Origin: Niveispirillum cyanobacteriorum
GTDB taxonomy: Bacteria; Pseudomonadota; Alphaproteobacteria; Azospirillales; Azospirillaceae
Length of the DNA: 64,000 nucleotides
Assembly (NCBI RefSeq): GCF_002868735.1
Contig: NZ_CP025612.1
Span: 62,001 to 126,000 of the forward strand
Reading direction: 5' to 3'
Under the pieces are notes generated by a model. The model worked only from the letters and a program-made list of their open reading frames with translations, was not told the DNA's origin and ran no database searches. A program made the position numbers and the translations under genes. Below, in pieces: positions 1 through 64,000 of the stretch. Numbering within the stretch: the first letter of the stretch is position 1; every line of letters starts with the position of its first letter.

Positions 1-825
1 CTTAGGCACCAGCAGCGGGGTGGCGGCGCTGGTCATGTCCTCGGTCAGGCTGTCGGTCAGATAGCCCAGGGCTTTCGGCGGCGTCCGGCCGGCGCGGCGC
101 ATCCGGTCAAACACCCGCCCCGCCACACGGCGGACCTGTTCGGGCGTCACCCCGGCATCGACCCACCGGCTGGCCGTGCGGTCATCGCCCGGCACCACCA
201 CCCGCACCGTATCCGGCCCCCAGGCGGTAAGGATCGCGGCGTCAAAGGCCTGGATGAGTGCATCTGCCGGCGATGGCTCCTCCGCCGACAACGCGACCGA
301 TGGCCCGCCGCCCCGGTCAGGTCCTGAAATTTCCTCGCGCCCGCTCGCGTCTTCAGCAGCAGTAATATTCTGATATCTGGATTCTGAAACCCGCCCGCGA
401 TGCAATAGCCGATTTTCCTTTAAGTCATTGATATCGGCTAAGTCATGGCCATTTTCAGGGATTTCTTGCGGTGTTTTCGCGGCGTTTTCAGCGCGCTTTC
501 GATGGCTTTTCGCGGCACTTTCGGCAAAGGCCTCACCTTCGGCCTGATTGGGGGCCAGTTCGGCCTCCGCCCGCTCGTCGCTGATCCTGCCGTCCGGCGT
601 GCGGTACAGGCGACCGGCAGCAAGCAACTGATCGCGAAGCGCCCGCCACTTGCGGACGGAACAGCCGCAGAATCGCGCGATATAGCCCTCATCGTCATCG
701 ACCGGGCCACCATGCAGGTAGATCAGGTCGATGACGACATTGTAGGCGCCCTTTTCTTCCAGGGTGAGTTTCATCATCCCGGTCAGGGCATCCTTGGGGT
801 TTCGCTTGTACCAGGGACGAGCCAT
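1..825 (-). CDS. DUF1376 (YdaU-type) phage protein, 3' end outside window
   Basis: The reading frame opens at ATG 825 and stays open for 275 codons to the window edge, so the C-terminus is missing. The N-terminus starts MARPWYKRNPKDALTGM and continues with TLEEKGAY, a DLIYLHGG stretch and a wHTH-like segment ending RTPDGRISDERAEAEL. This matches the DUF1376 family, short proteins found in phage replication regions. A charged linker follows residue 100, then a second conserved part (RVFDRMRRAGRTPPKALGYL) that may be a replication-associated C-terminal domain. The ribosome binding site GAGGGC lies 5-10 bases before the start. It is the last visible gene of the leftward operon, 7 bp after its neighbour. 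Confidence 0.85.
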   Translation of the reverse strand, partial: MARPWYKRNPKDALTGMMKLTLEEKGAYNVVIDLIYLHGGPVDDDEGYIARFCGCSVRKWRALRDQLLAAGRLYRTPDGRISDERAEAELAPNQAEGEAFAESAAKSHRKRAENAAKTPQEIPENGHDLADINDLKENRLLHRGRVSESRYQNITAAEDASGREEISGPDRGGGPSVALSAEEPSPADALIQAFDAAILTAWGPDTVRVVVPGDDRTASRWVDAGVTPEQVRRVAGRVFDRMRRAGRTPPKALGYLTDSLTEDMTSAATPLLVPK

Positions 826-832
826 CTTGCCC

Positions 833-1060
833 TCAGCGCGGAATATCGTAACCTGTCTCGCATACGAGATGCTGAAACGGATCAACCGGTGGCATCGGCG
901 GGCGGTGCGGCCCCACCACTTGCACCGCTTTCAGAATGATGAATTCCTGGTCTGGCTTGGCCTTGGCCAGTCGTTCAACCTCCGCCGATACGGTATGCCA
1001 GTCGTCATACCGACCAAAGCGCGGGCCACCCCCTTCCAGAATCACATAGAAGAGGCCCAT
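833..1060 (-). CDS. Small phage protein, 75 aa, unknown function
   Basis: I place the start at ATG 1060 because GGAGG lies 6 bases upstream and the start is one base after the stop of the upstream gene; the frame itself extends further upstream. The product begins MGLFYVILEGGGPRFGRYDD and is a soluble, mixed-charge protein without signal peptide or membrane segment. It resembles no family I can name. Its place between two phage genes in one operon supports it as a real gene. Confidence 0.6.
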   Translation of the reverse strand: MGLFYVILEGGGPRFGRYDDWHTVSAEVERLAKAKPDQEFIILKAVQVVGPHRPPMPPVDPFQHLVCETGYDIPR

Positions 1061-1061
1061 G

Positions 1062-1499
1062 TCACGCCTCCGACGCAGGAACAAATCGAACAGGGCCATC
1101 AACGAAAATCGCGCCGGAAATAGTCTTTCCCTTGCCAAACGTCTCCGACCAAGCATCGCTGATCATCTCAACCTGCCGCTGATGCTGGGCCTGGATTTCC
1201 TCCGCGATGGCGTCAAGGCGCGACAGCATGTCGACGGCGCGGGCATCCAGCCCGTATCGGCTCCACCCCCATTGCGTATACAGGTCGTAAGCGATCAGAA
1301 AGCCGTTACAGTCTTTCCGTTGCGCCCGCACTGATACTATCGGCTCGGCCAAGTTGCTGGTGTCGCCCTGATTAACGGGCGGCGGAAGAATGCCCCAATC
1401 CATCATGCCCTTGACCACGATCCGGGCCGCCTGCGTGACGAACAGCGGGTCGATCTTGTTGGGGGCGGCGCTGCCGCCCCCGTCCTTCACGGATGCCAT
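1062..1499 (-). CDS. Hypothetical phage protein, 145 aa
   Basis: The start ATG 1499 has GGAGG placed 6-10 bases upstream. The protein has a low-complexity N-terminus (MASVKDGGGSAAPNKIDP) and a predicted helical C-terminal half with QAQHQRQVEMISDAWSETFG. No membrane segment or recognised motif is visible. It precedes the 75-residue gene by one base, so the two are probably translated together. I do not recognise the family. Confidence 0.65.
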   Translation of the reverse strand: MASVKDGGGSAAPNKIDPLFVTQAARIVVKGMMDWGILPPPVNQGDTSNLAEPIVSVRAQRKDCNGFLIAYDLYTQWGWSRYGLDARAVDMLSRLDAIAEEIQAQHQRQVEMISDAWSETFGKGKTISGAIFVDGPVRFVPASEA

Positions 1500-1648
1500 G
1501 ATGATCCTCCTGGCAGCGCTCTATCGCGCTGCGTGAAGCGTTTCGTGTCGATGTCATAGGTCGGGTTGCCGGCCAGGATTTGGCTGACGGCCATGCCTGC
1601 GGTGGCGAGGGTCACGGCTGGGCTTTGGTCAGTCCGTGGACAGGCCAT
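1487..1648 (-). CDS. Possible small ORF upstream of the 145-aa gene
   Basis: A 53-codon frame starting at ATG 1648 ends 13 bases inside the next gene. The sequence (for example MAVSQILAGNPTYDIDTKRF) has a protein-like composition, and its 3' end contains the ribosome binding site of the 145-residue gene, as expected for translational coupling. There is no clear Shine-Dalgarno sequence for this frame and no family match, so it may not be translated. Confidence 0.35.
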   Translation of the reverse strand: MACPRTDQSPAVTLATAGMAVSQILAGNPTYDIDTKRFTQRDRALPGGSSWHP

Positions 1649-1738
1649 GACGCCGCTGTTACGATCCTTCGAGCAATTGAACAACCATGCCGCGCAGCCA
1701 ACCGGCACGCAGGCACCAGCACGGGGCGGGAAAGCAGC

Positions 1739-2125
1739 ATGCGCAATGTTTCGGTTGGCCTGATCTGCCTTGGCGTGCTTCTGATCCTGGGTGGCTGGAT
1801 CGTCAGTCCCAGCGAGCCCTACAGCACGACGGTCACGCTGCACCGTCTGTTCACGAAACTGTCTCTGATCCTGACAGGCGGCTTTGCCTGCGTCACCGGG
1901 GCGGTGACCTTGCTGGTATCGGATCGGGCCGCCACTCAGCCCACGCCGATGGCTCCGCCCGCCGCAACTTTGATCGGCACTGAAATGCAGAACCCCGACA
2001 GACCGACAGCCACACAGGCGCAGGCCAAACCGGGCGGCATGCACGAGTCCGACAAACTGATGGGAATCACCGTCCTCGCGCTGGTGTTGTTGGGGCTGGC
2101 CGCAGCCCTTTTCACGCGGGGTTAA
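1739..2125 (+). CDS. Small inner-membrane protein, opposite strand in leftward operon
   Basis: The 128-residue product starts at ATG 1739 behind GCGGGAAAG. It has a hydrophobic segment at about residues 4-22, a second at about 38-58 (LSLILTGGFACVTGAVTLLV) and a third at the C-terminus (LMGITVLALVLLGLAAALF), joined by a Pro/Ala-rich linker. It is predicted to sit in the cytoplasmic membrane. It is the only rightward gene among leftward ones, inserted between the MT-A70 gene and the 145-residue gene, which is the arrangement of a phage moron expressed on its own. Function is unknown. Confidence 0.6.
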   Translation: MRNVSVGLICLGVLLILGGWIVSPSEPYSTTVTLHRLFTKLSLILTGGFACVTGAVTLLVSDRAATQPTPMAPPAATLIGTEMQNPDRPTATQAQAKPGGMHESDKLMGITVLALVLLGLAAALFTRG

Positions 2126-2175
2126 CGCCCGTGTGGGCGTCTGTGTTTCTGGGTGGAGATAGGCAATCGGCCGGG

Positions 2176-2757
2176 TCATGCCGCCACCCCATCAAACTTC
2201 CCGGCCTCAGCGCCCCAGCAGTCCCAGCCCGGACGGCCTTCCCGGCTGAACAGATCGGCCTTGGCCGTGCCCGGAAGGGCGCGGTCCAGCATCTGGCGCA
2301 TTTCTTCCGTCTTGCGGCTATGCTCGCGGCGCTGGGCCAGGATCAGGTTGCGTTCGGTCCTGCGCCATCCCAGCGGCATCCGCCCCCGCTTGGCGATGAT
2401 GAACGGCTCACAGGCGTCGCGGGCCACATAGCCCGTGCCAAAGCAGGGCAGGCCCTCAACCGTGATCTTGGCCCAGGACCCTCCGCTGGACGGCTCAAAC
2501 CCCCAGGCACGCACCAGATCGACATGCGCGCCGATGGCCACCAGCGGCCAGGTACACCACAGGATCAGGATGGCCCCATCCCGGTGCGCCAGATCGGCCA
2601 CGGGCAGCGCCTTGATATCGTCCATGGTCATGCAGCCATAATGCTGGCTGGCGCTCTTGCCCTGCCCCTTGTCGGAATAGGTGTCAAAGCTCCAGGGCGG
2701 GTCCGCCAGGATTACGCGATATCCGCCCAGCGTCATTGGGTGGAGGGGATGGGTCAT
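2176..2757 (-). CDS. MT-A70 family adenine-specific DNA methyltransferase
   Basis: The 193-residue protein has the catalytic motif DPPW at about residues 19-22 (RVILADPPWSFDTY), followed by ILILWCTWPLV and GFEPSSGGSWAKIT, the order typical of MT-A70 methylases. Known members transfer methyl groups from S-adenosylmethionine to N6 of adenine. Such enzymes are common in phages, where they often protect phage DNA from host restriction. The start overlaps the stop of the upstream nuclease-like gene by 4 bases. The target sequence cannot be read from the sequence. Confidence 0.88.
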   Translation of the reverse strand: MTHPLHPMTLGGYRVILADPPWSFDTYSDKGQGKSASQHYGCMTMDDIKALPVADLAHRDGAILILWCTWPLVAIGAHVDLVRAWGFEPSSGGSWAKITVEGLPCFGTGYVARDACEPFIIAKRGRMPLGWRRTERNLILAQRREHSRKTEEMRQMLDRALPGTAKADLFSREGRPGWDCWGAEAGKFDGVAA

Positions 2758-3566
2758 GCGGCCTCTCCCGCATCGGTCGCCGCACCCTGGGCCGCGCCTT
2801 GGGCCGCGGGCGCAAACGCCGTCAGGGCCGCCTGAATATCGGCATTCATGCCCGTCAACTGTTGCGAAAGCCGGGCCAGCCCGTCATAGGTGCGGGTAAC
2901 GCCCGACCGCAGAACCACGGCGACGGCCCGAACCACATCTTCATTGCTGAAGAATGTTAGGTCGGGATGGATGGCCTGCAGCTTCTGCTTGATCTGTCGC
3001 CACTCGCGCAGTTCGTAACCCGCTTCGCTTCTGGCCGCCTGAACCGCCCGCTCGGTATTGGCGCGCTCCGCTTCCTGTGCATCCTGGCGGGCCTTGTTCA
3101 ACAGGCTGGCAAGGCTGTCCTTGTCCATGGGCCGTGCAGCGGCGCGCACCATGGCCGCCATGAAAGTGCGATCCAGCGGTGCTGCCGGGGTTTGCATGGG
3201 CTGCTTGCGGGTGAACAGCTTGTCACCCTTCAGTTCAATCAGGCCCCATGCCGTCGGCAATTCATCAACCGGCACCACGCCGGCGGGTGCGACGATGCTG
3301 AACAGGTCCAGATACCGCGCCAGTTCCTCTGCCTTTGCCGGCTCTTTCAACTCGCGACGCCAGTCGGCCCGCGACACCTTGATTTCCAGACCATGCAGGG
3401 TCAGGCCCCGCGACGGCCACAGGCTCATGCAGACGCAGTCCAGATGGCGGCGGGCATTATGGCCGGTGGCGGCCGCCACCTCCCAACCCAGGGCATACTC
3501 GCTTTCGGGATAGGTGCGACGGATTGCGGCCCTTATGTCGGCGGCGGTGACAGGTGCGGCGGTCAT
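2754..3566 (-). CDS. MmcB-like PD-(D/E)XK nuclease-fold protein
   Basis: I choose ATG 3566 (MTAAPVTAADIRAAI), which overlaps the previous stop by 4 bases; the frame extends upstream but without phage-like spacing. The N-terminal 120 residues hold DCVCMSLWPSRG followed by GLEIKVSRADWRREL, an acidic residue then E-x-K arrangement seen in the MmcB-like branch of the PD-(D/E)XK fold. The remaining 150 residues are helical and rich in Ala, Glu and Arg. Known relatives act in DNA repair. The domain is recognised from the E-x-K motif alone, so activity is not certain. Confidence 0.65.
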   Translation of the reverse strand: MTAAPVTAADIRAAIRRTYPESEYALGWEVAAATGHNARRHLDCVCMSLWPSRGLTLHGLEIKVSRADWRRELKEPAKAEELARYLDLFSIVAPAGVVPVDELPTAWGLIELKGDKLFTRKQPMQTPAAPLDRTFMAAMVRAAARPMDKDSLASLLNKARQDAQEAERANTERAVQAARSEAGYELREWRQIKQKLQAIHPDLTFFSNEDVVRAVAVVLRSGVTRTYDGLARLSQQLTGMNADIQAALTAFAPAAQGAAQGAATDAGEAA

Positions 3567-4285
3567 GCCGGCACCTCGGGTGCGGGCATGATGGCGAAGT
3601 GCTTCTCCACGTTCGACGTGCTGAGTGCGTGCCCAGCTTCCCAGAGGTCGTGCTTGTCGACCCAAGCAGTGATGATGCGGTGCAGGTCGGCCTGCAGAGT
3701 GTCGTCGGAGGCAAGGGCCTCGAAAATCTCGTCGGACAGATCGTGCTTGCGCGGGTCACTCACCGCCACCTGGGTGGCAAGAATGGGGTCGCCAGCACGG
3801 ACAATCGCCGCTGAGATCGCGGCGCGGCACTGCGCGTCCATATCCTCATGATCAGCAATCCAGGCCCGGGTAAATGCCTCGGACAGTTCCCCCTCAAAGT
3901 CGGCGTCTTGATTGCAGTCGGCCAAGTATGCCGTCAGGTGGTCGAACACCTCGCCGCCGTTGATCAGGGCATCAGCCGCCGCTTCGTTCAACTCGCCATG
4001 AACGTGCATGCGAATGCGCCTTACCTCGCCGACCTCAAAGCTGTCGTCGTCGCCGTGATATTCGCGGGCGGCTTTGAGCGCGGCATCGCGCGTCGGAAAG
4101 TCGATCTCCCAGACGCCCCCATGCGTTGAGAAGCCGAACATGGGTTTCGCCGTTGCCACGGCTGGCGCGACCTCCACCACCGGCACGGCAGCGGGCGCAG
4201 GCGGCGCAGGGATAAAGGCCATCGCTGCAACAGAAGCGGCCCCGCCAAGAAATGCGCGTCGGGATACCTGTGCGTCGTGCGTCAT
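3563..4285 (-). CDS. Protein with twin-arginine-like signal, unknown function
   Basis: The 240-residue product starts MTHDAQVSRRAFLGGAASV, a good match to a twin-arginine signal (SRRAFLGG) followed by a hydrophobic stretch and a Pro/Ala-rich region ending near residue 33. This predicts export by Tat or, if uncleaved, membrane anchoring. The mature part is acidic (EYHGDDDSFEVGEV, ADCNQDADFEGELSEAF) and not recognised. It is unusual to find such a gene between two DNA-metabolism genes; both junctions overlap by 4 bases, so it belongs to the operon. Confidence 0.65.
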   Translation of the reverse strand: MTHDAQVSRRAFLGGAASVAAMAFIPAPPAPAAVPVVEVAPAVATAKPMFGFSTHGGVWEIDFPTRDAALKAAREYHGDDDSFEVGEVRRIRMHVHGELNEAAADALINGGEVFDHLTAYLADCNQDADFEGELSEAFTRAWIADHEDMDAQCRAAISAAIVRAGDPILATQVAVSDPRKHDLSDEIFEALASDDTLQADLHRIITAWVDKHDLWEAGHALSTSNVEKHFAIMPAPEVPA

Positions 4286-4773
4286 CCCATAACCCTCCCC
4301 GTCATCGGCACCTTGAAGGACCGCAACACATTCTCAACCTCGGCCACGGAACGGCAGGTAGCCACCCAGCAGCCGGCCACGCGCAGCGCTTCCTGCGTGA
4401 CTTTCTGCGCCTGGCTCAGCTGCCCCCGCTTCGTACCGGCTTCGTCATCGGCGTCGGTCTTCAGCTCGATCCAAAGGACACGGGCGCGGTCGATCACCAG
4501 GATGTCCGGCACCCCAGCTTTCAGGCCCATGGCCTTGAGTTGGCCCCCACGCGCCTTGCCGCCACCGCCGGCCGGAAACGCCGTCCAGAAGGTGCGCGGA
4601 TCGGTCAGCACCAGGGTCAGGAACTCGGCCACGGCCTTTTGCAGATCCTGCTCCGGTGCCCGGCGCGGACGCGGCGCGCGGCCCGCACGGCGGATCGTAT
4701 TCGCGGCCTCGCGCTGCATCTGCTGGATCAGCGCGGCGGCGTTGCGGGCCAGGGTCGATGGCTGGGGCTTCAT
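4282..4773 (-). CDS. VRR-NUC domain nuclease
   Basis: The 163-residue protein carries GLKAGVPDILVIDRARVLWIE with the D-x(n)-E-x-K core (PDILVID then WIELKT), followed by GQLSQAQK, the signature of the VRR-NUC branch of PD-(D/E)XK nucleases. In phages these stand-alone domains are usually near replication genes and are thought to process branched or structured DNA. It overlaps both neighbours by 4 bases. A basic N-terminal helix (residues 1-55) is probably a DNA-binding extension. Confidence 0.88.
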   Translation of the reverse strand: MKPQPSTLARNAAALIQQMQREAANTIRRAGRAPRPRRAPEQDLQKAVAEFLTLVLTDPRTFWTAFPAGGGGKARGGQLKAMGLKAGVPDILVIDRARVLWIELKTDADDEAGTKRGQLSQAQKVTQEALRVAGCWVATCRSVAEVENVLRSFKVPMTGRVMG

Positions 4774-5018
4774 GTGGCTTGACCCCCAGCCTTGGCAGGT
4801 TCAACCGGCGACAAAACAGCACAAAGGTCCAGCACACGGGCCCAGCGACACAGCTGCTCCAGATCGGGCGCGGTATGAGCGCTTTCCCATGAATGCACCG
4901 TGCGCTCCGATACGCCGATCAGGGCCGCAACTTCTTTCTGGCTGCGCCCGGCTTCTGCCCGCGCGCGCCGCAGCTTGCCCAGAATGGTGAGGCTGTCCTT
5001 ATCCGCGCCCATGGTCAT
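4770..5018 (-). CDS. XRE-type helix-turn-helix protein
   Basis: The 82-residue product is little more than one helix-turn-helix domain: LRRARAEAGRSQKEVAALIG followed by VSERTVHSWESAHTAPDLEQ, the standard XRE pattern. It presumably binds DNA as a dimer and regulates part of the element. Start and stop each overlap the neighbour by 4 bases. Its target is unknown; it is separate from the CI/Cro pair at 7.9-8.9 kb. Confidence 0.8.
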   Translation of the reverse strand: MTMGADKDSLTILGKLRRARAEAGRSQKEVAALIGVSERTVHSWESAHTAPDLEQLCRWARVLDLCAVLSPVEPAKAGGQAT

Positions 5019-5278
5019 TCGATCCCCAGCGCGGCCTTGTACAGCTCCAGCAGGCTGTCCATTTCCTGCCGGTCTTCCTTTTCCATCGCGCGGATGCGGA
5101 TGATCTGGCGCATGACCTTGGTGTCAAACCCGGTACCCTTGGCCTCGGCATAAATGTCTTTGATATCGTCCTGGATACCCTTCTTCTCCTCCTCCAGGCG
5201 CTCAATACGCTCCACAAAGGACCGGAGACGGTCAGCGGCAATGCCGCCCACATCCTGACTGGTTGCTGCATCGCTCAT
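5015..5278 (-). CDS. GapR family (DUF2312) nucleoid protein
   Basis: The 87-residue product matches the GapR family over its full length: RLRSFVERIERLEEEKKGI, then DIYAEAKGTGFDTKVMRQII and a C-terminal RQEMDSLLELYKAALG. GapR is an alphaproteobacterial protein that clamps overtwisted AT-rich DNA ahead of replication and transcription. The start at ATG 5278 is supported by GAGGA upstream and by family length; the frame runs further 5' without support. In this operon it lies with nucleases, so a role in phage DNA replication or transcription is plausible but inferred. Confidence 0.88.
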   Translation of the reverse strand: MSDAATSQDVGGIAADRLRSFVERIERLEEEKKGIQDDIKDIYAEAKGTGFDTKVMRQIIRIRAMEKEDRQEMDSLLELYKAALGIE

Positions 5279-5288
5279 AGTGCGATCC

Positions 5289-6998
5289 TCAATAGCTGGG
5301 GCGGCGACCGGTGCCGGCGCTGCTGTAGACGGGGATGCCGGCGGCGGTGCTGTCCGTGGGGGCGGCATAGCCGGGCTTGTCGGCGCGGGTGATCTGTCCT
5401 GCCGCCACGCGGCGCTCAATCTCGGCCCGCAACTCCGGACTGACATCGCGGGCTGTGGGCGTCTTGGCGGCCGGGGACGGGCGGCGCTCGTAGATGCCGG
5501 TATTCATGTTGGGGCGGGGATTGATCGCACCTTTGGCAATCGCCGGCGGCTCGGTCCTGGTGATCGCCTTCGGGGCTGCCGGAATCGGTGCGGGCTTCGC
5601 CGCGACGACAGGCGCCACCTTGGGTGCTGCCGCCTTGGGCGCTGGCACTTCCTTCCCCTTGCGGATTGGCCCCTGCGACCAGGGCGTGGACCTGCCATCG
5701 GCCATGATGAACTGGCGGCGCATGTTCCCGACCTTGCCGACATGCTCCATGCGGCCCCAGCCATCCTCCCGCAGGACCTTCAGGACGTCCGGCGTGTTGC
5801 AGGGATGCATGTTGAGCGCCTGCCCGATCTCGACATTGCTGGGCACGGGCGTCTGCTCCTCGACACAGCGCAGCAGGATGGCGGCCAGCTTGTCCTTGCG
5901 GCGCGTGCCGGCGGGATCGACGATCGCCGCCTCTTCCGCCCGGCGCGCATTGGAGGCCGCCATATTCTCGGTGACGGGCCGGGCCGGCGGCTTCGGCTCG
6001 GGCAGCGGCGGCAGGGCGCTGGTGCGCCCATCCCACAGCGTGACCTGCCGCACCGGGGGCTGACCGCGCAGGATCGGATATTCGGGCCGTGGAGTGATGG
6101 TGCAGAAGCCCAGCCGCTTCAACATGGTGAAACAGCCGGAGATGGAGGCAACGTCGCCGCAGGCAGACCAGGATCCGTTGTACCGCGCCTTCAGCCAGGC
6201 CAGACAGCCATGCAGGCCCGGCATTACCTCGCCCGCCTCGACAATCTCCACGGCCAGCGTGGCGCAATGATCCAGATGCCGGGGCCCGTCGCGCACAACA
6301 CCACCGGGCCATACCCCCCCCTGGGCCGGCGCGACACCGATGGGTGCGCCGGCCACGTCCGGGGCGTGTCCGGTATCGGCCTGTTGGGTCACATGATTGT
6401 CCTCCGGCATGCGCGCGGGCGCGGAATTCAATCCAGCCTCCACCAAACCGCCATCGTCATTTCGGGTCTGGATCGCGCTGGCCGGTACCTCGCCGGCGCT
6501 GGGAAGCGGTGCAATCACTTGATCACACCACGGGGTTTCTCGGCCCTGCGCATCCACGATCTGGCGACCAAAGGTGCCAGAGGCGGAACAGCCGCGGTGC
6601 CGAAGGGTCCAGCCTTCGACGCTGGCAATGCGGCTCAACAGCTTTGAGGCGCGGCGGCCGGCGGCATCCGTATCAGGGTCGGAGAAACCCAGGGCGCGGG
6701 CTACGACCGGATTGCCCTGCAAGGGCTCCCCCCGGTCAAGCAGCCCTTGGAAATAGGCTCTCGCTTCTTCGGTCTTGGTGCCGGGCTGAATGGGCCGTGG
6801 CGGGCCCTTATGGGCGCGCCGCCTTTCCCGGACATTCTCAACGGGTGCGGCGGCGGGCGCATCCATGGCAACGGCCAGAACCCAGCGCGCCAGCATGTCC
6901 AATTGCTCAACGGCGCTGCCGGACGGAAGGATGGCCCCACTGCGCAGCGCGGCGCAGGCCAGATCGCGGCGAATGGCGATGTGAAGGGGGATGTCCAT
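5289..6998 (-). CDS. 569-aa protein with three similar winged-helix-like modules
   Basis: No known family is recognised. Three segments, about residues 75-158, 242-328 and 365-442, share an order of elements: a helical part, a helix-turn-helix-like part around GNPVVARALGF, WSACGDVASISG or VPSNVEIGQALN, a G-W or G-F turn, and a terminal strand pair ending in GRETPW, DGRTSA or DGRSTPW. They look like diverged copies of one winged-helix-like domain. Linkers are rich in Pro and Ala, and the C-terminus (445-569) is low-complexity. A DNA-binding or replication-organising role is inferred from this layout and from its position upstream of gapR. Confidence 0.7.
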   Translation of the reverse strand: MDIPLHIAIRRDLACAALRSGAILPSGSAVEQLDMLARWVLAVAMDAPAAAPVENVRERRRAHKGPPRPIQPGTKTEEARAYFQGLLDRGEPLQGNPVVARALGFSDPDTDAAGRRASKLLSRIASVEGWTLRHRGCSASGTFGRQIVDAQGRETPWCDQVIAPLPSAGEVPASAIQTRNDDGGLVEAGLNSAPARMPEDNHVTQQADTGHAPDVAGAPIGVAPAQGGVWPGGVVRDGPRHLDHCATLAVEIVEAGEVMPGLHGCLAWLKARYNGSWSACGDVASISGCFTMLKRLGFCTITPRPEYPILRGQPPVRQVTLWDGRTSALPPLPEPKPPARPVTENMAASNARRAEEAAIVDPAGTRRKDKLAAILLRCVEEQTPVPSNVEIGQALNMHPCNTPDVLKVLREDGWGRMEHVGKVGNMRRQFIMADGRSTPWSQGPIRKGKEVPAPKAAAPKVAPVVAAKPAPIPAAPKAITRTEPPAIAKGAINPRPNMNTGIYERRPSPAAKTPTARDVSPELRAEIERRVAAGQITRADKPGYAAPTDSTAAGIPVYSSAGTGRRPSY

Positions 6999-7001
6999 CT
7001 C

Positions 7002-7499
7002 TCACCCCGCCTTCACAAGCTCGATGGAAACGACGTCGCCCTGGGCCGGCGGCTCCACCGCATCGCGAAGGGCGACGGCGCGGTCGATCACCTCCTGCGC
7101 CTCCCGTGCGATGTTGCGCCGCTCATGCAACTCTAGCCGGCCATCCTCCATGGCGCGCGTCACGGCGCCCGTCAGGTCGCCGACCTCCGCGCACAGGTGC
7201 AGCATGCGACGGTCGAGGGGTATGGGGGCTGTCTCGCGGCGAAGGCCTGACAGGATCGCCTCAACCTGCGCCTTGGCATGCGAGACAAAGACGGCGGGAT
7301 ATCCCCGCGCCGAAAGCAGCGCGTCCAGCTTGGCCGCATCCTCCAGCGTCAGGCGGGCCGCCTGATTGGGGTTGCTCTGCTTGGCAAGGGTGTTGCGCAG
7401 CATGCCAACCGATTCCAGGTCGGCGTCAGACAAGACGTGCAGCGCCTTGTCCAGGTGATCCTCAATGCTGCCGGGTTTGCGGTGGACGGCCATGTCCAA
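7002..7499 (-). CDS. Phage CII/CP76-like regulatory protein
   Basis: The 165-residue protein has an N-terminal helical segment (DHLDKALHVLSDADLESV) and a C-terminal pattern LHLCAEVGDLTGAVTRAMED followed by RLELHERRNIAREAQEVIDR, which resembles the Phage_CP76 (CII) family of P2-like and lambdoid regulators. Such proteins regulate early leftward or integrase transcription. It lies 3 bases before the 569-residue gene. The assignment rests on the C-terminal pattern only. Confidence 0.55.
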   Translation of the reverse strand: MDMAVHRKPGSIEDHLDKALHVLSDADLESVGMLRNTLAKQSNPNQAARLTLEDAAKLDALLSARGYPAVFVSHAKAQVEAILSGLRRETAPIPLDRRMLHLCAEVGDLTGAVTRAMEDGRLELHERRNIAREAQEVIDRAVALRDAVEPPAQGDVVSIELVKAG

Positions 7500-7591
7500 A
7501 TTTCCCCAATCGGTTGGATTTGTCGGATGACGCGGGCGGCGTCATAACGGAAACACAGAAACCCGGACGTGGCGGACAGACCGATGCAGCC

Positions 7592-7816
7592 CTACTCCAC
7601 CATCACCAGCGCGCATTCCGGCCCGGCGCAACGCTGCTCAGGCGGCATGCGACAGGTGCGGCCATGGGCGCAGGAACGTTGCTGGCGCTCTTGGCGCAGA
7701 GCCGCGTCTTTGGCTTCCAGCCGGCGCGTATCTTCGAAGGTAAATCCCCTGATGATATTGCCGATGAAGGGCCGGAGGTCCGGGGCGCGGAAGGCGGACT
7801 CAGACTGTTCAGGCAT
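7592..7816 (-). CDS. Small cysteine-rich protein, 74 aa
   Basis: The product starts MPEQSESAFRAPDLRPF and ends with a cysteine-rich tail (CAHGRTCRMPPEQRC, CAGPEC) with five Cys and one His, possibly one zinc site. A GGGGGTG sequence 6-12 bases before ATG 7816 serves as ribosome binding site. It lies between the CII-like gene and the Cro-like gene in the early leftward transcript. Function unknown. Confidence 0.55.
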   Translation of the reverse strand: MPEQSESAFRAPDLRPFIGNIIRGFTFEDTRRLEAKDAALRQERQQRSCAHGRTCRMPPEQRCAGPECALVMVE

Positions 7817-7860
7817 AGCGACACCCCCGAAACCGGAAAGAAATTGCGGGATTGGATGGG

Positions 7861-8076
7861 TCAGGGCGCGCCGGTGTGGACCGCGGCCTCGACCTTGCCC
7901 TGCATGAACGTTTCGACCCGCACTCGGGTGGAGCGACGCAACTCGCGCCCATCCCGCAGGTCAAAGACCAGCCGCGGGTCATTCACAGAAGACGTGCCAA
8001 AGGCGGTCGCGGTCATCCCGCGATCTGCCATGAAGCGCTCAATCTCGCTGAGTATGGGATCGTTGCCGGTGCTCAT
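7861..8076 (-). CDS. Cro-like small DNA-binding protein
   Basis: The 71-residue product (ILSEIERFMADRGMTATAFG, then NDPRLVFDLRDGRELRRSTR) fits a small helix-turn-helix protein of the type often found opposite S24 repressors in alphaproteobacterial phages. It is the first gene of the leftward operon and starts 12 bases from the first operator-like site. Acting as Cro-equivalent against the divergent CI gene is inferred from this position. The family is recognised only by pattern. Confidence 0.65.
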   Translation of the reverse strand: MSTGNDPILSEIERFMADRGMTATAFGTSSVNDPRLVFDLRDGRELRRSTRVRVETFMQGKVEAAVHTGAP

Positions 8077-8087
8077 GCGGGGAAGAT

Positions 8088-8141
8088 AATAGGAACATTC
8101 CTCTTTTGCAAGAGGATACTTCCTATTGGATTTTTCCTACA
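8088..8141. promoter_or_regulatory. Left operator region: three CI-type operator-like sites
   Basis: Three 18-bp sites fit the pattern GATAGGAA-N2-TTCCTATC: 8088-8105 (AATAGGAA-CA-TTCCTCTT), 8110-8127 (AAGAGGAT-AC-TTCCTATT) and 8124-8141 (TATTGGAT-TT-TTCCTACA). They fill the gap between cro (leftward) and cI (rightward). On the minus strand TATTAT (8091-8086) overlaps the first site and may be the -10 box of the leftward promoter. The last two sites overlap by 4 bases. Sites of this spacing suit cooperative dimers, as in lambda OR/OL. Confidence 0.75.
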
Positions 8142-8160
8142 GGCATCGGGAAGATGCGCC

Positions 8161-8874
8161 ATGGAACTCGATCAGCCACGCCTCAATATCCTTCGGCTTA
8201 TCGCTGACAGCGAAAGCGACATGGCAAACGTGTCGAAGGCTGTCGGTAAGAGCCATTCCTATCTTCAGCAGTACATTAAGCGGGGTTCGCCCAGGCATCT
8301 GCCGGAAGATGTCCGCGAGGCCCTGGCTAAATTCTTCGCTGTCGATGAGGCGTTGTTTAGATCTGGTGATGCTTCAGTGAAGGCCGCAGCCGAAAAGTGG
8401 GGCGATGGCGGCGATGACCGTGATCCGCCCGCCGCCGCGCAGGCGCCAGAATTCAATGATGCAATATCAGAGCTGGATATCAGAGCGTCAGCAGGGCCGG
8501 GCGCGCTTGTCGAATCCGACATAGAGGCCGTGATCGACCATTGGCGCATTCCGCCTGCGGTCCTGCGGAATCAGACCGCTTCAACCACGGGAAGCCTGAA
8601 GATCATCACCGTGAAGGGCGACAGCATGGCGCCCGACTTCATGCCCGGCGAACGCGTCCTTGTGGACACGGCAGACAAACTGCCCTCCCCCGCCGGCGTG
8701 TTTGTGCTGTGGGATGGTTTCGGGTTGGTGATCAAGCGGGTCGAAATGATCCCCTACTCCAACCCGCCCATGGCCCGGCTGATCAGCCGCAACAGCCAGT
8801 TCCAGGCCTATGAATGCCTGGCGGAAGAAGTGCAAATCAGTGGCCGCGTCATTGGGAAGTGGCACTGGACGTAA
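8161..8874 (+). CDS. CI-like phage repressor, S24 family
   Basis: The 237-residue protein has a helix-turn-helix N-terminus (MANVSKAVGKSHSYLQQYIK) and a C-terminal S24 domain with Ser155 in KGDSMAPDF and Lys192 in GLVIKRVEM, the Ser-Lys dyad used for self-cleavage in the RecA-stimulated SOS response. Ala111-Gly112 in RASAGPGA lies where LexA-type proteins are cut. It is expected to hold both early operons silent in the lysogen. ATG 8161 is chosen as the N-terminus of the helix-turn-helix; the frame extends upstream through the operators, which is not plausible. Confidence 0.92.
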   Translation: MELDQPRLNILRLIADSESDMANVSKAVGKSHSYLQQYIKRGSPRHLPEDVREALAKFFAVDEALFRSGDASVKAAAEKWGDGGDDRDPPAAAQAPEFNDAISELDIRASAGPGALVESDIEAVIDHWRIPPAVLRNQTASTTGSLKIITVKGDSMAPDFMPGERVLVDTADKLPSPAGVFVLWDGFGLVIKRVEMIPYSNPPMARLISRNSQFQAYECLAEEVQISGRVIGKWHWT

Positions 8875-8971
8875 TCGCTTTCTGGCCGCACGCCGGGTTG
8901 TCGTCATTGATTGGATAGATTTTCCGCCTGCCGTTTGCGAGGCGGCAACGCTTGGTATTGCCTCAAAGTGA

Positions 8972-9016
8972 AATAGGATTTTTCCGCTTGACTGATAGGA
9001 AGTTTCCTATCATTCT
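8972..9016 (+). promoter_or_regulatory. Rightward early promoter with two operator-like sites
   Basis: Site 8972-8989 is AATAGGAT-TT-TTCCGCTT and site 8994-9011 is GATAGGAA-GT-TTCCTATC, a perfect 8-bp inverted repeat around 2 bases. TTGACT (8988-8993) is a good -35 box; 17 bases on, CATTCT (9011-9016) is a weak -10. The perfect operator fills the spacer, so repressor binding would block polymerase. This makes it the likely promoter of the operon starting at 9161. Transcription start has not been shown. Confidence 0.72.
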
Positions 9017-9088
9017 CCCCCCGTCACCTGATCGACACCGGCTACAACGCCCCTAGGCGCCGCCCCGGATGCGTTGGGTGATGCCCGC

Positions 9089-9152
9089 CTCCCTGGGCAG
9101 GCCGACACGCAGCCCCTGTCGTGTCGGCCACCCGGGTGGCTGCCCCAGGGAG
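9089..9152 (+). ncRNA. Structured 5' leader hiding the ribosome binding site
   Basis: CTCCCTGGGCAG (9089-9100) pairs with CTG-C-CCCAGGGAG (9140-9152) in 12 base pairs with one bulged C. Inside it, GCCGACACG (9101-9109) pairs perfectly with CGTGTCGGC (9120-9128) around a 10-base loop, and CAC/GTG at 9129-9138 can form a third short arm. The AGGGAG that should serve as Shine-Dalgarno sequence for ATG 9161 lies in the closing stem. This predicts translational control of the rightward operon. I recognise no known riboswitch class. Confidence 0.65.
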
Positions 9153-9160
9153 ATCAAGAC

Positions 9161-9403
9161 ATGAACCCGAACAACACGGGGCGGCGTCGGCTGCCCCTCC
9201 TGCCGATGGCTGCCCTGATGGCCGCATCGGCCTGCACTGCGCCGCCGCCTGTCGATCCGTGCCTGCTGCGTCAGCAGCATGAAGATGGCAGCATCACCTG
9301 CCTGATCCCGCGCGGTGCAGCGCCGGCTCCTGCCGCCGCACCGGTCCCGGCCCGCACGCCGGTTGATCAGCTCCGCGCTGTTGGCGCAGGCGGTGCGGCA
9401 TGA
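9161..9403 (+). CDS. Small predicted lipoprotein, first gene of rightward operon
   Basis: The 80-residue product has a basic start (MNPNNTGRRRLPLLP), a short hydrophobic segment and an ASAC lipobox with Cys at about residue 24, followed by a short chain with two more Cys (DPCLLRQQHEDGSITC) and a Pro/Ala-rich end. It is probably a lipoprotein, acting at the cell envelope. ATG 9161 follows the structured leader. It ends at a GGTGCGGCATGA junction and shares ATGA with the next gene. Function unknown. Confidence 0.65.
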   Translation: MNPNNTGRRRLPLLPMAALMAASACTAPPPVDPCLLRQQHEDGSITCLIPRGAAPAPAAAPVPARTPVDQLRAVGAGGAA

Positions 9404-10140
9404 GCGACACTTCTCGGCCCCCAATGACCAGCGTCGATTTTGGCGAGGCAGTCGCGGCGGCTGTAGCCAGCATCCAGGCAAGCGGCGACATCGAAAGAAT
9501 TATTCGCGAACAGATGGTCAAGACCATCAAGTCGGTGGTGGAGAGTTCATTTGCCTCATACGGCAAGTTCGGCGAGGCCTTGAAGGCGGAGATTGCCGGC
9601 AGTCTGCGGATCGGTCCTGGCTCCCTTGGTTTGGACGGTTACAACCAGATGGTCCTGAATGTTTGCCGGCAAGTGCTGCATGAGCGTCTGGACAAGGATG
9701 GCCGCGCCGCTATTGAAGATGCACTGACGGAACTTTTAGGCGAGAAGCCTCCCGCCCACATCCGGCTGTCGGATCTGGCGAAGCAGTTCGGCGAATGGGC
9801 CCGCGACAATGCCCATCTTGGCAACGCTGCGATTGAACTTCGCCCTTCGCAATATGGGGCCCGTTGGCTCACTTTCGGCTTTAACAACAAATACGGCGCC
9901 CGATCCCTCGTTAGGGACAGTTGCGAAGAATCAGTTGCTCGCTTTGCCGTCCATGAAGACGGTCGCATGTATGGCCTGAACGTCGAGGGGATCGACGTTT
10001 CCAAAGCCATCTTCTTCGGCAGCGGTATCCGCGGCTTCCTTCGCACCCTGTTTCAGATGCAGGTGGCCGGCACCTCAGTCGAAATCGACACTGAGGCACC
10101 TGAAGATTTCATGCTCGTTGAAGTCGATAGCGACGACTGA
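9400..10140 (+). CDS. Hypothetical phage protein, 246 aa
   Basis: It starts at ATG 9400 in a 4-base overlap with the lipoprotein gene. Residues 10-60 are amphipathic helices (SIQASGDIERIIREQMVKTI), the middle is mixed alpha/beta, and the C-terminus is acidic (EAPEDFMLVEVDSDD). There is no signal peptide or membrane segment. Its helical start could mediate oligomerisation. No family is recognised. A non-coding stretch of about 95 bases follows. Confidence 0.7.
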   Translation: MSDTSRPPMTSVDFGEAVAAAVASIQASGDIERIIREQMVKTIKSVVESSFASYGKFGEALKAEIAGSLRIGPGSLGLDGYNQMVLNVCRQVLHERLDKDGRAAIEDALTELLGEKPPAHIRLSDLAKQFGEWARDNAHLGNAAIELRPSQYGARWLTFGFNNKYGARSLVRDSCEESVARFAVHEDGRMYGLNVEGIDVSKAIFFGSGIRGFLRTLFQMQVAGTSVEIDTEAPEDFMLVEVDSDD

Positions 10141-10237
10141 TCCCGCCCGCGCTGGGGCCTTCGGGCACGCGCGTTTCCTCCCCCAAAACTCCCCCGGCGG
10201 GCGACAGGCTGCCAGGGACCTTCTTCCGGAGGGGCAG

Positions 10238-10339
10238 ATGCACCGCAATCAATATCTGGTCATGGCCTGGGAAGCGTTCTGGATGACGGGCTTTTTCGCC
10301 ACCGTCCTGATCGCCCTGCCTTTGCTGCTGGAAAGCTGA
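10238..10339 (+). CDS. 33-aa single-span membrane peptide
   Basis: ATG 10238 is preceded by GGAGGGG at ideal distance. The peptide MHRNQYLVMAWEAFWMTG continues into a hydrophobic helix (FFATVLIALPLLL) and ends in ES, so it is one membrane span with a short cytoplasmic N-terminus. The longer frame upstream lacks support. Such small membrane peptides are common early phage products that alter host membrane proteins, but the role here is unknown. Confidence 0.55.
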   Translation: MHRNQYLVMAWEAFWMTGFFATVLIALPLLLES

Positions 10340-10346
10340 GGGCGCC

Positions 10347-10529
10347 ATGGATTTCATTCTGGACCTATATCAGCATCAGCAGACGCAGCGTGGCGCGGTC
10401 GTGCCGGGGGACATGGCGGTGTGCAACCGCTGCCCATCCAGCTTCATGATCTCGCAACGGCTGGCCGGTGACGGTATCGCCCTGGTCGACATGTTCGCGC
10501 GTGGCGCCGAACTGAACCGGTGGCCGTAA
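10347..10529 (+). CDS. Small phage protein, 60 aa
   Basis: The frame starts at ATG 10347 after GAGGGC and ends with a TAATG overlap into the next gene. The product has a CNRC pair at about residues 26-29 and is otherwise mixed. It is too short for a family call, but its tight coupling on both sides supports translation. Confidence 0.55.
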   Translation: MDFILDLYQHQQTQRGAVVPGDMAVCNRCPSSFMISQRLAGDGIALVDMFARGAELNRWP

Positions 10530-10849
10530 TGCAGCGCCCCACCCTGGCACTGATCCGCAACGGCCTCTCGGTCAGCATGGCCGAACCGGCCGTGCGCCTG
10601 ACGCTGCCCGGCATCGACCTTATCGTCGCCGATCTGCGCGGACAGCCGCGCGGCCGTGTTGGTGGGGCGCGTCATATCCGCGACTGGGTCATCTATGGCC
10701 GTCCTGGCGTGATCTGGTTTGGCCACGACCTGGGAGACAGCGTCGTTGGCCCCACCCGCATGCGATCCCAGGCCCTGACCCAGTTTGCCCGCGCCCTGTT
10801 TGATCTGGCCACCAATCCCGCTCCGGCGCCTGCCGCCGACCCGCGCTGA
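10529..10849 (+). CDS. Hypothetical phage protein, 106 aa
   Basis: ATG 10529 overlaps the previous stop (TAATG). The product is a small soluble protein with beta-rich N-terminus (LALIRNGLSVSMAEPAVRLTLP) and the phrase RDWVIYGRPGVIWFGHDLGD, then a helix and a Pro/Ala tail. It lies 10 bases before the sliding clamp gene. No family recognised. Confidence 0.62.
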   Translation: MQRPTLALIRNGLSVSMAEPAVRLTLPGIDLIVADLRGQPRGRVGGARHIRDWVIYGRPGVIWFGHDLGDSVVGPTRMRSQALTQFARALFDLATNPAPAPAADPR

Positions 10850-10859
10850 GGATACCAAG

Positions 10860-12089
10860 ATGCCCGACGCCCTCACCCTTGCCCCCGACCTCGCAAAACC
10901 CGCACAGGTCCCGCTCACGGCCACTGTGCAGGCCGGGGCGCTGCGTGCGGCATTGTCGTTCCTGCGTAAAGTGGCGGAGCGGCGGAGCACCCTGCCCATC
11001 CTGTCCCACATCCTGGTGCGCGGGGTGCCCGCACGGGGCGAGCGGCCCGCGCATCTGGACATGATCGCCACTGACATGGATATGCAGCTGCGCCGCACGG
11101 TGCGGGCCGATGTGCCGGCGGCGTTTGAGGGCACGCTTGATCCCTGGATCCTGGATCGCCTGCTGATGTCGCTGCCCCGGCTGGCCGATGTCACCCTGAC
11201 CCTGCACGGCGATACCTGGCTTGTCGATTGCCCCGCCGCCGCCATGCACGCCAAGAACCTGATGTGCCTGTCGGTCGATGATTTCCCGCTGCTTGATAAT
11301 GATCTGCGGGGACCGGTGGAGCCGGTGGAGATTGATGCGGCGGCGATGGCCGGCGCGCTGTCGCGCTGCGCCCCCTGCGCCGCCCGCGACAGTCACCGCT
11401 ATTACCTGAACGGCGTCTATCTGCACCCCGCTGACCGGGACGGCACGCCGCGCGTCACGGCGGTATCGACCGATGGCCATCGCCTGATGGTCACTGGCTT
11501 TGCGAGTGACCTGCCCTTGCCGAAGGATGGCATCATCGTGCCGCGCAAGGCCGTGACCTTGATCCTGCTGATGCTGGCGGGGCAGCAGACGGCCCTGTGC
11601 GCGGTGCCGCCGACCAAACGTGAGGGCCCCGCCGCCCTGGTGGTGCGGCTGGCCGACGGAACGGAGATCATCACCAGGACCATTGATGGCACCTTCCCGG
11701 ATTATCTGCGCGTCATCCCGCAGGGGGTGACCCGCACCCTGACCCTGCCGGCCGGCGATCTGCTGCGCGCCTTGCGGCTGGCTGCCGCCCCTATCCCCAG
11801 CAACACAAGCCCGGCCGTGCGGATCGCTGGTGTGGATGCAGGTCGGCTGGCCATCTCCACGGGCACACGGAGTGAAGATGGCAGCGTCACCGCGCATGTG
11901 TCGATGCAGGAACAGGGTGATCACCCCCCCCTGCCGGGAATCGGCCTCAACGCCGACTATCTGCGCGATGTCATCGACATTTTCGGCGGCGACAGCCTGA
12001 TCTGGCGCTTTACCGAAGCGGAATGTCCGCAGATTTTTACGGTGCCAGACAGCACCGACATCTGCGTCCAGATGCCGATGCGGGTGTGA
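10860..12089 (+). CDS. Phage-borne DnaN-like sliding clamp (DNA polymerase III beta)
   Basis: The 409-residue protein shows the three-domain pattern of bacterial beta clamps: LRAALSFLRKVAERRSTLPI near residue 30, MIATDMDMQLRRTVRA for domain 1, TAVSTDGHRLMVT and GIIVPRKAV for domain 2, and TIDGTFPDYLRVIP with a C-terminal CVQMPMRV, equivalent to the VMPMRL end of DnaN. Beta clamps encircle DNA and tether polymerases. It is longer than the usual 365-375 residues, mainly through an N-terminal extension and loops. A phage copy could replace or compete with the host clamp. Confidence 0.88.
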   Translation: MPDALTLAPDLAKPAQVPLTATVQAGALRAALSFLRKVAERRSTLPILSHILVRGVPARGERPAHLDMIATDMDMQLRRTVRADVPAAFEGTLDPWILDRLLMSLPRLADVTLTLHGDTWLVDCPAAAMHAKNLMCLSVDDFPLLDNDLRGPVEPVEIDAAAMAGALSRCAPCAARDSHRYYLNGVYLHPADRDGTPRVTAVSTDGHRLMVTGFASDLPLPKDGIIVPRKAVTLILLMLAGQQTALCAVPPTKREGPAALVVRLADGTEIITRTIDGTFPDYLRVIPQGVTRTLTLPAGDLLRALRLAAAPIPSNTSPAVRIAGVDAGRLAISTGTRSEDGSVTAHVSMQEQGDHPPLPGIGLNADYLRDVIDIFGGDSLIWRFTEAECPQIFTVPDSTDICVQMPMRV

Positions 12090-12096
12090 GGGCGCG

Positions 12097-12567
12097 ATGA
12101 TGCTGATCCCCAAAGCCAAACACCGCCGCGCCACCCGCCTGCGCACCCAGGTGCAGGATCATTACCGCGCCCTGCGCGGGGCAATGAACGCGGGCCAGGG
12201 TGGCGCCGCCATGATCGCCCTGGTCAATTGCTTCGCCATCGATGGCGATGTGATGCAGTGCCATTGCTGTGATCAGCGCCTGCATGTGACCCGCTGGCAG
12301 GAACCGTTCCGCCATGGGCTGGACGAAACCGGCATGGATTGCCCGCTGGCCGGCACTGACAATCCCTGGTCCCTGTGGTTCCAGGCTGCCGATCTGGTGC
12401 GCGGCATCGCCGACCGCACCGCCACCATGCGCCGCGCCCTCAACGCCGCCGCCGAGCGCTTCCGTGAGTACGAGGCACTGCACGCGGCCAAGCCGGACCC
12501 GGCGAAGGCCCAGCGCAACGCCGACATGGCGACCCTATGCGAAACCGCTCTGCGGGAGGGGCTGTGA
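12097..12567 (+). CDS. Hypothetical protein with a small Cys motif, 156 aa
   Basis: It starts at ATG 12097, 7 bases after the clamp gene. A CHCCDQRLHV motif at about residues 55-64, with another Cys about 25 residues on, suggests metal binding. The C-terminal half is helical (RRALNAAAERFREYEALHAA). It overlaps the DUF5131 gene by one base (TGATG). No family recognised. Confidence 0.62.
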   Translation: MMLIPKAKHRRATRLRTQVQDHYRALRGAMNAGQGGAAMIALVNCFAIDGDVMQCHCCDQRLHVTRWQEPFRHGLDETGMDCPLAGTDNPWSLWFQAADLVRGIADRTATMRRALNAAAERFREYEALHAAKPDPAKAQRNADMATLCETALREGL

Positions 12568-13643
12568 TGGGTGCAGACAGCAAGATCGAATGGACCGACT
12601 ACACCTTTAACCCCTGGCGCGGCTGCACGGCGATCAGTCCGGCTTGCGACCATTGCTATGCCAAGACGCTGGTGGAGGGCCGCCTGTCCGGCGATTTCAG
12701 CCAGCGTGCGCGCGCCGCTGACAGCACCTGGAAACAACCGCTGGCCTGGAACCGCAAGGCCGCCAAGTTGGGCATCCGCAAGCGCGTCTTTTGCGCCTCA
12801 TTGGCGGACGTGTTCGATAACCAGGTGCCGGACCAGTGGCGGATCGATCTGTGGGCGCTGATCCGCGCCACGCCGCACCTGGACTGGCTGCTGCTGACCA
12901 AGCGGCCGCAGAACATCTCGGGGATGCTGCCCGCCGATTGGGGTGATGGCTGGCCCAACGTCTGGCTGGGCGCCACGGTCGAGAACCAGACGGAGGCCGA
13001 CCGCCGCATCCCGCACCTGCTGCGGGCGCCGGCGGCGGTGCGGTTTCTGTCCTGTGAGCCGCTGTTGGGGTCGTTGGATATGAAGCGGTGGATAGCAGGT
13101 GGCCGGAAGGCCAGAAAACCTGACGGCACTGAATTCATCGCGCCACATTGGTACATGACACAATGCCGGTCCTGCGGCTGGATCGGTTCGTCCGAACTGT
13201 GCGGCACAGATGTTGATTGCGGTCAGGGCGACAGTGACGTGTATTGCCCAGCCTGTCACGCCGCCGGCTGCGACAATGAGATTGCGGGCCTGGATTGGGC
13301 GATCTGCGGCGGCGAAAGCGGCACCGGTGCCCGGCCCATGCATCCAGCGTGGGCACGGTCCCTGCGGGATCAGTGCGAGGCCGCCGGGATGCCGTTCTTC
13401 TTTAAGCAGTGGGGTGAGTGGCAGGCTTACTACGACCGCGATGTCGATGATCCCGACTGGCGGAAGTGTCCCCAGACGGATGGGCAGATGGGGCGCGGCG
13501 CTACTCGCTATCTCAATCTAGCCGGCGGCTGCGGTTTCCATGGAGACAAGCTGGTTGCATTCCGCAACGTCGGCAAGAAAGCCGCCGGTCGCCTGCTGGA
13601 TGGCCGCACCTGGGATCAGTTCCCGAAGGCAGGTGCGGCATGA
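12567..13643 (+). CDS. DUF5131 (phage Gp37/Gp68) family protein
   Basis: The 358-residue product starts GADSKIEWTDYTFNPWRGC and has Cys20, Cys27 and Cys30 (CDHCYAK), then DWLLLTKRP, NVWLGATVENQ, FLSCEPLLG and GESGTGARPMHPAW, the set of motifs of DUF5131. The Cys spacing recalls radical-SAM-type clusters, and the family is widespread in phages without a firmly known reaction. Between FLSCEPLLG and ICGGESG it contains about 70 extra residues with two CxxC pairs (CRSC and CPAC), probably an inserted zinc ribbon. Confidence 0.88.
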   Translation: MGADSKIEWTDYTFNPWRGCTAISPACDHCYAKTLVEGRLSGDFSQRARAADSTWKQPLAWNRKAAKLGIRKRVFCASLADVFDNQVPDQWRIDLWALIRATPHLDWLLLTKRPQNISGMLPADWGDGWPNVWLGATVENQTEADRRIPHLLRAPAAVRFLSCEPLLGSLDMKRWIAGGRKARKPDGTEFIAPHWYMTQCRSCGWIGSSELCGTDVDCGQGDSDVYCPACHAAGCDNEIAGLDWAICGGESGTGARPMHPAWARSLRDQCEAAGMPFFFKQWGEWQAYYDRDVDDPDWRKCPQTDGQMGRGATRYLNLAGGCGFHGDKLVAFRNVGKKAAGRLLDGRTWDQFPKAGAA

Positions 13644-13858
13644 CCCTACCCCTGACCGTAAAGGATCGCATGGAGGCCCTGGGCTGGACCTTTGATTGCG
13701 ACATTGATGACAGCGGCGGGCTTATCGCGGGCGCAATGAAGCTGGTCCGCACCAGCCCGACCGTTTCGCGGGTCACCGACTATCACACCGATCAGCAATT
13801 CAAGACTGACGTGGCCGCCTGCATGGCTGCGTGTCAGGCAGAGGAGGGCTGGGCATGA
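13640..13858 (+). CDS. Small phage protein, 72 aa
   Basis: ATG 13640 lies in a GGTGCGGCATGA junction and overlaps the previous stop. The product (MTLPLTVKDRMEALGWTFD) is a small acidic protein with AACMAACQAEEGW near its end. No family recognised; tight coupling supports expression. Confidence 0.6.
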   Translation: MTLPLTVKDRMEALGWTFDCDIDDSGGLIAGAMKLVRTSPTVSRVTDYHTDQQFKTDVAACMAACQAEEGWA

Positions 13859-14061
13859 ACATCCGCAAGGTCGATCCGCTAGGAACCGGCGTGCATGTAA
13901 CCGCCCTCCCCGATGGCCGGATCAAGCTGGAGGTCTGGGCAGAGGATCGCCCGCCGCAGGATGACCCCGACGTCTATTCCCTCACCATCCCGCAGGCCCT
14001 GGAGCTGACGTCAAAGCTGCCGGTCGCGGTCCGCAACACCCTGAAAGGATTGGTCGGATGA
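13855..14061 (+). CDS. Small phage protein, 68 aa
   Basis: It overlaps both neighbours by 4 bases. The sequence (HVTALPDGRIKLEVWAEDRP) suggests a beta-rich fold followed by one helix (TIPQALELTSKLPVAV). A SPOR-, KOW- or toxin-type motif is not seen. Function unknown. Confidence 0.6.
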   Translation: MNIRKVDPLGTGVHVTALPDGRIKLEVWAEDRPPQDDPDVYSLTIPQALELTSKLPVAVRNTLKGLVG

Positions 14062-14582
14062 GCGTAATACCGCCCCGCCCCCGCGTAACCGATCTGCCTA
14101 TCCGCATGGCTGCGGCCCGGAAAATCCTGCCGCGCATCTATGAATGGATGGGCAAAACCCGCGAAGAACATGACGATGACGCCGACAGCCTTGCCGGCCT
14201 GATGCTGGCCGGCGCTGACGGCTATCAGCTGGCCCGCGGCCTGGAGGATGAGTGGGGCATCCAGCCCAACGCCGATCTGGTCGATGTCCTGGGCATTGCT
14301 GGCGGCCAACTTGATATGGTTCACCGTGCGGCTGTTGTCGGCTGGGTCATTGCCAACGACATCAAAACCGACCTGCGCGTCGGCCAACGGGCACAGGTCA
14401 AGTCTGGCCCGGACGCGGGGGCCGTTGGCACTATTGTCCGCGTGATGCGGGAAACCGGCACCTTGCTGCTGTGCTGCGAGGGCTTGGGCCACGTCACGGA
14501 CGGCCCCGGCGTTCACGGCATCGTTTTGCCCTATGAGAATGTGGAGGCGGCACCCGCGCCCGCCCTGGAGGGTGCGGCATGA
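14058..14582 (+). CDS. Hypothetical protein with KOW-like segment, 174 aa
   Basis: The N-terminal 90 residues are helical (ADSLAGLMLAGADGYQLARG). Around residues 114-131, VGQRAQVKSGPDAGAVGTIV resembles a KOW-type beta strand motif used in RNA- or ribosome-binding proteins. The gene is translationally coupled on both sides and ends at a GGTGCGGCATGA junction. The KOW assignment is weak; function is unknown. Confidence 0.62.
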   Translation: MSVIPPRPRVTDLPIRMAAARKILPRIYEWMGKTREEHDDDADSLAGLMLAGADGYQLARGLEDEWGIQPNADLVDVLGIAGGQLDMVHRAAVVGWVIANDIKTDLRVGQRAQVKSGPDAGAVGTIVRVMRETGTLLLCCEGLGHVTDGPGVHGIVLPYENVEAAPAPALEGAA

Positions 14583-14998
14583 CCGACGCCATGACCACCA
14601 CCATCAAGGTCGAGGGCCAAACCCCCACAGAATTCCTGACCTTTTGGCTTCGCCTGGCGCAGGTCAAGGGCATGGTCGCCTCTGCTGGCGTAGCCCGCGA
14701 CGACATCGCAACCGCCATCAATGCCCTGATTGCGGAGAATGACCGGCTCCGCGCCCTGGCCAAGGCTGGGTACGAGCTTTCTACCTATGCGTCCTGCATC
14801 AGCTGGGATGGCGACCGCAATCGGGGCGAATGGCTGGAAGACCTTCACAAGGATATCAGCGCGCTTCAGGCCTTGGCCATTGAGATCGGCGTGGCGTCCC
14901 CCGGCGGGGTCAGCATTGATGACAAGCGCATCGTCCGTGAGATCGCGAAGGCCAAGGCCTTCGACGCCGCAGAAGACGCGGAGGCGGAACGGTCATGA
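14579..14998 (+). CDS. Hypothetical helical phage protein, 139 aa
   Basis: ATG 14579 follows the GGTGCGGC junction. The protein is helical throughout (GVARDDIATAINALIAENDR, LHKDISALQALAIEIG) with a charged C-terminus (AKAFDAAEDAEAERS). Coiled-coil interaction is possible. It overlaps the sulfotransferase-like gene by 4 bases. No family recognised. Confidence 0.6.
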   Translation: MTDAMTTTIKVEGQTPTEFLTFWLRLAQVKGMVASAGVARDDIATAINALIAENDRLRALAKAGYELSTYASCISWDGDRNRGEWLEDLHKDISALQALAIEIGVASPGGVSIDDKRIVREIAKAKAFDAAEDAEAERS

Positions 14999-15624
14999 CC
15001 CACCCCACCTATCTCATCTGCGGCTTTGGTCGCTGCGGTTCCAGCATGGTGATGCAGATGCTGCATGCGGGCGGAATTCACTGTGTCGGCGATTGGCCGG
15101 ATTTCGAGGCACCGGGCATTGAAACGGTGGCGACCATGTTGCGACAGCCACCGACAACGGCCATGGATGGTGTGGCCGTCAAGATCCTGGATGCCACGTC
15201 GCGCCATGATTTCGACCTGCCCAAACGCGGCACCGGCTACCGCGCTCTGTGGCTGGACCGCAACCCGGACCAACAGGCCCGTAGCGCCTGCAAATTCATG
15301 GCAGCGACCAACAGTTTCCCGCCCGGTAACCGGCAGCATCAGCGCGCCCTGCGTGCGCAGTTGGCGAAATCCTACACGGACGACCGCGCCATGTGCATCA
15401 CCCGCCTGCACCGCATCTGCGGGCAGCAGCCGCTGATCCTGACCTTTGAGAACATCCTGCGCGACCCCGCCCGCATCGCCTCAAAGCTGGCCGCCTGGAC
15501 CGGCCGGCAACTGGACGAACGCCGCATGGCCCGGCAGGTCGTCCCCCGCACGCCCAACTGCCTGCCGGGCCTGCTGGAACTGGCGCAACTCTTTGACCGG
15601 CGCGCGGCGCAGGGTGGTGCATGA
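14995..15624 (+). CDS. Sulfotransferase-like P-loop protein
   Basis: The 209-residue protein begins with YLICGFGRCGSSMVMQML, which matches the PAPS-binding loop of sulfotransferases (G-x-x-R-S/C-G-S/T-S). Further on, YRALWLDRNPDQQARSACK fits the second PAPS-contact segment, and LILTFENILRDPARIASKLA fits the C-terminal part of the family. Known sulfotransferases move a sulfuryl group to carbohydrates, lipids or proteins. In a phage, surface modification of host or virion is possible, but the acceptor is unknown. Confidence 0.65.
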   Translation: MTHPTYLICGFGRCGSSMVMQMLHAGGIHCVGDWPDFEAPGIETVATMLRQPPTTAMDGVAVKILDATSRHDFDLPKRGTGYRALWLDRNPDQQARSACKFMAATNSFPPGNRQHQRALRAQLAKSYTDDRAMCITRLHRICGQQPLILTFENILRDPARIASKLAAWTGRQLDERRMARQVVPRTPNCLPGLLELAQLFDRRAAQGGA

Positions 15625-15965
15625 TGGGGTACGGTGACTGCGGAAACGACAGCAACGGGCGTCCGATTGGCTACAATTTTTCGGCCACTTGTGATCACCC
15701 TGGATGCTCCGCCGCCATTCATCGCGGCATGGCGCACGCCTGCGGCGGCGATCACGGCGAAAACGACTATTCCTGCGAAGGGTACTTCTGCCGAGAACAT
15801 CTGATCTGTGTGGAAATCAGGCAGCAATATGTCCAGGGCGCGTCGCCGCATGTAAGCATTTGCCCGGCATGCCACAACAAGGCCGAAGCCGCCAAATTGC
15901 TTGTCGATGAGGATGACGAGAGACACGCGACCGGGCGCGTCCAGGGCAGTGAGGTGCTGTCATGA
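15621..15965 (+). CDS. Cys/His-rich putative zinc-binding protein, 114 aa
   Basis: The product has many metal-ligand residues: CDHPGC, HACGGDHGENDYSC, YFCREHLIC and CPACH. Spacing suggests two zinc sites, similar to small phage zinc-binding proteins. Two adjacent start codons (15621 and 15624) are possible; the first overlaps the previous stop as ATGA. The C-terminal 30 residues are acidic. Function unknown. Confidence 0.65.
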   Translation: MMGYGDCGNDSNGRPIGYNFSATCDHPGCSAAIHRGMAHACGGDHGENDYSCEGYFCREHLICVEIRQQYVQGASPHVSICPACHNKAEAAKLLVDEDDERHATGRVQGSEVLS

Positions 15966-16438
15966 ACCTCCGCATCCTGAAAAAGCTCTCAGCCAGAGCC
16001 GCGCCGCTGTTGCCGCTGCTGGGTGACAGACGGGAACAGTTCCGGGCCCGCAAGGAAGACGCCTATATCGGCATCCTGATCATGGATCGCAAGCATTGGG
16101 ATCGTGGTCGGTCGGTTCACGGAGATTACGTCTTCGAGAACACGATCAAGCGGCGGGCAGCTGACGGGCGCGGCTGGATTTACATGCACCCGCCATCCTT
16201 CGCCCGGAAGGGAACAGTCATGGTCGGCTGCATGTCCGGCGGTGAAGAGCCGGAATGGAGCGAGGAATCCGCATGGGAGGCGCTGGACAGCCTTGTCCGT
16301 GACTTTTTTACAGACTACCAGCGATTGGTAGACGACGATTGTTGCACCTATGGTGCCGCTCTCACCCGCGACCTCAGCACCCCCAGCAAAATACTTCTGG
16401 CAGCGCGGGAAATTATCCGCGCGGGTGGTGCGGCATGA
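15962..16438 (+). CDS. Hypothetical phage protein, 158 aa
   Basis: It overlaps the zinc-protein gene by 4 bases and ends at a GGTGCGGCATGA junction. Its start is basic (MNLRILKKLSARAAPLLPLL) and the middle (AYIGILIMDRKHWDRGRSVH) is beta-rich. No conserved motif is recognised and no membrane span is clear. Confidence 0.6.
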   Translation: MNLRILKKLSARAAPLLPLLGDRREQFRARKEDAYIGILIMDRKHWDRGRSVHGDYVFENTIKRRAADGRGWIYMHPPSFARKGTVMVGCMSGGEEPEWSEESAWEALDSLVRDFFTDYQRLVDDDCCTYGAALTRDLSTPSKILLAAREIIRAGGAA

Positions 16439-16791
16439 CCAGCGCCGATTTCCGACGGGAACTGACCCTGGTGATGCCTGGCTACAACTGGGTTCTGCAT
16501 CGGTCGCGATACGCGCCGACGGTGCAAAGGGCAACCGGCACGCAGTCCAGCGGCTTCAATCGGCTGTCGACGTTGCAGGTCGTCAGAACGCAAGGGGCTA
16601 GCGGCACGAGCTACCAGGTCAAGTCGTCCGGCCACGGCGCCAAAGCCCCCTGGGAAGGGGAGGCCACAAACACCAGTCTTCGCCGCGCGCTGCGCGATCT
16701 CCAGAAGTTATATCAGAATCAAGCCAGCAAGTATGGCCGGTTGGCTGCGGCCATGGAAAAGGGCCGCTACGCCCAGGAAGGTGCGGCATGA
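16435..16791 (+). CDS. Hypothetical phage protein, 118 aa
   Basis: ATG 16435 lies in a GGTGCGGCATGA junction and the gene ends in another copy of the same junction. The product is basic and Ser/Thr-rich in the middle (VQRATGTQSSGFNRLSTLQV) with a helical C-terminus (LRRALRDLQKLYQNQASKYG). No family recognised. Confidence 0.6.
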   Translation: MTSADFRRELTLVMPGYNWVLHRSRYAPTVQRATGTQSSGFNRLSTLQVVRTQGASGTSYQVKSSGHGAKAPWEGEATNTSLRRALRDLQKLYQNQASKYGRLAAAMEKGRYAQEGAA

Positions 16792-17423
16792 CCCACCCCG
16801 CCCCCTATTTTCTGGGCCTGCCCTTTGATGACCTGATGGTGATGGCCAACCTGCGCGCCATCAATGGCCAACAGGGCGGCAAGACACAGACGCGCCGGAA
16901 GCCGAACGACCTGCTGCTGGCGGCAGAGCGTGCCCAGGCGGACGGTAGGCCCATCATCGGCTGGCAACGGGAATGCTTTCAGTTGCTGCGCTTCGGCGAT
17001 TATCTGCCGACCAGGGGCTTTCCCTGCGATGTCCGGTACCGGGCCACTGATCGGTGCCGCGACCTGCCCGCCGATGTGCGCGGCCATCAATGGCGTCCGT
17101 CAATCCACATGCCAGAAAAGGCCTGCCGGGTGGTGCTGGAGGGGCTGAGCATCCGTCGCCAACGGCTGGGCGATATTGACGAGGATGACGCCAAGGCGGA
17201 GGGCATGTGCCCCATCCTTCATGGCGATGGCCAGTATTACTGGCACTGGGCGCCGCGCGAACCCGACGGCAGGGACTGGGCTCATCCGCAGGGCGCCTTC
17301 GCCGATCTCTGGAACCACATCAACGGCCCTGGCGCCTCGAAGCGCGACGCGGACATTGAGGTCATGGTCCTGACCTATACGCCCGTCCTGCGCAGCATCG
17401 TCGATTATCGGAGGGCATCATGA
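16788..17423 (+). CDS. ASCH-domain-like phage protein
   Basis: The 211-residue product holds LRAINGQQGGKTQTRR near the start, RPSIHMPEKACRVVLEGLSI in the middle and RLGDIDEDDAKAEG, a set that recurs in phage proteins of the ASCH/PUA-like fold (KTqTRR, a MP..a.R..L.i, and qdI.eeDa..EG). ASCH domains bind RNA or modified bases. One such family handles modified nucleosides; the ligand here is unknown. Translationally coupled on both sides. Confidence 0.7.
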   Translation: MTHPAPYFLGLPFDDLMVMANLRAINGQQGGKTQTRRKPNDLLLAAERAQADGRPIIGWQRECFQLLRFGDYLPTRGFPCDVRYRATDRCRDLPADVRGHQWRPSIHMPEKACRVVLEGLSIRRQRLGDIDEDDAKAEGMCPILHGDGQYYWHWAPREPDGRDWAHPQGAFADLWNHINGPGASKRDADIEVMVLTYTPVLRSIVDYRRAS

Positions 17424-19972
17424 CCCCCTATGAAGAATTCCTCTGTGCCAAGGTACCGCCGGCTCCAGTGCTGGGCCTGCCCTGCACCCTGGACGATGTG
17501 CCCACCCATTTGACCGATGGCCGCCCCCTGAAGGAGCATCAGCGCGCCTGCATCGCCTGGGCCGTGCGCGGTGGCCGGCGGGCGCTGTTTGAGAAGTTCG
17601 GGCTGGGCAAGAGCGTCCAGCAATTGGCCATCCTGCGCATCATCACCGACCGCACCAATGGCCGGGGCCTGATCGTCGCCCCCTTGGGCGTGCGGCAGGA
17701 ATTCCGCCGCGATGCCGCCTTGCTGGGCATTGACCTGTGCGTGGTGCGCGATGATGCCGACATCGACGCCGCCGGCGACGGCCCCCGCCTGTTCCTGACC
17801 CATTATGAGGCGGTGCGACTGGGCAAGATTGATGTGAACCGGTTTGTGGCCGTCAGCCTCGATGAAGCGGCGGTGCTGCGTGATTTCGGGTCGGATACCT
17901 ATCAAACCTTCCTGCCTTTGTTCGCGGGGGTGCCGTACCGGTTCGTGGCCACGGCCGTGCCCTCGCCCAACCGCTACAAGGAACTGATCCATTACGGCGC
18001 CTTCCTGGGCATCATGGATAGCGGGCAGGCCCTCACCCGGTTTTTCCAGCGCAACAGCGAGAAGGCCGGCGACCTGACCCTGTACCCGCACAAGGAGGCG
18101 GAGTTCTGGGAATGGCTGCACTCTTGGGCCGTCTTCCTGCAACAGCCCAGCGACCTGGGTTTCAGTGACGATGGCTATGCCCTGCCACCGATGGAGGTGC
18201 ATTGGCATGCGGTCCAGGTCGATCTGACGGCCGGCACCACCACCGATGACCGGGGCCAGGGCATGCTGCTGCGCGACGCCGCCCTTGGCGTGGTCGATGC
18301 CGCTCGCGAAAAGCGGCTGAGCCTGGACGCTCGCATCGCCAAGGTGGCGGCCCTGATCGACGAAAACCCCGGCGAGCATGTGGTGGTGTGGCACGATCTG
18401 GAGGATGAGCGGCGCGCGCTGGAGAAAGCCATTCCGCGCATTGCCACCCTGTCGGGCGCGTCACCGCTGGAACAGCGCGAGGCGACGATTGTCGATTTCG
18501 CGGAGGGACGGCTGGCGCGCATCGGCCTGAAGCCGTCGATGTTCGGGGCCGGCACCAATATCCAGCCGCATTGCGCCTGGGCCATCTATGCCGGGGTCGG
18601 GTTAAAGTTTCACGACTTCATCCAGTCAATCCACCGCCTGTGGCGGTTCGGGCAGACGCGGCCCGTGCGCATTGATGTGATCTATGCGGAGACGGAAGAA
18701 CTGGTGGTGCGCGACCTGCAACGGAAATGGAAGGACCACGATCATTTGACGGCGCGCATGTCGGAGATGATCCGGGAACGCGGCCTGGGATCGCTGGACA
18801 CCCCCATCATCACCCGCGCTATGGGCGTCCCGCGACAGGAAGTGTCTGGCCAGGGCTGGACCATGGTGAATAATGACAGTGTGCTGGAATTCGCCAACCT
18901 GCCGGAAAACAGCCTGGACCTGATTGTCACCAGCATCCCGTTTGGCACGCAGTACGAATATTGCGCCTCCTACCATGATTTCGGCCACAACGATGACAAT
19001 GATGCGTTCTGGCGGCAGATGGATCATCTGACTCCGCACTTGATGCGGGCGCTGAAGCCGGGGCGCATGGCCTGCATCCATGTCAAGGACAGGATCCTGT
19101 TCGGCGCCGTCACGGGCCAAGGTGTGCCGACAATCGAACCGTTTAGCGATGAAACCGTGGCCCATTTTCGCCGCCATGGCTGGCAGTTCATGTCGCGCAT
19201 CACGGTTACGACCGATGTGGTGCGGGAGAACAACCAGACCTATCGCCTGACCTATGGGGAAATGCTGAAGGACAGCACCAAAATGGGTGCTGGCATGCCT
19301 GAATATGTGCTGCTGTTCCGCAAGCCCCAGACCGACAAATCCAAGGGTTATGCCGATCAGCCGGTTTCCCACACCGCGGATGAATATAGTCTGGCGCGGT
19401 GGCAGGTGGTGGCCCATGCCTACTGGCCGTCATCGGGCGACAGGATCCTGACCGCCGACGAGCTGGCCGAACTACGCACGGACATGCTGCCGCGCGCCTT
19501 CCGCACCGCGACCGAAAAACACATCTATGACCACGGCGCGCATGTGGAGATCGGGGAGCGGGTCGCGGCCCGCGACGGTGGCGACCCGCGCGGCAGCCTG
19601 CCCAAAACCTTCATGGCGCTGGCCCCGGCCTCGAAATGCCCCGATGTCTGGACCGACATCACGCGCATGCGAACCCTGAACGCCGAACAGTCGCTGGACG
19701 GGCGGGAAAAGCATGTGTGTCCGTTTCAGATCGACATTGTTGATCGGCTGATCCTGAAGCACAGCATGAAGGGCGAGCTGGTGGCCGATCCCTTCGCCGG
19801 CATCGGCACCGTGCCAGCGCGCGCCATCCTGCAGGGCCGGCGCGGCTGGGGCTGCGAACTGAACGAGGGCTATTTCCGCGACGCCGTCCGCTACTGCGCC
19901 GCCGCAGAAGCGGACATGGCCATCCCCACCCTTTTCGACCTGATGCAGGCGCCCAGCGCCGCTGCGGAGTGA
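17420..19972 (+). CDS. SNF2-type helicase fused to a DNA methyltransferase
   Basis: Residues 30-440 form an SNF2-like ATPase: FEKFGLGKS (motif I, 58-65), GLIVAPLGV (Ia), SLDEAAVL (motif II, DEAA for DEAH), VATAVPSPN (III), and QSIHRLWRFGQTRPV (motif VI, 402-416). Residues 480-850 form an N4/N6 methylase of the order target motif before SAM motif: NNDSVLEFANLPENSLDLIV, TSIPF (503-508) in place of the usual TSPPY, then DPFAGIGT (790-797). The 850-residue single chain could couple DNA translocation to modification. Such fusions are seen in other phage genomes; the target is unknown. Confidence 0.85.
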   Translation: MTPYEEFLCAKVPPAPVLGLPCTLDDVPTHLTDGRPLKEHQRACIAWAVRGGRRALFEKFGLGKSVQQLAILRIITDRTNGRGLIVAPLGVRQEFRRDAALLGIDLCVVRDDADIDAAGDGPRLFLTHYEAVRLGKIDVNRFVAVSLDEAAVLRDFGSDTYQTFLPLFAGVPYRFVATAVPSPNRYKELIHYGAFLGIMDSGQALTRFFQRNSEKAGDLTLYPHKEAEFWEWLHSWAVFLQQPSDLGFSDDGYALPPMEVHWHAVQVDLTAGTTTDDRGQGMLLRDAALGVVDAAREKRLSLDARIAKVAALIDENPGEHVVVWHDLEDERRALEKAIPRIATLSGASPLEQREATIVDFAEGRLARIGLKPSMFGAGTNIQPHCAWAIYAGVGLKFHDFIQSIHRLWRFGQTRPVRIDVIYAETEELVVRDLQRKWKDHDHLTARMSEMIRERGLGSLDTPIITRAMGVPRQEVSGQGWTMVNNDSVLEFANLPENSLDLIVTSIPFGTQYEYCASYHDFGHNDDNDAFWRQMDHLTPHLMRALKPGRMACIHVKDRILFGAVTGQGVPTIEPFSDETVAHFRRHGWQFMSRITVTTDVVRENNQTYRLTYGEMLKDSTKMGAGMPEYVLLFRKPQTDKSKGYADQPVSHTADEYSLARWQVVAHAYWPSSGDRILTADELAELRTDMLPRAFRTATEKHIYDHGAHVEIGERVAARDGGDPRGSLPKTFMALAPASKCPDVWTDITRMRTLNAEQSLDGREKHVCPFQIDIVDRLILKHSMKGELVADPFAGIGTVPARAILQGRRGWGCELNEGYFRDAVRYCAAAEADMAIPTLFDLMQAPSAAAE

Positions 19973-19975
19973 ACC

Positions 19976-20824
19976 ATGAAGACCGATATCAATACCGCCA
20001 ACATCCAGAAATGGGCCACCACACTGGCCAACACGCATCGCACCATGATGGTGGCGGAGGGGCGGATAATCCGGGGCGGCCCGCACCCCTATTTCCCCGT
20101 TTGTGGGGAGGTGCGGGAAGACATGCCAGAGGCCGATAGCATGGCCAAGCTCTGGGCCGGCTCCATGGAGATGTTCCGCACCCTGGCCGCCATCCGCAGC
20201 GTGTGCCGCGACGCCGCCGGCGCGACACCGCAAGAACACCAGGCTCTGCTGACTATGATCATCGCCCAGGTCAGCGACGCTTTGCCCGTGCCAACCAACG
20301 CCGAACAGAATGCCGCCGATGCCGGAACGCCCCTGCCGGAGGATTCCGATCCGCCAGCAATCTACAAGGACATGGCGGAGATGGCGGCGGGTTTCATGCT
20401 GCGGTGGCGCGCGGACATGCGGGCCATCGCCCGGTGGCAGGCGGCCACCGGCAGGGTGATGACTTGGCCCGATCATGCCGACCTCTGCGTCTGGCTGATG
20501 GAGCAACTGGACGCAAAAGATGCGACATCCGGCGCCAGATGGAAATCACCCGGCGCAATGCCCTTCCTGACCTTGGGGCCAGAGCCCGACGGGTGGGACG
20601 TCGATGGCGCGGGCGGCCCCGGTTATTCCCTGCTTTGGAAGGCCATTCAGGTCTGGGCCGTCTGTCAGGGCCGCGTTGGGGTCACCATCGGCGAGGCGGC
20701 AGCCGTTTTCAACATGCCTCTGTCCATGGTGGCGCAGGCCATCACCGAAACCAACAGCCCGTTCATGTTCCTGGGCGGCCCGGCTGATGATCCCAAAACC
20801 ACCATTGAGCATGACGGGGAGTGA
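19976..20824 (+). CDS. Hypothetical phage protein, 282 aa
   Basis: The gene starts 4 bases after the fusion gene and overlaps the DHH gene. The N-terminal part is helical with one Cys (MFRTLAAIRSVCRDAAGATP); the middle is rich in Trp and Asp; the C-terminus (VGVTIGEAAAVFNMPLSMVA) looks like a winged-helix or helix-turn-helix segment. No catalytic motif is seen. A DNA-binding accessory role is a guess. Confidence 0.6.
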   Translation: MKTDINTANIQKWATTLANTHRTMMVAEGRIIRGGPHPYFPVCGEVREDMPEADSMAKLWAGSMEMFRTLAAIRSVCRDAAGATPQEHQALLTMIIAQVSDALPVPTNAEQNAADAGTPLPEDSDPPAIYKDMAEMAAGFMLRWRADMRAIARWQAATGRVMTWPDHADLCVWLMEQLDAKDATSGARWKSPGAMPFLTLGPEPDGWDVDGAGGPGYSLLWKAIQVWAVCQGRVGVTIGEAAAVFNMPLSMVAQAITETNSPFMFLGGPADDPKTTIEHDGE

Positions 20825-21738
20825 CCAAAATGACCAAGCCCCTTTGCATCTATCACGCCAATTGTGCCGACGGCTTCACCGCTGCATGGGCGGTCTGGCT
20901 CGCCCTTGGTGATGCGGACTTCCACCCTGGCGTCTATGGCCAGTTGCCGCCCGACGTCACTGGCCGTGACGTAATCATGGTGGATTTCAGCTATCCGGCG
21001 GATACCATTCGCATGCTGGCCAGCAGCGCCCGCTCCGTCCTGATCCTGGATCATCACCAGACCGCGCAGGCCGATCTCGTCGGGTATCAGTCGCCGGTCA
21101 GGTCCGGCTGGGATGCTCACCTTCAGGACATTCAGCAGTCACTGGTGACCGGCGATAGCGGCACCGTCCGTGCCCTGTTCGACATGGACAGGTCCGGCGC
21201 CCAGATCGCCTGGGATTTCTTTCACCCGCAGAAAAGCCGCTTCACGCTGGTGAATTATGTGGGCGACCGTGACCTATGGCGGTTCAATCTGCCGGGTAGC
21301 CGGGAGGTCAACGCCTATATTTTCGCCCACAAGTACGATTTTGAGACGTGGAATGAATTGGCAACCACGCTGGCATTCGACATTCAGATCGGCATCCGTG
21401 GCGGCGGGGCAATCGAAAAGAAGCACCACAAGGATGTAGCCGAACTGGTCGCGGCTTTCCGGCGGCGCATGACCATTGGGGGCCATGAAGTCTGGGTCGC
21501 AAACCTGCCCTATACCCTGACCAGCGATGCCGGAAACCTGATGGCGCAGGGCGAACCATTTGCCGCCTGCTATTGGGATACGCCCACCCATCGGGTGTTC
21601 TCGCTGCGCTCCACCGCCGATGGCCTGGACGTGTCCGCAATCGCCAAGCGCTACGGCGGTGGCGGCCACCGCCACGCCGCCGGCTTCCAGATGCCTCATG
21701 GCTGGGCTGGTGATGATACGGAGGCCGACAATGCCTGA
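20821..21738 (+). CDS. DHH family phosphoesterase
   Basis: The 305-residue product has HANCADGFTAAW (residues 12-23), VDFSYP with Asp55, LDHHQT with the DHH signature at 77-79, and a C-terminal glycine-rich YGGGGHRHAAGF, the DHHA1 motif. Known relatives are oligoribonucleases/nanoRNases and RecJ-type 5'-3' exonucleases that use manganese. The size fits the NrnA-like class rather than RecJ. It lies between the helicase-methylase and the C5 methylase, suggesting nucleic acid processing or clearing of signalling nucleotides. Confidence 0.85.
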   Translation: MTKMTKPLCIYHANCADGFTAAWAVWLALGDADFHPGVYGQLPPDVTGRDVIMVDFSYPADTIRMLASSARSVLILDHHQTAQADLVGYQSPVRSGWDAHLQDIQQSLVTGDSGTVRALFDMDRSGAQIAWDFFHPQKSRFTLVNYVGDRDLWRFNLPGSREVNAYIFAHKYDFETWNELATTLAFDIQIGIRGGGAIEKKHHKDVAELVAAFRRRMTIGGHEVWVANLPYTLTSDAGNLMAQGEPFAACYWDTPTHRVFSLRSTADGLDVSAIAKRYGGGGHRHAAGFQMPHGWAGDDTEADNA

Positions 21739-24190
21739 CAGCCTGTTTGCCGATCTGCCGGTCGCCCCGCGTGGCCCGCGCACCCGGCGCATTCGCCGCG
21801 CCATCACCGGAATCCCGGCCGGTCAATCCCTCGCGAAGCCCTGGCCCCTGGACGGTGAAATCAACGTCGTGCTGTTTGCCGGCATGGGCGGGGCCTGTCA
21901 GGGCCTGGAAGAGGCGGGATTCCCCGTCCATGTAGCCGTCAATCACGACGGTGTCGCCATCGCCGCGCACAAGGCCCTGAACCCGCACACAAAGCACTTG
22001 CAGGCCGATATCTATGAGGTCTGCCCGCTGGACGCCACGGGCGGCAGGGCGGTGAACATTCTATGGGCATCACCTGACTGTCGGGATCACAGCGTTGCCA
22101 AGGGCGGCGCCCCGCGTTCGCCCCGCGTGCGGTCGATGCCCTGGCAGGTCTGCCGCTGGGTGGGCGTGCTGCGCCGGCACGGTCGCGGGCCGTCTACGGT
22201 CATGCTGGAGAATGTCCGCGAAATCCGGGGCTGGGGACCGCTGATCGCCAAGCGCGACAAGACAACGGGCCGCGTGCTGAAACTGGACGGCACGGTGGCC
22301 GCAAAGGGCGAACGGGTGCCGCGCGAACAGCAGCAGTTGATCCGCGATCCGCGCCATGTTGGAAGGCACTGGCGGGCGTGGCTGGCGCACATGCAGGCCC
22401 TGGGCGTGGACTGGCAGGATCGCGACATTGTCTGTGCTGATTTTGGCGTGCCCACGACGCGAAAGCGATTGTTCGGCGTTGGGCAGTTGGATGGCTTGCC
22501 GATTGTCTGGCCAACGCAGACCCACGCTCACCGGCACAGCGCGGGGGTGCGGGAGGGGCGCCTTCTGCCCCATGCCAGCGCCGCCAGCATCATTGATTGG
22601 TCGCTGCCGCTGCCCAGCATCTTCGGGCGCAAGAAGTCCCTCCAGCCGGCAACGCAGAAGCGGATTGCGGTGGGGATGAAGCGGTTTGTGCTGCAATCAG
22701 CGGAACCGTTCCTTGTCCACACCAATCATGCCGGCACCCGCCCGCCCTATGGCATTGATGCGCCGGTGCCGACCGTGGCTGGCAATAGGGGCGGAATGGC
22801 CCTGTGTGGTGGGGCGCTGGTACCCACCACACACACGACCAGCGGCGACCGCGTCCATGATGGGCAGCAGCCCGCGCCGACCATCACCGCCGGCGTAAAG
22901 GGTGGTGAGTTGGCCTTGATGGCGGCCTCCGTCATTCAGTCGGCTCATGGGGAAGGCAAGCCCGGCCGGGCGCAGCGATGGGGCGCTGGCACCACCAGCT
23001 TGCGCGACGCCCTGGGAACCACGACGGCTTCCGGCAGCAGCCATGGCCTCCTGGTCGCGCATCTCACCCGCTACCATGGTGAGCGTCATCCCAACGAGGC
23101 CCGCGGAACGGATCCTGCCGACAGCCTAGCCACACTCACAACGGAGAACCGATTTGGCCTGGTCGCGGCAACCGTGATCGGTGCGGGCGGTCGCTCCGTC
23201 CAGATCCCGCCCATTGATGTTCATGGGCCGCTCAACACCTCCACCACCAAGGAGGATCGTTGTCTCGTCGCGGCGCACCTGACCAAGTTCAACGAGAACA
23301 GTTTTGGGCAACACCCCCTGGACGGCATCGACACCCTGATGGCGGGGGCAACGCGCTTTGGGGTGGTGGCCGCATGCCTGACGGAACATCGCGGCGCGTC
23401 CTACGCACAGCCCGTTCATGACGCCGTCGGAACGCAGACCGCGACTGACCATCACGCCGTCACAGCGGCCTGGATGGTGCAGCACAATACAGGCGTGATT
23501 GGGCATAGCCCCGATGACGGCACCAGTACCCTGACAACACTCGGTACGCAGCAGAATGTTGCGGGGGCCTTTCTGATCCACCAGCGAGGGACCGGCGTCC
23601 CGACCAGTCCAGCAGGCTGCCTGCGCACCCTCACCGCTGGCGGTAACAAGGGCGGCGACCATGTCGGGCTCAGCGCCGCTTTTCTGACCGAATATTACGG
23701 AACAGGCGGACAGCACCAGGGCTGTGCGGATGGGCTGAACACGCTTTCGACCGTGGACCGGTTCGGCGTCACGGGTGCCAGCCTGACCTATCCCTTTCTG
23801 ACGCCGGATCAGTTGGCCCGAGCCAAACAAGTCGCCGATTTCCTGCGCGCCCATGGCGTCTGGTCTGGCGGCGATGTGGTTACCGTGGCGATTGACGGTT
23901 CGACATGGATTGTCGCCGATATCGGCATGCGCATGTTGAAGCCGCATGAGGCGGCAGCCGCCCACGAACTGACGATGCCGGAATCCATCACACTGGCAAA
24001 GCTGGATGCCGACGGGCGGCCCGTCATCGGCGCTGACGGGCAGGTTGTAACAATCACACGGCCCCTGACCAAGACAGAAGCAATGAGGCTGATTGGCAAC
24101 TCAGTGCCCAAACGGCCGGCCAAGCTGCTGGCCCTGGCCAACGCCCGGCACCCCTTGGACGCCCGCCGTTCGGCGGTGGCAGCAGAATAG
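21731..24190 (+). CDS. DNA cytosine-5 methyltransferase with tandem-repeat insert
   Basis: Core motifs are present in order: motif I VVLFAGMGGACQGLEEAGF (47-64), motif IV ASPDC with catalytic Cys117 (normally PPC or PCQ), motif VI MLENVREI (158-165), motif VIII DFGVPTTRKRLFGVG (237-251) and motif X RLIGNSVPKRPAKLLA (786-801). Between VIII and X about 370 residues hold some nine units of about 33 residues, each with a VAA/LVA-x-LT start, a Gly-rich turn and a TLT-x-x-x-x-F end. The target domain is thus replaced or expanded by repeats. It shares 8 bases with the DHH gene. Confidence 0.88.
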   Translation: MPDSLFADLPVAPRGPRTRRIRRAITGIPAGQSLAKPWPLDGEINVVLFAGMGGACQGLEEAGFPVHVAVNHDGVAIAAHKALNPHTKHLQADIYEVCPLDATGGRAVNILWASPDCRDHSVAKGGAPRSPRVRSMPWQVCRWVGVLRRHGRGPSTVMLENVREIRGWGPLIAKRDKTTGRVLKLDGTVAAKGERVPREQQQLIRDPRHVGRHWRAWLAHMQALGVDWQDRDIVCADFGVPTTRKRLFGVGQLDGLPIVWPTQTHAHRHSAGVREGRLLPHASAASIIDWSLPLPSIFGRKKSLQPATQKRIAVGMKRFVLQSAEPFLVHTNHAGTRPPYGIDAPVPTVAGNRGGMALCGGALVPTTHTTSGDRVHDGQQPAPTITAGVKGGELALMAASVIQSAHGEGKPGRAQRWGAGTTSLRDALGTTTASGSSHGLLVAHLTRYHGERHPNEARGTDPADSLATLTTENRFGLVAATVIGAGGRSVQIPPIDVHGPLNTSTTKEDRCLVAAHLTKFNENSFGQHPLDGIDTLMAGATRFGVVAACLTEHRGASYAQPVHDAVGTQTATDHHAVTAAWMVQHNTGVIGHSPDDGTSTLTTLGTQQNVAGAFLIHQRGTGVPTSPAGCLRTLTAGGNKGGDHVGLSAAFLTEYYGTGGQHQGCADGLNTLSTVDRFGVTGASLTYPFLTPDQLARAKQVADFLRAHGVWSGGDVVTVAIDGSTWIVADIGMRMLKPHEAAAAHELTMPESITLAKLDADGRPVIGADGQVVTITRPLTKTEAMRLIGNSVPKRPAKLLALANARHPLDARRSAVAAE

Positions 24191-24200
24191 GAGGTTGAGA

Positions 24201-24473
24201 ATGTCTAAACCTTTCACGCCCGACACATTGGCGGAACGCTGGGAATGCAGTCCCCGGCACATCCGCGACATGATTAATCGCGGCCAACTGCCGGCCTTCC
24301 GGCTGGGGAAGTTGGTCCGCATCAGCGCGGAATCCGTTCAGAGGATCGAAGAATGCGGCTTGTCAAATATCGGGGATACTGGTGCGCAGCTTGGGTCGAA
24401 GAAGGTGGGACCGTCCGCCGGTCCCTCCGGATCGCCAGCACCGAAAGTCGTGAGCGCGCCGAACGCGCCCTGA
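24201..24473 (+). CDS. Putative excisionase / MerR-type helix-turn-helix protein
   Basis: The 90-residue product begins SKPFTPDTLAERWECSPRH and continues IRDMINRGQLPAFRLGKLVR, the HTH_17 pattern used by excisionases (TLAERW..S.R.I..MI..G.LPA.R.G). The ribosome binding site is GGAGG, 7-11 bases before ATG 24201. Its last 121 bases overlap the integrase gene in another frame, so the two must be expressed together or in competition. Directing excision through integrase is inferred from this location. Confidence 0.78.
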   Translation: MSKPFTPDTLAERWECSPRHIRDMINRGQLPAFRLGKLVRISAESVQRIEECGLSNIGDTGAQLGSKKVGPSAGPSGSPAPKVVSAPNAP

Positions 24474-25318
24474 TCGACTTCAAGGCGGCCCTGCGCAAGC
24501 CAGCCGAAACGGTCGCTGACATCGTTGATCTGTACCTTGCGGACAAAGACGAAACCGCGACCAGCCCAGCACGGCTCCGTGATGCGTGGAAGCCGTTGAA
24601 GCCGTTTTTCGGCCACCTGCGGCCCGAGCATGTCACCCGCCAGCTATGCCGGGATTATGCAGCCCAGCGCCGGCAGGGGGGGCGGCAGGATGGCACCATT
24701 CGGAAGGAGCTGGGCACCCTGCGTGCGGCGCTGAGATGGCACAACAAAGCCACGCCGGCGGTGGTGGAACTGCCACCCATGCCGCCACCCCGCGACCGCG
24801 TGCTGACCCGCGCGGAGGTGGATAAACTGATTGCAGCCGCCGATGCCCCGCATGTGAAGCTGGCAATCCGGCTTCTGTGGGCCACGGCGGCGCGCAAGGA
24901 GGCGATCCTTGGTCTGCAATGGAGCCAGGTGGATTTTGAGCGGGGGATCATCCGGCTTGCCCAGGATGACGACGGCAAGAAGCGCAAAAACCGGGGCATC
25001 GTGCCTTTCGGCCCCCGGCTGCGCGGCGAACTCACCGAAGCGAAGGCTGCGGCCTTGACCGATTATGTCATCGAATGGGGCGCCCGACGGGTGAAGGCGA
25101 TCCGCACGGGATTTGACCGGGCTTGCCGGGTTGCCGGCCTGAAGGATGTCTCGCCGCACGTTTTGCGGCACAGCGCAGCGGTGGCCATGGTGGAGGCTGG
25201 CCGCCCAATGGATGAGGTCGGTCAGTTGTTGGGGCACAGCGACGTATCTGTGACCTATCGCATCTATGCCCGATACAGCCCGGACCACCTCCGGGAAACG
25301 GCCAGCGTGCTTGATTGA
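24353..25318 (+). CDS. Tyrosine integrase
   Basis: The 321-residue protein has an N-terminal core-binding domain (residues 50-130) and a catalytic domain with Arg181 (TAARKEAIL), HVLRHS containing His269 and Arg272, His295 in LLGHSD and Tyr305 in TYRIYARY, the full tetrad arrangement of tyrosine recombinases. It lacks the long arm-binding domain of lambda Int; only about 25 residues precede the core domain. It lies 182 bp from a tRNA-derived attachment site, consistent with use of that site. Confidence 0.93.
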   Translation: MRLVKYRGYWCAAWVEEGGTVRRSLRIASTESRERAERALIDFKAALRKPAETVADIVDLYLADKDETATSPARLRDAWKPLKPFFGHLRPEHVTRQLCRDYAAQRRQGGRQDGTIRKELGTLRAALRWHNKATPAVVELPPMPPPRDRVLTRAEVDKLIAAADAPHVKLAIRLLWATAARKEAILGLQWSQVDFERGIIRLAQDDDGKKRKNRGIVPFGPRLRGELTEAKAAALTDYVIEWGARRVKAIRTGFDRACRVAGLKDVSPHVLRHSAAVAMVEAGRPMDEVGQLLGHSDVSVTYRIYARYSPDHLRETASVLD

Positions 25319-25619
25319 TCGGATGGCGACGCTGGCGGGAATGCCGTCAGCGTTCCTGCAATGTTCGCACCAAAATACGGGCAGTGCTTGTTTGTTCACT
25401 TGCACCGCACCACAAGCCGCAAAGCCTACATTGGCGCCCTACACGCCAAGGCAAACAGCGGCCCTTACACCAAACAGCCTAACATTCCGCGCAAAGCACA
25501 GGCCTCCGAAGGCAGAGGCCGATGGTTCGAATCCATTCGGGTCCGCCACCTTCCCTCACAAAACCAATCACTTATTCCTGTGGCCCACGTCTCGTGGTCG
25601 CCATCGGGGATTGCAAGCG
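25319..25619. other. Non-coding junction between integrase and host DNA
   Basis: The 301-bp stretch holds no credible gene. Positions 25319-25500 are plain non-coding sequence with no clear terminator. Positions 25501-25548 are the tRNA 3' fragment, and 25549-25619 lead to the end of the chemoreceptor gene on the other strand. Confidence 0.7.
25501..25548 (+). other. Right attachment site: 3' part of a serine-type tRNA
   Basis: GGCCTC and GAGGCC (25501-25506, 25515-25520) form a 6-bp variable arm; GATGG-TTCGAAT-CCATT (25521-25537) is a T arm; CGGGTCC (25538-25544) is the 3' acceptor strand; G at 25545 is the discriminator and CCA is encoded (25546-25548). A long variable arm plus G73 fits tRNA-Ser (or Sec), not Leu or Tyr. 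The 5' half with a GGACCCG strand is absent upstream, so this is not a full gene. It is best read as attR; the restored tRNA should lie beyond the left edge. Confidence 0.78.
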
Positions 25620-27101
25620 TCAAGCGATCAGGCGCAGAGCTTCGCGGACATTGCTGATGCGCTGGTTGGCGGCGCGGGTGGAATGGGCGATTTCGTCCAT
25701 GGAATGGTGGATCTTTTCCACGTCACCCGAGGCGCCGCGCATCGTGCTGTTCATCAGACGGGCCACAGCACTCTGTTCCTCCACGGCCGAGCAGGTACCG
25801 ACCACATAGCCGCGAACGGCGTCGATGGCAGCCCGAATGGCGTCCATCTTCTCCGCCACGTCACCGGCGGCACCCTGAAGGCTGACGATCTCCTGCGAGA
25901 TACTGGCGGTGGCGCTGGCGGCCTGCCGGGCCAAGCTCTTCACCTCGCCTGCCACGATGGCAAAACCACGGCCCGCCTCACCGGCCCGCGCGCTCTCGAT
26001 GGTGGCGTTCAGGGCCAGCATGTTGATCCGGCCAGCGATATCCTGGATCAGCTTCACAATGCCGTCCATGGATTGGGTACTGTTCAACAGGCGCTGGGTG
26101 GCGGCATCGACCACGGTCGCCTCTTCAAAGGCTTTCTCCGTCGCGGACTTGGAATGGCTCATGGAGCGGGCGATTTCCTGGATGGAGGCGTCCAGCTGCT
26201 CTGACCCGCTGGCAATGGCGGCGACGCTGACAGAGGTGCGTTCAGATGCCTGGGTCGCGGTCTCGGCCTGATTGTTGGACTGTTCCACTGCCGAAACAAT
26301 ATCACCCAGGTAGGATTGCACTGCCGACAGGGTCTGTTCGTTACGCTGACGCGCCTCGACGGCGGCGGTCACGTCGGTAGCGAACTTCACCACCTTCACG
26401 GGCTTGCCATCCTCATCCAGGATCGGGTTGTAGGTGGCCTGGATATAAATGACGCGACCACCAGCAGCCAGACGTTTATATTCGGCTTGGCTGAAGCGGC
26501 CCGCGCGCAGGCCCGCCCACAGTGAGCGATAGCTCTCAGTCGCTACCTCCTGCGGATCGACGAACATGCTGTGATGGCGGCCCTGGATTTGGTCCAGACG
26601 GTAGCCCATAGCCTTCAGGAAATTCTCGTTGGCATCCAGGATGGTGCCATCCATGGAAAAGCTGATCACGGCCTGCGCCCGGTTCAGTGCAGTCAGCTGC
26701 CCCTGGACATCCAGCGCCCGCTGCCGGTCGGCGGTCACATCGCTGGCCAGCTTCACCACCTTGCAGACATGGCCACGGCGGTCAAAAACGGGATTGTAGG
26801 AACCGTGGATCCAGACCTCGCGCCCACCCTTGGCCAATCGACGGATCATCTGCACCTGACCCGGCTTGCCCTCACGCAGGCTTTGCCAAAGCTGGCCATA
26901 GTCGCGGCTGTTTCGTGTCGCCTCATCCACGAAGATCGAATGGTGACGGCCTTTGATTTCATCCAGACGATAGCCCATGACCTTCAGGAAGTTGTCATTG
27001 GCGTTCAGGATTTCTCCTGTCGGAGAGAACTCGATCATACCCTGGGCCTTGCTCAGGGCAGAGATGATTGCTTCGGCGTCTGAATTATTTCCGAACAACA
27101 T
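25620..27101 (-). CDS. Soluble PAS-PAS methyl-accepting chemotaxis protein
   Basis: ATG 27101 has GGAGGAA just upstream. Residues 5-125 and 127-247 are two similar PAS domains (ILNANDNFLKVMGYRLDEIK, ILDANENFLKAMGYRLDQIQ, each with GRHHSxFVD), followed by a helical signalling domain with INMLALNATIESARAGEAGR and a C-terminal helix. No membrane span is seen, so the receptor is cytoplasmic; such PAS proteins often sense redox state or heme/flavin-bound ligands. It is the first host gene beyond the prophage end. The signalling domain is short compared with classical receptors. Confidence 0.9.
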   Translation of the reverse strand: MLFGNNSDAEAIISALSKAQGMIEFSPTGEILNANDNFLKVMGYRLDEIKGRHHSIFVDEATRNSRDYGQLWQSLREGKPGQVQMIRRLAKGGREVWIHGSYNPVFDRRGHVCKVVKLASDVTADRQRALDVQGQLTALNRAQAVISFSMDGTILDANENFLKAMGYRLDQIQGRHHSMFVDPQEVATESYRSLWAGLRAGRFSQAEYKRLAAGGRVIYIQATYNPILDEDGKPVKVVKFATDVTAAVEARQRNEQTLSAVQSYLGDIVSAVEQSNNQAETATQASERTSVSVAAIASGSEQLDASIQEIARSMSHSKSATEKAFEEATVVDAATQRLLNSTQSMDGIVKLIQDIAGRINMLALNATIESARAGEAGRGFAIVAGEVKSLARQAASATASISQEIVSLQGAAGDVAEKMDAIRAAIDAVRGYVVGTCSAVEEQSAVARLMNSTMRGASGDVEKIHHSMDEIAHSTRAANQRISNVREALRLIA

Positions 27102-27436
27102 CGCGTTCCTCCAGATATCATGCGGTGGGCGCATCGACCTGTCAGAACCATACGTCGAACTTACCGAATATTCACCAAATCGGAAGGTTATAACCTTTGG
27201 AATCGAATTGGTTGAAATGCTCAACTTCCTTAATATTTCCAAATTTTCTGATCCGACACGCTATACATTAGTATAGGCACTCCACCCCTGGTTAGGCGCA
27301 GAAGTCAGACCACCCAATACAACCGCGTACAAGGCAGCCGCGTGATGGCAACCCCTGGCAGCATAAACCAGCGCAGTATATAAGCGCGACCGGTCCACCG
27401 GTGGGTGGACGCGGCCCCGGCGAAGGGACAGACATT
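27102..27436. other. Divergent intergenic region with promoters
   Basis: This 335-bp region separates the chemoreceptor (leftward) and dedA (rightward). Its middle (27160-27280) is clearly AT-richer than the surroundings and includes GGTTATAACC and TATACATTAGTATA, which may be promoter or operator elements. No gene or RNA is recognised. Confidence 0.5.
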
Positions 27437-28063
27437 ATGTTGAGCGACATTATCGAGTTCCTGGCCACCGGCATCATCGCCGTGATTGATGCCATGGGCT
27501 ATGCCGGGGTGGCGCTGCTGATGGCGATCGAGTCCGCCTGCATCCCGCTGCCATCCGAAATCATCATGCCGTTCGCAGGATATCTGGTGTCTACCGGATC
27601 GATGAACCTGATCCTGGTGGCGACGGCGGGGGCCATTGGCTGCAACCTGGGTTCGGAAGTGGCCTATCTGGTGGGGCGGCACGGGGGGCGCACGGCCATC
27701 CTGCGCTGGGGCCGGTATGTGTTGCTGGATGCGGCAGACCTGGACATGGCCGACCGGTTCTTCGCGCGCTTCGGCAATGCCGCCGTGTTCATCGCCCGGC
27801 TGCTGCCCGTTATCCGGACCTTCATTGCGCTCCCCGCCGGGATCGTGGGCATGAAGAAGGTGCCGTTCCATATCTACACATTCCTGGGCTCCTGGCCCTG
27901 GTGCTTTGCCCTGGCCTATGTCGGCATGGCGCTGGGCAATGAATGGCACTCCAACCCGACGCTTAGCACCTGGCTGCACCGGTTCGATGCCCTGATCATC
28001 CTGGCCATTCTGGGGCTGGGGGGGCTGTTCCTGTGGCATAAGCTGCACAAGCGGAAGGCCTGA
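27437..28063 (+). CDS. DedA family membrane protein
   Basis: The 208-residue protein has the DedA/SNARE-associated layout: hydrophobic helix, ESACIPLPSEIIMPFAGYL (a typical E-x-x-x-P-x-P-x-E motif), a re-entrant segment GCNLGSEVAYLVGRHGGR, FARFGNAAVFIARLLPVIRT with the conserved R-x-x-P-x-x-R-T, and FLGSWPWCFALAYVGMALG. DedA proteins are lipid-carrier flippases or transporters needed for membrane homeostasis. ATG 27437 is preceded by GAAGGGA. Single gene, followed by a shared terminator. Confidence 0.9.
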   Translation: MLSDIIEFLATGIIAVIDAMGYAGVALLMAIESACIPLPSEIIMPFAGYLVSTGSMNLILVATAGAIGCNLGSEVAYLVGRHGGRTAILRWGRYVLLDAADLDMADRFFARFGNAAVFIARLLPVIRTFIALPAGIVGMKKVPFHIYTFLGSWPWCFALAYVGMALGNEWHSNPTLSTWLHRFDALIILAILGLGGLFLWHKLHKRKA

Positions 28064-28073
28064 AAAAACAAAA

Positions 28074-28099
28074 CCCCCGCCGGATGGCTCCGGCGGGGG
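28074..28099. terminator. Hairpin terminator between dedA and RND pump genes
   Basis: CCCCCGCCGGA (28074-28084) pairs with TCCGGCGGGGG (28089-28099) around TGGC. In the leftward direction it is followed by GTTTTGTTTTTT, a strong U-tract, so it ends the RND pump transcript; rightward it gives only CTTACTTT, a weaker stop for dedA. Confidence 0.85.
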
Positions 28100-28117
28100 C
28101 TTACTTTGAGGTGGCGC

Positions 28118-31100
28118 CTACTCAGCCGCCGCCACCACACCGGCCGGAAGGGTCGGTTCCAGCTGCTTGCGGTGCGCGCCCACCATGAAGCGCAGCAGGA
28201 CGTAGAACACTGGCGTCAGCAGCAGGCCGAACAGGGTCACGCCCAGCATGCCGGCAAACACGGCCACACCCATGGCCTGACGCATTTCCGCACCCGCACC
28301 GGTGGAGGTGATCAGCGGAACCACGCCCATGATGAAGGCGATAGAGGTCATCAGGATGGGACGCAGACGCAGGCGGCTGGCCTCAATCGCGGCCTGGACA
28401 ACCGTTCGGCCATGGGTTTCCAGCTCGCGGGCGAATTCCACGATCAGGATCGCGTTCTTCGCCGAGAGCCCCACAAGCACCATGAAGCCGATCTGGGTGA
28501 AGATGTTGTTGTCCCCGCCCGTGATCCAGACGCCGGCCAGGGCAGACATCAGGCTCATCGGCACGATCATCAGGATGGCCAGCGGCAAGGTCAGGCTTTC
28601 GTACTGTGCCGCCAGCACCAGGAAGACCAGCAGGACGGAGATCGGGAACACCCACAGGGCGGCGTTGCCCGCCAGGATCTGCTGATAGGTGAGGTCGGTC
28701 CATTCGAACTTGATCCCGCGCGGCAGCACCTCCGCCGCGATCCGCTCCGCCGCTGCCTCAGCCTGGCCGGAAGAATAACCCGGCGCCGGGCCGCCATTGA
28801 TGTCTGCGGCGGTGTAGCCATTGTAACGGACCACCATTTCGGGACCGTAACTCTGCGTCACCTGTACCAGCGACGACAGCGGCACCATCACGCCCTGGTC
28901 GTTGCGGGTCTTCAGCAGGCCGATATCATCGGCGTGGGCGCGGAACGGCGCATCCGCCTGCACCCGCACCTGATAGACGCGGCCGAAGGTGTTGAAGTCG
29001 TTGACATAGAGGGAGCCCAGATAGACCTGCATCGTCTCGAACACGTCGGTGACGGGCACGCCCAGTTGCTTTGCCTTCACGCGGTCCAGGTTCACATCCA
29101 GCTGCGGCACGTTGATTTCGTAGCTGCTGAAGGTCGGCCCCAGTTCGGGGGTCTGGCGCGCCTTCATCACGAAATCGTTCGCCGCCTTGGCCAGGGCCTC
29201 ATAGCCCAGGGAGCCGCGATCCTCCAACTGCATCTTGAACCCGCCCAGCGTGCCCAAACCCATGACAGGCGGCGGCGGGAACACGGCGACGAAGGCTTCC
29301 TTCACGCTATTGAACTGCTGCTGCAGGGACATGGCGATGACATTGGCCGACAGGCCATCCTTCTGCCGCTCCTCATAAGGCTTCAGCGTTGCGAAGACGA
29401 TGCCGGCGGAAGAGGAGTTGGTGAAACCGTTCACCGACAGGCCAGGGAAGGCAACGGCATGATCGACGCCGGGCTGCTTCAAGGCGATGTCGGTCATGGC
29501 GCGGATCACATCCTCCGTGCGGTCCAGCGAGGCGCCGGTGGGTAACTGTGCGAAGGCGATCAGATATTCCTTGTCCTGCGCCGGGACGAAGCCACCCGGC
29601 ACCGCACGGCCCAGAACCACGGTCAGGCCCAGCAGCAGCACATAGAGCAGCATCATGGCGCCCTTGTGCCGCACCACGCCGCTCACGCCCTTGCCGTACC
29701 CTTCCGACCCACGCTGGAACACGCGGTTGAAGCCCCGGAAGAAGCCGCCCAGCACCTTGTTCATGCCGCGCGTCAGCCAATCCTGCTTGTCATGATGACC
29801 CTTCAGCAGCAGGGCCGACAGGGCCGGGGACAGGGTCAGGGAGTTGAAGGCGGAGATCACGGTGGAAATCGCGATGGTCATCGCGAACTGCTTGTAGAAT
29901 TCACCCGACAGGCCCGACATGGCGGCCAGGGGCACAAAAACGGCGACAAGGGTCAGGGCGATGGCAATGATGGGGCCGCTCACCTCCTGCATGGCCTTGT
30001 AGGTGGCCTGCTTGGGGCTCAGCCCTTCGGAGATGTTACGTTCCACATTCTCCACCACCACGATGGCGTCATCGACCACGATGCCGATGGCCAGCACCAT
30101 GCCGAACAATGACAAGGCATTGATGGAGAAGCCGAACAACAGCATTAGGGAGAAGGTGCCAACGATGGAAACGGGCACCGCCAGCAGCGGGATGATCGAC
30201 GCCCGCCAGGTCTGCAGGAAGACGATCACCACCAGCACGACCAGCGCGATGGCTTCCAGCAGGGTATGGATCACGGCGTCGATGCTGGCCTGCACGAAGC
30301 GGGTCGGGTCATAGACGATGGAATATTCCACCCCGTCGGGCATGTCGGCCTGCAGCTCCGCCATCGTCTCCCGAACAGTCTCGGAAATGGCCAGCGCATT
30401 GGCGCCCGGTGCCTGGTTGATGGCGATGGCCACCGCCGGCTGGTTATCCAGCAGGGAGCGCAGGCCATACTGCGAGGCGGCCAGTTCCACCCGCGCCACA
30501 TCACGCAGATAGGTAACGGCACCGCCATCGGTCTTCAGGACGATGTCCTGGAATTCCTCCACCGATTTCAAACGGCCCTGGGCATTGACCGACAATTGGA
30601 GGGGCGCGTCGGGCACGGACGGGCTGGCGCCGATGACGCCAGCGGCCACTTGCACATTCTGGTCGCGGATGGCGTTGACGACGTCATTTGCCGTCATGCC
30701 GCGTTCGGCCACCTTGTGTGGGTCCAGCCAGACACGCATGGCATAATCGCCCGAACCCCACAGCAGCACCTCGCCCACCCCGGAAATGCGCGCCAGACGG
30801 TCGCGCACATTCAGGACGGCGTAGTTGCGTAGGTAGGTCATGTCATAGCGGTCGTCGGGCGAGCGCAGATGCACCACCATGGTCAGGGTCGGCGACGACT
30901 TCACCGTGGTCACGCCCAGCCGCTGCACATCCTGCGGCAGGCGCGGCAGCGCCTGGGCCACACGGTTCTGCACCAGTTGCGTGGCCTTGTCCGGGTCGGT
31001 GCCCAGCTTGAAGGTCACGGTCAGCGCCATGTTGCCGTCGCTGTTGGCCTGGGACTGCATATACAGCATGTCCTCAACGCCATTGATCTGTTCCTCCAAC

Positions 31101-31297
31101 GGCGAAGCGACGGTTTCGGCAATGACCTTGGGGTTGGCGCCCGGATACTGGGCACGCACGACAACGGAGGGCGGCACGACCTCCGGATATTCGGAGACCG
31201 GCAACTGGAACAGGGAAATGAACCCCGCCAGGAAGACGACCACCGACAACACACCCGCGAAGATCGGGCGGTCGATGAAGAAACGAGAGATGTTCAT
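28118..31297 (-). CDS. RND multidrug efflux permease (HAE1 type)
   Basis: The 1059-residue protein starts MNISRFFIDRPIFAGVLSVV, the standard HAE1 start, and shows PVSEYPEVVPPSVVVRAQYP, the TM4 acid pair in [15 protein letters not shown], the porter-domain sequence GSGDYAMRVWL, and [16 protein letters not shown] in TM11-12. Twelve membrane helices with two large periplasmic loops are expected. It pumps drugs or toxic organic molecules using the proton gradient. ATG 31297 fits the family start. It lies about 100 bp downstream of its adaptor gene; no outer membrane channel gene is adjacent. Confidence 0.93.
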   Translation of the reverse strand: MNISRFFIDRPIFAGVLSVVVFLAGFISLFQLPVSEYPEVVPPSVVVRAQYPGANPKVIAETVASPLEEQINGVEDMLYMQSQANSDGNMALTVTFKLGTDPDKATQLVQNRVAQALPRLPQDVQRLGVTTVKSSPTLTMVVHLRSPDDRYDMTYLRNYAVLNVRDRLARISGVGEVLLWGSGDYAMRVWLDPHKVAERGMTANDVVNAIRDQNVQVAAGVIGASPSVPDAPLQLSVNAQGRLKSVEEFQDIVLKTDGGAVTYLRDVARVELAASQYGLRSLLDNQPAVAIAINQAPGANALAISETVRETMAELQADMPDGVEYSIVYDPTRFVQASIDAVIHTLLEAIALVVLVVIVFLQTWRASIIPLLAVPVSIVGTFSLMLLFGFSINALSLFGMVLAIGIVVDDAIVVVENVERNISEGLSPKQATYKAMQEVSGPIIAIALTLVAVFVPLAAMSGLSGEFYKQFAMTIAISTVISAFNSLTLSPALSALLLKGHHDKQDWLTRGMNKVLGGFFRGFNRVFQRGSEGYGKGVSGVVRHKGAMMLLYVLLLGLTVVLGRAVPGGFVPAQDKEYLIAFAQLPTGASLDRTEDVIRAMTDIALKQPGVDHAVAFPGLSVNGFTNSSSAGIVFATLKPYEERQKDGLSANVIAMSLQQQFNSVKEAFVAVFPPPPVMGLGTLGGFKMQLEDRGSLGYEALAKAANDFVMKARQTPELGPTFSSYEINVPQLDVNLDRVKAKQLGVPVTDVFETMQVYLGSLYVNDFNTFGRVYQVRVQADAPFRAHADDIGLLKTRNDQGVMVPLSSLVQVTQSYGPEMVVRYNGYTAADINGGPAPGYSSGQAEAAAERIAAEVLPRGIKFEWTDLTYQQILAGNAALWVFPISVLLVFLVLAAQYESLTLPLAILMIVPMSLMSALAGVWITGGDNNIFTQIGFMVLVGLSAKNAILIVEFARELETHGRTVVQAAIEASRLRLRPILMTSIAFIMGVVPLITSTGAGAEMRQAMGVAVFAGMLGVTLFGLLLTPVFYVLLRFMVGAHRKQLEPTLPAGVVAAAE

Positions 31298-31351
31298 GAC
31301 AAGCCTCGGGGTCCGCGCGGATCGCACGGGATGGGTTGGGCTTCTAACTTC

Positions 31352-31379
31352 CGTCATCCCGGCGAAAGCCGGGATGACG
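31352..31379. repeat. REP-like palindromic hairpin with GAAA loop
   Basis: CGTCATCCCGGC (31352-31363) and GCCGGGATGACG (31368-31379) form a 12-bp perfect stem around GAAA. Sequences of this form are dispersed in many alphaproteobacterial genomes. Here it sits between adaptor and pump genes of one operon and could stabilise or separate the two mRNA parts. No second copy was noticed in the window. Confidence 0.75.
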
Positions 31380-31401
31380 AGGGAGGGTGCGAGAGAAGTG
31401 T

Positions 31402-32571
31402 CTACCGCGTCGCCACCTGCGTGACCGGCCGCTCCATGGCCACCGCCTTGGGCTTCACCACGTCGCCCGGACGGGCGCGCTGCATGCCGTTGACGATGAT
31501 GCGTTCGCCCGGCTGCAAACCGCCGGTGACGATGCGCAGGCCTTCCTGCCGGCTGCCCAGCAGGACGGGGCGGTAGGAGACCTTGTTGTCATCACCCACG
31601 ACCAGGACAAATTTCTTGTCCTGATCGGTGCCGATGGCGCGTTCATCGACCATAACGGCCGCCTGCGGATCGGAACCGCCCACCTTGACGCGGGCATAAA
31701 GGCCGGGAACTAGCAAGCCATCGGCATTGTCAAAGCGGGCGCGGACGCGGATGGTGCCCGACACGGGGTCCAGACGGTTATCCACGTCATCGATGGTGCC
31801 AGCGCGAGAATATTCCGCCTCGTTGGCCAGACCCAGTTGCACCGGCACACCGGCCTGATCCTTCACCGACGCGATGTGGCGCAGATAGGTCTGCTCATCC
31901 ACGTCGAACGACGCATAGATGGGCGAGACGGAGACCAGAGTGGTCAGCGGCACACCCGTCGCCCCCGCCGCTACGACATTGCCCACGGTAATTTCCGCAC
32001 GGGAAACACGACCGGAGATGGGTGCTGTCACTGAGGTGTAGGACAGGTTCAGCTTCGCCACATCCAGTTCCGCTTGCGCTGCCCGCAGGCTGGCCTGGGC
32101 GTCGCGGGCATTATGCTCCCGCTCATCCAGGGTGCGGCGAGGAATCGTGCTATCGGCCACCAGCTTGGCGGCGCGGTCCAGTTCGGCACTGGTGAAGCGA
32201 ACCCGGGCCTGGGTCGCCGCCAGCTGCGCCTCGGCCCGCGCCACCTCGGCACGATAAGGGGCGGGGTCGATGGTGAACAGGACATCGCCCTTCTTCACCT
32301 GCGCCCCATTCCTGAAATGCACCTCGGTGATGGTACCGGAGACGCGGGGACGGATATCCACCCGCTCTACCGCCTCCAGACGCCCGGAATAGCTCTGCCA
32401 GTCCACCACCTTACGCGCCACGACAGGCGCCACATCCACCTCCACGGCGGGCATGGCGGCCATGGCCACCGGCTTGTCTTCCGCCTGCCCCTGCAACGTT
32501 GCCAGCGAGATCACCAGCAGCGACACACCGGCGGCCATCATCCAGGCCAGCTTGGATCGCGTCATCGACAT
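31402..32571 (-). CDS. RND efflux periplasmic adaptor (membrane fusion protein)
   Basis: The 389-residue product begins with a membrane anchor (LAWMMAAGVSLLVISLATL), without a lipobox, then RVDIRPRVSGTITEVHFRNG and KKGDVLFTIDPAPYRAEV (biotinyl-lipoyl halves), a coiled hairpin, LNLSYTSVTAPISGRVSRAE and a beta-barrel domain. It bridges permease and outer channel in the periplasm. ATG 32571 has AAGGAG upstream. Most similar in layout to adaptors of MexEF-type systems, by gene order with a LysR regulator upstream; substrate unknown. Confidence 0.9.
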   Translation of the reverse strand: MSMTRSKLAWMMAAGVSLLVISLATLQGQAEDKPVAMAAMPAVEVDVAPVVARKVVDWQSYSGRLEAVERVDIRPRVSGTITEVHFRNGAQVKKGDVLFTIDPAPYRAEVARAEAQLAATQARVRFTSAELDRAAKLVADSTIPRRTLDEREHNARDAQASLRAAQAELDVAKLNLSYTSVTAPISGRVSRAEITVGNVVAAGATGVPLTTLVSVSPIYASFDVDEQTYLRHIASVKDQAGVPVQLGLANEAEYSRAGTIDDVDNRLDPVSGTIRVRARFDNADGLLVPGLYARVKVGGSDPQAAVMVDERAIGTDQDKKFVLVVGDDNKVSYRPVLLGSRQEGLRIVTGGLQPGERIIVNGMQRARPGDVVKPKAVAMERPVTQVATR

Positions 32572-32998
32572 GGGTACCACTCCTTGCCAGAAGGGTGCAG
32601 AAAGGGGTTTCCCGCCGCCGCCCATCGACGGGGGATCATGCAAAAGAGGCCTGTTCTAAGGACAGCGCCGCCTTGGATGCCCGGCAATCCGGGCCCCCTT
32701 ATCCAACACCTTTGTTTCGGGTTTGGAACCGCATCCAGGTCGGATGAGGTTCCCTCAATCATCAGGTTTATCGGGTTTGCTGCATCGCCGCTGTGATGGC
32801 CGTCGCAGGCATTAAATCTTTTTCATCTGGCACCCATGCAATTCCGCAAGGGCTTGGCAAATAACACCTTTCGACATCCAATAGACCACAAGCCCGCGGA
32901 CAGGCGTCCGCAGGTCAGTGAGCAGTTGCAGCATCACCCATTCGCCGCAACGAATAAATATCGATTTTCCGACAACAGAATTCGGATTATCCGAACAA
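32572..32998. other. Promoter region between LysR and efflux operon
   Basis: The 427-bp gap contains no gene. AT-richer stretches near 32815-32830 and 32950-32995 are candidate promoter parts. TTCGGAT-T-ATCCGAA (32981-32995) is a perfect 7-bp inverted repeat just after the LysR stop and has no U-tract, so it looks more like a protein-binding site or mRNA end structure than an intrinsic terminator. Confidence 0.45.
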
Positions 32999-33946
32999 TC
33001 AGGCGGCGTGCTGGTAACAAGCAAAGGGCTTATCGGCGCCCTGTAGGATCGGGCATTGTTCGAACAGGCTGACCACCCAGTCGATGAACAGGCGCACCTT
33101 CTGTGAGGGCTGACGGTTGGGTGGATAGACGGCGGAGATGGGCATGGGCCGGGGTCGAAACTCAGGCAGCACCTCCACCAGCTCTCCGCGCTGGAACTGT
33201 TCCAGCACCATGAACAAGCCGGGCTGCATCAGGCCATAGCCCTGAACCCCGCAGGCAATATAGGCCTCGCTGTCATTGACCGCGACCGCACCTTTCAACG
33301 GCATGTCGATCTCCACCCCATCCTTCACGAATTCGAACGGGTAGGAACGGTTGCCCAGATGGGGGGAGAAATACCGCACGCCCTGATGGACCGACAAATC
33401 CTCCAGACATTGGGGCACCCCATATTTCTCCAGATAGGATGGGCTGGCGCAGGTGATGCGGGAGAGAAGGCCCAGACGGCGGGCGATCATGGAACTGTCA
33501 GCCAGTTCCCCGACGCGCAGCACGCAATCCACCCCTTCCTGCACGATATCAATCTGCCGGTCATTCATGCCCAGCTTGAGTTCGATATCGGGATAGCGCG
33601 CGTGGAACTCCCGCAATTGCGGGATCACCACCAGCCGCCCGATGGAGGTGGGCATATCGACATGCAGCCGGCCCTTGGGATGCCGGCGGCCTTCGGTGAA
33701 GCCGATCTCCACCTCCTCCACTTCGGCCAGGATACGCAGCGCGCGTTCGTGAAACAGCTCCCCATCGGCCGTCAGGGACAGGCGCCGTGTCGTCCGCTGC
33801 AACAGGCTGGTGCCCAGATGGGCCTCCAGATTCTGGATGATGGTGGTGACCGATGCGCGCGGCAGGCCCAGCTTGTCAGCGGCCCGGGCGAAACCATTCA
33901 GTTCCACCACCTGCACAAAAACCTGCATGGCCTGCAATTTGTCCAT
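32999..33946 (-). CDS. LysR-type transcriptional regulator
   Basis: The 315-residue protein has a winged helix N-terminus (MDKLQAMQVFVQVVELNGFA, then ADKLGLPRASVTTIIQNLEA) and a substrate-binding domain with LHVDMPTSIGRLVVIPQL, VLRVGELADSSMIARRLG and NRQPSQKVRLFIDW. It is close to the AaeR/DmlR-like group. It is transcribed toward the efflux adaptor gene, so it may control the pump; the ligand is unknown. ATG 33946 is preferred over an alternative start four codons upstream. Confidence 0.88.
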   Translation of the reverse strand: MDKLQAMQVFVQVVELNGFARAADKLGLPRASVTTIIQNLEAHLGTSLLQRTTRRLSLTADGELFHERALRILAEVEEVEIGFTEGRRHPKGRLHVDMPTSIGRLVVIPQLREFHARYPDIELKLGMNDRQIDIVQEGVDCVLRVGELADSSMIARRLGLLSRITCASPSYLEKYGVPQCLEDLSVHQGVRYFSPHLGNRSYPFEFVKDGVEIDMPLKGAVAVNDSEAYIACGVQGYGLMQPGLFMVLEQFQRGELVEVLPEFRPRPMPISAVYPPNRQPSQKVRLFIDWVVSLFEQCPILQGADKPFACYQHAA

Positions 33947-34051
33947 GATCCTGCCCACCCGGAAATATATCCCCAGGCTGTCATGAACACAGGGGCGGGC
34001 CGGTTGCTATGCCCGCCGTCACAGGTGGTAGGTTTTCACAGACAGGAACGT

Positions 34052-34097
34052 AGCACTCTCACCTCCCGAGCGTTCCGGCGTGGGAGGTGAGAGTGCT
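34052..34097. repeat. Perfect 16-bp inverted repeat downstream of etfA
   Basis: AGCACTCTCACCTCCC (34052-34067) and GGGAGGTGAGAGTGCT (34082-34097) are exact inverse copies around 14 bases, and one further T-A pair can form. The etfA stop is 7 bases away. There is no U-tract on either strand, so it is not a normal intrinsic terminator, though it may stop RNA decay. The outer ends match the half-sites of the CIRCE heat-shock operator, but the spacing is too large. Confidence 0.8.
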
Positions 34098-34103
34098 AAC
34101 AGC

Positions 34104-35042
34104 TTACCCCAGCGCCTCGGTCAGCTCCGGGACGATCTTGAACAGGTCGCCGACGATGCCGTAATCGGCCACCTGGAACATGGGGGCCTCTTCGTCCTTG
34201 TTGATGGCGACGATGACCTTGCTGTCCTTCATGCCGGCCAGATGCTGGATGGCACCGCTGATGCCGACGGCGATGTACAGTTCCGGGGCCACGATCTTGC
34301 CGGTCTGGCCGACCTGATAATCGTTGGGCACGAAACCGGCATCCACCGCTGCACGGCTTGCACCCACCGCGGCACCCAGCTTGTCCGCCAGCTTGTCCAG
34401 CATCGGGAAATTGTCGCCCGACTGCATGCCGCGACCGCCCGAGACGATGACGCGGGCCGAGGTCAGTTCCGGGCGCTCCGACTTGGTCAGTTCCGCACTG
34501 ACAAAGCTGGACAGCCCCGCCTCGCCCGTGGCGCTCAGCGTCTCGACCACACCGGCCCCACCGGTCTCGCCCGCCGCCTCAAACGCGGTACCGCGCACCG
34601 TGATCACCTTGATGGCGTCGCTGGACTTCACCGTCGCGATGGCATTGCCGGCATAGATCGGGCGTTCGAACGTGTCGGCATCGATGACGCCGCTGATCTC
34701 GCTGATCTGCTGCACATCCAGCAGGGCCGCCACGCGCGGGGCCAGGTTCTTGCCGAACGTGGTGGCGGTGAACAGCACATGGCTGTAGCCACCCGCCTTC
34801 ACAGCGGCCACCACCAGCGGTGCGAAATTCTCAGCCAGCGGGTTGGCATATTCAGCGCCATCGGCGACCAATGCCTTGGCCACGCCGGCGGCAGAGGCGG
34901 CTTGCTTCGCAGCCTCGCCCACGCCCGAACCGGCGACCAGCACATGCGTCTCGCCGCCGATCTTAGTGGCGGCACCCAGCGTGGTCAGGGTCGGCTTCTT
35001 CACCGCACCCGTCGAGGGTTCGGCAACAACCAGAATGCTCAT
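34104..35042 (-). CDS. etfA: Electron transfer flavoprotein alpha subunit
   Basis: The 312-residue protein starts [19 protein letters not shown] and carries the C-terminal FAD-binding signature: [56 protein letters not shown] and [23 protein letters not shown] shuttles electrons from acyl-CoA and other dehydrogenases to ETF-ubiquinone oxidoreductase. The AAGGA upstream of ATG 35042 and the adjacency to etfB, 28 bases upstream, show one operon. Length is normal. Confidence 0.97.
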
Positions 35043-35070
35043 GTTGCGTATCCTTGGAATGCGTTGCGGA

Positions 35071-35820
35071 TCAGATGACGCGCGCTTCGTCGCGCAGCTT
35101 GGCGACCAGCTCAGCGACCGACGCGACCTTGACGCCGCCCTTGCGCTTGGCCGGCTCCGTCACCTTCAGCGTGGTCAGGCGCGGGGTGATGTCCACGCCC
35201 AGCGCGTCCGGGGCCACCGTCTCGATCGGCTTCTTCTTCGCCTTCATGATGTTGGGCAGCGAGGCATAGCGCGGCTCGTTCAGGCGCAGGTCGGTGGTCA
35301 CCACCGCCGGCAGCTTCAGCGAGACCGTCTCCAACCCGCCATCAATCTCGCGCGTCACAGCCACGGCGCCATCGCCCGGCACCACCTTGGACGCAAACGT
35401 GCCCTGGCCCCAGCCCAGCAAGGCGGCCAGCGCCTGGCCCGTCTGGTTGCTGTCATCATCAATGGCCTGCTTGCCCAGGATCACCAGATCCGGCGCTTCC
35501 TTGGCCACAACCGCCTTCAGCAGCTTGGCAACCGCCAGCGGCTGCACCTCGGCGTCGGTCTGTACCAGAACGCCGCGGTCGCCACCCATGGCCAGCGCGG
35601 TGCGGATCGTCTCCTGCGCCGCTGCCGGGCCGATCGACACGACCACGATCTCCGTCGCCTTGCCCGCTTCCTTCAACCGAACGGCTTCCTCAACCGCGAT
35701 CTCGTCAAACGGGTTCATCGACATCTTAACATTCGCAAGCTCGACACCGCTCTCGTCGGGCTTAACGCGGATCTTGACGTTGTAGTCAACGACACGCTTA
35801 ACGGCGACTAGGACTTTCAT
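35071..35820 (-). CDS. etfB: Electron transfer flavoprotein beta subunit
   Basis: The 249-residue product begins [20 protein letters not shown] and contains [40 protein letters not shown] and [20 protein letters not shown], the standard ETF beta sequence including the AMP-binding region. It pairs with EtfA to form the soluble electron carrier of beta-oxidation and amino acid catabolism. ATG 35820 fits the family start; the frame continues upstream without support. Confidence 0.97.
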
Positions 35821-35941
35821 GTCTGGTTCTTCGGCTTTGATGCACAAGGGTGCCGAAGATCGGACAGGACCGATATGATCGTCCATGCCGATTCCAGTCA
35901 AATTTCCTGATCGGTTTTGACAAATCCACGCAAAAAAGAAA

Positions 35942-35966
35942 CCCCCGCCCAACGGGTGGGTGGGGG
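35942..35966 (-). terminator. Rho-independent terminator of the uronate genes
   Basis: CCCCCGCCCA (35942-35951) pairs with TGGGTGGGGG (35957-35966) with one G-T pair, loop of 5. Leftward it is followed by TTTCTTTTTTG, a good U-tract, so it ends the transcript of kduD and upstream genes before etfB. Rightward it gives TTTT only. Confidence 0.85.
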
Positions 35967-36010
35967 TTTTGTCAGGTTGCGGCGGGAAACCCGCCGCCGG
36001 GAGTTAAAAC

Positions 36011-36769
36011 TTACCGGGCCAGCCAGCCGCCATCCACGGGCAGGGTGATGCCATGGACATAATCGGCAGCAGCAGAAGCCAGGAAAACAGCCGCCCCGCC
36101 CAGATCCGACGGCGAACCCCAACGCGCGGCCGGGATCCGGGCCAGGATGTCGCGGTTGCGGTTCTCGTCGGCGCGCAGCGCCTCGGTATTGTTGGTGGCG
36201 AAATAGCCCGGCGCGATGGCATTCACATTGATGCCCTTGGCCGCCCATTCATTGGCCAGCAGCTTGGTCACGCCGGCAATCCCGCTCTTCGATGCCGTGT
36301 AGGACACGACGCGGATGCCGCCCTGGAAGGACAGCATGCTGGCGATATTGATGATCTTGCCACCGGAACCTTGCGCAATGAACTTCTTCGCGACCGCCTG
36401 GGCCAGAAAGAACGGCGTCTTCAGATTGACGTCCAGGACATCGTCCCAGTCGGTTTCCGAGAACTCCAGCGCATCGGCGCGGCGGATGGTGCCAGCATTA
36501 TTGACCAGGATGTCGATGCGGCCAAAGGCAGCGGCCACCTTCTCCACAATCTCCGCCACCGGCGCACCGGTGCCCAGATCGGCGGAAACGAAGGCGAACT
36601 TGGCACCAGCAGCCTCAACAGCGGACTGGGTATCGGTCGGGGTCGACCGGCCCACGGCCACGATGCTGGCCCCGGCCTGGGCCAGTGCCAGCGCGATGCC
36701 CTGCCCGATGCCGGTATTGGCACCGGTTACCAGCGCTACCTTGCCACTGAGGTCGAAGGGATTGCTCAT
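36011..36769 (-). CDS. kduD: 2-dehydro-3-deoxy-D-gluconate 5-dehydrogenase
   Basis: The 252-residue short-chain dehydrogenase has the NAD site VALVTGANTGIGQGIALALA, ILVNNAGTIRR, the catalytic Ser in IINIASMLSFQGGIRVVSYT with YTASKSG, and PGYFATNNTEALRADENRNR, which is characteristic of KduD. It oxidises/reduces between 2,5-diketo-3-deoxygluconate and 2-keto-3-deoxygluconate in pectin and alginate-derived uronate degradation. ATG 36769 has GGGAG upstream. It follows kduI by 28 bases in one operon. Confidence 0.95.
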   Translation of the reverse strand: MSNPFDLSGKVALVTGANTGIGQGIALALAQAGASIVAVGRSTPTDTQSAVEAAGAKFAFVSADLGTGAPVAEIVEKVAAAFGRIDILVNNAGTIRRADALEFSETDWDDVLDVNLKTPFFLAQAVAKKFIAQGSGGKIINIASMLSFQGGIRVVSYTASKSGIAGVTKLLANEWAAKGINVNAIAPGYFATNNTEALRADENRNRDILARIPAARWGSPSDLGGAAVFLASAAADYVHGITLPVDGGWLAR

Positions 36770-36797
36770 AATGGGATGCTCCCGTTCCTGACCTGTC

Positions 36798-37643
36798 TCA
36801 GCGCAGCTGGCAGATATCGATCACCTTCATGTCGGTGTAATCGAGATTTTCGCCGCCCATGGCCCAGATGAAGGAATAGTTGGCGGTACCGCTGCCCATG
36901 TGGATGGACCAGGGCGGGGACATCACGGCCTCGCCATCGGCCACCACGATGTGACGGGCTGCTTCCGGCTCGCCCATGAAATGGAAGACGCGGTTGTCAC
37001 CGGGGATGTCGCAGTAGAGATACACTTCCGAGCGGCGGTCATGCAGGTGCGGGGGCATGGTGTTCCACACCGAGCCCGGCTTCAGCATGGTCAGGCCCAG
37101 CAGAAGCTGCGCCGACTGGCAGGTCGCCGGCACGATATACTGATAGATCGTGCGCTCATTGCTGGTTTCCAGCGCGCCGCGTTCCAGCGCCACCGCGTCC
37201 TTCAGGCCGATCTTCTTGTTCGGAAAGCTGGCATGGGCGGGGGTGGAGACCAGATAGAACTTGGCCGGAGCCGCGCCATCGACCGATGCGAAGGTCACAT
37301 CCTTCGCGCCCATGCCGACATACAGGCCGTCCTTGTTGCCCAGCTCATAAACGGTTCCGTCCACGGTCACCGAACCCGCACCGCCGATATTGACGATGCC
37401 CAGTTCGCGCCGTTCCAGGAACGGGTGACCGGCAGCGGATGCCGGCTCGGTCTGGTGCGGCAGCACAACGCTGCCCGCCACCGGCGTGGCGCCGCCGACG
37501 ACAAAACGCTCATTATGGCTGTAGTTCAGCACCACCTGATCGGCCACGAACAGGCCGGTCATCAGATAACGATCCCGCAGATCATTATTGCTGGCACCCT
37601 GCATCATGACCGGGTGGGTGGCGTGATAGGTCTTCGCGAACAT
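36798..37643 (-). CDS. kduI: 5-keto-4-deoxyuronate isomerase
   Basis: The 281-residue protein matches KduI along its length: [20 protein letters not shown] near the start, [36 protein letters not shown] with the metal-binding HxH/Glu set, and [20 protein letters not shown] near the end. It converts 5-keto-4-deoxyuronate to 2,5-diketo-3-deoxygluconate, the step before KduD. The GGGGAG before ATG 37643 is a clear ribosome binding site. Confidence 0.96.
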
Positions 37644-37709
37644 ATTGGAACTCCCCGATTTTTACGTGTCAGCCTGGAATGCCGATCCTGTTGGCACCGA
37701 CTGCGCCGA

Positions 37710-39125
37710 TCACAGTTTATAGGCTTTCTTGGGCAAGTTGTATGACAAATCTACAGCCACCTCGGCTGCGTCATCCTCATCCATGCGATGCTCGGCCACC
37801 ATGCGCGCCAGGAAGGCGCAATCCACACGCCGCGCCACATCGTGGCGGGCCGGAATGGACAGGAAGGCGCGGGTGTCATCGTTGAAGCCGACGGTGTTGT
37901 AGAAGCCCGCCGTCTCCGTCACCTGCTCACGGAACCGCATCATGCCTTCCGGGCTATCATGGAACCACCAGGCGGGGCCCAGCTTCAGGGTCGGGTAATG
38001 GCCGGCCAGCGGCGCCAGTTCACGCGCATAGGTCGTCTCATCCAGCGTGAACAGGATGATCGACAGGCGGGTGTCATTGCCATACCGGTCCAGCAACGGC
38101 TTCAGCGCGCGGATATAGTCTGTGCGCGACGGAACGTCGGCACCCTTGTCACGCCCGAACCGTTCGAATACTTGGCCGTTATGGTTGCGGAAGGCGCCGG
38201 GATGGATCTGCATGACCAGACCATCCTCAATGCTCATGCCCGCCATTTCGGTCAGCATCTGGCCCCGGAATGTCTCGGCATCCGCCGCCGTTACATCGCC
38301 CTTCAACACCTTCTGGAACAGCTTTTCAGCGTCGGCAGGCGACAGGTTGGCGGTGTTGGCCGTGATATGGCCATGGTCGCTGCTGGTCGTACCCACCTTC
38401 ATGAAATCCTGACGGCGCTTGCGATGCGCGTTCAGATAGCCTTTCCAGCTATAGACATCCTCGCCCGTCACCTCGGCAAAGGCGCGCATGGCGGTGGGGA
38501 ATTGTTCATGTTCGGGATCAATCACCGCGTCGGGGCGATAGGCGGAGATGACCCGCCCGCCCTTCCAGCCGCTTTCCAGCACCTTATGGTGATGGTCCAG
38601 CGTGTCGGTCGGCCCCTCCGTCGTCGCGATCAGTTCGATATTGAACCGCTCAAACAGCGCGCGGGGGCGGAACGCATCGGTCTTCAGCGCGGCGTCGATC
38701 GTGTCATAGTAATGGTCAGCGGTGTCAGCCGACAGAGCGACATCGATGTCGAACACCTTGGTGAACACGAAATTCATCCACAGCCAGCTGGGCGTGGCGC
38801 GGAACAGATGGAAGTTCGACGCGAAAATCCGCCACGCGGCGCGCGGATCGGCCTTGGACGGGCCCGACCGGTCGCCCACGCCCACATCACCCATGGCAAT
38901 GCCCTGGCTGTACAGCATACGGTAGACATAATGGTCCGGTGCCAACAGCAGTTCCGTCGGGTTACCGAAATTGGCATTACCCGCGAACCAGGACGGGTCC
39001 GTATGCCCGTGCGGGCTGATGATCGGCAAATCCTTCACCAGCTGATACAGCCGCCGCGCAATGGCGCGCGTGCCGGGCTCAGCGGGGAACAGGCGGTCAT
39101 CATGCAGGGCCAAAGGCTTGGACAT
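37710..39125 (-). CDS. uxaC: Glucuronate (uronate) isomerase
   Basis: The 471-residue product holds IISPHGHTDPSWFAGNANFG (zinc-binding HxH), LSADTADHYYDTIDAALK, TTEGPTDTLDHHHKVLESGW, VMQIHPGAFRNHNGQVFERF and FNDDTRAFLSIPARHDVARR, the conserved pattern of UxaC in the amidohydrolase superfamily. It interconverts glucuronate and fructuronate, or galacturonate and tagaturonate. I prefer ATG 39125 to the GTG 9 bases upstream. It heads the gene set uxaC-kduI-kduD for uronate use; no uptake system or regulator is visible nearby. Confidence 0.95.
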   Translation of the reverse strand: MSKPLALHDDRLFPAEPGTRAIARRLYQLVKDLPIISPHGHTDPSWFAGNANFGNPTELLLAPDHYVYRMLYSQGIAMGDVGVGDRSGPSKADPRAAWRIFASNFHLFRATPSWLWMNFVFTKVFDIDVALSADTADHYYDTIDAALKTDAFRPRALFERFNIELIATTEGPTDTLDHHHKVLESGWKGGRVISAYRPDAVIDPEHEQFPTAMRAFAEVTGEDVYSWKGYLNAHRKRRQDFMKVGTTSSDHGHITANTANLSPADAEKLFQKVLKGDVTAADAETFRGQMLTEMAGMSIEDGLVMQIHPGAFRNHNGQVFERFGRDKGADVPSRTDYIRALKPLLDRYGNDTRLSIILFTLDETTYARELAPLAGHYPTLKLGPAWWFHDSPEGMMRFREQVTETAGFYNTVGFNDDTRAFLSIPARHDVARRVDCAFLARMVAEHRMDEDDAAEVAVDLSYNLPKKAYKL

Positions 39126-39359
39126 CGAAAACACCTTAGGGGCGCAAAAAACCGGGATGGTCGCGCTTTCATTAGGTAACCGGTGTCATGACAGAAGGCA
39201 ACAGGATTAATCGCCACGACCTCTGATTTTTTCGGCCCTTCAGTCACAAACCAATTTCAGAATTTCGGACGGGGGGCTTGACCCGTTCGGGCAGGAAATC
39301 CGGCATCCCGCTTGCCAGCGGCGGGGCGGCAGCGTATTCCTCCATGCCTGATAAACTGG

Positions 39360-39743
39360 ATGGTGACACCGTTGCGTCTTTCCCTCTCCCGATGGCGTTT
39401 ACTGCTGCTGGCGGCCTTTGTGCTGCTGGCCGGCGCCATGGGCGGCGGCGATGCGGTGGCGCGCGCCGGTATCGGTCGGATTGCTGGTGAATGCCCGGAC
39501 TCGGGGACGTGTGACCAGCGCCTGACCACACCAGCGCAGCCGGCCCTGATCCAGATTGCCCTGCGCATCGATGGCAAGGCCCTGACCGGCGGTGCTGCCG
39601 GGTTGGCCATGCTACCGGGCGGCAATGGGCTTCCGGCCTTTATCCAGACCGGCATGCCGGCGGAAAAGGGCGTGCCCGCCCCCCTGCCCCGCAAGGCAGT
39701 CAGCGCGCCCGGTCAGCCGCGCGGGCCGCCGGCAGGCCACTGA
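39360..39743 (+). CDS. Small secreted protein, unknown function
   Basis: From ATG 39360 the 127-residue product has a Sec-type signal (RWRLLLLAAFVLLAGAMGGG) cut near residue 33 and a mature part with two Cys (GECPDSGTCD) then Pro/Gly-rich low-complexity sequence (LPRKAVSAPGQPRGPPAGH). It is transcribed toward secDF. There is no clear ribosome binding site, so the start may be wrong. No family recognised. Confidence 0.45.
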   Translation: MVTPLRLSLSRWRLLLLAAFVLLAGAMGGGDAVARAGIGRIAGECPDSGTCDQRLTTPAQPALIQIALRIDGKALTGGAAGLAMLPGGNGLPAFIQTGMPAEKGVPAPLPRKAVSAPGQPRGPPAGH

Positions 39744-39817
39744 CCCCGCGTTTTCACCAATTCCCGTGATCACCAGGGCGCGGTCCATGAGCCGCCGCCG
39801 ATGATCGGACAAATCCC

Positions 39818-42361
39818 ATGCTTAAATTCTCCCGTCTGCAGACCATCGCCATTCTGGTGATCTGCTTCCTGGGCAGTGCGCTGGCCATTCCCAGTCTGGT
39901 CGGCCCGCACAACATGCCCTCCTGGCTGCCCATGCGCCATTTCAACCTGGGCCTTGACCTTCAGGGCGGTTCCTATCTGCTGCTGGAGGTCGATGCCGAA
40001 GCTGTAAAGCGCGAGCGGCTGGAAAATGCCGTGGACGAAGTGCGAGGCCTGCTGCGCACCGCCGATCTGCGCGTTGCCGGTGTCGGCGTGGAAGGCAGCG
40101 GTCTGGTCGTGCGGCTGGCCGATCCCGGCGATGCGGCCCGCGTCACCGACGCCCTGCGCCCCCTGACCCAGGCCTCCTTGCCTGGCGAGATCGCCGATTT
40201 CACGATCGTGCCGGAAGCGGGGCGCCTGCGGCTGGACTTCGGTCAGCAGGCCCTGACCAACCGTGTCAGCAAGGCCGTCGACCAGTCGCTGGAGATCGTG
40301 CGCCGCCGTATCGACGAAACCGGCGTGAATGAGCCCATTGTGGCCCGTCAAGGCGCCTCGCGCGTGCTGGTGCAGCTGCCCGGCGTCACCGATCCGGGCC
40401 GTATCAAGCGGCTGCTGGGCCAGACCGCCAAGATGACCTTCCATCTGGTGGGGGACGCGACGGTGGCACCGGGTTCGTCAGCACCGCCGGGCTTTGAATG
40501 GCTGCAAAACAGCGACCGGGGTGCCGGAGGCGGACAGGTCCTGGTCCGCAAGCGCGTCGAGGTGGACGGCGCCACTCTGACCGATGCCCAGCCCAGCGCC
40601 GACCCGCAATCGGGCCGCTGGGTCGTGTCCTTCAGCTTTGACAGCATCGGCGCCCGCCGGTTCGCCGATATCACCAAGGCCAATGTCGGTCGGCCGTTCG
40701 CCATCGTGCTGGATGGCCGCGTCATCTCAGCACCGGTGATCAATGAGCCGATCCTGGGCGGACGCGGTCAGATCAGCGGCAATTTCACGGCCCAGACGGC
40801 CACCGAACTGGCCGTTCTGCTGCGCGCCGGTGCCCTGCCCGCCCCGCTGACAGTGGTGGAAGAACGGTCCATCGGGCCGGAACTGGGTGCCGACAGCATC
40901 AAGGCCGGCGTCATTTCCTGTATCGTCGGCGTGGTTCTGGTCTTCGCCTATATGTGGCTGACCTACGGCTTTTTTGGTCTGATCGCCAATGCCGCCCTGG
41001 TTTTCAACCTGTTCCTGACGCTGTCGTGTCTGGCTATGCTGGAAGCGACCCTGACCCTGCCCGGCATCGCCGGCGTGGTGCTGACGCTCGGCATGTCGGT
41101 GGACGCCAACATCCTGATTAATGAGCGTATCCGCGAGGAGCTGCGCAAGGGCAAGACGGCGTTGTCCGCGCTGGAAACGGGCTATATCAAGGCCCGTGGC
41201 ACCATCATGGACAGCAACCTGACCACCCTAATCAAGATGGTCCTGCTCTATGTGGTCGGCACGGGTTCGGTGAAGGGCTTTGCCGTCACCACCTCGCTGG
41301 GCATCATCACGTCAATGTTCACGGCCACGGTCGTGGCACGCCTGCTGACCGCCATCTGGTACAAGCGCACCCGTTCCAAGGAACTGCCCGTCTTCGGCCC
41401 CATCAAGCTGAAGACCGCAGGGATGAAGATCAACTTCATGAATGGCCGACATGTCGGTCTGGCCGTGTCGGTGATCCTGTCGACGGCCTCGGTGGTGATG
41501 TTCTTCAAGCCGGGGCTGAACTACGGCATCGATTTCGCTGGCGGCATCGTGATGGAGGTGCGGACGGCGGAAGCTACCGACTTCCCAAAGATGCGGCAGG
41601 TGATGGAAGGCGTGAATGTCGGTCCAGTGGCCTTGCAGGCCTTTGGTACCGACCGTGACGTGATCCTGCGCATGGAGCGTCAGGAAGGGGCGGAAAGCAA
41701 CCAGCAGGCCGCCATCAAGGCCGTGACCGCCGCCCTGGAACAGAACTTCCCCGGTTCGGAGGTTCGGCGCGTTGAAGCGGTGGGTGCCTCAGTATCAGCA
41801 GAACTGTTCAGCGACGGCATGCTGGCCCTGGGTCTGGCTGCGTTCTTCATGCTACTCTACATCACCTTCCGCTTCGAATGGCAGTTCGGCGTGGGTGCGG
41901 TGGTTACCATGATGCTGGACGTCACCAAGACCATCGGCTTCTACGCGGTGACCGGGTTGCAGTTCAACCTGACGGCGGTGGCAGCGATGCTGACCATCAT
42001 GGGCTTCTCCATCAATGACAAGGTCGTCGTCTATGACCGCGTGCGCGAGAATCTGCGGCTTTACCGCAAGATGCCGCTGCGCGAGCTGATCGACCGCTCG
42101 ATCAACGAGACCATGACCCGCACCATCAACACGAACATTGCGGTGTTCCTGTCGATCGTGCCGCTGGCCCTTTATGGCGGTGAAGCTCTGCGTGAGTTCG
42201 CCTGGGCCCTGCTGTTCGGTATCCTGCTGGCCACCTCCTCCTCCATCTTCATCGCGGCCCCGATCCTGCTCTATCTGGGCGAGAACCGGCTGCGCAAGAC
42301 CATGGACGCCGAGGACCCGCCCGGCAACGAAGGTGGCGAGGGAGAGGCCGCCAAGGCCTGA
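39818..42361 (+). CDS. secDF: Fused SecD-SecF protein translocase accessory
   Basis: The 847-residue protein joins SecD (about 1-520: LGLDLQGGSYLLLEVD, FAIVLDGRVISAPVINEPIL, GGRGQISGNF) and SecF (from about 536: MKINFMNGRHVGLAVSVIL, GIDFAGGIVMEVRT, MGFSINDKVVVYDRVRENLR). Twelve membrane helices and two large periplasmic domains are expected. SecDF uses the proton gradient to help pull exported proteins through SecYEG. The fusion is normal in some lineages; many proteobacteria have separate secD and secF. ATG 39818 begins with a membrane helix, as expected. Confidence 0.95.
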   Translation: MLKFSRLQTIAILVICFLGSALAIPSLVGPHNMPSWLPMRHFNLGLDLQGGSYLLLEVDAEAVKRERLENAVDEVRGLLRTADLRVAGVGVEGSGLVVRLADPGDAARVTDALRPLTQASLPGEIADFTIVPEAGRLRLDFGQQALTNRVSKAVDQSLEIVRRRIDETGVNEPIVARQGASRVLVQLPGVTDPGRIKRLLGQTAKMTFHLVGDATVAPGSSAPPGFEWLQNSDRGAGGGQVLVRKRVEVDGATLTDAQPSADPQSGRWVVSFSFDSIGARRFADITKANVGRPFAIVLDGRVISAPVINEPILGGRGQISGNFTAQTATELAVLLRAGALPAPLTVVEERSIGPELGADSIKAGVISCIVGVVLVFAYMWLTYGFFGLIANAALVFNLFLTLSCLAMLEATLTLPGIAGVVLTLGMSVDANILINERIREELRKGKTALSALETGYIKARGTIMDSNLTTLIKMVLLYVVGTGSVKGFAVTTSLGIITSMFTATVVARLLTAIWYKRTRSKELPVFGPIKLKTAGMKINFMNGRHVGLAVSVILSTASVVMFFKPGLNYGIDFAGGIVMEVRTAEATDFPKMRQVMEGVNVGPVALQAFGTDRDVILRMERQEGAESNQQAAIKAVTAALEQNFPGSEVRRVEAVGASVSAELFSDGMLALGLAAFFMLLYITFRFEWQFGVGAVVTMMLDVTKTIGFYAVTGLQFNLTAVAAMLTIMGFSINDKVVVYDRVRENLRLYRKMPLRELIDRSINETMTRTINTNIAVFLSIVPLALYGGEALREFAWALLFGILLATSSSIFIAAPILLYLGENRLRKTMDAEDPPGNEGGEGEAAKA

Positions 42362-42385
42362 TCCCGAAACCCCGCAAAGACAAAA

Positions 42386-42414
42386 CCCCGGCACCGCAAG
42401 GCGCCGGGGTTTTT
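42386..42414 (+). terminator. Terminator of secDF
   Basis: CCCCGGC (42386-42392) pairs with GCCGGGG (42403-42409), followed by TTTTTG TTT. It stands 25 bases after the secDF stop. On the other strand the stem is followed by TTTTGTC, so it may also serve the converging cytochrome gene. Confidence 0.85.
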
Positions 42415-42431
42415 GTTTGGGCCGTGAACGG

Positions 42432-43010
42432 TCATTCCGCTCGTTTGCGGCCCGTCAGCATGGATAGAAGCAGATTCTCCCTGTGCAGCAGGCTGCTGAC
42501 CAGCACGCCAGCCAAATGCAGGCCCACCAGGACCAGGGTGCCATTGGCCAGCACCTCATGCGCTTCTTCCAGAAAGTGGCCATAGGGGCGCAGAGCCGGC
42601 ACAGGATAGCGGGTCAGCAGGCCCAGCACCGCCGTGCCCAGCAGGGCGAACCACAGCGTCAGGGCCATGGCCCCCCCGGCGGGATTATGGCCCAGATATC
42701 GGTTGGCCCGGCGCTGCACCAGGGTGCGCATATAGGCCAGAAGGCCGGCACCCGACGGGGCAAAGTCGCTGAACCGGGCATGGCTGCTGCCGATGAGGCC
42801 CCAGAGCGCGCGCAGGCCCACCAGGGCGATGATGGTGAGGCCCGCCGCCTCATGCACCGCCATCACCTCCTCCGCTGACAGCCAGGCCGTCAGAAAAGCG
42901 GCGGCAATGCCCCAATGGATGAAGCGCAGCAGCGGGTCCCAGACCCGGACGGTGCCAGGGGAAGGCGGGACAGACGACCCCTGCCCCGCTGGCAGTGTCA
43001 TGTCGGCCAT
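42432..43010 (-). CDS. Cytochrome b561-like membrane protein
   Basis: The 192-residue product matches the bacterial b561/Ni-Fe hydrogenase b-type fold: VWDPLLRFIHWGIAAAFLTA with a heme-ligand His, AVHEAAGLTIIALVGLRALW with a second, and GHFLEEAHEVLANGTLVLVG and HLAGVLVSSLLHRENLLLSM near the end. Four membrane helices binding two hemes are expected. It transfers electrons between quinone and periplasmic partners. The start shares one base with the stop of the PepSY gene. Confidence 0.85.
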   Translation of the reverse strand: MADMTLPAGQGSSVPPSPGTVRVWDPLLRFIHWGIAAAFLTAWLSAEEVMAVHEAAGLTIIALVGLRALWGLIGSSHARFSDFAPSGAGLLAYMRTLVQRRANRYLGHNPAGGAMALTLWFALLGTAVLGLLTRYPVPALRPYGHFLEEAHEVLANGTLVLVGLHLAGVLVSSLLHRENLLLSMLTGRKRAE

Positions 43011-43315
43011 CAGTCGCGCTCCACCTTCAGGATCTCACCCGTGCGGGCATCGACATAGAGTTCCTGGCGCTGGCCGTCGGGACCGGTGGCCTTCACCTCC
43101 ACCAGCTTGTCGCTTTTCCGCTCAACCGAGCGGGCATCGCGGTAGCCCTGGGCCGACAGCTTGTCCAACAAAGCCGGCATGGACAGCGTATCCACTGCCA
43201 TGGACGGCCCAGGCATGGGCGCGGCACCGGTCCCGGCCCCTTGCGCATAGGCATAGGCACCGGCGGCCAGCGAACCGGTCAGAAGCAGGCCGGCAAGGAG
43301 ACGGGGGTAAGGCAT
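43010..43315 (-). CDS. Small secreted PepSY-domain protein
   Basis: The 101-residue product has a signal peptide (LLAGLLLTGSLAAGAYAYAQ) and one PepSY-type unit (LLDKLSAQGYRDARSVERKS, then ELYVDARTGEILKVERD). Such proteins often go with cytochrome b561-like genes. A role in periplasmic electron transfer or inhibition is inferred. ATG 43315 is chosen as the start of the signal peptide; the gene is coupled to the cytochrome gene by a one-base overlap. Confidence 0.82.
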   Translation of the reverse strand: MPYPRLLAGLLLTGSLAAGAYAYAQGAGTGAAPMPGPSMAVDTLSMPALLDKLSAQGYRDARSVERKSDKLVEVKATGPDGQRQELYVDARTGEILKVERD

Positions 43316-43403
43316 GATGGGTTCCTTCCTGTTGGATCGATGATGGAACCGATCCTGACAGGGCTGCGCTGAACCCAAGCTGAATGCGCCGCGAAAAGAA
43401 AAA

Positions 43404-43425
43404 CGGCCGGGAATATCCCCGGCCG
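43404..43425 (-). terminator. Terminator of the WecA-like gene
   Basis: CGGCCGGG (43404-43411) pairs with CCCGGCCG (43418-43425) around 6 bases. Leftward it is followed by TTTTTCTTTTC. It sits 47 bases beyond the stop of the glycosyl-phosphate transferase gene and separates it from the PepSY gene. Confidence 0.85.
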
Positions 43426-43471
43426 CTTGTCAGTAAAACCGCTTCGGGAGGAGCCCGGCGGATGGAAATCT

Positions 43472-44512
43472 TCAGCGCGCCTCACCACCGACAACAGCAG
43501 CAGGTGCCGGAACGGCAGCTGTGCGGGCGATAGCAAAGCGGTACATCAGCAGCGTCAGTGCGACTGTCACGGCAAACCCGGAAACGCCGCCGACCAGGAC
43601 ACCCGCCGCGTTCGGCAGGGCCACCATAGACCAGTAGGCCAGGGCCGTGCGGGTGGGCGAAACCAGCCAGCGCAGCAAGTAATGATGCAGGTGCTCCCGG
43701 TCCGGGGAGAAAGGGGCGCGACCGGCGCGCAGGCGGCTGACGATCAGTCGCAGGCAATCGACCACCGGCAGCAGGAACAGGCCCATCAGCTGCATGTTGG
43801 TCAGGGTGCTGTCGGCGTGGCCCGTGATAGCCAGACCCAGCAGGCCCATGACAGCGGAGATACCATAAGCGCCACTGTCACCCAGGAAGATGCGACCACG
43901 CATGTTGAAGGCCAGGAACACCGCCCCGCCCGCCACGATCAGCAGGGCCAGCATCGACAGGGTGCCGGTACCGGCCAGCGCGAAGAACAGTGCCCAGATC
44001 ATGGCCATGCCCGAGGCAACGCCATTGGCACCATCGCTCATGTTGAACGCATACTGGAAGCCAACAAGGCTGACGATTGTCAGCATCGCGCCCATGAAGG
44101 GCGGGACATCAACGCTGACATCACCGCCAAAATTCAGGGAGGTCAGGGCCAGATGCGGCGCCAGGATGATGGCGAAGGAGAACATCACCAGCGAAACCGA
44201 CAGGCGCACGACGGGCGGCAGGTGCTGACGATCATCCACCATGCCCATGACGAACAGCACGACCATCACGGGCACGATTACCCAATGCAGGCCGACACCA
44301 TCATTATAGGAAATACCGCCACCAATCAGCGTCGCAGGCAGCAGGATGGCCAGACCGCCCACCAGCGGCACCGCACCACGATGCAGCTTACGCAGGCTGT
44401 CAGGCTTGTCCATGATGCCCAGGGCATTGCCGATGGGCTTGGCCGCGAAGCAGATCAGGGCAGACAGGGCGATCTGCAGGATAAGGGCCAGAGGATATTC
44501 CAATTTTGCCAC
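43472..44512 (-). CDS. WecA/MraY-like polyprenyl-phosphate glycosyl-1-phosphate transferase
   Basis: The 346-residue integral membrane protein has the family's loops: GMVDDRQHLPPVVRL with the DD pair, FNMSDGANGVASGMA, IFLGDSGAYGISAVMG and PFSPDREHLHHYLLR with the HxHH motif. It transfers GlcNAc-1-phosphate or a similar sugar phosphate from UDP to undecaprenyl phosphate, starting surface glycan synthesis. About ten membrane helices are expected. The GTG at 44512 has a ribosome binding site too close; TTG 44503, with AAGGG 8 bases before it, may be the true start. Confidence 0.9.
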   Translation of the reverse strand: MAKLEYPLALILQIALSALICFAAKPIGNALGIMDKPDSLRKLHRGAVPLVGGLAILLPATLIGGGISYNDGVGLHWVIVPVMVVLFVMGMVDDRQHLPPVVRLSVSLVMFSFAIILAPHLALTSLNFGGDVSVDVPPFMGAMLTIVSLVGFQYAFNMSDGANGVASGMAMIWALFFALAGTGTLSMLALLIVAGGAVFLAFNMRGRIFLGDSGAYGISAVMGLLGLAITGHADSTLTNMQLMGLFLLPVVDCLRLIVSRLRAGRAPFSPDREHLHHYLLRWLVSPTRTALAYWSMVALPNAAGVLVGGVSGFAVTVALTLLMYRFAIARTAAVPAPAAVVGGEAR

Positions 44513-45055
44513 CCTTCAGGCGCGGGTTTGAGAGCTTGACCGTCAACAACACCGGAGCACCCGCCGTAGGTCCGTCGACATCGACGGAACGCGGAACTTC
44601 GATATCGAAACAGGCACTCCTTATTGAGGTTATCCCGCGGTCCGCCCCTTCGTACCGCAGTGCCGAAGCCGTGGCAGGTTTACCATAGGCTCCGATCTAT
44701 CGGAAAGACATTACCGTAGGGAAGGTCTGCGCTGGAAGCGCAGACCGACAAAAACAACTTACTGACATGGAGATTATCATATCTGATGCCGGAAAGGCAC
44801 AGTCTTTAGACGAGGGACCCTATGCCTTTGCGCAGGGGTCGGACACCGAAAATGGCAGATAGCAAGGACTTCCGGGGTAGTCCGGGGAGGTGGACCTATG
44901 ACCTTGCCGTAGGGTGTCGTCACCGACTCGATAGCCATGAGGCAGGCCGGAATGGAGAAGGGGCGAGCCCGTCTGCACAGGCCCGCCCCCATGATGAAGG
45001 ACTTGTTGCACTGCCGAAATGCTGCTCCTCACACGACCGTAGTCGTTGAGGAAGG
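44513..45055. other. Non-coding 543-bp region with two adjacent palindromes
   Basis: No credible gene is seen. TCCGTCGA-CA-TCGACGGA (44571-44588) and TTCGATATCGAA (44598-44609) lie 60-95 bases upstream of the WecA-like gene and look like operator sites. The remaining sequence has several short G/C-rich stems, but none forms a class I recognise, and no terminator with U-tract is seen. Confidence 0.5.
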
Positions 45056-46444
45056 TCAGGCCGGCGCGCGGTCCGACAATCCGCCGCCCAGCGCCTTATA
45101 CAGCGTGACCAAATTTGAAAGCCGCTGCTGACGCAGGATGATCAAGCTGCTTTCCGCCGCATAAAGGCTACGCTGCGCATCCAGAACCTGCAGATAGCTG
45201 TCGACGCCCCGGTCATAGCGGGCCTTGGACAGGGTGTAGGTCTCCCGCGTGGCCGTCACCAAGGCCGTCTGGGCGGCCACCTGATCATCCAGGGTGGCAC
45301 GGGCGGCCAGGGCGTCTGCGACCTCACGGAAGCCCGTGCGCACGGCGCCTTGATAGTTGGCGACGGCGATGTCCCGGTCCGCCTTGGCGACATCCAGGTT
45401 AGACTGGGTGCGACCAAAATCGAAAATGGGCAGGCTGGCATCAGCCCCGACATTCCAGACCTTGCTGCCGCCTTCGAACAGGCCGGACAGCGAGGTGCTG
45501 GCGGTTCCCAGCGCGCTGGTCAGGCCGATACGCGGGAAGAAGGCGGCGCGGGCCGCACCGATATTGGCGTTGGCGGCCCGCAGATTATGTTCGGCCTGCG
45601 CAATGTCGGGCCGACGGGTCAGCAGATCGGACGGCAGGCCTTCTGGCAGGGCCGGGACCAGCAAGGACCCTTCCTCCCCCAGGACCTTGTCGCCCGCCAC
45701 CGTCACGGGGCTGCCCACCAGCAGGGTCAGGGCGTTTTCATCCAGTGCCACCTGACGGCGGAAAGCGGCAAGGTTGGCCCGCGCCGTCTCCAGCGTGGTT
45801 TCGGCCTGTCGAAGCTCCAACAGCGAACGGGCGCCCCGGTCGAAGGCCAGCTTGACCAGATCATAGCTTTCCTTCTGGGCGTTGAAGGTCCGCTCCGTCA
45901 GGGCCAATTGCTCCCGGTCGGCCAGCAGGGTCAGGTAGGCATTCGCCACCTCTGCAACCAGGGCCAGACGCGCCGTCTCCCGCGCGGCGGCGGTCGCGAA
46001 ATAGCTTTCCAGGGCCGCGTCGGACAGGTTGCGCACGCGGCCAAAGAAATCCAGCTCGAACGCCGTGATGCCGGCATTGACCTGATACTGGTTACCCGTC
46101 TGGGTCACCGGTTCATTCACGCGGGCACGGGTTGCCGATGCGCCCGCCGTCACATTGGGCAGTTGATCCGCCCGCTGTACCCGATAGAGCGCGCGGGCCC
46201 GTTCGACATTGGCACTGGCAACCGCCAGATCATGGTTCTGGGCCAACGCCTGATCAATCAGGCCGCGCAACCCGTCATCCAGGAAGAAGTCGCGCCAGCC
46301 CAAATCGGCCACCGGTGCCGCCTGCGCCGCCGCCTGGGGATATGAGGCGGCGACGCCGGTGGATGGTGCCTGATAGTCAGGGGCCATGCTGCACCCTGCC
46401 AGCAGCAGCGGCAGCAGGGTCAGGGGAATAAGACGCTTGTTCAT
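45056..46444 (-). CDS. RND efflux outer membrane channel lipoprotein (OprM/NodT family)
   Basis: The 462-residue product starts MNKRLIPLTLLPLLLAGCSM with a lipobox (LAGC), then two similar halves of the TolC fold with DLGWRDFFLDDGLRGLIDQA, LPNVTAGASATRARVNEPVT, RPDIAQAEHNLRAANANIGA and FPRIGLTSALGTASTSLSGL. It forms the trimeric outer channel of the tripartite pump. ATG 46444 has AGGAG 8 bases upstream. Last gene of the set adaptor-pump-channel; its start lies 6 bases before the pump stop in reversed coordinates, that is, directly after it. Confidence 0.93.
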   Translation of the reverse strand: MNKRLIPLTLLPLLLAGCSMAPDYQAPSTGVAASYPQAAAQAAPVADLGWRDFFLDDGLRGLIDQALAQNHDLAVASANVERARALYRVQRADQLPNVTAGASATRARVNEPVTQTGNQYQVNAGITAFELDFFGRVRNLSDAALESYFATAAARETARLALVAEVANAYLTLLADREQLALTERTFNAQKESYDLVKLAFDRGARSLLELRQAETTLETARANLAAFRRQVALDENALTLLVGSPVTVAGDKVLGEEGSLLVPALPEGLPSDLLTRRPDIAQAEHNLRAANANIGAARAAFFPRIGLTSALGTASTSLSGLFEGGSKVWNVGADASLPIFDFGRTQSNLDVAKADRDIAVANYQGAVRTGFREVADALAARATLDDQVAAQTALVTATRETYTLSKARYDRGVDSYLQVLDAQRSLYAAESSLIILRQQRLSNLVTLYKALGGGLSDRAPA

Positions 46445-46449
46445 GTTGA

Positions 46450-49400
46450 TCACTCCTGCCCCACCTTCGGCTTCTTGTGGCTGCCAAAGCGCAAAACCAG
46501 CTTTTCGACGCCGACAAAGAAGATCGGCACGAAGAAGATGGCCAGCACCGTGGCCGACAGCATGCCACCGACGACACCGATACCGATTGCGTTCTGGCTG
46601 CCCGATCCGGCACCGGATGCCAAAGCCAGGGGCGAAACACCCAGAATGAACGCCAGTGAGGTCATGATGATGGGGCGCAGGCGCTGACGGGCGGCCTCCA
46701 GGGTCGCATCCACCAGATCCATGCCCTTCTCATAATATTCCTTCGCAAACTCCACGATCAGGATGGCGTTCTTGGCCGATAGGCCGATGGTTGTGAGCAG
46801 GCCCACCTGGAAATAGATGTCATTGGCCATGCCGGTCAACGTGGCTGCAACCACGGCCCCCAGCACGCCCAGCGGCACCACCAGCATCACCGCGAACGGG
46901 ATGGACCAGCTTTCATACAAGGCCGCCAGGCAGAGGAACACGACCAGCAGCGAGATGGCGTACAGAGCGGGTGCCTGTGCACCAGACAGCCGTTCCTCGT
47001 ACGACAGGCCCGTCCAGGCAAAGCCGATGCCAGGCGGCAGCTTCGCCACCAGCTCTTCCATCGCCGCCATCGCCTGACCGGAGCTGTAGCCCGGTGCCGG
47101 CTGACCCTGGATGTTCATCGACGAGGTGCCCATGAACCGCTCAAGCTTGGGCGGACCATAGGTCCAGCTGGCCTTGGCGAAGGCGGAGAAGGGAACCATC
47201 TCCCCCCGGTCGTTACGGACATGCAGCTTCTGAATATCCTCCGGCAGCATGCGGAACGGCGCATCGGCCTGAAGGAACACGCGCTTCACGCGGCCACGGT
47301 CGATAAAATCATCAACATAGGTGGAGCCCCAGAAGGCCGTCAGCGTGGTGTTGATATCCGCGATTTGCAGGCCCAGCGCCGCTGCCTTGGCCTTGTCCAC
47401 GTCGATGCTGAGCTGTGCGGTATCCTCCAGCCCATTGGGGCGTACACCCGCCAGGGCTGGATGCTGTGCGGCCATGCCCAGCAGCTGGTTACGCGCCGCC
47501 AGCAGCGCCTCATGCCCGGCCCCTGCCTCGTCCAGAAGCTGGAAATCAAAGCCAGTAGCATTGCCCAGTTCAAGAACGGCGGGCGGCGTGAAGGCAAAGG
47601 CCATCGCGTCCTTCAGGCCCATGAATGCCCCCATGGCACGCATGGCGATGGCTTGAGCGGTGTTGTCCGCCCCCTTGCGCTCCGACCAGTCTTTCAACTG
47701 GATGAAGACCATGGCGGAGTTCTGACCGCTACCCGCGAAGCTGAAGCCACCGATGGAGAAGACGCCCCGGATATTGTCCTTTTCCTGGCTCAGCAGGTAA
47801 TCCTCAACCTGTTTCACCGTCTCCATGGTGCGTTCCTGGGTCGAACCCGGCGGCGCCATCACCATGGCAAAGATGATGCCCTGGTCCTCTTCCGGCAGGA
47901 AGGCGGTGGGCAGGCGCAAGAACAGCACACCCAGGATCGCCACCAGACCCGCGAATACCAACAGGAACCGCTTGCTCCGCCGCACCACGCCGCCGGTGGC
48001 GGACACGTATGACTGGTTGGCGCGGTTGAAGCCACGGTTGAACCAGCCAAAGAAGCCGCCACGTTCATGGTGATCCTGCGGCTTCAGGATGGTGGCGCAG
48101 AGCGCCGGGGTCAGCACCAGCGCCACCAGCACCGACAGGGCCATGGCCGATACGATGGTGATGGAGAACTGGCGATAGATGACGCCCGTGGAGCCGGGGA
48201 AGAAGGCCATGGGCACGAACACGGCCGAAAGGACCAGGCCGATGCCGACCAGGGCACCCGTAATCTGCTCCATGGATTTTCGCGTGGCCTCACGCGGGGA
48301 TAGTCCCTCCTCCGCCATCACCCGTTCTACATTTTCCACGACCACAATGGCATCGTCCACCAGCAGGCCGATGGCCAGCACGACGCCGAACAGGGTCAGG
48401 GTATTAATGGTGAAACCGAATGCCGCCAGGATACCGAAGGTACCCAAAAGCACGACCGGAACCGCGATGGTCGGAATGATGGTCGCCCGGAAGCTCTGCA
48501 AGAACAGGTACATGACCAGGAAGACCAAAACCACGGCCTCGGCCAGGGTCTTGACCACTTCCTGGATCGACAGCTTCACGAACGGCGTCGTCTCATACGG
48601 ATATTCGACATCCACACCCGCCGGGAAGCTTGGGCGCAGCGCCTCGATCGCCTGCTTCACCGATGCCGCGGTTTCCAGCGCATTGGCACCCGTCGCCAGA
48701 TTGACGGCGAGGCCGACCGCATTCATGCGGTTGTAACGGGAAACGAAGTCATAGCTCTCGCCACCCAGTTCCACCCGCGCGACATCGCGCACATGAACGG
48801 CTGCACCATCACGGCTGGACTTGATCAGGATGGCGCCGAACTGCTCAGGCGTTTGCAGGCGGCTCTGTGCCGTCACGGTGGCATTCAGCTGCTGCCCCTT
48901 GACCGACGGGGTGCCGCCGACCTGTCCCGCAGAGACCTGGGCATTCTGGGCTTTGATCGCCGCCGATACCTCGTCTACGGTGATGCCAAGGCCCGCCATC
49001 TTGACGGGGTCCAGCCAGATGCGCATGGCATAGCCACCGCCGAACACCTGCACCGAACCGACACCATTCACACGGCTGATCGGGTCCTGAACGCGCGAGG
49101 CGACGAAGTCCCCCAGGTCATTGCCGTCCAGACGGCCATCCTTGGATACAAAACCGGCAACCAGAAGGAAGCTGGCCGATGCCTTGGACACGACAACGCC
49201 GCGCTGCTGCACTTCCGACGGAAGCGAGGACAAAGCCGGCGTCACCTTATTCTGCACCTGCACCTGGGCAATGTCGGCATCGGTACCGGCATTGAAGGTC
49301 AGGGTGATGGTGACGCTGCCCGACGCATCGCTGGTCGAGGAAAGGTAGCGTAGATTATCGATGCCCTTCAGGTTCTGTTCGATGACCTGGGTGACAGTCT

Positions 49401-49575
49401 TTTCCAGCGTTTCAGCCGACGCACCTGGATAGGAGGCGCTGACCGCGATGGAAGGCGGTGCGATGGCCGGATATTGCTCAATCGGCAGACGCATGATGGA
49501 CAACGCGCCGGCCAGCATGATCACGATGGCGATCACCCAGGCAAAGACCGGGCGATCAATGAAGAACTTCGCCAT
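46450..49575 (-). CDS. RND multidrug efflux permease (AcrB/MexB-like)
   Basis: The 1041-residue protein starts [20 protein letters not shown], with [40 protein letters not shown] (the TM4 aspartates), [20 protein letters not shown] and [20 protein letters not shown]. All are hallmarks of AcrB/MexB-type pumps. It exports drugs, dyes, bile salts or solvents driven by protons. It lies 21 bases downstream of its adaptor and adjacent to its channel gene, forming a complete system. No local repressor gene is visible upstream. Confidence 0.95.
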
Positions 49576-49596
49576 TTCGGTTCTCTCCGGGAATGA

Positions 49597-50781
49597 TCAG
49601 CGGGCCGGGGCAGGTGCTGCACCCGCCGCGGCAGGAGCCGGATTATAGGGCACGGGCTTGACCGGTGCGCCGGGGGCAGCCTTCAGCACGCCCTGGACAA
49701 TCACCCGTTCCTTGGGCGCCAGACCCTTGGTCACCACCCACTGGTCCCCGACGGCCTTAGCCGCCGTGACAGGGCGGATTTCCACCTTGTCTTCCTTACC
49801 CACCACCATGGCGGTGGCTACACCACCGGGACCGATGATCACGGCCTGCTGCGGCACCAACATGGCATCGGCCCGCGTGCCCTGATCCACCACCGCACGC
49901 ACGAACATACCGGGCAAAAGCTCCAGGCGCGGATTCGGGAAGGTGGCGCGCAGACCGATGGTGCCCGTGCCTTCATCCACCGTGATGTCGGAGAAGTCGA
50001 GCGCCCCGTCTTCGGCATAGGCGGTGCCATCGGGCAGGATCAGTTTAACCTTCAGCTTTCCGCCTTCCGGGATCGTCGCCTCCCCCGCCGCGACCTGACG
50101 GCGCAGTGCCGCTACCGCGTCAGCAGACTGGGTCAGGTCGATATAGATCGGGTCGAGCTGCGTGACGCTGGTCAGCATTTCAGCCTGACCCGCCGTAACC
50201 AGGGCACCTGGCGTAACGCGCGAGCGGCCCACCCGGCCCGCGATCGGCGAGGTCAGGCCTGCATAATCCAGATTGATGCGGGCCGTTTCAACGGCAGCCT
50301 TGGCGGCGGCGACCGCCGCCTCCCGCGCGCCCAATTCGGCCATGGCATCATCATATTCCTGCTGGCTGACGCCCTTCACGGCAACCAGTTCCTTGTAGCG
50401 GCCAGCACGCGCCTTGACGGAGGTCAGCTGCGCCTCCGCACTTTTCAAATCGGCCTGTGCCTGCGCCAGGGCGGCGCGGTAGGTCGCGGGATCGATCTGG
50501 TAGAGCGATTGCCCAGCCTTCACATCACTGCCTTCCGTGAACAACCGGTCCTTGATGATGCCCGACACCTGCGGGCGGATTTCCGCCACGCGATAGGGTG
50601 TCACGCGACCGGTCAGTTCCGACGTCAGTGTATAAGGGGCGGGATTGACGGCAACCACAGCCACCTCCGGCGGCGGCATTGCGCCCATGCCCATCCCGGC
50701 GCCACCACCATCCTGACCACAGGCGGTAAGCGTCAATGCCAGAAGAAACAGGGAACCGGAAAGCCGGGTGGTCGTGCGCAT
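49597..50781 (-). CDS. RND efflux adaptor lipoprotein (AcrA/MexA-like)
   Basis: The 394-residue product has a lipobox (LALTLTACG) at about residue 21, then VTPYRVAEIRPQVSGIIKDR, GSDVKAGQSLYQIDPATYRA, a coiled hairpin, INLDYAGLTSPIAGRVGRSR and LGLRATFPNPRLELLPGMFVR. This is the AcrA/MexA class, which is lipid-anchored. ATG 50781 is the start of the signal peptide; the frame extends upstream without support. It leads the three-gene operon. Confidence 0.94.
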   Translation of the reverse strand: MRTTTRLSGSLFLLALTLTACGQDGGGAGMGMGAMPPPEVAVVAVNPAPYTLTSELTGRVTPYRVAEIRPQVSGIIKDRLFTEGSDVKAGQSLYQIDPATYRAALAQAQADLKSAEAQLTSVKARAGRYKELVAVKGVSQQEYDDAMAELGAREAAVAAAKAAVETARINLDYAGLTSPIAGRVGRSRVTPGALVTAGQAEMLTSVTQLDPIYIDLTQSADAVAALRRQVAAGEATIPEGGKLKVKLILPDGTAYAEDGALDFSDITVDEGTGTIGLRATFPNPRLELLPGMFVRAVVDQGTRADAMLVPQQAVIIGPGGVATAMVVGKEDKVEIRPVTAAKAVGDQWVVTKGLAPKERVIVQGVLKAAPGAPVKPVPYNPAPAAAGAAPAPAR

Positions 50782-51228
50782 GACGTGAGTTCCTTGAACT
50801 TTATTGTTACCGGTTCGGCCGGTCATGAAATTACATCCGGTCGCGGATGTATCATGAATGGCCGCCGTTGGGTATGACGAAGCCGGCCACGGCACTTAGC
50901 ACTTTCGTGATAAACGTCGCGGCGCCGCAAAGACCGCCCTGCCAAACAGCGGCCTTGAAGGAATTTCGGCTTTTATCGGGTGAACGTGGATCATTTCATG
51001 TGATCCCAATCACAAAGCCGCCGCAAACAGGGCGGCAAACCCCCGTTGCAAAATTTCCGGTATCAGAAAGTTTATTTCTGTGCGCAAAGCCCCCTCCTGT
51101 TTCGCCCGATGCCGGTTGCTATCAGGAAGACGAACGGAGATAGGGCAATCCGACATGCTGTCGAATTTTTTCAAGGGTAGCACAGCGATAAGCCCCCAGG
51201 GGGTAAGGATTCCCCCGGAAGGTAAGGA
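50782..51228. other. Upstream region of the efflux operon, ending in two iteron-like copies
   Basis: The 447-bp region has no gene. Positions about 50860-51180 include a GCCGCC...GGCGGC stem (around 51018) without U-tract. The promoter of the efflux operon should lie near 50800-50900. Two direct copies of the 17-bp motif are described separately at 51193-51228. Confidence 0.5.
51193..51228 (+). repeat. Two direct iteron-like copies
   Basis: CCCCC-AGGGG-GTAAGGA (51193-51209) and CCCCC-GGAAG-GTAAGGA (51212-51228) are 19 bp apart, nearly two helix turns. They follow the 3' end of the secreted-protein gene on the opposite strand and match the motif of the iteron field at 56.5-57.2 kb. Confidence 0.85.
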
Positions 51229-51891
51229 TCAGAAACCGCCCGGCACGCGATAGATATCCGGTTCCTTGGGCTTCTCAACATAGGACAACCGAAGGCTGGC
51301 ACCGGCCACTTCCGGCTGCGCATCGGGTTTGGCCGACGGCTTCTTGGTAATCCCCAGGATCAGCTCCGTCAGGCGGCCCTGCACGTCACTTCCCTGAAAA
51401 ACCAACACATTATCATCGCCCAGCGACTGGTTCAGGATCAGGCCTTCCTGCCGGTACCCCTGACTCAGAAGATAATTGCGCAGGGCGTTGGCGGTGCCGA
51501 CAATCTGTTCCGGCTTGGTCGGAGACCCGATCTCCTGCCCCCAGATCACATTCACCCGGAACAGCTTCTTGGTCTTGTACCCCAAGAGGTAAGCAATCAC
51601 CGCCGGCCCGCTTTCGGGCAGCAGGTCATTGACCTTCACGATGAGGGCCGTCGTTCGCTCCGTGGGTTCTTCCACCCGCTGGATTGCATCGCCTGACAGC
51701 TTGAAATCCTTACCGATGGCGTCGCGCACCTGTGCCTCGGTCATGCCGAAGCGGGCATTGCGGAACCCCTCCACCTGCGCCGGTTTGGCCGCCTGGGCCG
51801 GTGCCGCCGGACTGGTGGCAGGCCGATTCTGGGCGATTGCGGGGCTTACGGCCAGCATCGCCACCATGGCTGCCGTCAGTATCCAACGCAT
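51229..51891 (-). CDS. Secreted protein of unknown function next to parB
   Basis: The 220-residue product has a signal peptide (MRWILTAAMVAMLAVSPAIA) and a mature domain with FRNARFGMTEAQVRDAIGKD, then TALIVKVNDLLPESGPAVIA and YLLGYKTKKLFRVNVIWGQE, probably periplasmic. The start at ATG 51891 is set by the signal peptide. It is flanked on both sides by pairs of iteron-like copies, so it sits inside the replicon's binding-site region. Family not recognised. Confidence 0.7.
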   Translation of the reverse strand: MRWILTAAMVAMLAVSPAIAQNRPATSPAAPAQAAKPAQVEGFRNARFGMTEAQVRDAIGKDFKLSGDAIQRVEEPTERTTALIVKVNDLLPESGPAVIAYLLGYKTKKLFRVNVIWGQEIGSPTKPEQIVGTANALRNYLLSQGYRQEGLILNQSLGDDNVLVFQGSDVQGRLTELILGITKKPSAKPDAQPEVAGASLRLSYVEKPKEPDIYRVPGGF

Positions 51892-51901
51892 CGTCACGCC
51901 T

Positions 51902-51946
51902 TCCTTACGCCTTGGGGGAGAATCGACAATCCTTACCGTTTGGGGG
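51902..51946 (-). repeat. Two iteron-like copies, reverse orientation
   Basis: TCCTTAC-GCCTT-GGGGG (51902-51918) and TCCTTAC-CGTTT-GGGGG (51930-51946) are the reverse complement of the 17-bp motif, 28 bp apart. They lie between parB and the secreted-protein gene and could also affect the promoter of the latter. Confidence 0.85.
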
Positions 51947-51954
51947 AGCAGTTG

Positions 51955-51970
51955 CTTGCGACGTCGCAAG
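51955..51970. promoter_or_regulatory. Candidate parS site beside parB
   Basis: CTTGCGACGTCGCAAG is a perfect 16-bp palindrome ending 1 base before the parB stop codon (51972-51974, reverse strand). The core TTGCGACGTCGCAA recurs at 60987-61000, and with one end mismatch at 57829-57842. A palindrome of 14-16 bp, few copies and proximity to parAB are the features of ParB centromere sites; binding is inferred. Confidence 0.68.
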
Positions 51971-51971
51971 T

Positions 51972-52814
51972 TCAGCCCTTGATCAAACGGTCGATCCGGT
52001 CACGCAGGGCCGTCAGGCTCTGCACCTCATCGTCGGCCAACCGGCCAGCCCGATCCGACAGCTTATCGAGGCTGCGGCCCAGTTTGCGGGCGACAGTCAG
52101 GACTGGGCTTTCGACCACCGGCTCCGTCGGCTTCTGCTTGGCGACACGCAATTCCTTGATGGTCGCCCCTTCCTTGATGCGCGACCAGAGGGCAAGGCGC
52201 GCCTCCTCCCCTTCCGTATCGGCCAGGACGAACAGGTGGCTCTTGGTCACCTTGTCCCGGAATGCGGGATATTCAGCTTGCACCTTCTCCGGCAGGCCAC
52301 GCAGGGCCAGCAAGCGGGAGACCTCCGACTTGGACAGGCCGACAACGGCGGCCAATTGTTCCTGGGCATAATTATGCCGTTCACCCAGACGGGACAGGGC
52401 GGAGGCGGTTTCCAGCGCATCGAGATCGCGGCGCTGGAGATTCTCCACCAGCGCCACTTCCTCAATATCGCCCTTGGTGATGACGGCGAAGATCGTGGGC
52501 TTGCCCAGCAGGCCATGGGCACGCCAGCGCCGCTCCCCCGCAGCGATGATGTAACCGCCTTCGGCGTGCTTCTTCACCAGGATCGGTTGCAACAGTCCAT
52601 TGTGGCGGATGCTGTCGGCCAATTCCATCAGGGCGGCGGGATCGAAATGCCGGCGCGGTTGTTCCGGGTTGGGATGAACCTGATCCAGGTCCAGTTCCAC
52701 CAGTTCCGGGAAATCTGCGGAGGTGCCGAACAGCCGGTTCAACCCGCTGTCGCGCGGAACCGCCGGCGTGGCGGGGGCAAGCGCCGGATTGGTGCGGGCG
52801 AGCTTACGCGACAC
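51972..52814 (-). CDS. parB: ParB-type partition protein
   Basis: Translation probably starts at GTG 52814 (MSRKLARTNPALAPATP), overlapping parA by 11 bases. The 280-residue product has the ParB/Srx domain with VHPNPEQPRRHFDPAALMEL, ILVKKHAEGGYIIAAGERRW (the GERRWRA CTPase motif) and VALVENLQRRDLDALETASA, a helix-turn-helix (LAAVVGLSKSEVSRLLALRG) and a C-terminal dimer domain. It should bind parS sites and work with ParA to segregate the replicon. The sequence is plasmid/chromid-like rather than the chromosomal Spo0J type. Confidence 0.93.
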   Translation of the reverse strand: MSRKLARTNPALAPATPAVPRDSGLNRLFGTSADFPELVELDLDQVHPNPEQPRRHFDPAALMELADSIRHNGLLQPILVKKHAEGGYIIAAGERRWRAHGLLGKPTIFAVITKGDIEEVALVENLQRRDLDALETASALSRLGERHNYAQEQLAAVVGLSKSEVSRLLALRGLPEKVQAEYPAFRDKVTKSHLFVLADTEGEEARLALWSRIKEGATIKELRVAKQKPTEPVVESPVLTVARKLGRSLDKLSDRAGRLADDEVQSLTALRDRIDRLIKG

Positions 52815-53793
52815 GGGCTTCCTCCGTCTGGTCGGCTTCAAGCAGGGAACTGGCCACCTCCCGGAAGGGGGCGACAATGGCGGGGTCGGATGCCACATCC
52901 ACGGTCGGCTGTGCGGCGGCCACCGATTGCGGGAAAATGGTGGAGCGCGGCACCGGTGTGAAGATGCGAAGGCTGCCGCCAAACCGTTCCGTCAGGTCGG
53001 CCAGGGTGGCGCGGTCCTGCGTATGGCGCGACGTGAACATGGTGGGCAGGATGCCAATGATCGACAGGTCGGGATTACCCCGCCGCCGCACCTTGGCGAT
53101 GGTGTCCAGCAGCAGCGGCACGCCCATCATGGCCAGCATTTCCGTCTGCACGGGAATCAGCACGCCCGTCGCGGCCGCCAGCGCGTTCAACGTCATCATG
53201 CCCAGATGCGGCGGGCAATCCAGCAGGATATAGTCGTAGGAGCGCGACACGCTGGACAGCTTCTCCCGCAGGACCAGCGTGCCCATCGGTTCGGCCATCA
53301 ACTCCGTCTCCGCCGCCGACAGCAGGATGGTGGAGGGCAGAAGATGGAAGCGCCCGTCACATACCGGCATCACCGCACCGGATACGGGCTGATCCTTCAG
53401 CATGACGTGATAGGTGGTGCGCCCGGCGTCGGATGCCTCGGCTTGGCTGATACCCAGATGGACGGTCGCGCTGGCCTGCGGGTCGGCATCAACCAGCAGC
53501 ACGCGCTGACCCAAGGCCGCCAGGGCCGCGGCGATATTCACGGCGGCACTGGTCTTACCCACCCCGCCCTTCTGGTTGGAAATGGCGATAATGGTGGCGC
53601 GGTCACGCTGCCGCCGGGCCGGGGCCACTACGATATCGGCCACGGCCTGCGGGATCTTCTCCGTCCCGCCTTCCCAGCGCGAAACGCGGCCCTTATCGTA
53701 CCGGCGGCCCAGGCGGGCATTCAGCCAGTCGGCAAAGGCCTGCTGCGTATCCCCCCGCGCCTCGCGCGCAGCCCTCAACGCCGCCCCATCCAT
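52804..53793 (-). CDS. parA: ParA-type partition ATPase with N-terminal HTH-like domain
   Basis: The 329-residue protein has an XRE-like N-terminus of about 60 residues (ADWLNARLGRRYDKGRVSRW) and then the deviant Walker box SNQKGGVGKTSAAVNIAAAL, LLVDADPQASATVHLGI and YILLDCPPHLGMMTLNALAA. This is the type Ia ParA layout, where the extra domain lets the protein also repress its own operon. It drives replicon segregation with ParB and ATP. ATG 53793 is the start of the DNA-binding domain. Confidence 0.94.
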   Translation of the reverse strand: MDGAALRAAREARGDTQQAFADWLNARLGRRYDKGRVSRWEGGTEKIPQAVADIVVAPARRQRDRATIIAISNQKGGVGKTSAAVNIAAALAALGQRVLLVDADPQASATVHLGISQAEASDAGRTTYHVMLKDQPVSGAVMPVCDGRFHLLPSTILLSAAETELMAEPMGTLVLREKLSSVSRSYDYILLDCPPHLGMMTLNALAAATGVLIPVQTEMLAMMGVPLLLDTIAKVRRRGNPDLSIIGILPTMFTSRHTQDRATLADLTERFGGSLRIFTPVPRSTIFPQSVAAAQPTVDVASDPAIVAPFREVASSLLEADQTEEARVA

Positions 53794-53892
53794 GATGCGC
53801 CCCCAACTGCTTGTGGCCGTTTCTGACGTGGGAGCATAGGGAGTGGTTGACGGTCTGTCAACTGGTGGGGTTGTGGGGCGTCAACAGCGGGA

Positions 53893-54708
53893 TCAATAAT
53901 CCACCCCGTGCAGGAAGTCCGCTGCCGCGTTGGCCCATTCCACCGGGCTCTGGTCCAGGATGTCGATGCCGCCGCCGTCAATGGCGTGGAAGGCGAAGTC
54001 GGGGCGCATGCGGTGGGCGTCCAGCGCTGCCTGATAGATCATGTCGCCTGTATTCGTCAGGATCAGGGTCGGCTGGCGCAGGGCCATCAGCGGGCTTTCC
54101 TGGCGATACGCGAAGGCGGCGGCGTGGCCGTACCAGTAGGTGCCCATGGCATAGGCCTGCATGGCCTGCACCACATAGTCGGTGATGCGGTCCAGGCTGA
54201 CACTGCCGGCGGCATAGCGCTCGCGGATCTTCGCCACCTCCACCATGTGGGCGGCCTCTGGCAGGGCCGTGAAGGCCTTTTCCCGCTCCACTATATCGGT
54301 GATCAGGGCCTGACGCACAGTGTCGGAAATCAGCAGCGGGCCTCCCAGGATGCAGGCGCTGATCAGGTCAGGATAAAGGTTCGCGGCCTCATTGCTAACC
54401 AGTGCGCCGGTATGGTGGCCGCCGATGGCAGCGCGCCGAATACCCAAGGCGTCCAGCAATGGCGGGATGGCGGCGGCATAGTCGGCGATGCTGGGCGGTG
54501 ATACCGGCGGGTCGGAGAGGCCGAAGCCGGGCAGATCCAACGCGATGGGCCGTATGCCCCGGTCCAAAAAGGGCTGGAAAACATGGTCATATTCGTTGGC
54601 CGACATAATGGCCTGATGCACAAGGACCAGCGGCTTGCCCTTGCCGCCATCCCAATAGTGGATCTGGCCACAGGGACCGTCCGCATAACCACGCCGCAGC
54701 CGCACCAT
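53893..54708 (-). CDS. Alpha/beta hydrolase with altered nucleophile motif
   Basis: The 271-residue protein has the alpha/beta hydrolase order: LVLVHQAIMSANEYDHVFQP (oxyanion region), IALDLPGFGLSDPPVSPPS, the elbow AAIGGHHTGALVSNEA, LILTNTGDMIYQAA for the acid and AFHAIDGGGIDILDQ for the region of the last His. At the elbow, where G-x-S-x-G is expected, the sequence is GHHTG, so the usual Ser is absent. ATG 54708 has GGGAGGA upstream. Substrate unknown; lies between parA and rep. Confidence 0.82.
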   Translation of the reverse strand: MVRLRRGYADGPCGQIHYWDGGKGKPLVLVHQAIMSANEYDHVFQPFLDRGIRPIALDLPGFGLSDPPVSPPSIADYAAAIPPLLDALGIRRAAIGGHHTGALVSNEAANLYPDLISACILGGPLLISDTVRQALITDIVEREKAFTALPEAAHMVEVAKIRERYAAGSVSLDRITDYVVQAMQAYAMGTYWYGHAAAFAYRQESPLMALRQPTLILTNTGDMIYQAALDAHRMRPDFAFHAIDGGGIDILDQSPVEWANAAADFLHGVDY

Positions 54709-54803
54709 CTTTTCCTCCCCCAATCAGCTTAATGCCCGCAGCATCACCGGAAGCGGACCGGGGAACATCCCATGTCAACGCGGCTGTTCGACAGACGGTC
54801 AGA

Positions 54804-55016
54804 TCAGGCTTTCTTGACGAAGCAGGTCTTCAGGACTAGGCCCTTCACCTTTTCCACCTTGCCCTCGATCTCTTCGGGATCATCGGTCAGGTGGATGCTC
54901 TTGACGACGGTGCCGCGCTTCAGCGTGACATTGGCACCCTTGACCTTCAGGTCCTTGATCAGGGTGACGCTGTCACCCTCGGCCAGGATATTGCCGTTGC
55001 AGTCCTTCACGTCCAT
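54804..55016 (-). CDS. PhnA-domain small protein
   Basis: The 70-residue product MDVKDCNGNILAEGDSVTLI then KDLKVKGANVTLKRGTVVKS and IEGKVEKVKGLVLKTCFVKK matches the C-terminal PhnA domain family, small beta proteins once linked to alkylphosphonate use; the true role is unclear. A second start (ATG 55025) is possible; ATG 55016 fits family length. Single gene located between the hydrolase and rep. Confidence 0.85.
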   Translation of the reverse strand: MDVKDCNGNILAEGDSVTLIKDLKVKGANVTLKRGTVVKSIHLTDDPEEIEGKVEKVKGLVLKTCFVKKA

Positions 55017-55136
55017 TGTCCGCATCCCTTGCCAGTTAGTTGGTGCAGACCATAGTGCAGGTGGGGTAGCGACCCGATTTGCCGATTGCACATCGCGCCC
55101 CGGCCACAATGTGCATCTCTTGAAATTATGGCCAGA

Positions 55137-56459
55137 CTATCGACCCTGGCGTGCAGCCTGAAACTCAACCTCGCTGATGCTGCCCGATGTCAGCGAAGAC
55201 AGCACGGTGCGCATCGTCGCCTCATGGCTGCGCCGGGCCGTCTCCGCCGTTGCGGCATGGCCGGCGCGCAGCACCAGCTTGCGGGTGCCGCGCGCCGTTT
55301 CCTCGATCCCGATCACGCTGAGGTCACGCAGCAGGGGACCGGGCACCTGCTTCTGGCTGAGCGCATGACGGGCGGCGGCCCACAATGCCTCGGCATCGTC
55401 GGCATCGGGCAAGGGCGGGGCGGGTTCCGGCAGGGAGCGGGGTGCGGCGGCCAGGGCCGGCTTCGTCCCCTCCCCCGCCTCGCGCCGGGTTTTGCGGCCC
55501 GTGGAGCTGCGTTCACGTTCCAGGAAAGTGTCGGCAGCCTCGTCCTCATCCTTGGCGTGGAAATCGAGGGTCACTTCCTCGATCTTGCGGCCTTTTCGCT
55601 TCATCTTCTCTTCCGGCATTTCCACGCGGAAGGGAGCTAACTGGTTTACCTCGGCCATGGCGCGGTCGATGGTGCGGGTGCGCAGGATGCCGAAATCCTT
55701 GTACGCCCCCTCAGGCACATTCAGCAGTTTGCGCAGCGTTTCGATATCCAAGGTCAGAGAAGGATGGTCCATCTGATAGCGCTGCATCCCGATCTCATAG
55801 AGCTTCAGGGCGTAGGTGCTGGTGACCTTGACCATGGCCGGACCCGACAGACGCGCCCAGAGCTGGGACGAGCGCTGGAGTTCCAGAAATGCGTCGGTGA
55901 ACTGGAAATGGATGTCGGTGCTGTCGATCTCCACCTCATCCTCCGGCCGGACATAGGAAGAGAGGATGCGCAATTCCGCACGGCTGCGCCGCCCTCGGAA
56001 CGGGCCGATCACGACCAGGGAGCTTTCGTAGATCTCCTTCACCGCGTCGAAGATGCGCTCATTGCCCTTGTGGTTGCCGCGCACCACCTTCTTGGGCAGG
56101 CGGTAGAGCTTGTTGGCGAAATTCTGGCTGCCGGCCAGATGGATCATGAAATTCAGCATCTTCTGCGCCGGCAGGGATAAGCGCGAGCCGTTGGCGGGGT
56201 AGGAATAGACCGCCTCTGCCGCCTTGATCAGATGCTTGTAGCCGTCGCGTTCAAAGGTGGCAGAGGCCACCCTCGCCGTCTGACCCATCCGGTCCAGGGC
56301 CGGCAGGTTCTCCCCCCCACCACTGCCTTCCACCAGACTGCCTTCCAGGTCAATCACCACGCCGCTGTCGCCGGCAGAGGGGACATAGGGTACGATGGCA
56401 GCCAAGGGTTCATCCCGCACCGATTCGGAACTGCTGGTCTTGCGGCGGCTGGGTGGCAT
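55137..56459 (-). CDS. Rep_3-like replication initiator protein
   Basis: The 440-residue protein has two winged-helix-like parts: LPAQKMLNFMIHLAGSQNFA and IFDAVKEIYESSLVVIGPFR, then STYALKLYEIGMQRYQMDHP, LDIETLRKLLNVPEGAYKDF, RTIDRAMAEVNQLAPFRVEM and KGRKIEEVTLDFHAK, the pattern of RepE/pi-type initiators. A long charged C-terminal tail (about 330-440) is extra. It should bind the iterons at 56.5-57.2 kb and open the origin. ATG 56459 follows GAGAGGGG. The gene faces away from the iteron field, as is usual. Confidence 0.88.
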   Translation of the reverse strand: MPPSRRKTSSSESVRDEPLAAIVPYVPSAGDSGVVIDLEGSLVEGSGGGENLPALDRMGQTARVASATFERDGYKHLIKAAEAVYSYPANGSRLSLPAQKMLNFMIHLAGSQNFANKLYRLPKKVVRGNHKGNERIFDAVKEIYESSLVVIGPFRGRRSRAELRILSSYVRPEDEVEIDSTDIHFQFTDAFLELQRSSQLWARLSGPAMVKVTSTYALKLYEIGMQRYQMDHPSLTLDIETLRKLLNVPEGAYKDFGILRTRTIDRAMAEVNQLAPFRVEMPEEKMKRKGRKIEEVTLDFHAKDEDEAADTFLERERSSTGRKTRREAGEGTKPALAAAPRSLPEPAPPLPDADDAEALWAAARHALSQKQVPGPLLRDLSVIGIEETARGTRKLVLRAGHAATAETARRSHEATMRTVLSSLTSGSISEVEFQAARQGR

Positions 56460-56495
56460 GGCAGGGTCCCCTCTCTTGGGACGGAAGTTAGTCCC

Positions 56496-56522
56496 TTCCT
56501 TACAGCCTGTGCAAGTAAGGAA
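56496..56522. promoter_or_regulatory. Inverted half-iterons: rep operator
   Basis: TTCCTTAC (56496-56503) and GTAAGGAA (56515-56522) form an 8-bp inverted repeat, 37 bases before the rep start. The half equals part of the iteron. In Rep_3 plasmids, initiator dimers bind such inverted half-iterons and repress their own gene while monomers bind the iterons. Confidence 0.78.
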
Positions 56523-56527
56523 AGGTG

Positions 56528-56536
56528 TTTTCCACA
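56528..56536 (+). promoter_or_regulatory. Candidate DnaA box
   Basis: TTTTCCACA differs from the consensus TTATCCACA at one base. It lies between the rep operator and the first iterons, a typical place in initiator-dependent origins. A single box is weak evidence. Confidence 0.45.
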
Positions 56537-56547
56537 GGGATTTCCAT

Positions 56548-57155
56548 GCCTTACCGGATGGGGGAAACACTTACGCCCCGGGGCGTGGGTGAAATGCCCC
56601 CGAGACGTGGGGAAAGCCACCCCCGCGCTGTAAGGATGATGCCCAAAAACCCCAGCAAATCCGCCCGTCTCCGGTCCTTAGAATCTTTACTAGAATCTTG
56701 GAACACTAAACAGGATAGGATTTTTGGGTTGATTGAGAGATTTGGTGGGGATGGGTCTGCACTAACTTGAACCGATATTGCGTTCGATTATTTCCGACTC
56801 GTAAGGCCTCATCCTTACTGTTTGGGGGATTGGCGACTCCGAACGTGATGTGCTGGCCCATTCCTTACACCGCGGGGGAATCCTTACTGTTTGGGGGCCT
56901 GTCATGGGCAGCTTGGCACGCCCCCACGGCGTAAGGAGTAACTTCCCCCAAGCCGTAAGGAGACTCGGGATTTTACTTCTGCCCTGTGGTCCTGGGGACT
57001 CGGAGGATGGTGAGGCAGGTAAAGGGCTTCAGGCCCCCGAGAGGTAAGGATGCGCTCCCCCAGGCCGTAAGGATTCCGGGCGTATCCTTCATCCCCCAGG
57101 GAGTAAGGATGCGCCGAGTCCCAGCTATGCCGCCCACTCCCCCAAACGGTAAGGA
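56548..57155. repeat. Iteron field: proposed origin of replication
   Basis: Full copies of CCCCC-N5-GTAAGGA occur forward at 56620, 56921, 56945, 57034, 57057, 57093 and 57139, and reversed at 56812, 56862 and 56881; 56548-56564 has one mismatch. Degenerate copies are at 56568-56584 and 56597-56613. An AT-richer stretch (56675-56805) without copies is the best candidate for DNA opening. The field lies between rep and a PAS_5-type gene and contains no gene of its own. Origin function is inferred from initiator, operator and iterons together. Confidence 0.82.
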
Positions 57156-57160
57156 AAAGG

Positions 57161-57736
57161 TCAGCGTTCTGTGCTGCGCAGCGCCTCGACAAGGTCCAAC
57201 TCCATTTCCAGGCAACGCCAGTCCATGGAAGAGCGCAGATTTCCCTTGGGCAGAATCATCAACATCGCGAATCCGACTTCGCCCGTGTCGTCAAGCAAAG
57301 GCAGCATCAGACGGTGATAGCCCAGCTTTTCCGTGAAGACACGGAACCGGCGATCAGAGAAAACCGGGCCTCCCAATTCCAGCATGCGACGGTAAGCGTC
57401 GCGCACTTCCGCCAATGTCTGGCCTTTATAGCATTGCGACAACAGCTTGCCGGTCAGGGGGGAGCCGAACAGTTTCACCAGTCCCTGCCCCGCCCACAGA
57501 TACCGCGCCTGTTCCACGCCCAGGCGCAGGTCGACCAGAGCCAGGTTGTTGGCGATGCTGCGCAAGGCAACAGGGGTAAAGTCCAGGGCGCGCGGTATGC
57601 GAGGGCCAGCGGCGCATTCGCGCCACTGGTCACGGAGTTCCACCATTAGATCCGGCGTGTCCTGCAAAGGCTCGCCCGCGTGGGTTTCCCACATGCCAAA
57701 TGGCGCCGCGAGACGGGAAAAGATCAGCATGCCCAT
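57161..57736 (-). CDS. PAS_5-like domain protein
   Basis: The 191-residue product resembles the PAS_5 family common in Rhodospirillales: LRDQWRECAAGPRIPRALDF near the start, LGVEQARYLWAGQGLVKLFG, SDRRFRVFTEKLGYHRLMLP and GEVGFAMLMILPKGNLRSS. It is soluble. Members are often orphan sensor-like proteins without output domain. The stop lies 5 bases from the last iteron of the origin. The function is unknown. Confidence 0.75.
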   Translation of the reverse strand: MGMLIFSRLAAPFGMWETHAGEPLQDTPDLMVELRDQWRECAAGPRIPRALDFTPVALRSIANNLALVDLRLGVEQARYLWAGQGLVKLFGSPLTGKLLSQCYKGQTLAEVRDAYRRMLELGGPVFSDRRFRVFTEKLGYHRLMLPLLDDTGEVGFAMLMILPKGNLRSSMDWRCLEMELDLVEALRSTER

Positions 57737-57801
57737 GAATAAACCTTTCGATAAGTCAGAATGGCCTCTCGGTCATGAGGTGGCAACAGGCATTCAATTG
57801 T

Positions 57802-57816
57802 TGAGAATGATTATTA
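57802..57816. promoter_or_regulatory. Fur/Mur-box-like site
   Basis: TGAGAATGATTATTA matches the 7-1-7 Fur box (TGATAAT-N-ATTATCA) at 13 of 15 positions. It lies about 45 bases upstream of the rightward gene at 57863 and 65 bases upstream of the leftward PAS_5-type gene, so iron or manganese control of either is possible. Confidence 0.5.
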
Positions 57817-57828
57817 ATATCTCTATTG

Positions 57829-57842
57829 TTGCGACGTCGCAT
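57829..57842. promoter_or_regulatory. Candidate parS site, second copy
   Basis: TTGCGACGTCGCAT contains the perfect 12-bp palindrome TGCGACGTCGCA and matches the parB-proximal copy except for the last base. It lies in the intergenic region before the copper operon, 0.7 kb from the iteron field. Confidence 0.58.
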
Positions 57843-57862
57843 CTCCACAAGGATCAAGGAAC

Positions 57863-58369
57863 ATGCAGATCGACCGTCGCGGCCGTGCCCGTCCCCATCG
57901 CCCCGCCATCGCCGGCAACATGCCCTTTGTGGCCCTGTACCCATCGGCACGGCTGGCCTTGTGGGGCCTGCGCTATTGGGCGGCATGCACGGGACAGGGG
58001 CGGTGCCCTTCCCTGCTGCTGCGGGATGTTTATGCATCGGCGGGGGTTCCCCTTGCCCCTTTCAATATCGACCGGTTGATGCGGATATTCCTGATCGCGG
58101 CCCGGCATCCGCCGGCGTTGGGTTGCCCTGCCTGTACCCGGCTGACCGATGACGAGGCGGAATTGCTGAATGCGATGATCAATGCTCAAGGCGGAGACGG
58201 CGTCGGTTTGGAACCTATAATGACGGCATGGTTACCACCGGAGGCAGCGCAGACGGCGGGTGCCGTTTTGGAAGGGTATTCACGGCTGATGCTGGATGCC
58301 GGTTACGACCTGTCATCCGATCGGGTGCCGGTGTTGGAGCGGGCACCGGTGGGTAGCCGCTTGCATTGA
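57863..58369 (+). CDS. Hypothetical protein, 168 aa, upstream of copper genes
   Basis: ATG 57863 has AAGGA upstream. The protein (ALYPSARLALWGLRYWAACT, PAPFNIDRLMRIFLIAAR-like helices, GCPACTRLTDDEAELL) is soluble with a CPAC pair at about residues 92-95. It may be a regulator or metal-related protein. It lies about 60 bases before the next gene in the same direction. Family not recognised. Confidence 0.65.
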   Translation: MQIDRRGRARPHRPAIAGNMPFVALYPSARLALWGLRYWAACTGQGRCPSLLLRDVYASAGVPLAPFNIDRLMRIFLIAARHPPALGCPACTRLTDDEAELLNAMINAQGGDGVGLEPIMTAWLPPEAAQTAGAVLEGYSRLMLDAGYDLSSDRVPVLERAPVGSRLH

Positions 58370-58427
58370 GCCTGTGTGGGCTTGCGACAACAGAACATTG
58401 GACAGCGCCCCGCCCGCATGGCATCGC

Positions 58428-58811
58428 ATGGATATGACAGGCGCCATGATCATGCGGCAGGGTGGTTGGCGGGGCTGGACAGCGTGGATGCTGTTGCCGG
58501 CGCTGATGCTCGTCGCCCTTCTGCCGCGCGGCTACATGCCGGACACGGCCGCACTGGCGCGGGGCGCGTTGACCCTGACGCTGTGCCGTGTGGTGCAGGT
58601 GACGCTGGATGGAACTGGCACTCAGACGGTTGATCATGGGCTCGCCTGCCCCTTCGGCCTGCTGCCAGTGCCGTCAGGGCCGGTGGAACAGGCCGGCATT
58701 CCGTTGCCACGGCTTTGGGACCGGGTGCCGATGCTTCTGCTGCCGGGATTGATCCGGCATGTCCCGATCTGGGCCCATGGATTGGGTGCGCGGGGACCGC
58801 CGGGGATATGA
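58428..58811 (+). CDS. DUF2946-like membrane protein
   Basis: From ATG 58428 the 127-residue product has one N-terminal membrane span (WMLLPALMLVALLPRGYMPD) and a Cys-containing part (LTLCRVVQVTLDG, HGLACPFGLLPVPS). This resembles DUF2946, small proteins found with copper and cytochrome oxidase assembly genes. Several in-frame ATG codons (58434, 58446, 58452) make the start uncertain. It precedes the PCu(A)C gene by 51 bases. Confidence 0.65.
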   Translation: MDMTGAMIMRQGGWRGWTAWMLLPALMLVALLPRGYMPDTAALARGALTLTLCRVVQVTLDGTGTQTVDHGLACPFGLLPVPSGPVEQAGIPLPRLWDRVPMLLLPGLIRHVPIWAHGLGARGPPGI

Positions 58812-58862
58812 CCTCCCCTGCCCCAACCCTGTTCCATGATGTTTAACAGACGGAATTAATCC

Positions 58863-59357
58863 ATGCGCACGTTTGCCCATCGCCTGTTCCTTTCCGCCGC
58901 TGTCCTGCTGCTGGCCGGTGCCGCGCAGGCGGAGATCAGTGTCACCAGCCCCTTCTCCCGCGCCTCTGCCCCCACGGCAAAGGCCGGCGCCGCCTTCCTG
59001 ACGCTCAGTATCGATGCCGGCAGTGACAAGCTGCTGGGCGGCAGCAGCCCGGTGGCGGACAAGGTGGAACTGCATACCCACCTGATGCAGGATGGCATCG
59101 CCAAGATGCGTCCGGTCGATGGGGGAATCCCGGTCACAGCGGGAACGCCGACCGAGTTGAAGCCCGGTGGCTTGCATATCATGCTGATCGGCCTGAAGGC
59201 ACCGCTGAAGCAGGGTGAAAGCTTCCCCCTGACCCTGAACTTTGAGAAGGCAGGGGCGGTGAGTGTCAATGTGCCGGTACAGGGGCCGGGTGCCAAGGCA
59301 CCGATGGCCGAGCATGACCATGGCGGTCATGGCGAGCATTCCGGCCATCAGCACTGA
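58863..59357 (+). CDS. PCu(A)C copper chaperone
   Basis: The 164-residue product has a signal peptide (FLSAAVLLLAGAAQA) and the domain with the copper ligands: HTHLMQDGIAKMRPV and GGLHIMLIGLKAPL, the H-M-x(n)-M-x(n)-H-x-M pattern. A His-rich tail (HDHGGHGEHSGHQH) adds metal binding. PCu(A)C works in the periplasm to deliver Cu(I) to cytochrome c oxidase. It is 11 bases upstream of the SCO gene. Length is normal plus the tail. Confidence 0.94.
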   Translation: MRTFAHRLFLSAAVLLLAGAAQAEISVTSPFSRASAPTAKAGAAFLTLSIDAGSDKLLGGSSPVADKVELHTHLMQDGIAKMRPVDGGIPVTAGTPTELKPGGLHIMLIGLKAPLKQGESFPLTLNFEKAGAVSVNVPVQGPGAKAPMAEHDHGGHGEHSGHQH

Positions 59358-59368
59358 TTGTCCGTATC

Positions 59369-59983
59369 GTGAAGCGTCGGACATTCTGGACTGGCCTGGC
59401 CGTGTTGGCGACTGCCGCACTGCTGGGCACCGTTGTCCTGGTCGCTGACCGATTGTCACCGAAGAAGTCGGAACAAGGACAGGGGCGCGCCGCCATCGGT
59501 GGCCCCTTCTCCCTGACCGACCATACGGGGCAGCCGGTCACCCAGGACATTCTCAAGGGCAAAATCTCGCTGGTCTATTTCGGCTATAGCTTTTGCCCCG
59601 ACATCTGCCCGACCGATTTGCAGTTGATCGGGCAGGCGTTGGATCAGATGACGGACGAAGAACGCGCCGAAGCCCAGGCCCTGTTCATCACCATCGACCC
59701 GGAGCGTGATACCGGGCCGCAATTGGCGGGGTATGTGCCCCTGTTCCATCCGCAGCTCCGGGGCCTGACCGGTACCCCGGAGCAGATCGACGCTGCCGCC
59801 AAGGCTTACCGTGCTTATTATAAGAAGGTGTCAGCAGAAGAAGCGGGAACGTCCGACTATCTGATGGATCATTCCGCCTTCATCTATCTCATGGACCGCA
59901 ACGGGACCTTCGTCCGCGTTTTCGGCCATGGGGTGGAGCCGGCGGAAATGCTGGAATGGTTCCGTAAGGTCCGCGTGGGTTAG
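59369..59983 (+). CDS. SCO family copper chaperone/thioredoxin-like protein
   Basis: Starting at GTG 59369, the 204-residue protein has an N-terminal membrane anchor (TFWTGLAVLATAALLGTVVL), the motif FGYSFCPDICPTDL with the CxxxC copper pair, ITIDPERDTGPQLAGYVPLF and the copper-ligand His in YLMDHSAFIYLMDRNG. SCO proteins assemble the CuA site of cytochrome oxidase with PCu(A)C. It ends 4 bases into the converging oxyR gene. Confidence 0.94.
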   Translation: MKRRTFWTGLAVLATAALLGTVVLVADRLSPKKSEQGQGRAAIGGPFSLTDHTGQPVTQDILKGKISLVYFGYSFCPDICPTDLQLIGQALDQMTDEERAEAQALFITIDPERDTGPQLAGYVPLFHPQLRGLTGTPEQIDAAAKAYRAYYKKVSAEEAGTSDYLMDHSAFIYLMDRNGTFVRVFGHGVEPAEMLEWFRKVRVG

Positions 59984-60873
59984 GTTCCCCCAGGATGTAA
60001 GGTTCGGATCACCGCTGCCACCGCCTCCACGGCTGTGCGGCGGGGAAAGGTCTCGCGGAAGGCCAGACGAACCGTGCGGCCCGCCGTTCCGGGGGTCAGG
60101 GGGCGCGTCACCGTGCCAGACACGGGGGACGCGCGCCCCGCCACCGCCACGGCGGGCGCCAGGGTGCAGCCATAGCCGGCGGCCACCATGTTCAGCAGCA
60201 TTTCCAGGCTTGTTGCGCGAAGGTCGGCCCGCCCGCCGCCCGGCTGCTTACAGGCTGCGAGCGCCTGATCACGCAGGCAATGGCCATCGGCCAGTACCAG
60301 CATCTCGACATTCTCAAGCTGCGCTGAACTCACCTGCCCTTCCCCCGACAGCGGATGGGCTTCCGGAATGACCAGCAGGAACGGTTCGTCGAACAGCGGG
60401 ATGTCGACAATCCCATCCTCTGTCACATCGGTCGCCAGAAGGGCGGCATCCAGTTCATGACGGCGCAGACGCGTTAGAAGATTGTCGGTGATATCTTCCC
60501 ATAGCATCAGGTCCAGGTTTGGATAGTGCTGTTTCAGCGGGCCCAGCACGCGTGGCATCAAGTATGGTCCCAATGTCGGGATGACCCCAAGACGTAAGGA
60601 ACCTGCCAGCGGGTCGCGCCAGCCCTTGGCCAAGGCAGCGATGGCATCGGCATTCTCCACGGCGGCGCGGGCCAGCGGCAGGATCTGTTCCGCCGCCGGC
60701 GTCGGGACGACGGACTTATTTGTCCGCTCGAACAGGGTCATGCCCAGCATTTCCTCCAGTTTTCTCAACTGACCGGAAAGGGTGGGCTGGCTGACATGGC
60801 AGGCCTCTGCTGCCCGTCCGAAATGGCGATGGTCGGCCACGGCGATGACATAGCGCAGGTCCCGTAGATTCAT
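59980..60873 (-). CDS. oxyR: OxyR-type hydrogen peroxide regulator
   Basis: The 297-residue LysR protein has MNLRDLRYVIAVADHRHFGR, the DNA-binding ACHVSQPTLSGQLRKLEEML, GVIPTLGPYLMPRVLGPLKQ and DGHCLRDQALAAC, which holds the two redox cysteines of OxyR. It senses peroxide by a disulfide and activates catalase and related genes. ATG 60873 is set by the family N-terminus. Two iteron-like motifs occur inside the coding sequence (60584-60600 and 59987-60003), each with one mismatch. Confidence 0.94.
   Translation of the reverse strand: MNLRDLRYVIAVADHRHFGRAAEACHVSQPTLSGQLRKLEEMLGMTLFERTNKSVVPTPAAEQILPLARAAVENADAIAALAKGWRDPLAGSLRLGVIPTLGPYLMPRVLGPLKQHYPNLDLMLWEDITDNLLTRLRRHELDAALLATDVTEDGIVDIPLFDEPFLLVIPEAHPLSGEGQVSSAQLENVEMLVLADGHCLRDQALAACKQPGGGRADLRATSLEMLLNMVAAGYGCTLAPAVAVAGRASPVSGTVTRPLTPGTAGRTVRLAFRETFPRRTAVEAVAAVIRTLHPGGT
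59987..60003 (+). repeat. Solitary iteron-like copy at oxyR/SCO junction
   Basis: CCCCC-AGGAT-GTAAGGT has one mismatch in the last base of the 17-bp motif. It lies in the last codons of oxyR. A second one-mismatch copy, ACCCC-AAGAC-GTAAGGA, is at 60584-60600 inside oxyR. Confidence 0.6.
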
Positions 60874-60983
60874 CTTTTCACCCCAGAACGCATAATAGGT
60901 TCTGCCGATCATTATCATTCGAACAATCAATTGTACCAGTTGAAATGACCGAACTACCGTACGGGATGCTTGTCGTTTGGCCT

Positions 60984-61001
60984 GATTGCGACGTCGCAAT
61001 C
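60984..61001. promoter_or_regulatory. Candidate parS site, third copy
   Basis: GATTGCGACGTCGCAATC is a perfect 18-bp palindrome. It lies upstream of the ybaN-like gene, 20 bases before its start codon, and might also affect its expression. Core identical to the copy beside parB. Confidence 0.62.
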
Positions 61002-61021
61002 ACAGGTCAGGAGAAGAGATT

Positions 61022-61432
61022 ATGAAACGACCCTTTCCTGTGCCCCGGCCCATCGCCCGTGGTCTTTACCGGCTTGGTGCCAGCCTATTCCTTCTGCTGG
61101 GCATGGTCGGCATGGTTTTGCCGGTCATGCCGACGACGGTATTTCTGCTGCTGTCGGCATGGTGCCTGGTCAGGTTGGGTGATCCACGTGTGGATCGGCT
61201 GCTGCGGCATCCGCGTTTTGGTACGCCTTTGCGGCTGTTCCTGGAGCAGGGGCAGGTGACACGGCGGGGTAAGATGGCGGCGTTGGCAGGGATGAGTGTG
61301 GGAGCGGGCATCCTGTACATTGCCGCCGAGGGGCAACCCTGGCTGGCCGGCGGCGCGATCGGATTGCTGGCCCTGGCCGCCCTCTATGTCGTATCACGGC
61401 CCGAATCACGCCCCCAAACGGTAAGGAACTAG
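61022..61432 (+). CDS. YbaN family (DUF454) membrane protein
   Basis: The 136-residue product has GLYRLGASLFLLLGMVGMVL, PVMPTTVFLLLSAWCLVRLG, LRHPRFGTPLRLFLEQGQVT and a further C-terminal membrane pair, the layout of DUF454/YbaN with the conserved P-x-x-P-T-T. Three to four membrane spans are expected. Function unknown. ATG 61022 has AGGAGAAG upstream. The 3' end contains a perfect iteron copy. Confidence 0.88.
   Translation: MKRPFPVPRPIARGLYRLGASLFLLLGMVGMVLPVMPTTVFLLLSAWCLVRLGDPRVDRLLRHPRFGTPLRLFLEQGQVTRRGKMAALAGMSVGAGILYIAAEGQPWLAGGAIGLLALAALYVVSRPESRPQTVRN
61411..61427 (+). repeat. Solitary iteron-like copy in the ybaN-like 3' end
   Basis: CCCCC-AAACG-GTAAGGA is a full match inside the last codons of the ybaN-like gene and identical to the copy at 57139-57155. 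Confidence 0.8.
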
Positions 61433-61468
61433 ATCGAAGCCGCCTGTGGCTTTCCAACGGAAACTTTA

Positions 61469-61505
61469 AAAGCCCATGGTCGCCAACACATGGGCTTTCT
61501 TTTTT
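61469..61505 (+). terminator. Terminator of the ybaN-like gene
   Basis: AAAGCCCATG (61469-61478) pairs with CATGGGCTTT (61489-61498), followed by C and six T. It separates the gene from the converging AbrB-like gene, whose stop lies in the T-run. Confidence 0.9.
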
Positions 61506-61698
61506 ATGAGCCTTTGCCCGTTCGGCCCAGCATGCTTTTCAGCAGTTTCTCCCCCGGCGCCTTGGCCGGGGCTGCCAGTTCGACGCGGTGATCGGCGGTC
61601 AACAGCACAGTTAGACGGTCACCGGGCTTCAGGCCCAGATGCTCCAGCATCTCCGGTGTTAGTGTAATGCCGCCGTCGGGGCCGATGTTCGTGTCCAT
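61504..61698 (-). CDS. AbrB/SpoVT-type DNA-binding protein
   Basis: The 64-residue product has GPDGGITLTPEMLEHLGLKP and GDRLTVLLTADHRVELAAP, the swapped-hairpin AbrB fold found in transition regulators and antitoxins. No toxin gene is adjacent, so an orphan regulator is likely. ATG 61698 is preferred to TTG 61710. Confidence 0.82.
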   Translation of the reverse strand: MDTNIGPDGGITLTPEMLEHLGLKPGDRLTVLLTADHRVELAAPAKAPGEKLLKSMLGRTGKGS

Positions 61699-61759
61699 GG
61701 CATGATCCAAAATGGTTTGGTCACCAGATTAGGACGGGCCACGTGGCAGGGCAATGGGA

Positions 61760-62509
61760 TCAGGAGGGTGGCTTTGACACCAGCAGATCGGGTATCGCCC
61801 CCTCCACCCGCAGCTGTGCCAGCCCTTGGTTGAACGCATCGAGAATCTGTTGGGCATTCGGGTGGTCGCGGGCAACGATCAGATGCAGGGTTGCCTCGCT
61901 GGCGGCGGGACCGGGTACGGTGGCCAGCTTCTCCCGTTCAGACAGCTCTGCACGGCGGGCAACGGCGATGCGTTCATCCTCCACCATGAAATCGGCCCGG
62001 TCGCCCACAATCATCGACAGGCAACTGCGCTGCTGGGTCGGGGTCACCCGCTGCACATCACCCTGCCGGATCAGAAAATCCATCCAGGGCGGCAAGCCAT
62101 AACCGACGGCAGCGCAAACCCGCTTGCCCTTCATCCAGCCGCTGGCCATGGCGGCCCGTTCATTGCCCAGGGCCACGATCAGATGCTGCCGCACCGTCGT
62201 GATCGGTTCGGAGTACAATACTTCCCGCATGCGCTGTTCGGTGCGGATATAGGGGAAGGTCCCATCGAACCGGTGGGCTAACAGGCCTTCATAGCCGCGG
62301 CGCCACGGTTCTACGGTTAAGGTCACGGGCTGACCGGATTTGGCGAAGGCCTGCCGCACCAGCGCAGTGACAGGGCCGCCGTCCGGCAGCCTGTCATCCA
62401 CATAGGGGGCATAGTCAGTGCCCGTAACCAGCCTTAACGGTGCTGTCTCGGCCAATGCCGACACGGGGGCAAGCGACAAGACCAGCAGGACCATCGCCAA
62501 ACGCCGCAC
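61760..62509 (-). CDS. Extracellular solute-binding protein, family 3-like
   Basis: The 249-residue product has a signal peptide (LAMVLLVLSLAPVSALA) and the family 3 pattern: LVTGTDYAPYVDDRLPDGGP, FAKSGQPVTLTVEPWRRGYE, FDGTFPYIRTEQRMREVLYS and a C-terminal LQ/NQGLAQLR-like helix. No transporter permease lies nearby, so it may be an orphan receptor. Translation begins at GTG 62509 or ATG 62494; the former fits the signal peptide. Confidence 0.85.
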   Translation of the reverse strand: MRRLAMVLLVLSLAPVSALAETAPLRLVTGTDYAPYVDDRLPDGGPVTALVRQAFAKSGQPVTLTVEPWRRGYEGLLAHRFDGTFPYIRTEQRMREVLYSEPITTVRQHLIVALGNERAAMASGWMKGKRVCAAVGYGLPPWMDFLIRQGDVQRVTPTQQRSCLSMIVGDRADFMVEDERIAVARRAELSEREKLATVPGPAASEATLHLIVARDHPNAQQILDAFNQGLAQLRVEGAIPDLLVSKPPS

Positions 62510-62543
62510 CTGATGCCCCCGAAGACCATCAAAACCCTGATCA

Positions 62544-62563
62544 GACTATGGTTAACCATAGTC
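62544..62563. promoter_or_regulatory. Perfect 20-bp palindrome upstream of the solute-binding gene
   Basis: GACTATGGTTAACCATAGTC is self-complementary over 20 bases, 35 bases before the start codon of the solute-binding protein gene. It looks like an operator for a dimeric regulator; no known consensus is recognised. Confidence 0.65.
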
Positions 62564-62594
62564 CGTGGTCAATCGAAGGTTAGAGAATTCTATG

Positions 62595-62611
62595 CCCCCA
62601 GGCGGTAAGGA
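62595..62611 (+). repeat. Solitary iteron-like copy downstream of hemH
   Basis: CCCCC-AGGCG-GTAAGGA is a full match, ending 3 bases before the hemH stop. A further full match, CCCCC-CAGCG-GTAAGGA, lies inside hemH at 62711-62727. These are the rightmost copies seen. Confidence 0.8.
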
Positions 62612-62614
62612 TGA

Positions 62615-63661
62615 TCAGAGCCAGCCTGCCAGTTCCCGCTCCACAATCCCGCGCAGCAGGTCGATATGATCAGGGTGATCATTCAGGCAGGGGATGTATG
62701 TGAAGTCCGTCCCCCCAGCGGTAAGGAAAGTCTCCCGAATACCCTGATTTACTTCTTCCAGCGTCTCCACACAGTCGCTGACAAAGGCTGGGGCCAGGAT
62801 CGCCAGCTTCTTCACACCTTGTTCCGGCAGCGCCTTGACCATGGGTTCCAGATAGGGCTGCAGCCATTCCGTCCGGCCAAAACGGGACTGGAAGGCATGG
62901 GTCAGCATCGATGCATCCATGCCCAGCTTTTCCCGCAGTAGGCGGGCCGTTTTCAGGCAATAGCAGTGATACGGGTCGCCCTTTTCCAGGTACATCTTCG
63001 GCAGGCCGTGGAAGGAAGCGATGATACGCTCCGGCTTCCAGGGCAGGCTGTCCAGATGGCGGGAGACGCCGGCGCCCAACGCCTCGATATAGGCCGGGTC
63101 GTCGTGATAAGTGGGCACGGTGCGGATGGCCGGCTGCCGCCGCAGGGTCATCAGATGGCGGAAGGCATGGTCACAGGCTGTCGCCGTGGTCGTGGCGCTA
63201 TATTGCGGGTAAAGCGGGAACAGCAGGATACGCTCGCACCCTTGTTCGATCAGGCTGTCGATGCCCTTGGCGGTGGAGGGATGGCCATAGCGCATGCCCC
63301 ATTCCACAATGATCCGGTCATCGTGCGTGCCCTTTAGAGCGGCACGCAGACCATCGGCCTGGCCACGGGTAAAGGTCTTTAGCGGGCTTTCATTGCGTTC
63401 CTGATTCCAGATGCCCGCATAGGCATGACCGCTCTTCTTGGGTCGGAAGGTCAGGATGATGCCCTGCAGGATGGGCTGCCAGATGGCCTGCGGCACCTCT
63501 ACCACGCGCCGGTCGGACAGGAACTCCGACAGATACCGGCGCATCGACCAATAATCAGTGGCTTCCGGTGTTCCCAGATTGATCAGCAACACGCCAATCT
63601 TGGGCGCCTTGACGGGCGGATGGCCGGCGGGCAGGGCGGGCGAGGGGCTGTTCTGGGTCAA
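62615..63661 (-). CDS. hemH: Ferrochelatase
   Basis: The 348-residue protein shows IGVLLINLGTPEATDYWSMR, YLSEFLSDRRVVEVPQAIW, GMRYGHPSTAKGIDSLIEQG, LLFPLYPQYSATTTATACDH, ASFHGLPKMYLEKGDPYHCY with the metal-binding His, and FVSDCVETLEEVNQGIRETF. It inserts ferrous iron into protoporphyrin IX, the last step of heme synthesis. Presence of this core gene on the rep/par replicon supports a chromid. The iteron at 62711-62727 encodes FLTAGG within a conserved stretch. Confidence 0.97.
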   Translation of the reverse strand: MTQNSPSPALPAGHPPVKAPKIGVLLINLGTPEATDYWSMRRYLSEFLSDRRVVEVPQAIWQPILQGIILTFRPKKSGHAYAGIWNQERNESPLKTFTRGQADGLRAALKGTHDDRIIVEWGMRYGHPSTAKGIDSLIEQGCERILLFPLYPQYSATTTATACDHAFRHLMTLRRQPAIRTVPTYHDDPAYIEALGAGVSRHLDSLPWKPERIIASFHGLPKMYLEKGDPYHCYCLKTARLLREKLGMDASMLTHAFQSRFGRTEWLQPYLEPMVKALPEQGVKKLAILAPAFVSDCVETLEEVNQGIRETFLTAGGTDFTYIPCLNDHPDHIDLLRGIVERELAGWL

Positions 63662-63702
63662 TTCGGGACATACTCTGACAGGGAAGGGGAGCCCGGTCCT
63701 GA

Positions 63703-63873
63703 TCAGGACCGGGCGCGCACCATCGCCGCCAATGCCTTTCGGTGACGGTGCGCCTGCATCAAGATATCCGCTGGCGCTGAACCTTCAATGACCAAACGGC
63801 CATTTTCCGCAGACAGTCCCGCCCCATGCTGACGCAACGACTGTATCAGTTTTTCCAGGGACTTGGTTGCCAT
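63703..63873 (-). CDS. Small TubC_N-like docking domain protein
   Basis: ATG 63873 has GGAGGAAGG upstream. The 56-residue product LEKLIQSLRQHGAGLSAENG then RLVIEGSAPADILMQAHRHR resembles the TubC N-terminal docking domain of nonribosomal peptide and polyketide synthases (helix, strand pair, helix). It stands alone, so it may be a relic or a free domain. The call rests on pattern only. Confidence 0.5.
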   Translation of the reverse strand: MATKSLEKLIQSLRQHGAGLSAENGRLVIEGSAPADILMQAHRHRKALAAMVRARS

Positions 63874-63963
63874 GATCCTTCCTCCATCCTGTGCGTTCAA
63901 GATGGCAGGAAGGATGCCAATATGGAAATCGATTGATCAGATAATGATGATAGGTCGTGCCTA

Positions 63964-63999
63964 TCAGGCGCCGCAGCACTTCTTGTACTTCTTGCCCGA
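63964..63999 (-). CDS. C-terminal end of a SEC-C motif protein (partial)
   Basis: The last 11 codons read SGKKYKKCCGA and a stop at 63964-63966. SGKKYKKCC is the end of the SEC-C zinc motif (CxCGSGxKxKxCC). The rest is beyond the window. This could be the end of a YchJ/UPF0149-type or SEC-C protein; the CCGA ending is less like SecA. Confidence 0.75.
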   Translation of the reverse strand, partial: SGKKYKKCCGA

Positions 64000-64000
64000 C

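Follow-up and report, generated by a model that had tools for sequence, protein, structure and literature searches.

Dispersed copies of a putative Rep_3 initiator site around the origin of a secondary replicon in Niveispirillum cyanobacteriorum

In the present work, we examine the motif CCCCCN5GTAAGGA in a 64,000-nucleotide window of the 1.25-Mb replicon C2 of Niveispirillum cyanobacteriorum. We propose, with a probability of roughly two in three, that its copies outside the origin array act as satellite sites for the initiator and hold initiation back through titration and/or handcuffing. The identity of the sites, their replicon specificity, conservation, placement at gene 3' ends and proximity to parS are supported by comparisons at the sequence level, and we infer binding by Rep, a negative effect and a link to ParB. 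The features discussed below are collected in Table 1.

Table 1. Features of the window (positions counted from its first letter).
Feature	Position	Strand	Basis or remark
Two satellites adjoining the stop of gene 51229-51891	51193..51228	+	copies after the orthologue in six other genomes
Uncharacterised gene bracketed by convergent satellites	51229..51891	-	gene finder; kept in relatives
Two satellites between parB and the next gene, beside parS-like palindrome	51902..51946	-	motif search
parS-like palindrome TTGCGACGTCGCAA	51956..51969		9 bp from nearest satellite
parB	51972..52982	-	longest ORF, gene-finder start 52814; Pfam ParB_N E 2e-23, HTH_ParB E 9e-11
parA	52804..53793	-	Pfam AAA_31 E 4e-54
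rep, Rep_3-type initiator, proposed motif binder	55137..56459	-	Pfam; start from home-made gene finder
Inverted half-sites TCCTTACTTG-N8-GTAAGGA, proposed rep autoregulatory operator	56497..56521	-	upstream of rep in 34/34 loci
Origin array, 10 exact copies and 1 one-mismatch copy (56548-)	56548..57155	both orientations	motif search
One-mismatch satellite at 3' ends of the 59369-59983 gene and oxyR	59987..60003	+	exact, at equal spacing, in L079, L080, L081
One-mismatch copy inside oxyR (encodes SLRLGV)	60584..60600	+	conserved rare TTA codon
Second exact parS-like palindrome	60986..60999		
Satellite in final codons of ybaN-like gene	61411..61427	+	also L078, L081
Satellite 3 bp beyond hemH stop	62595..62611	+	also L078, L079, L080, L081
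Satellite within hemH coding sequence, codons 312-317	62711..62727	+	invariant 18-nt run, 8 genomes

Results

The copies that the first-pass annotation had listed for this iteron-like motif were all found at the positions and strands it gave. Outside the origin array, these are the exact copies at 51193+, 51212+, 51902-, 51930-, 61411+, 62595+ and 62711+ and the one-mismatch copies at 59987+ and 60584+. The list was not complete, as it overlooked two exact copies, one at window position 217 and one just beyond the window edge (C2:127991, L113). With up to two mismatches allowed, the window gives 25 matches, compared to a mean of 5.3 and a maximum of 12 in 100 shuffles.

The annotation's expectation that copies concentrate on this replicon was borne out by a scan of the whole 6.05-Mb genome, in which all 19 exact copies lie on C2 (span 62217-128007), 18 of them inside a 15-kb stretch around the origin. 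The reversed control pattern has a single match in the genome. Far from carrying the motif at equal density, the main chromosome lacks exact copies, as do the other contigs among the four searched besides C2. With one mismatch allowed, matches outside the origin region stay at background level (27 in total vs 36 in the control).

The copy at window 217 is inside a gene predicted on the minus strand (1-825), at a distance of about 56 kb to rep. It is probably there by chance, because in the closest relative, G010, all 18 exact copies cluster around rep, within 16 kb of one another. The bases next to the motif are also biased: at position -1, 92% of the origin copies and 89% of the others have G or T, and at position +17, 67% and 84%, respectively, have T. 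Both positions lie outside the search pattern, and copies too near a locus end were dropped from these counts. We take the full form to be about 19 bp, [G/T]-CCCCC-N5-GTAAGGA-[T/A]. The window 217 copy nonetheless matches this flanking-base preference.

We now turn to the protein that may bind the motif. In a set of 40 genomes that includes N. cyanobacteriorum itself, a close Rep and the motif occur in the same 13 genomes, and none of the other 27 has the motif; the reading as an iteron is thereby supported. All 34 named Rep loci carry it, with 7-18 copies each and none of the reversed control, and the 34 Rep relatives are all from Azospirillaceae according to their record titles. Four sphingomonad plasmids, whose Rep is 36-37% identical, have CCCCCN5GTCAGGA instead, with unchanged spacing. 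With the relaxed pattern CCCN7TCAGGA, 14 of 34 matches on them lie away from rep; one of these, W03:186542, looks site-like and may be a far copy on the 353-kb plasmid. Plasmid p5 of A. argentinense has origin copies only, and satellites are therefore not required in every member.

Rep has the two winged-helix domains of a Rep_3 iteron-type initiator. Rep3_C (WH2, PF21205) is matched above the Pfam cut-off (E 1.4e-10), while Rep3_N (WH1, PF01051; E 7e-4) falls just under it with 20.3 bits against 22.4, and is above it in the sphingomonad relative L192. The AlphaFold model (mean pLDDT 53) was too poor for a fold search, and a PDB profile search with Rep matched no sequence at E 0.01. The repeated sites of such an initiator are present as a motif array upstream of rep in 34/34 loci. 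Inverted half-iterons upstream of rep, serving autoregulation, are a further feature of Rep_3 initiators. Here, the proposed half-site operator is found in each of the 34 loci, and a looser form of it in 0 of 1318 control stretches. We propose that C2's own Rep_3 initiator binds the motif as its iteron.

The absence of the non-origin copies from close relatives had been named as an outcome that would count against a role for them. The relatives in fact retain copies at the same genes, and these recur at orthologues while N5 and the flanks drift. The orthologue of the 51229-51891 gene keeps its bracketing satellites in relatives where it is 24-70 kb from rep, and an Azospirillum coiled-coil gene likewise keeps bracketing sites despite changed surroundings. 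In Azospirillum and Nitrospirillum, a copy is found at the rep stop. That relatives kept the extra sites suggests a role in the timing of chromosome copying.

The satellites cover 15 kb in this genome, and around the N. irakense origin they extend over as much as about 70 kb; paired and convergent arrangements are among those seen. This spread and layout, together with the parS neighbours, would also suit an architectural function, in which bridging by Rep folds or marks the origin domain for segregation, independently of initiation control. However, handcuffing predicts the same layout, and this option therefore overlaps with restraint by satellite sites; as a separate explanation we consider it unlikely, though the best placed of the alternatives.

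The placement of the copies relative to genes was examined for 155 non-origin copies, which remained after dropping 10 edge copies, 18 duplicates and all origin copies. Gene ends were taken from a home-made gene finder, which on one record recovered 40 of the 42 3' ends annotated there. There are 92 copies no further than 40 bp from a gene stop (null 6.7%) and only 12 at such a distance from a gene start (null 7.3%), the latter being no overall enrichment. It is important to note that such raw counts are inflated by common descent. When one copy is taken per homologous group (36 groups), 13-19 lie near 3' ends vs 2.4 expected, and a mean of 5.7 near gene starts vs 2.6 for the null. Copies had also been assigned to the coding sequence of oxyR, the ybaN-like gene and hemH; this holds for the first two and for the hemH copy at 62711, but the one at 62595 is intergenic.

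These numbers bear on the option that Rep is also a local transcription regulator, with satellites as operators of the par region, the 51229 gene and hemH. Two satellites, at 51902 and 51930, are centred 19 and 47 bp upstream of the start of the 51229-51891 gene, this gene and the coiled-coil gene keep their bracketing sites in new surroundings, and RctB is reported to have had a weak effect on one of two genes tested (PMC11711613). Since start-proximal copies exceed the null at the group level, some of them could regulate transcription. Transcriptional operators would, however, be expected mainly at gene starts, where at most a minority of the copies is located; the preference is for stops, several copies are inside or overlap coding ends, and the neighbouring genes have no evident common function. 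Regulation of nearby genes by Rep appears somewhat less probable still, as an explanation of the satellites, than the architectural one.

Next to the satellites beside parB there is a conserved palindrome, TTGCGACGTCGCAA, and 33 of its 38 exact places in the 17 genomes searched are on the rep contig. Of the 32 parS-like sites used, 12 have a Rep site no more than 120 bp away (null 7%), or 12 of 38 with all exact palindromes counted; the 32-site set omits six that are not near a Rep site, five on other contigs and one far away on the same contig. No match to this ParB was found in the fetched DNA of 17 of the 19 Azospirillum loci with the motif (L092-L103, L105-L111). Because of the separate palindrome and these 17 loci, ParB is unlikely to be the binder of the motif. 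The clustering of copies around the origin, adjoining parB, could still be taken to mean that the motif is itself the ParB centromere (parS). This is very improbable, as the motif is not a palindrome and does not track ParB, and a related motif is present on the sphingomonad Rep plasmids.

Over eight genomes, the copy within hemH forms the longest run of the gene without any change, with all six codons identical, and hemH orthologues in genomes without this Rep differ at that place in both residues and codons. This supports a synonymous constraint on the hemH copy. The earlier caution that coding copies may be set by conserved residues is thereby answered for hemH. In the oxyR copy, the rare TTA codon is retained in the seven genomes where the copy was found, but the evidence is weaker because the protein motif is also conserved. 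That the dispersed copies are accidental or protein-driven can hardly be upheld: the single window 217 copy looks accidental and at oxyR the copy overlaps a protein motif that is conserved, but the 19 copies vs 1 in the control, their retention at orthologous genes and the hemH codons already contradict it for the copy set taken whole.

Discussion

On the preferred explanation, restraint of initiation by satellite sites, the origin array would serve initiation and the inverted half-sites autoregulation of rep, while selection would keep the dispersed copies. After firing, the satellites adjoining the origin would be duplicated first and could then sequester Rep and/or be paired with Rep bound at the origin, with the outcome that the chromid fires once per cycle. 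ParB at the parS-adjacent satellites could relieve or tune this restraint, tying segregation to replication.

The iteron of the 1.0-Mb replicon C3, also part of this genome, is a different one, TGTGCCN6CACGG. A search of four genomes gave one to three additional exact copies, located near par at a distance of about 3.5 kb. Spread of this iteron to distant places was not evident with a pattern that is near background (14 vs 7 in the control, G000) and maybe too strict. In some relatives, copies of the C2 motif are off the rep contig (L127-L131, L135-L138; gene context looked at), and in such fragmented assemblies the main chromosome may carry one. For the L135 locus, the matches are plasmids that have traC and are typed as mobilizable. 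In TSH64 (L139), two copies lie about 340 kb away from rep, which may be an artefact of how the 7.5-Mb contig carrying them was assembled.

In nine records overall, compared by counts and not by a correlation statistic, plasmids of 0.13-0.36 Mb have no extra copies or only those at rep and parB, replicons of 0.54-0.65 Mb have 2-3 and those of 1.25-1.6 Mb have 8-9. A tentative and rather doubtful idea is that this size series records plasmid domestication, in which sites would have spread from rep and parB into 3' ends and essential coding sequence, and an origin domain organised by the initiator would couple copy control, ParB loading and folding. In the open-licence literature searched, distant initiator sites on a secondary chromosome were found for Vibrio only. 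The plasmid-type Rep_3 system of Azospirillaceae has a layout of this kind, with strong evolutionary footprints that include the synonymous constraint in a heme gene, and the old question of how a plasmid becomes a once-per-cycle chromosome would become testable in a second lineage.

Comparison with known systems

Plasmids of the P1/F type have extra control iterons, incA/incC, next to and downstream of rep. In Azospirillum and Nitrospirillum, the copy located at the stop of rep is so placed, whereas the copies here reach tens of kb.

The first-pass annotation had suggested elements like crtS or datA. In Vibrio cholerae, crtS is a non-origin element bound by the secondary-chromosome initiator, as is predicted here, but its place is the main chromosome, and its effect is to enhance initiation (PMC11711613). 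The four contigs besides C2, the main chromosome among them, gave no exact match, and therefore nothing crtS-like is seen; such a role is not supported. A datA-like role is plausible. In E. coli, datA likewise provides initiator sites outside but near the origin; it differs in promoting DnaA-ATP hydrolysis, a DnaA-specific mechanism (PMC3937223).

The predicted sites share a replicon with the origin and lie near it without being part of it, which is the location of an initiator-titration locus. The closest likeness is to the RctB sites of V. cholerae chrII, where extra initiator sites are also near the origin of the same secondary chromosome. Distant sites there titrate RctB and inhibit replication (PMC3937223). 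As a point against restraint by satellite sites, mutating three prominent chromosome-1 RctB sites in V. cholerae had minimal effect (PMC11711613). Initiator and site are different here and the sites are predicted from sequence. In contrast to chrII, the copies flank the origin on either side, most of them at gene 3' ends; some adjoin parS and one is in hemH, and they recur at orthologues in several species.

Results and Discussion

A scan of all five contigs of the genome (6,048,780 bases) gave 19 exact matches to CCCCCN5GTAAGGA, a proposed iteron, and all 19 copies are on C2, a replicon of 1,254,521 bases. The first-pass annotation had suggested such a scan to see whether copies concentrate on this replicon; the copies listed there were all found at their window positions. 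The reversed pattern, used as control, occurred once in the same scan. Ten of the exact copies are in the origin array directly upstream of the Rep_3 initiator gene and nine are outside it, while 18 are found around rep (Table).

Table. Coordinates of the features discussed.
Feature	Position	Remark
Exact copies, whole genome	C2:62217-128007	19
Exact copies around rep	C2:113193-128007	18
Copy inside predicted gene	window 217	probably chance
51229 gene	window 51229-51891 (-)	no Pfam or NCBIfam family match
Palindrome TTGCGACGTCGCAA	window 51956-51969 and 60986-60999	two exact copies, plus variants
parB	window 51972-52982 (-)	
rep	window 55137-56459 (-)	Rep_3-type initiator
Origin array	window 56548-57155	ten exact copies, one with a mismatch
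PAS_5 protein	window 57161-57736	
hemH	window 62615-63661	
Locus L184 on C3	G000:C3:132001-152000	contains a Rep_3-like gene
Single exact copies	L135 5180-5196; L136 5473-5489	right after gene stop

The motif is most likely a Rep site, because of its co-occurrence with Rep among genomes, its presence at all Rep-relative loci, a putative half-site operator, and a one-base variant in sphingomonads. Among 40 genomes, our own included, 13 combine the motif with a Rep of at least 76% identity, and neither occurs without the other; a search for the exact motif in the remaining 27 gave no copies, and these include G007, a member of the same genus whose only Rep is a distant one. In each of the 34 named Rep-relative loci (by record title from Niveispirillum, Nitrospirillum, Aerophototrophica, Azospirillum and one unnamed alphaproteobacterium) the fetched DNA has 7 to 18 exact copies, and the reversed controls gave none. 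The inverted half-site pair TCCTTACTTG-N8-GTAAGGA lies upstream of rep in 34/34, and a looser form of it was found in 0 of 1318 control stretches. Inverted half-site operators of this kind are known for autoregulated Rep_3 genes. In four sphingomonad plasmids, whose Rep shows 36-37% identity across about 62% of the query, CCCCCN5GTCAGGA is found upstream of rep, with one base changed and equal spacing; the 12.8 kb fetched for each has 6, 6, 2 and 5 strict copies, respectively.

ParB was also considered as the binder, and copies after parB do recur at the orthologous position. This option is unlikely, because the motif is present, and the fetched DNA gives no match to our ParB, in 17 of 19 Azospirillum loci (L092-L103, L105-L111; the other two, L108 and L110, match at 43-45%), and because a separate palindrome, TTGCGACGTCGCAA, is present at the end of parB. 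The palindrome is probably the parS of the C2 replicon; in the 17 genomes searched, 33 of its 38 exact places are on the rep-carrying contig. With six left out, 12 of 32 exact parS-like palindromes are within 120 bp of a Rep-type site (null 7%; 12/38 if the six are counted) and 7 of 32 within 50 bp (null 4%), the independent pairings being fewer than counted, since several represent one ancestral pair.

Returning to Rep, the non-origin copies are, as judged from their bases, the same class of predicted site as the origin copies. At positions not used in the search, the 260 origin copies and 97 other copies of the 34 loci show common preferences: G or T stands at -1 in 92% of the former and 89% of the latter, T stands at +17 in 67% and 84%, and in both sets the first two bases of N5 are mostly purines and T is rare at positions 1-4.

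The annotation had proposed that the dispersed copies may have a role in replication control. In the relatives compared they are kept, recurring at the same orthologous genes. They are found after the uncharacterised 51229 gene (seven genomes), at hemH (past its end in five genomes, within the coding sequence in eight), where rep ends in Azospirillum and Nitrospirillum, and flanking a coiled-coil gene in Azospirillum. Convergent Rep-type sites bracket the 51229 gene in 7/7 genomes where it was found, and still do so in the three where it is relocated: it lies about 70 kb from rep in N. irakense and about 24 kb away in both SYP-B3756 and RU38E. In the alignments the fixed motif bases are retained and N5 and the flanks vary; the second copy after the 51229 gene has decayed in some species. 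Site identity and selection on the copies are well supported at the sequence level.

Placement was scored for 155 non-origin copies after deduplication. Intergenic DNA has 94 of them (null 13.9%); a gene 3' end is at most 40 bp away from 92 (null 6.7%), and a 5' end from 12 (null 7.3%). In one class, the TAA of the motif doubles as the stop codon. Sampling one copy per homologous group (36 groups) gives 13-19 near 3' ends vs 2.4 expected, and 5.7 near 5' ends vs 2.6 expected, so that a minority of operator-like sites is possible. The L135 locus (Table) matches Azospirillum plasmids with traC.

The copy inside hemH spans codons 312-317, which are identical in eight Niveispirillum genomes; no other stretch of hemH stays unchanged for as long, the second longest being five codons at 68, and the third base is invariant in only 80 of 248 amino-acid-invariant codons. 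Orthologues from genomes without this Rep (L163-L167) have other residues and codons there. The oxyR copy has one mismatch, and its TTA codon (1.3% of leucine codons) is kept in 7/7 genomes where found; the protein motif is also conserved. As hemH has a single match in the genome, C2 probably carries an essential gene and would count as a chromid. This hemH has 28-31% identity to the single match of G004, G007 and G011 and belongs to a different lineage, which implies replacement or acquisition in part of the group.

Nine complete records were compared for size, with origin copies counted separately; the comparison is descriptive, with no tested correlation. The four sphingomonad plasmids (127-353 kb) have one copy after rep each, and three of them two more within the 3' portion of parB; matches to the relaxed pattern fall elsewhere on them too, including one site-like copy on the 353-kb plasmid. 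Outside the origin, no copy is present on A. argentinense p5 (361 kb, typed conjugative). A. ramasamyi (545 kb) has two exact copies there and, at the rep stop, a third with one mismatch; the counts are three for A. lipoferum p4 (645 kb), nine for C2 (1.25 Mb), one of these probably chance, and eight for N. viridazoti chromosome 3 (1.60 Mb), where they extend 17-20 kb to either side, provided that the record is circular. The farthest copies in N. irakense are about 70 kb from rep.

Two neighbouring observations concern origins. The PAS_5 protein directly adjoining the array has a below-cut-off match to the cell-cycle regulator MopJ, and its gene is beside the array also in L078-L081 and L084. 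The 1.0-Mb C3 replicon has a separate Rep_3-like gene. Its iteron, TGTGCCN6CACGG, is bipartite, and an extra copy lies near presumed par genes.

Comparison with known systems

No description of the iterons of these Azospirillaceae replicons was found in the open-licence papers searched. PMC13342612 names Azospirillum as one of the genera whose extrachromosomal share is large and calls for timers beyond crtS; no word beginning with iteron occurs in its main text. On V. cholerae chromosome 2, six RctB sites spread across about 74 kb, at a distance of some 40 kb from the origin, titrate the initiator and inhibit replication (PMC3937223; PMC6090056), and ParB2 competes with RctB at inhibitory sites adjoining parS2 (PMC6090056). 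By analogy, we propose that the non-origin copies exert negative control of replication through titration and/or handcuffing of Rep, tuned by ParB; that Rep binds them, that the effect is negative and that ParB takes part are what we infer. A caution for the analogy is that on V. cholerae chromosome 1 the effect was minimal when three of the most prominent RctB sites among those newly found were mutated (PMC11711613). The likeness to chromosome 2 lies in the arrangement: RctB sites away from the origin there, predicted Rep sites away from the origin here.
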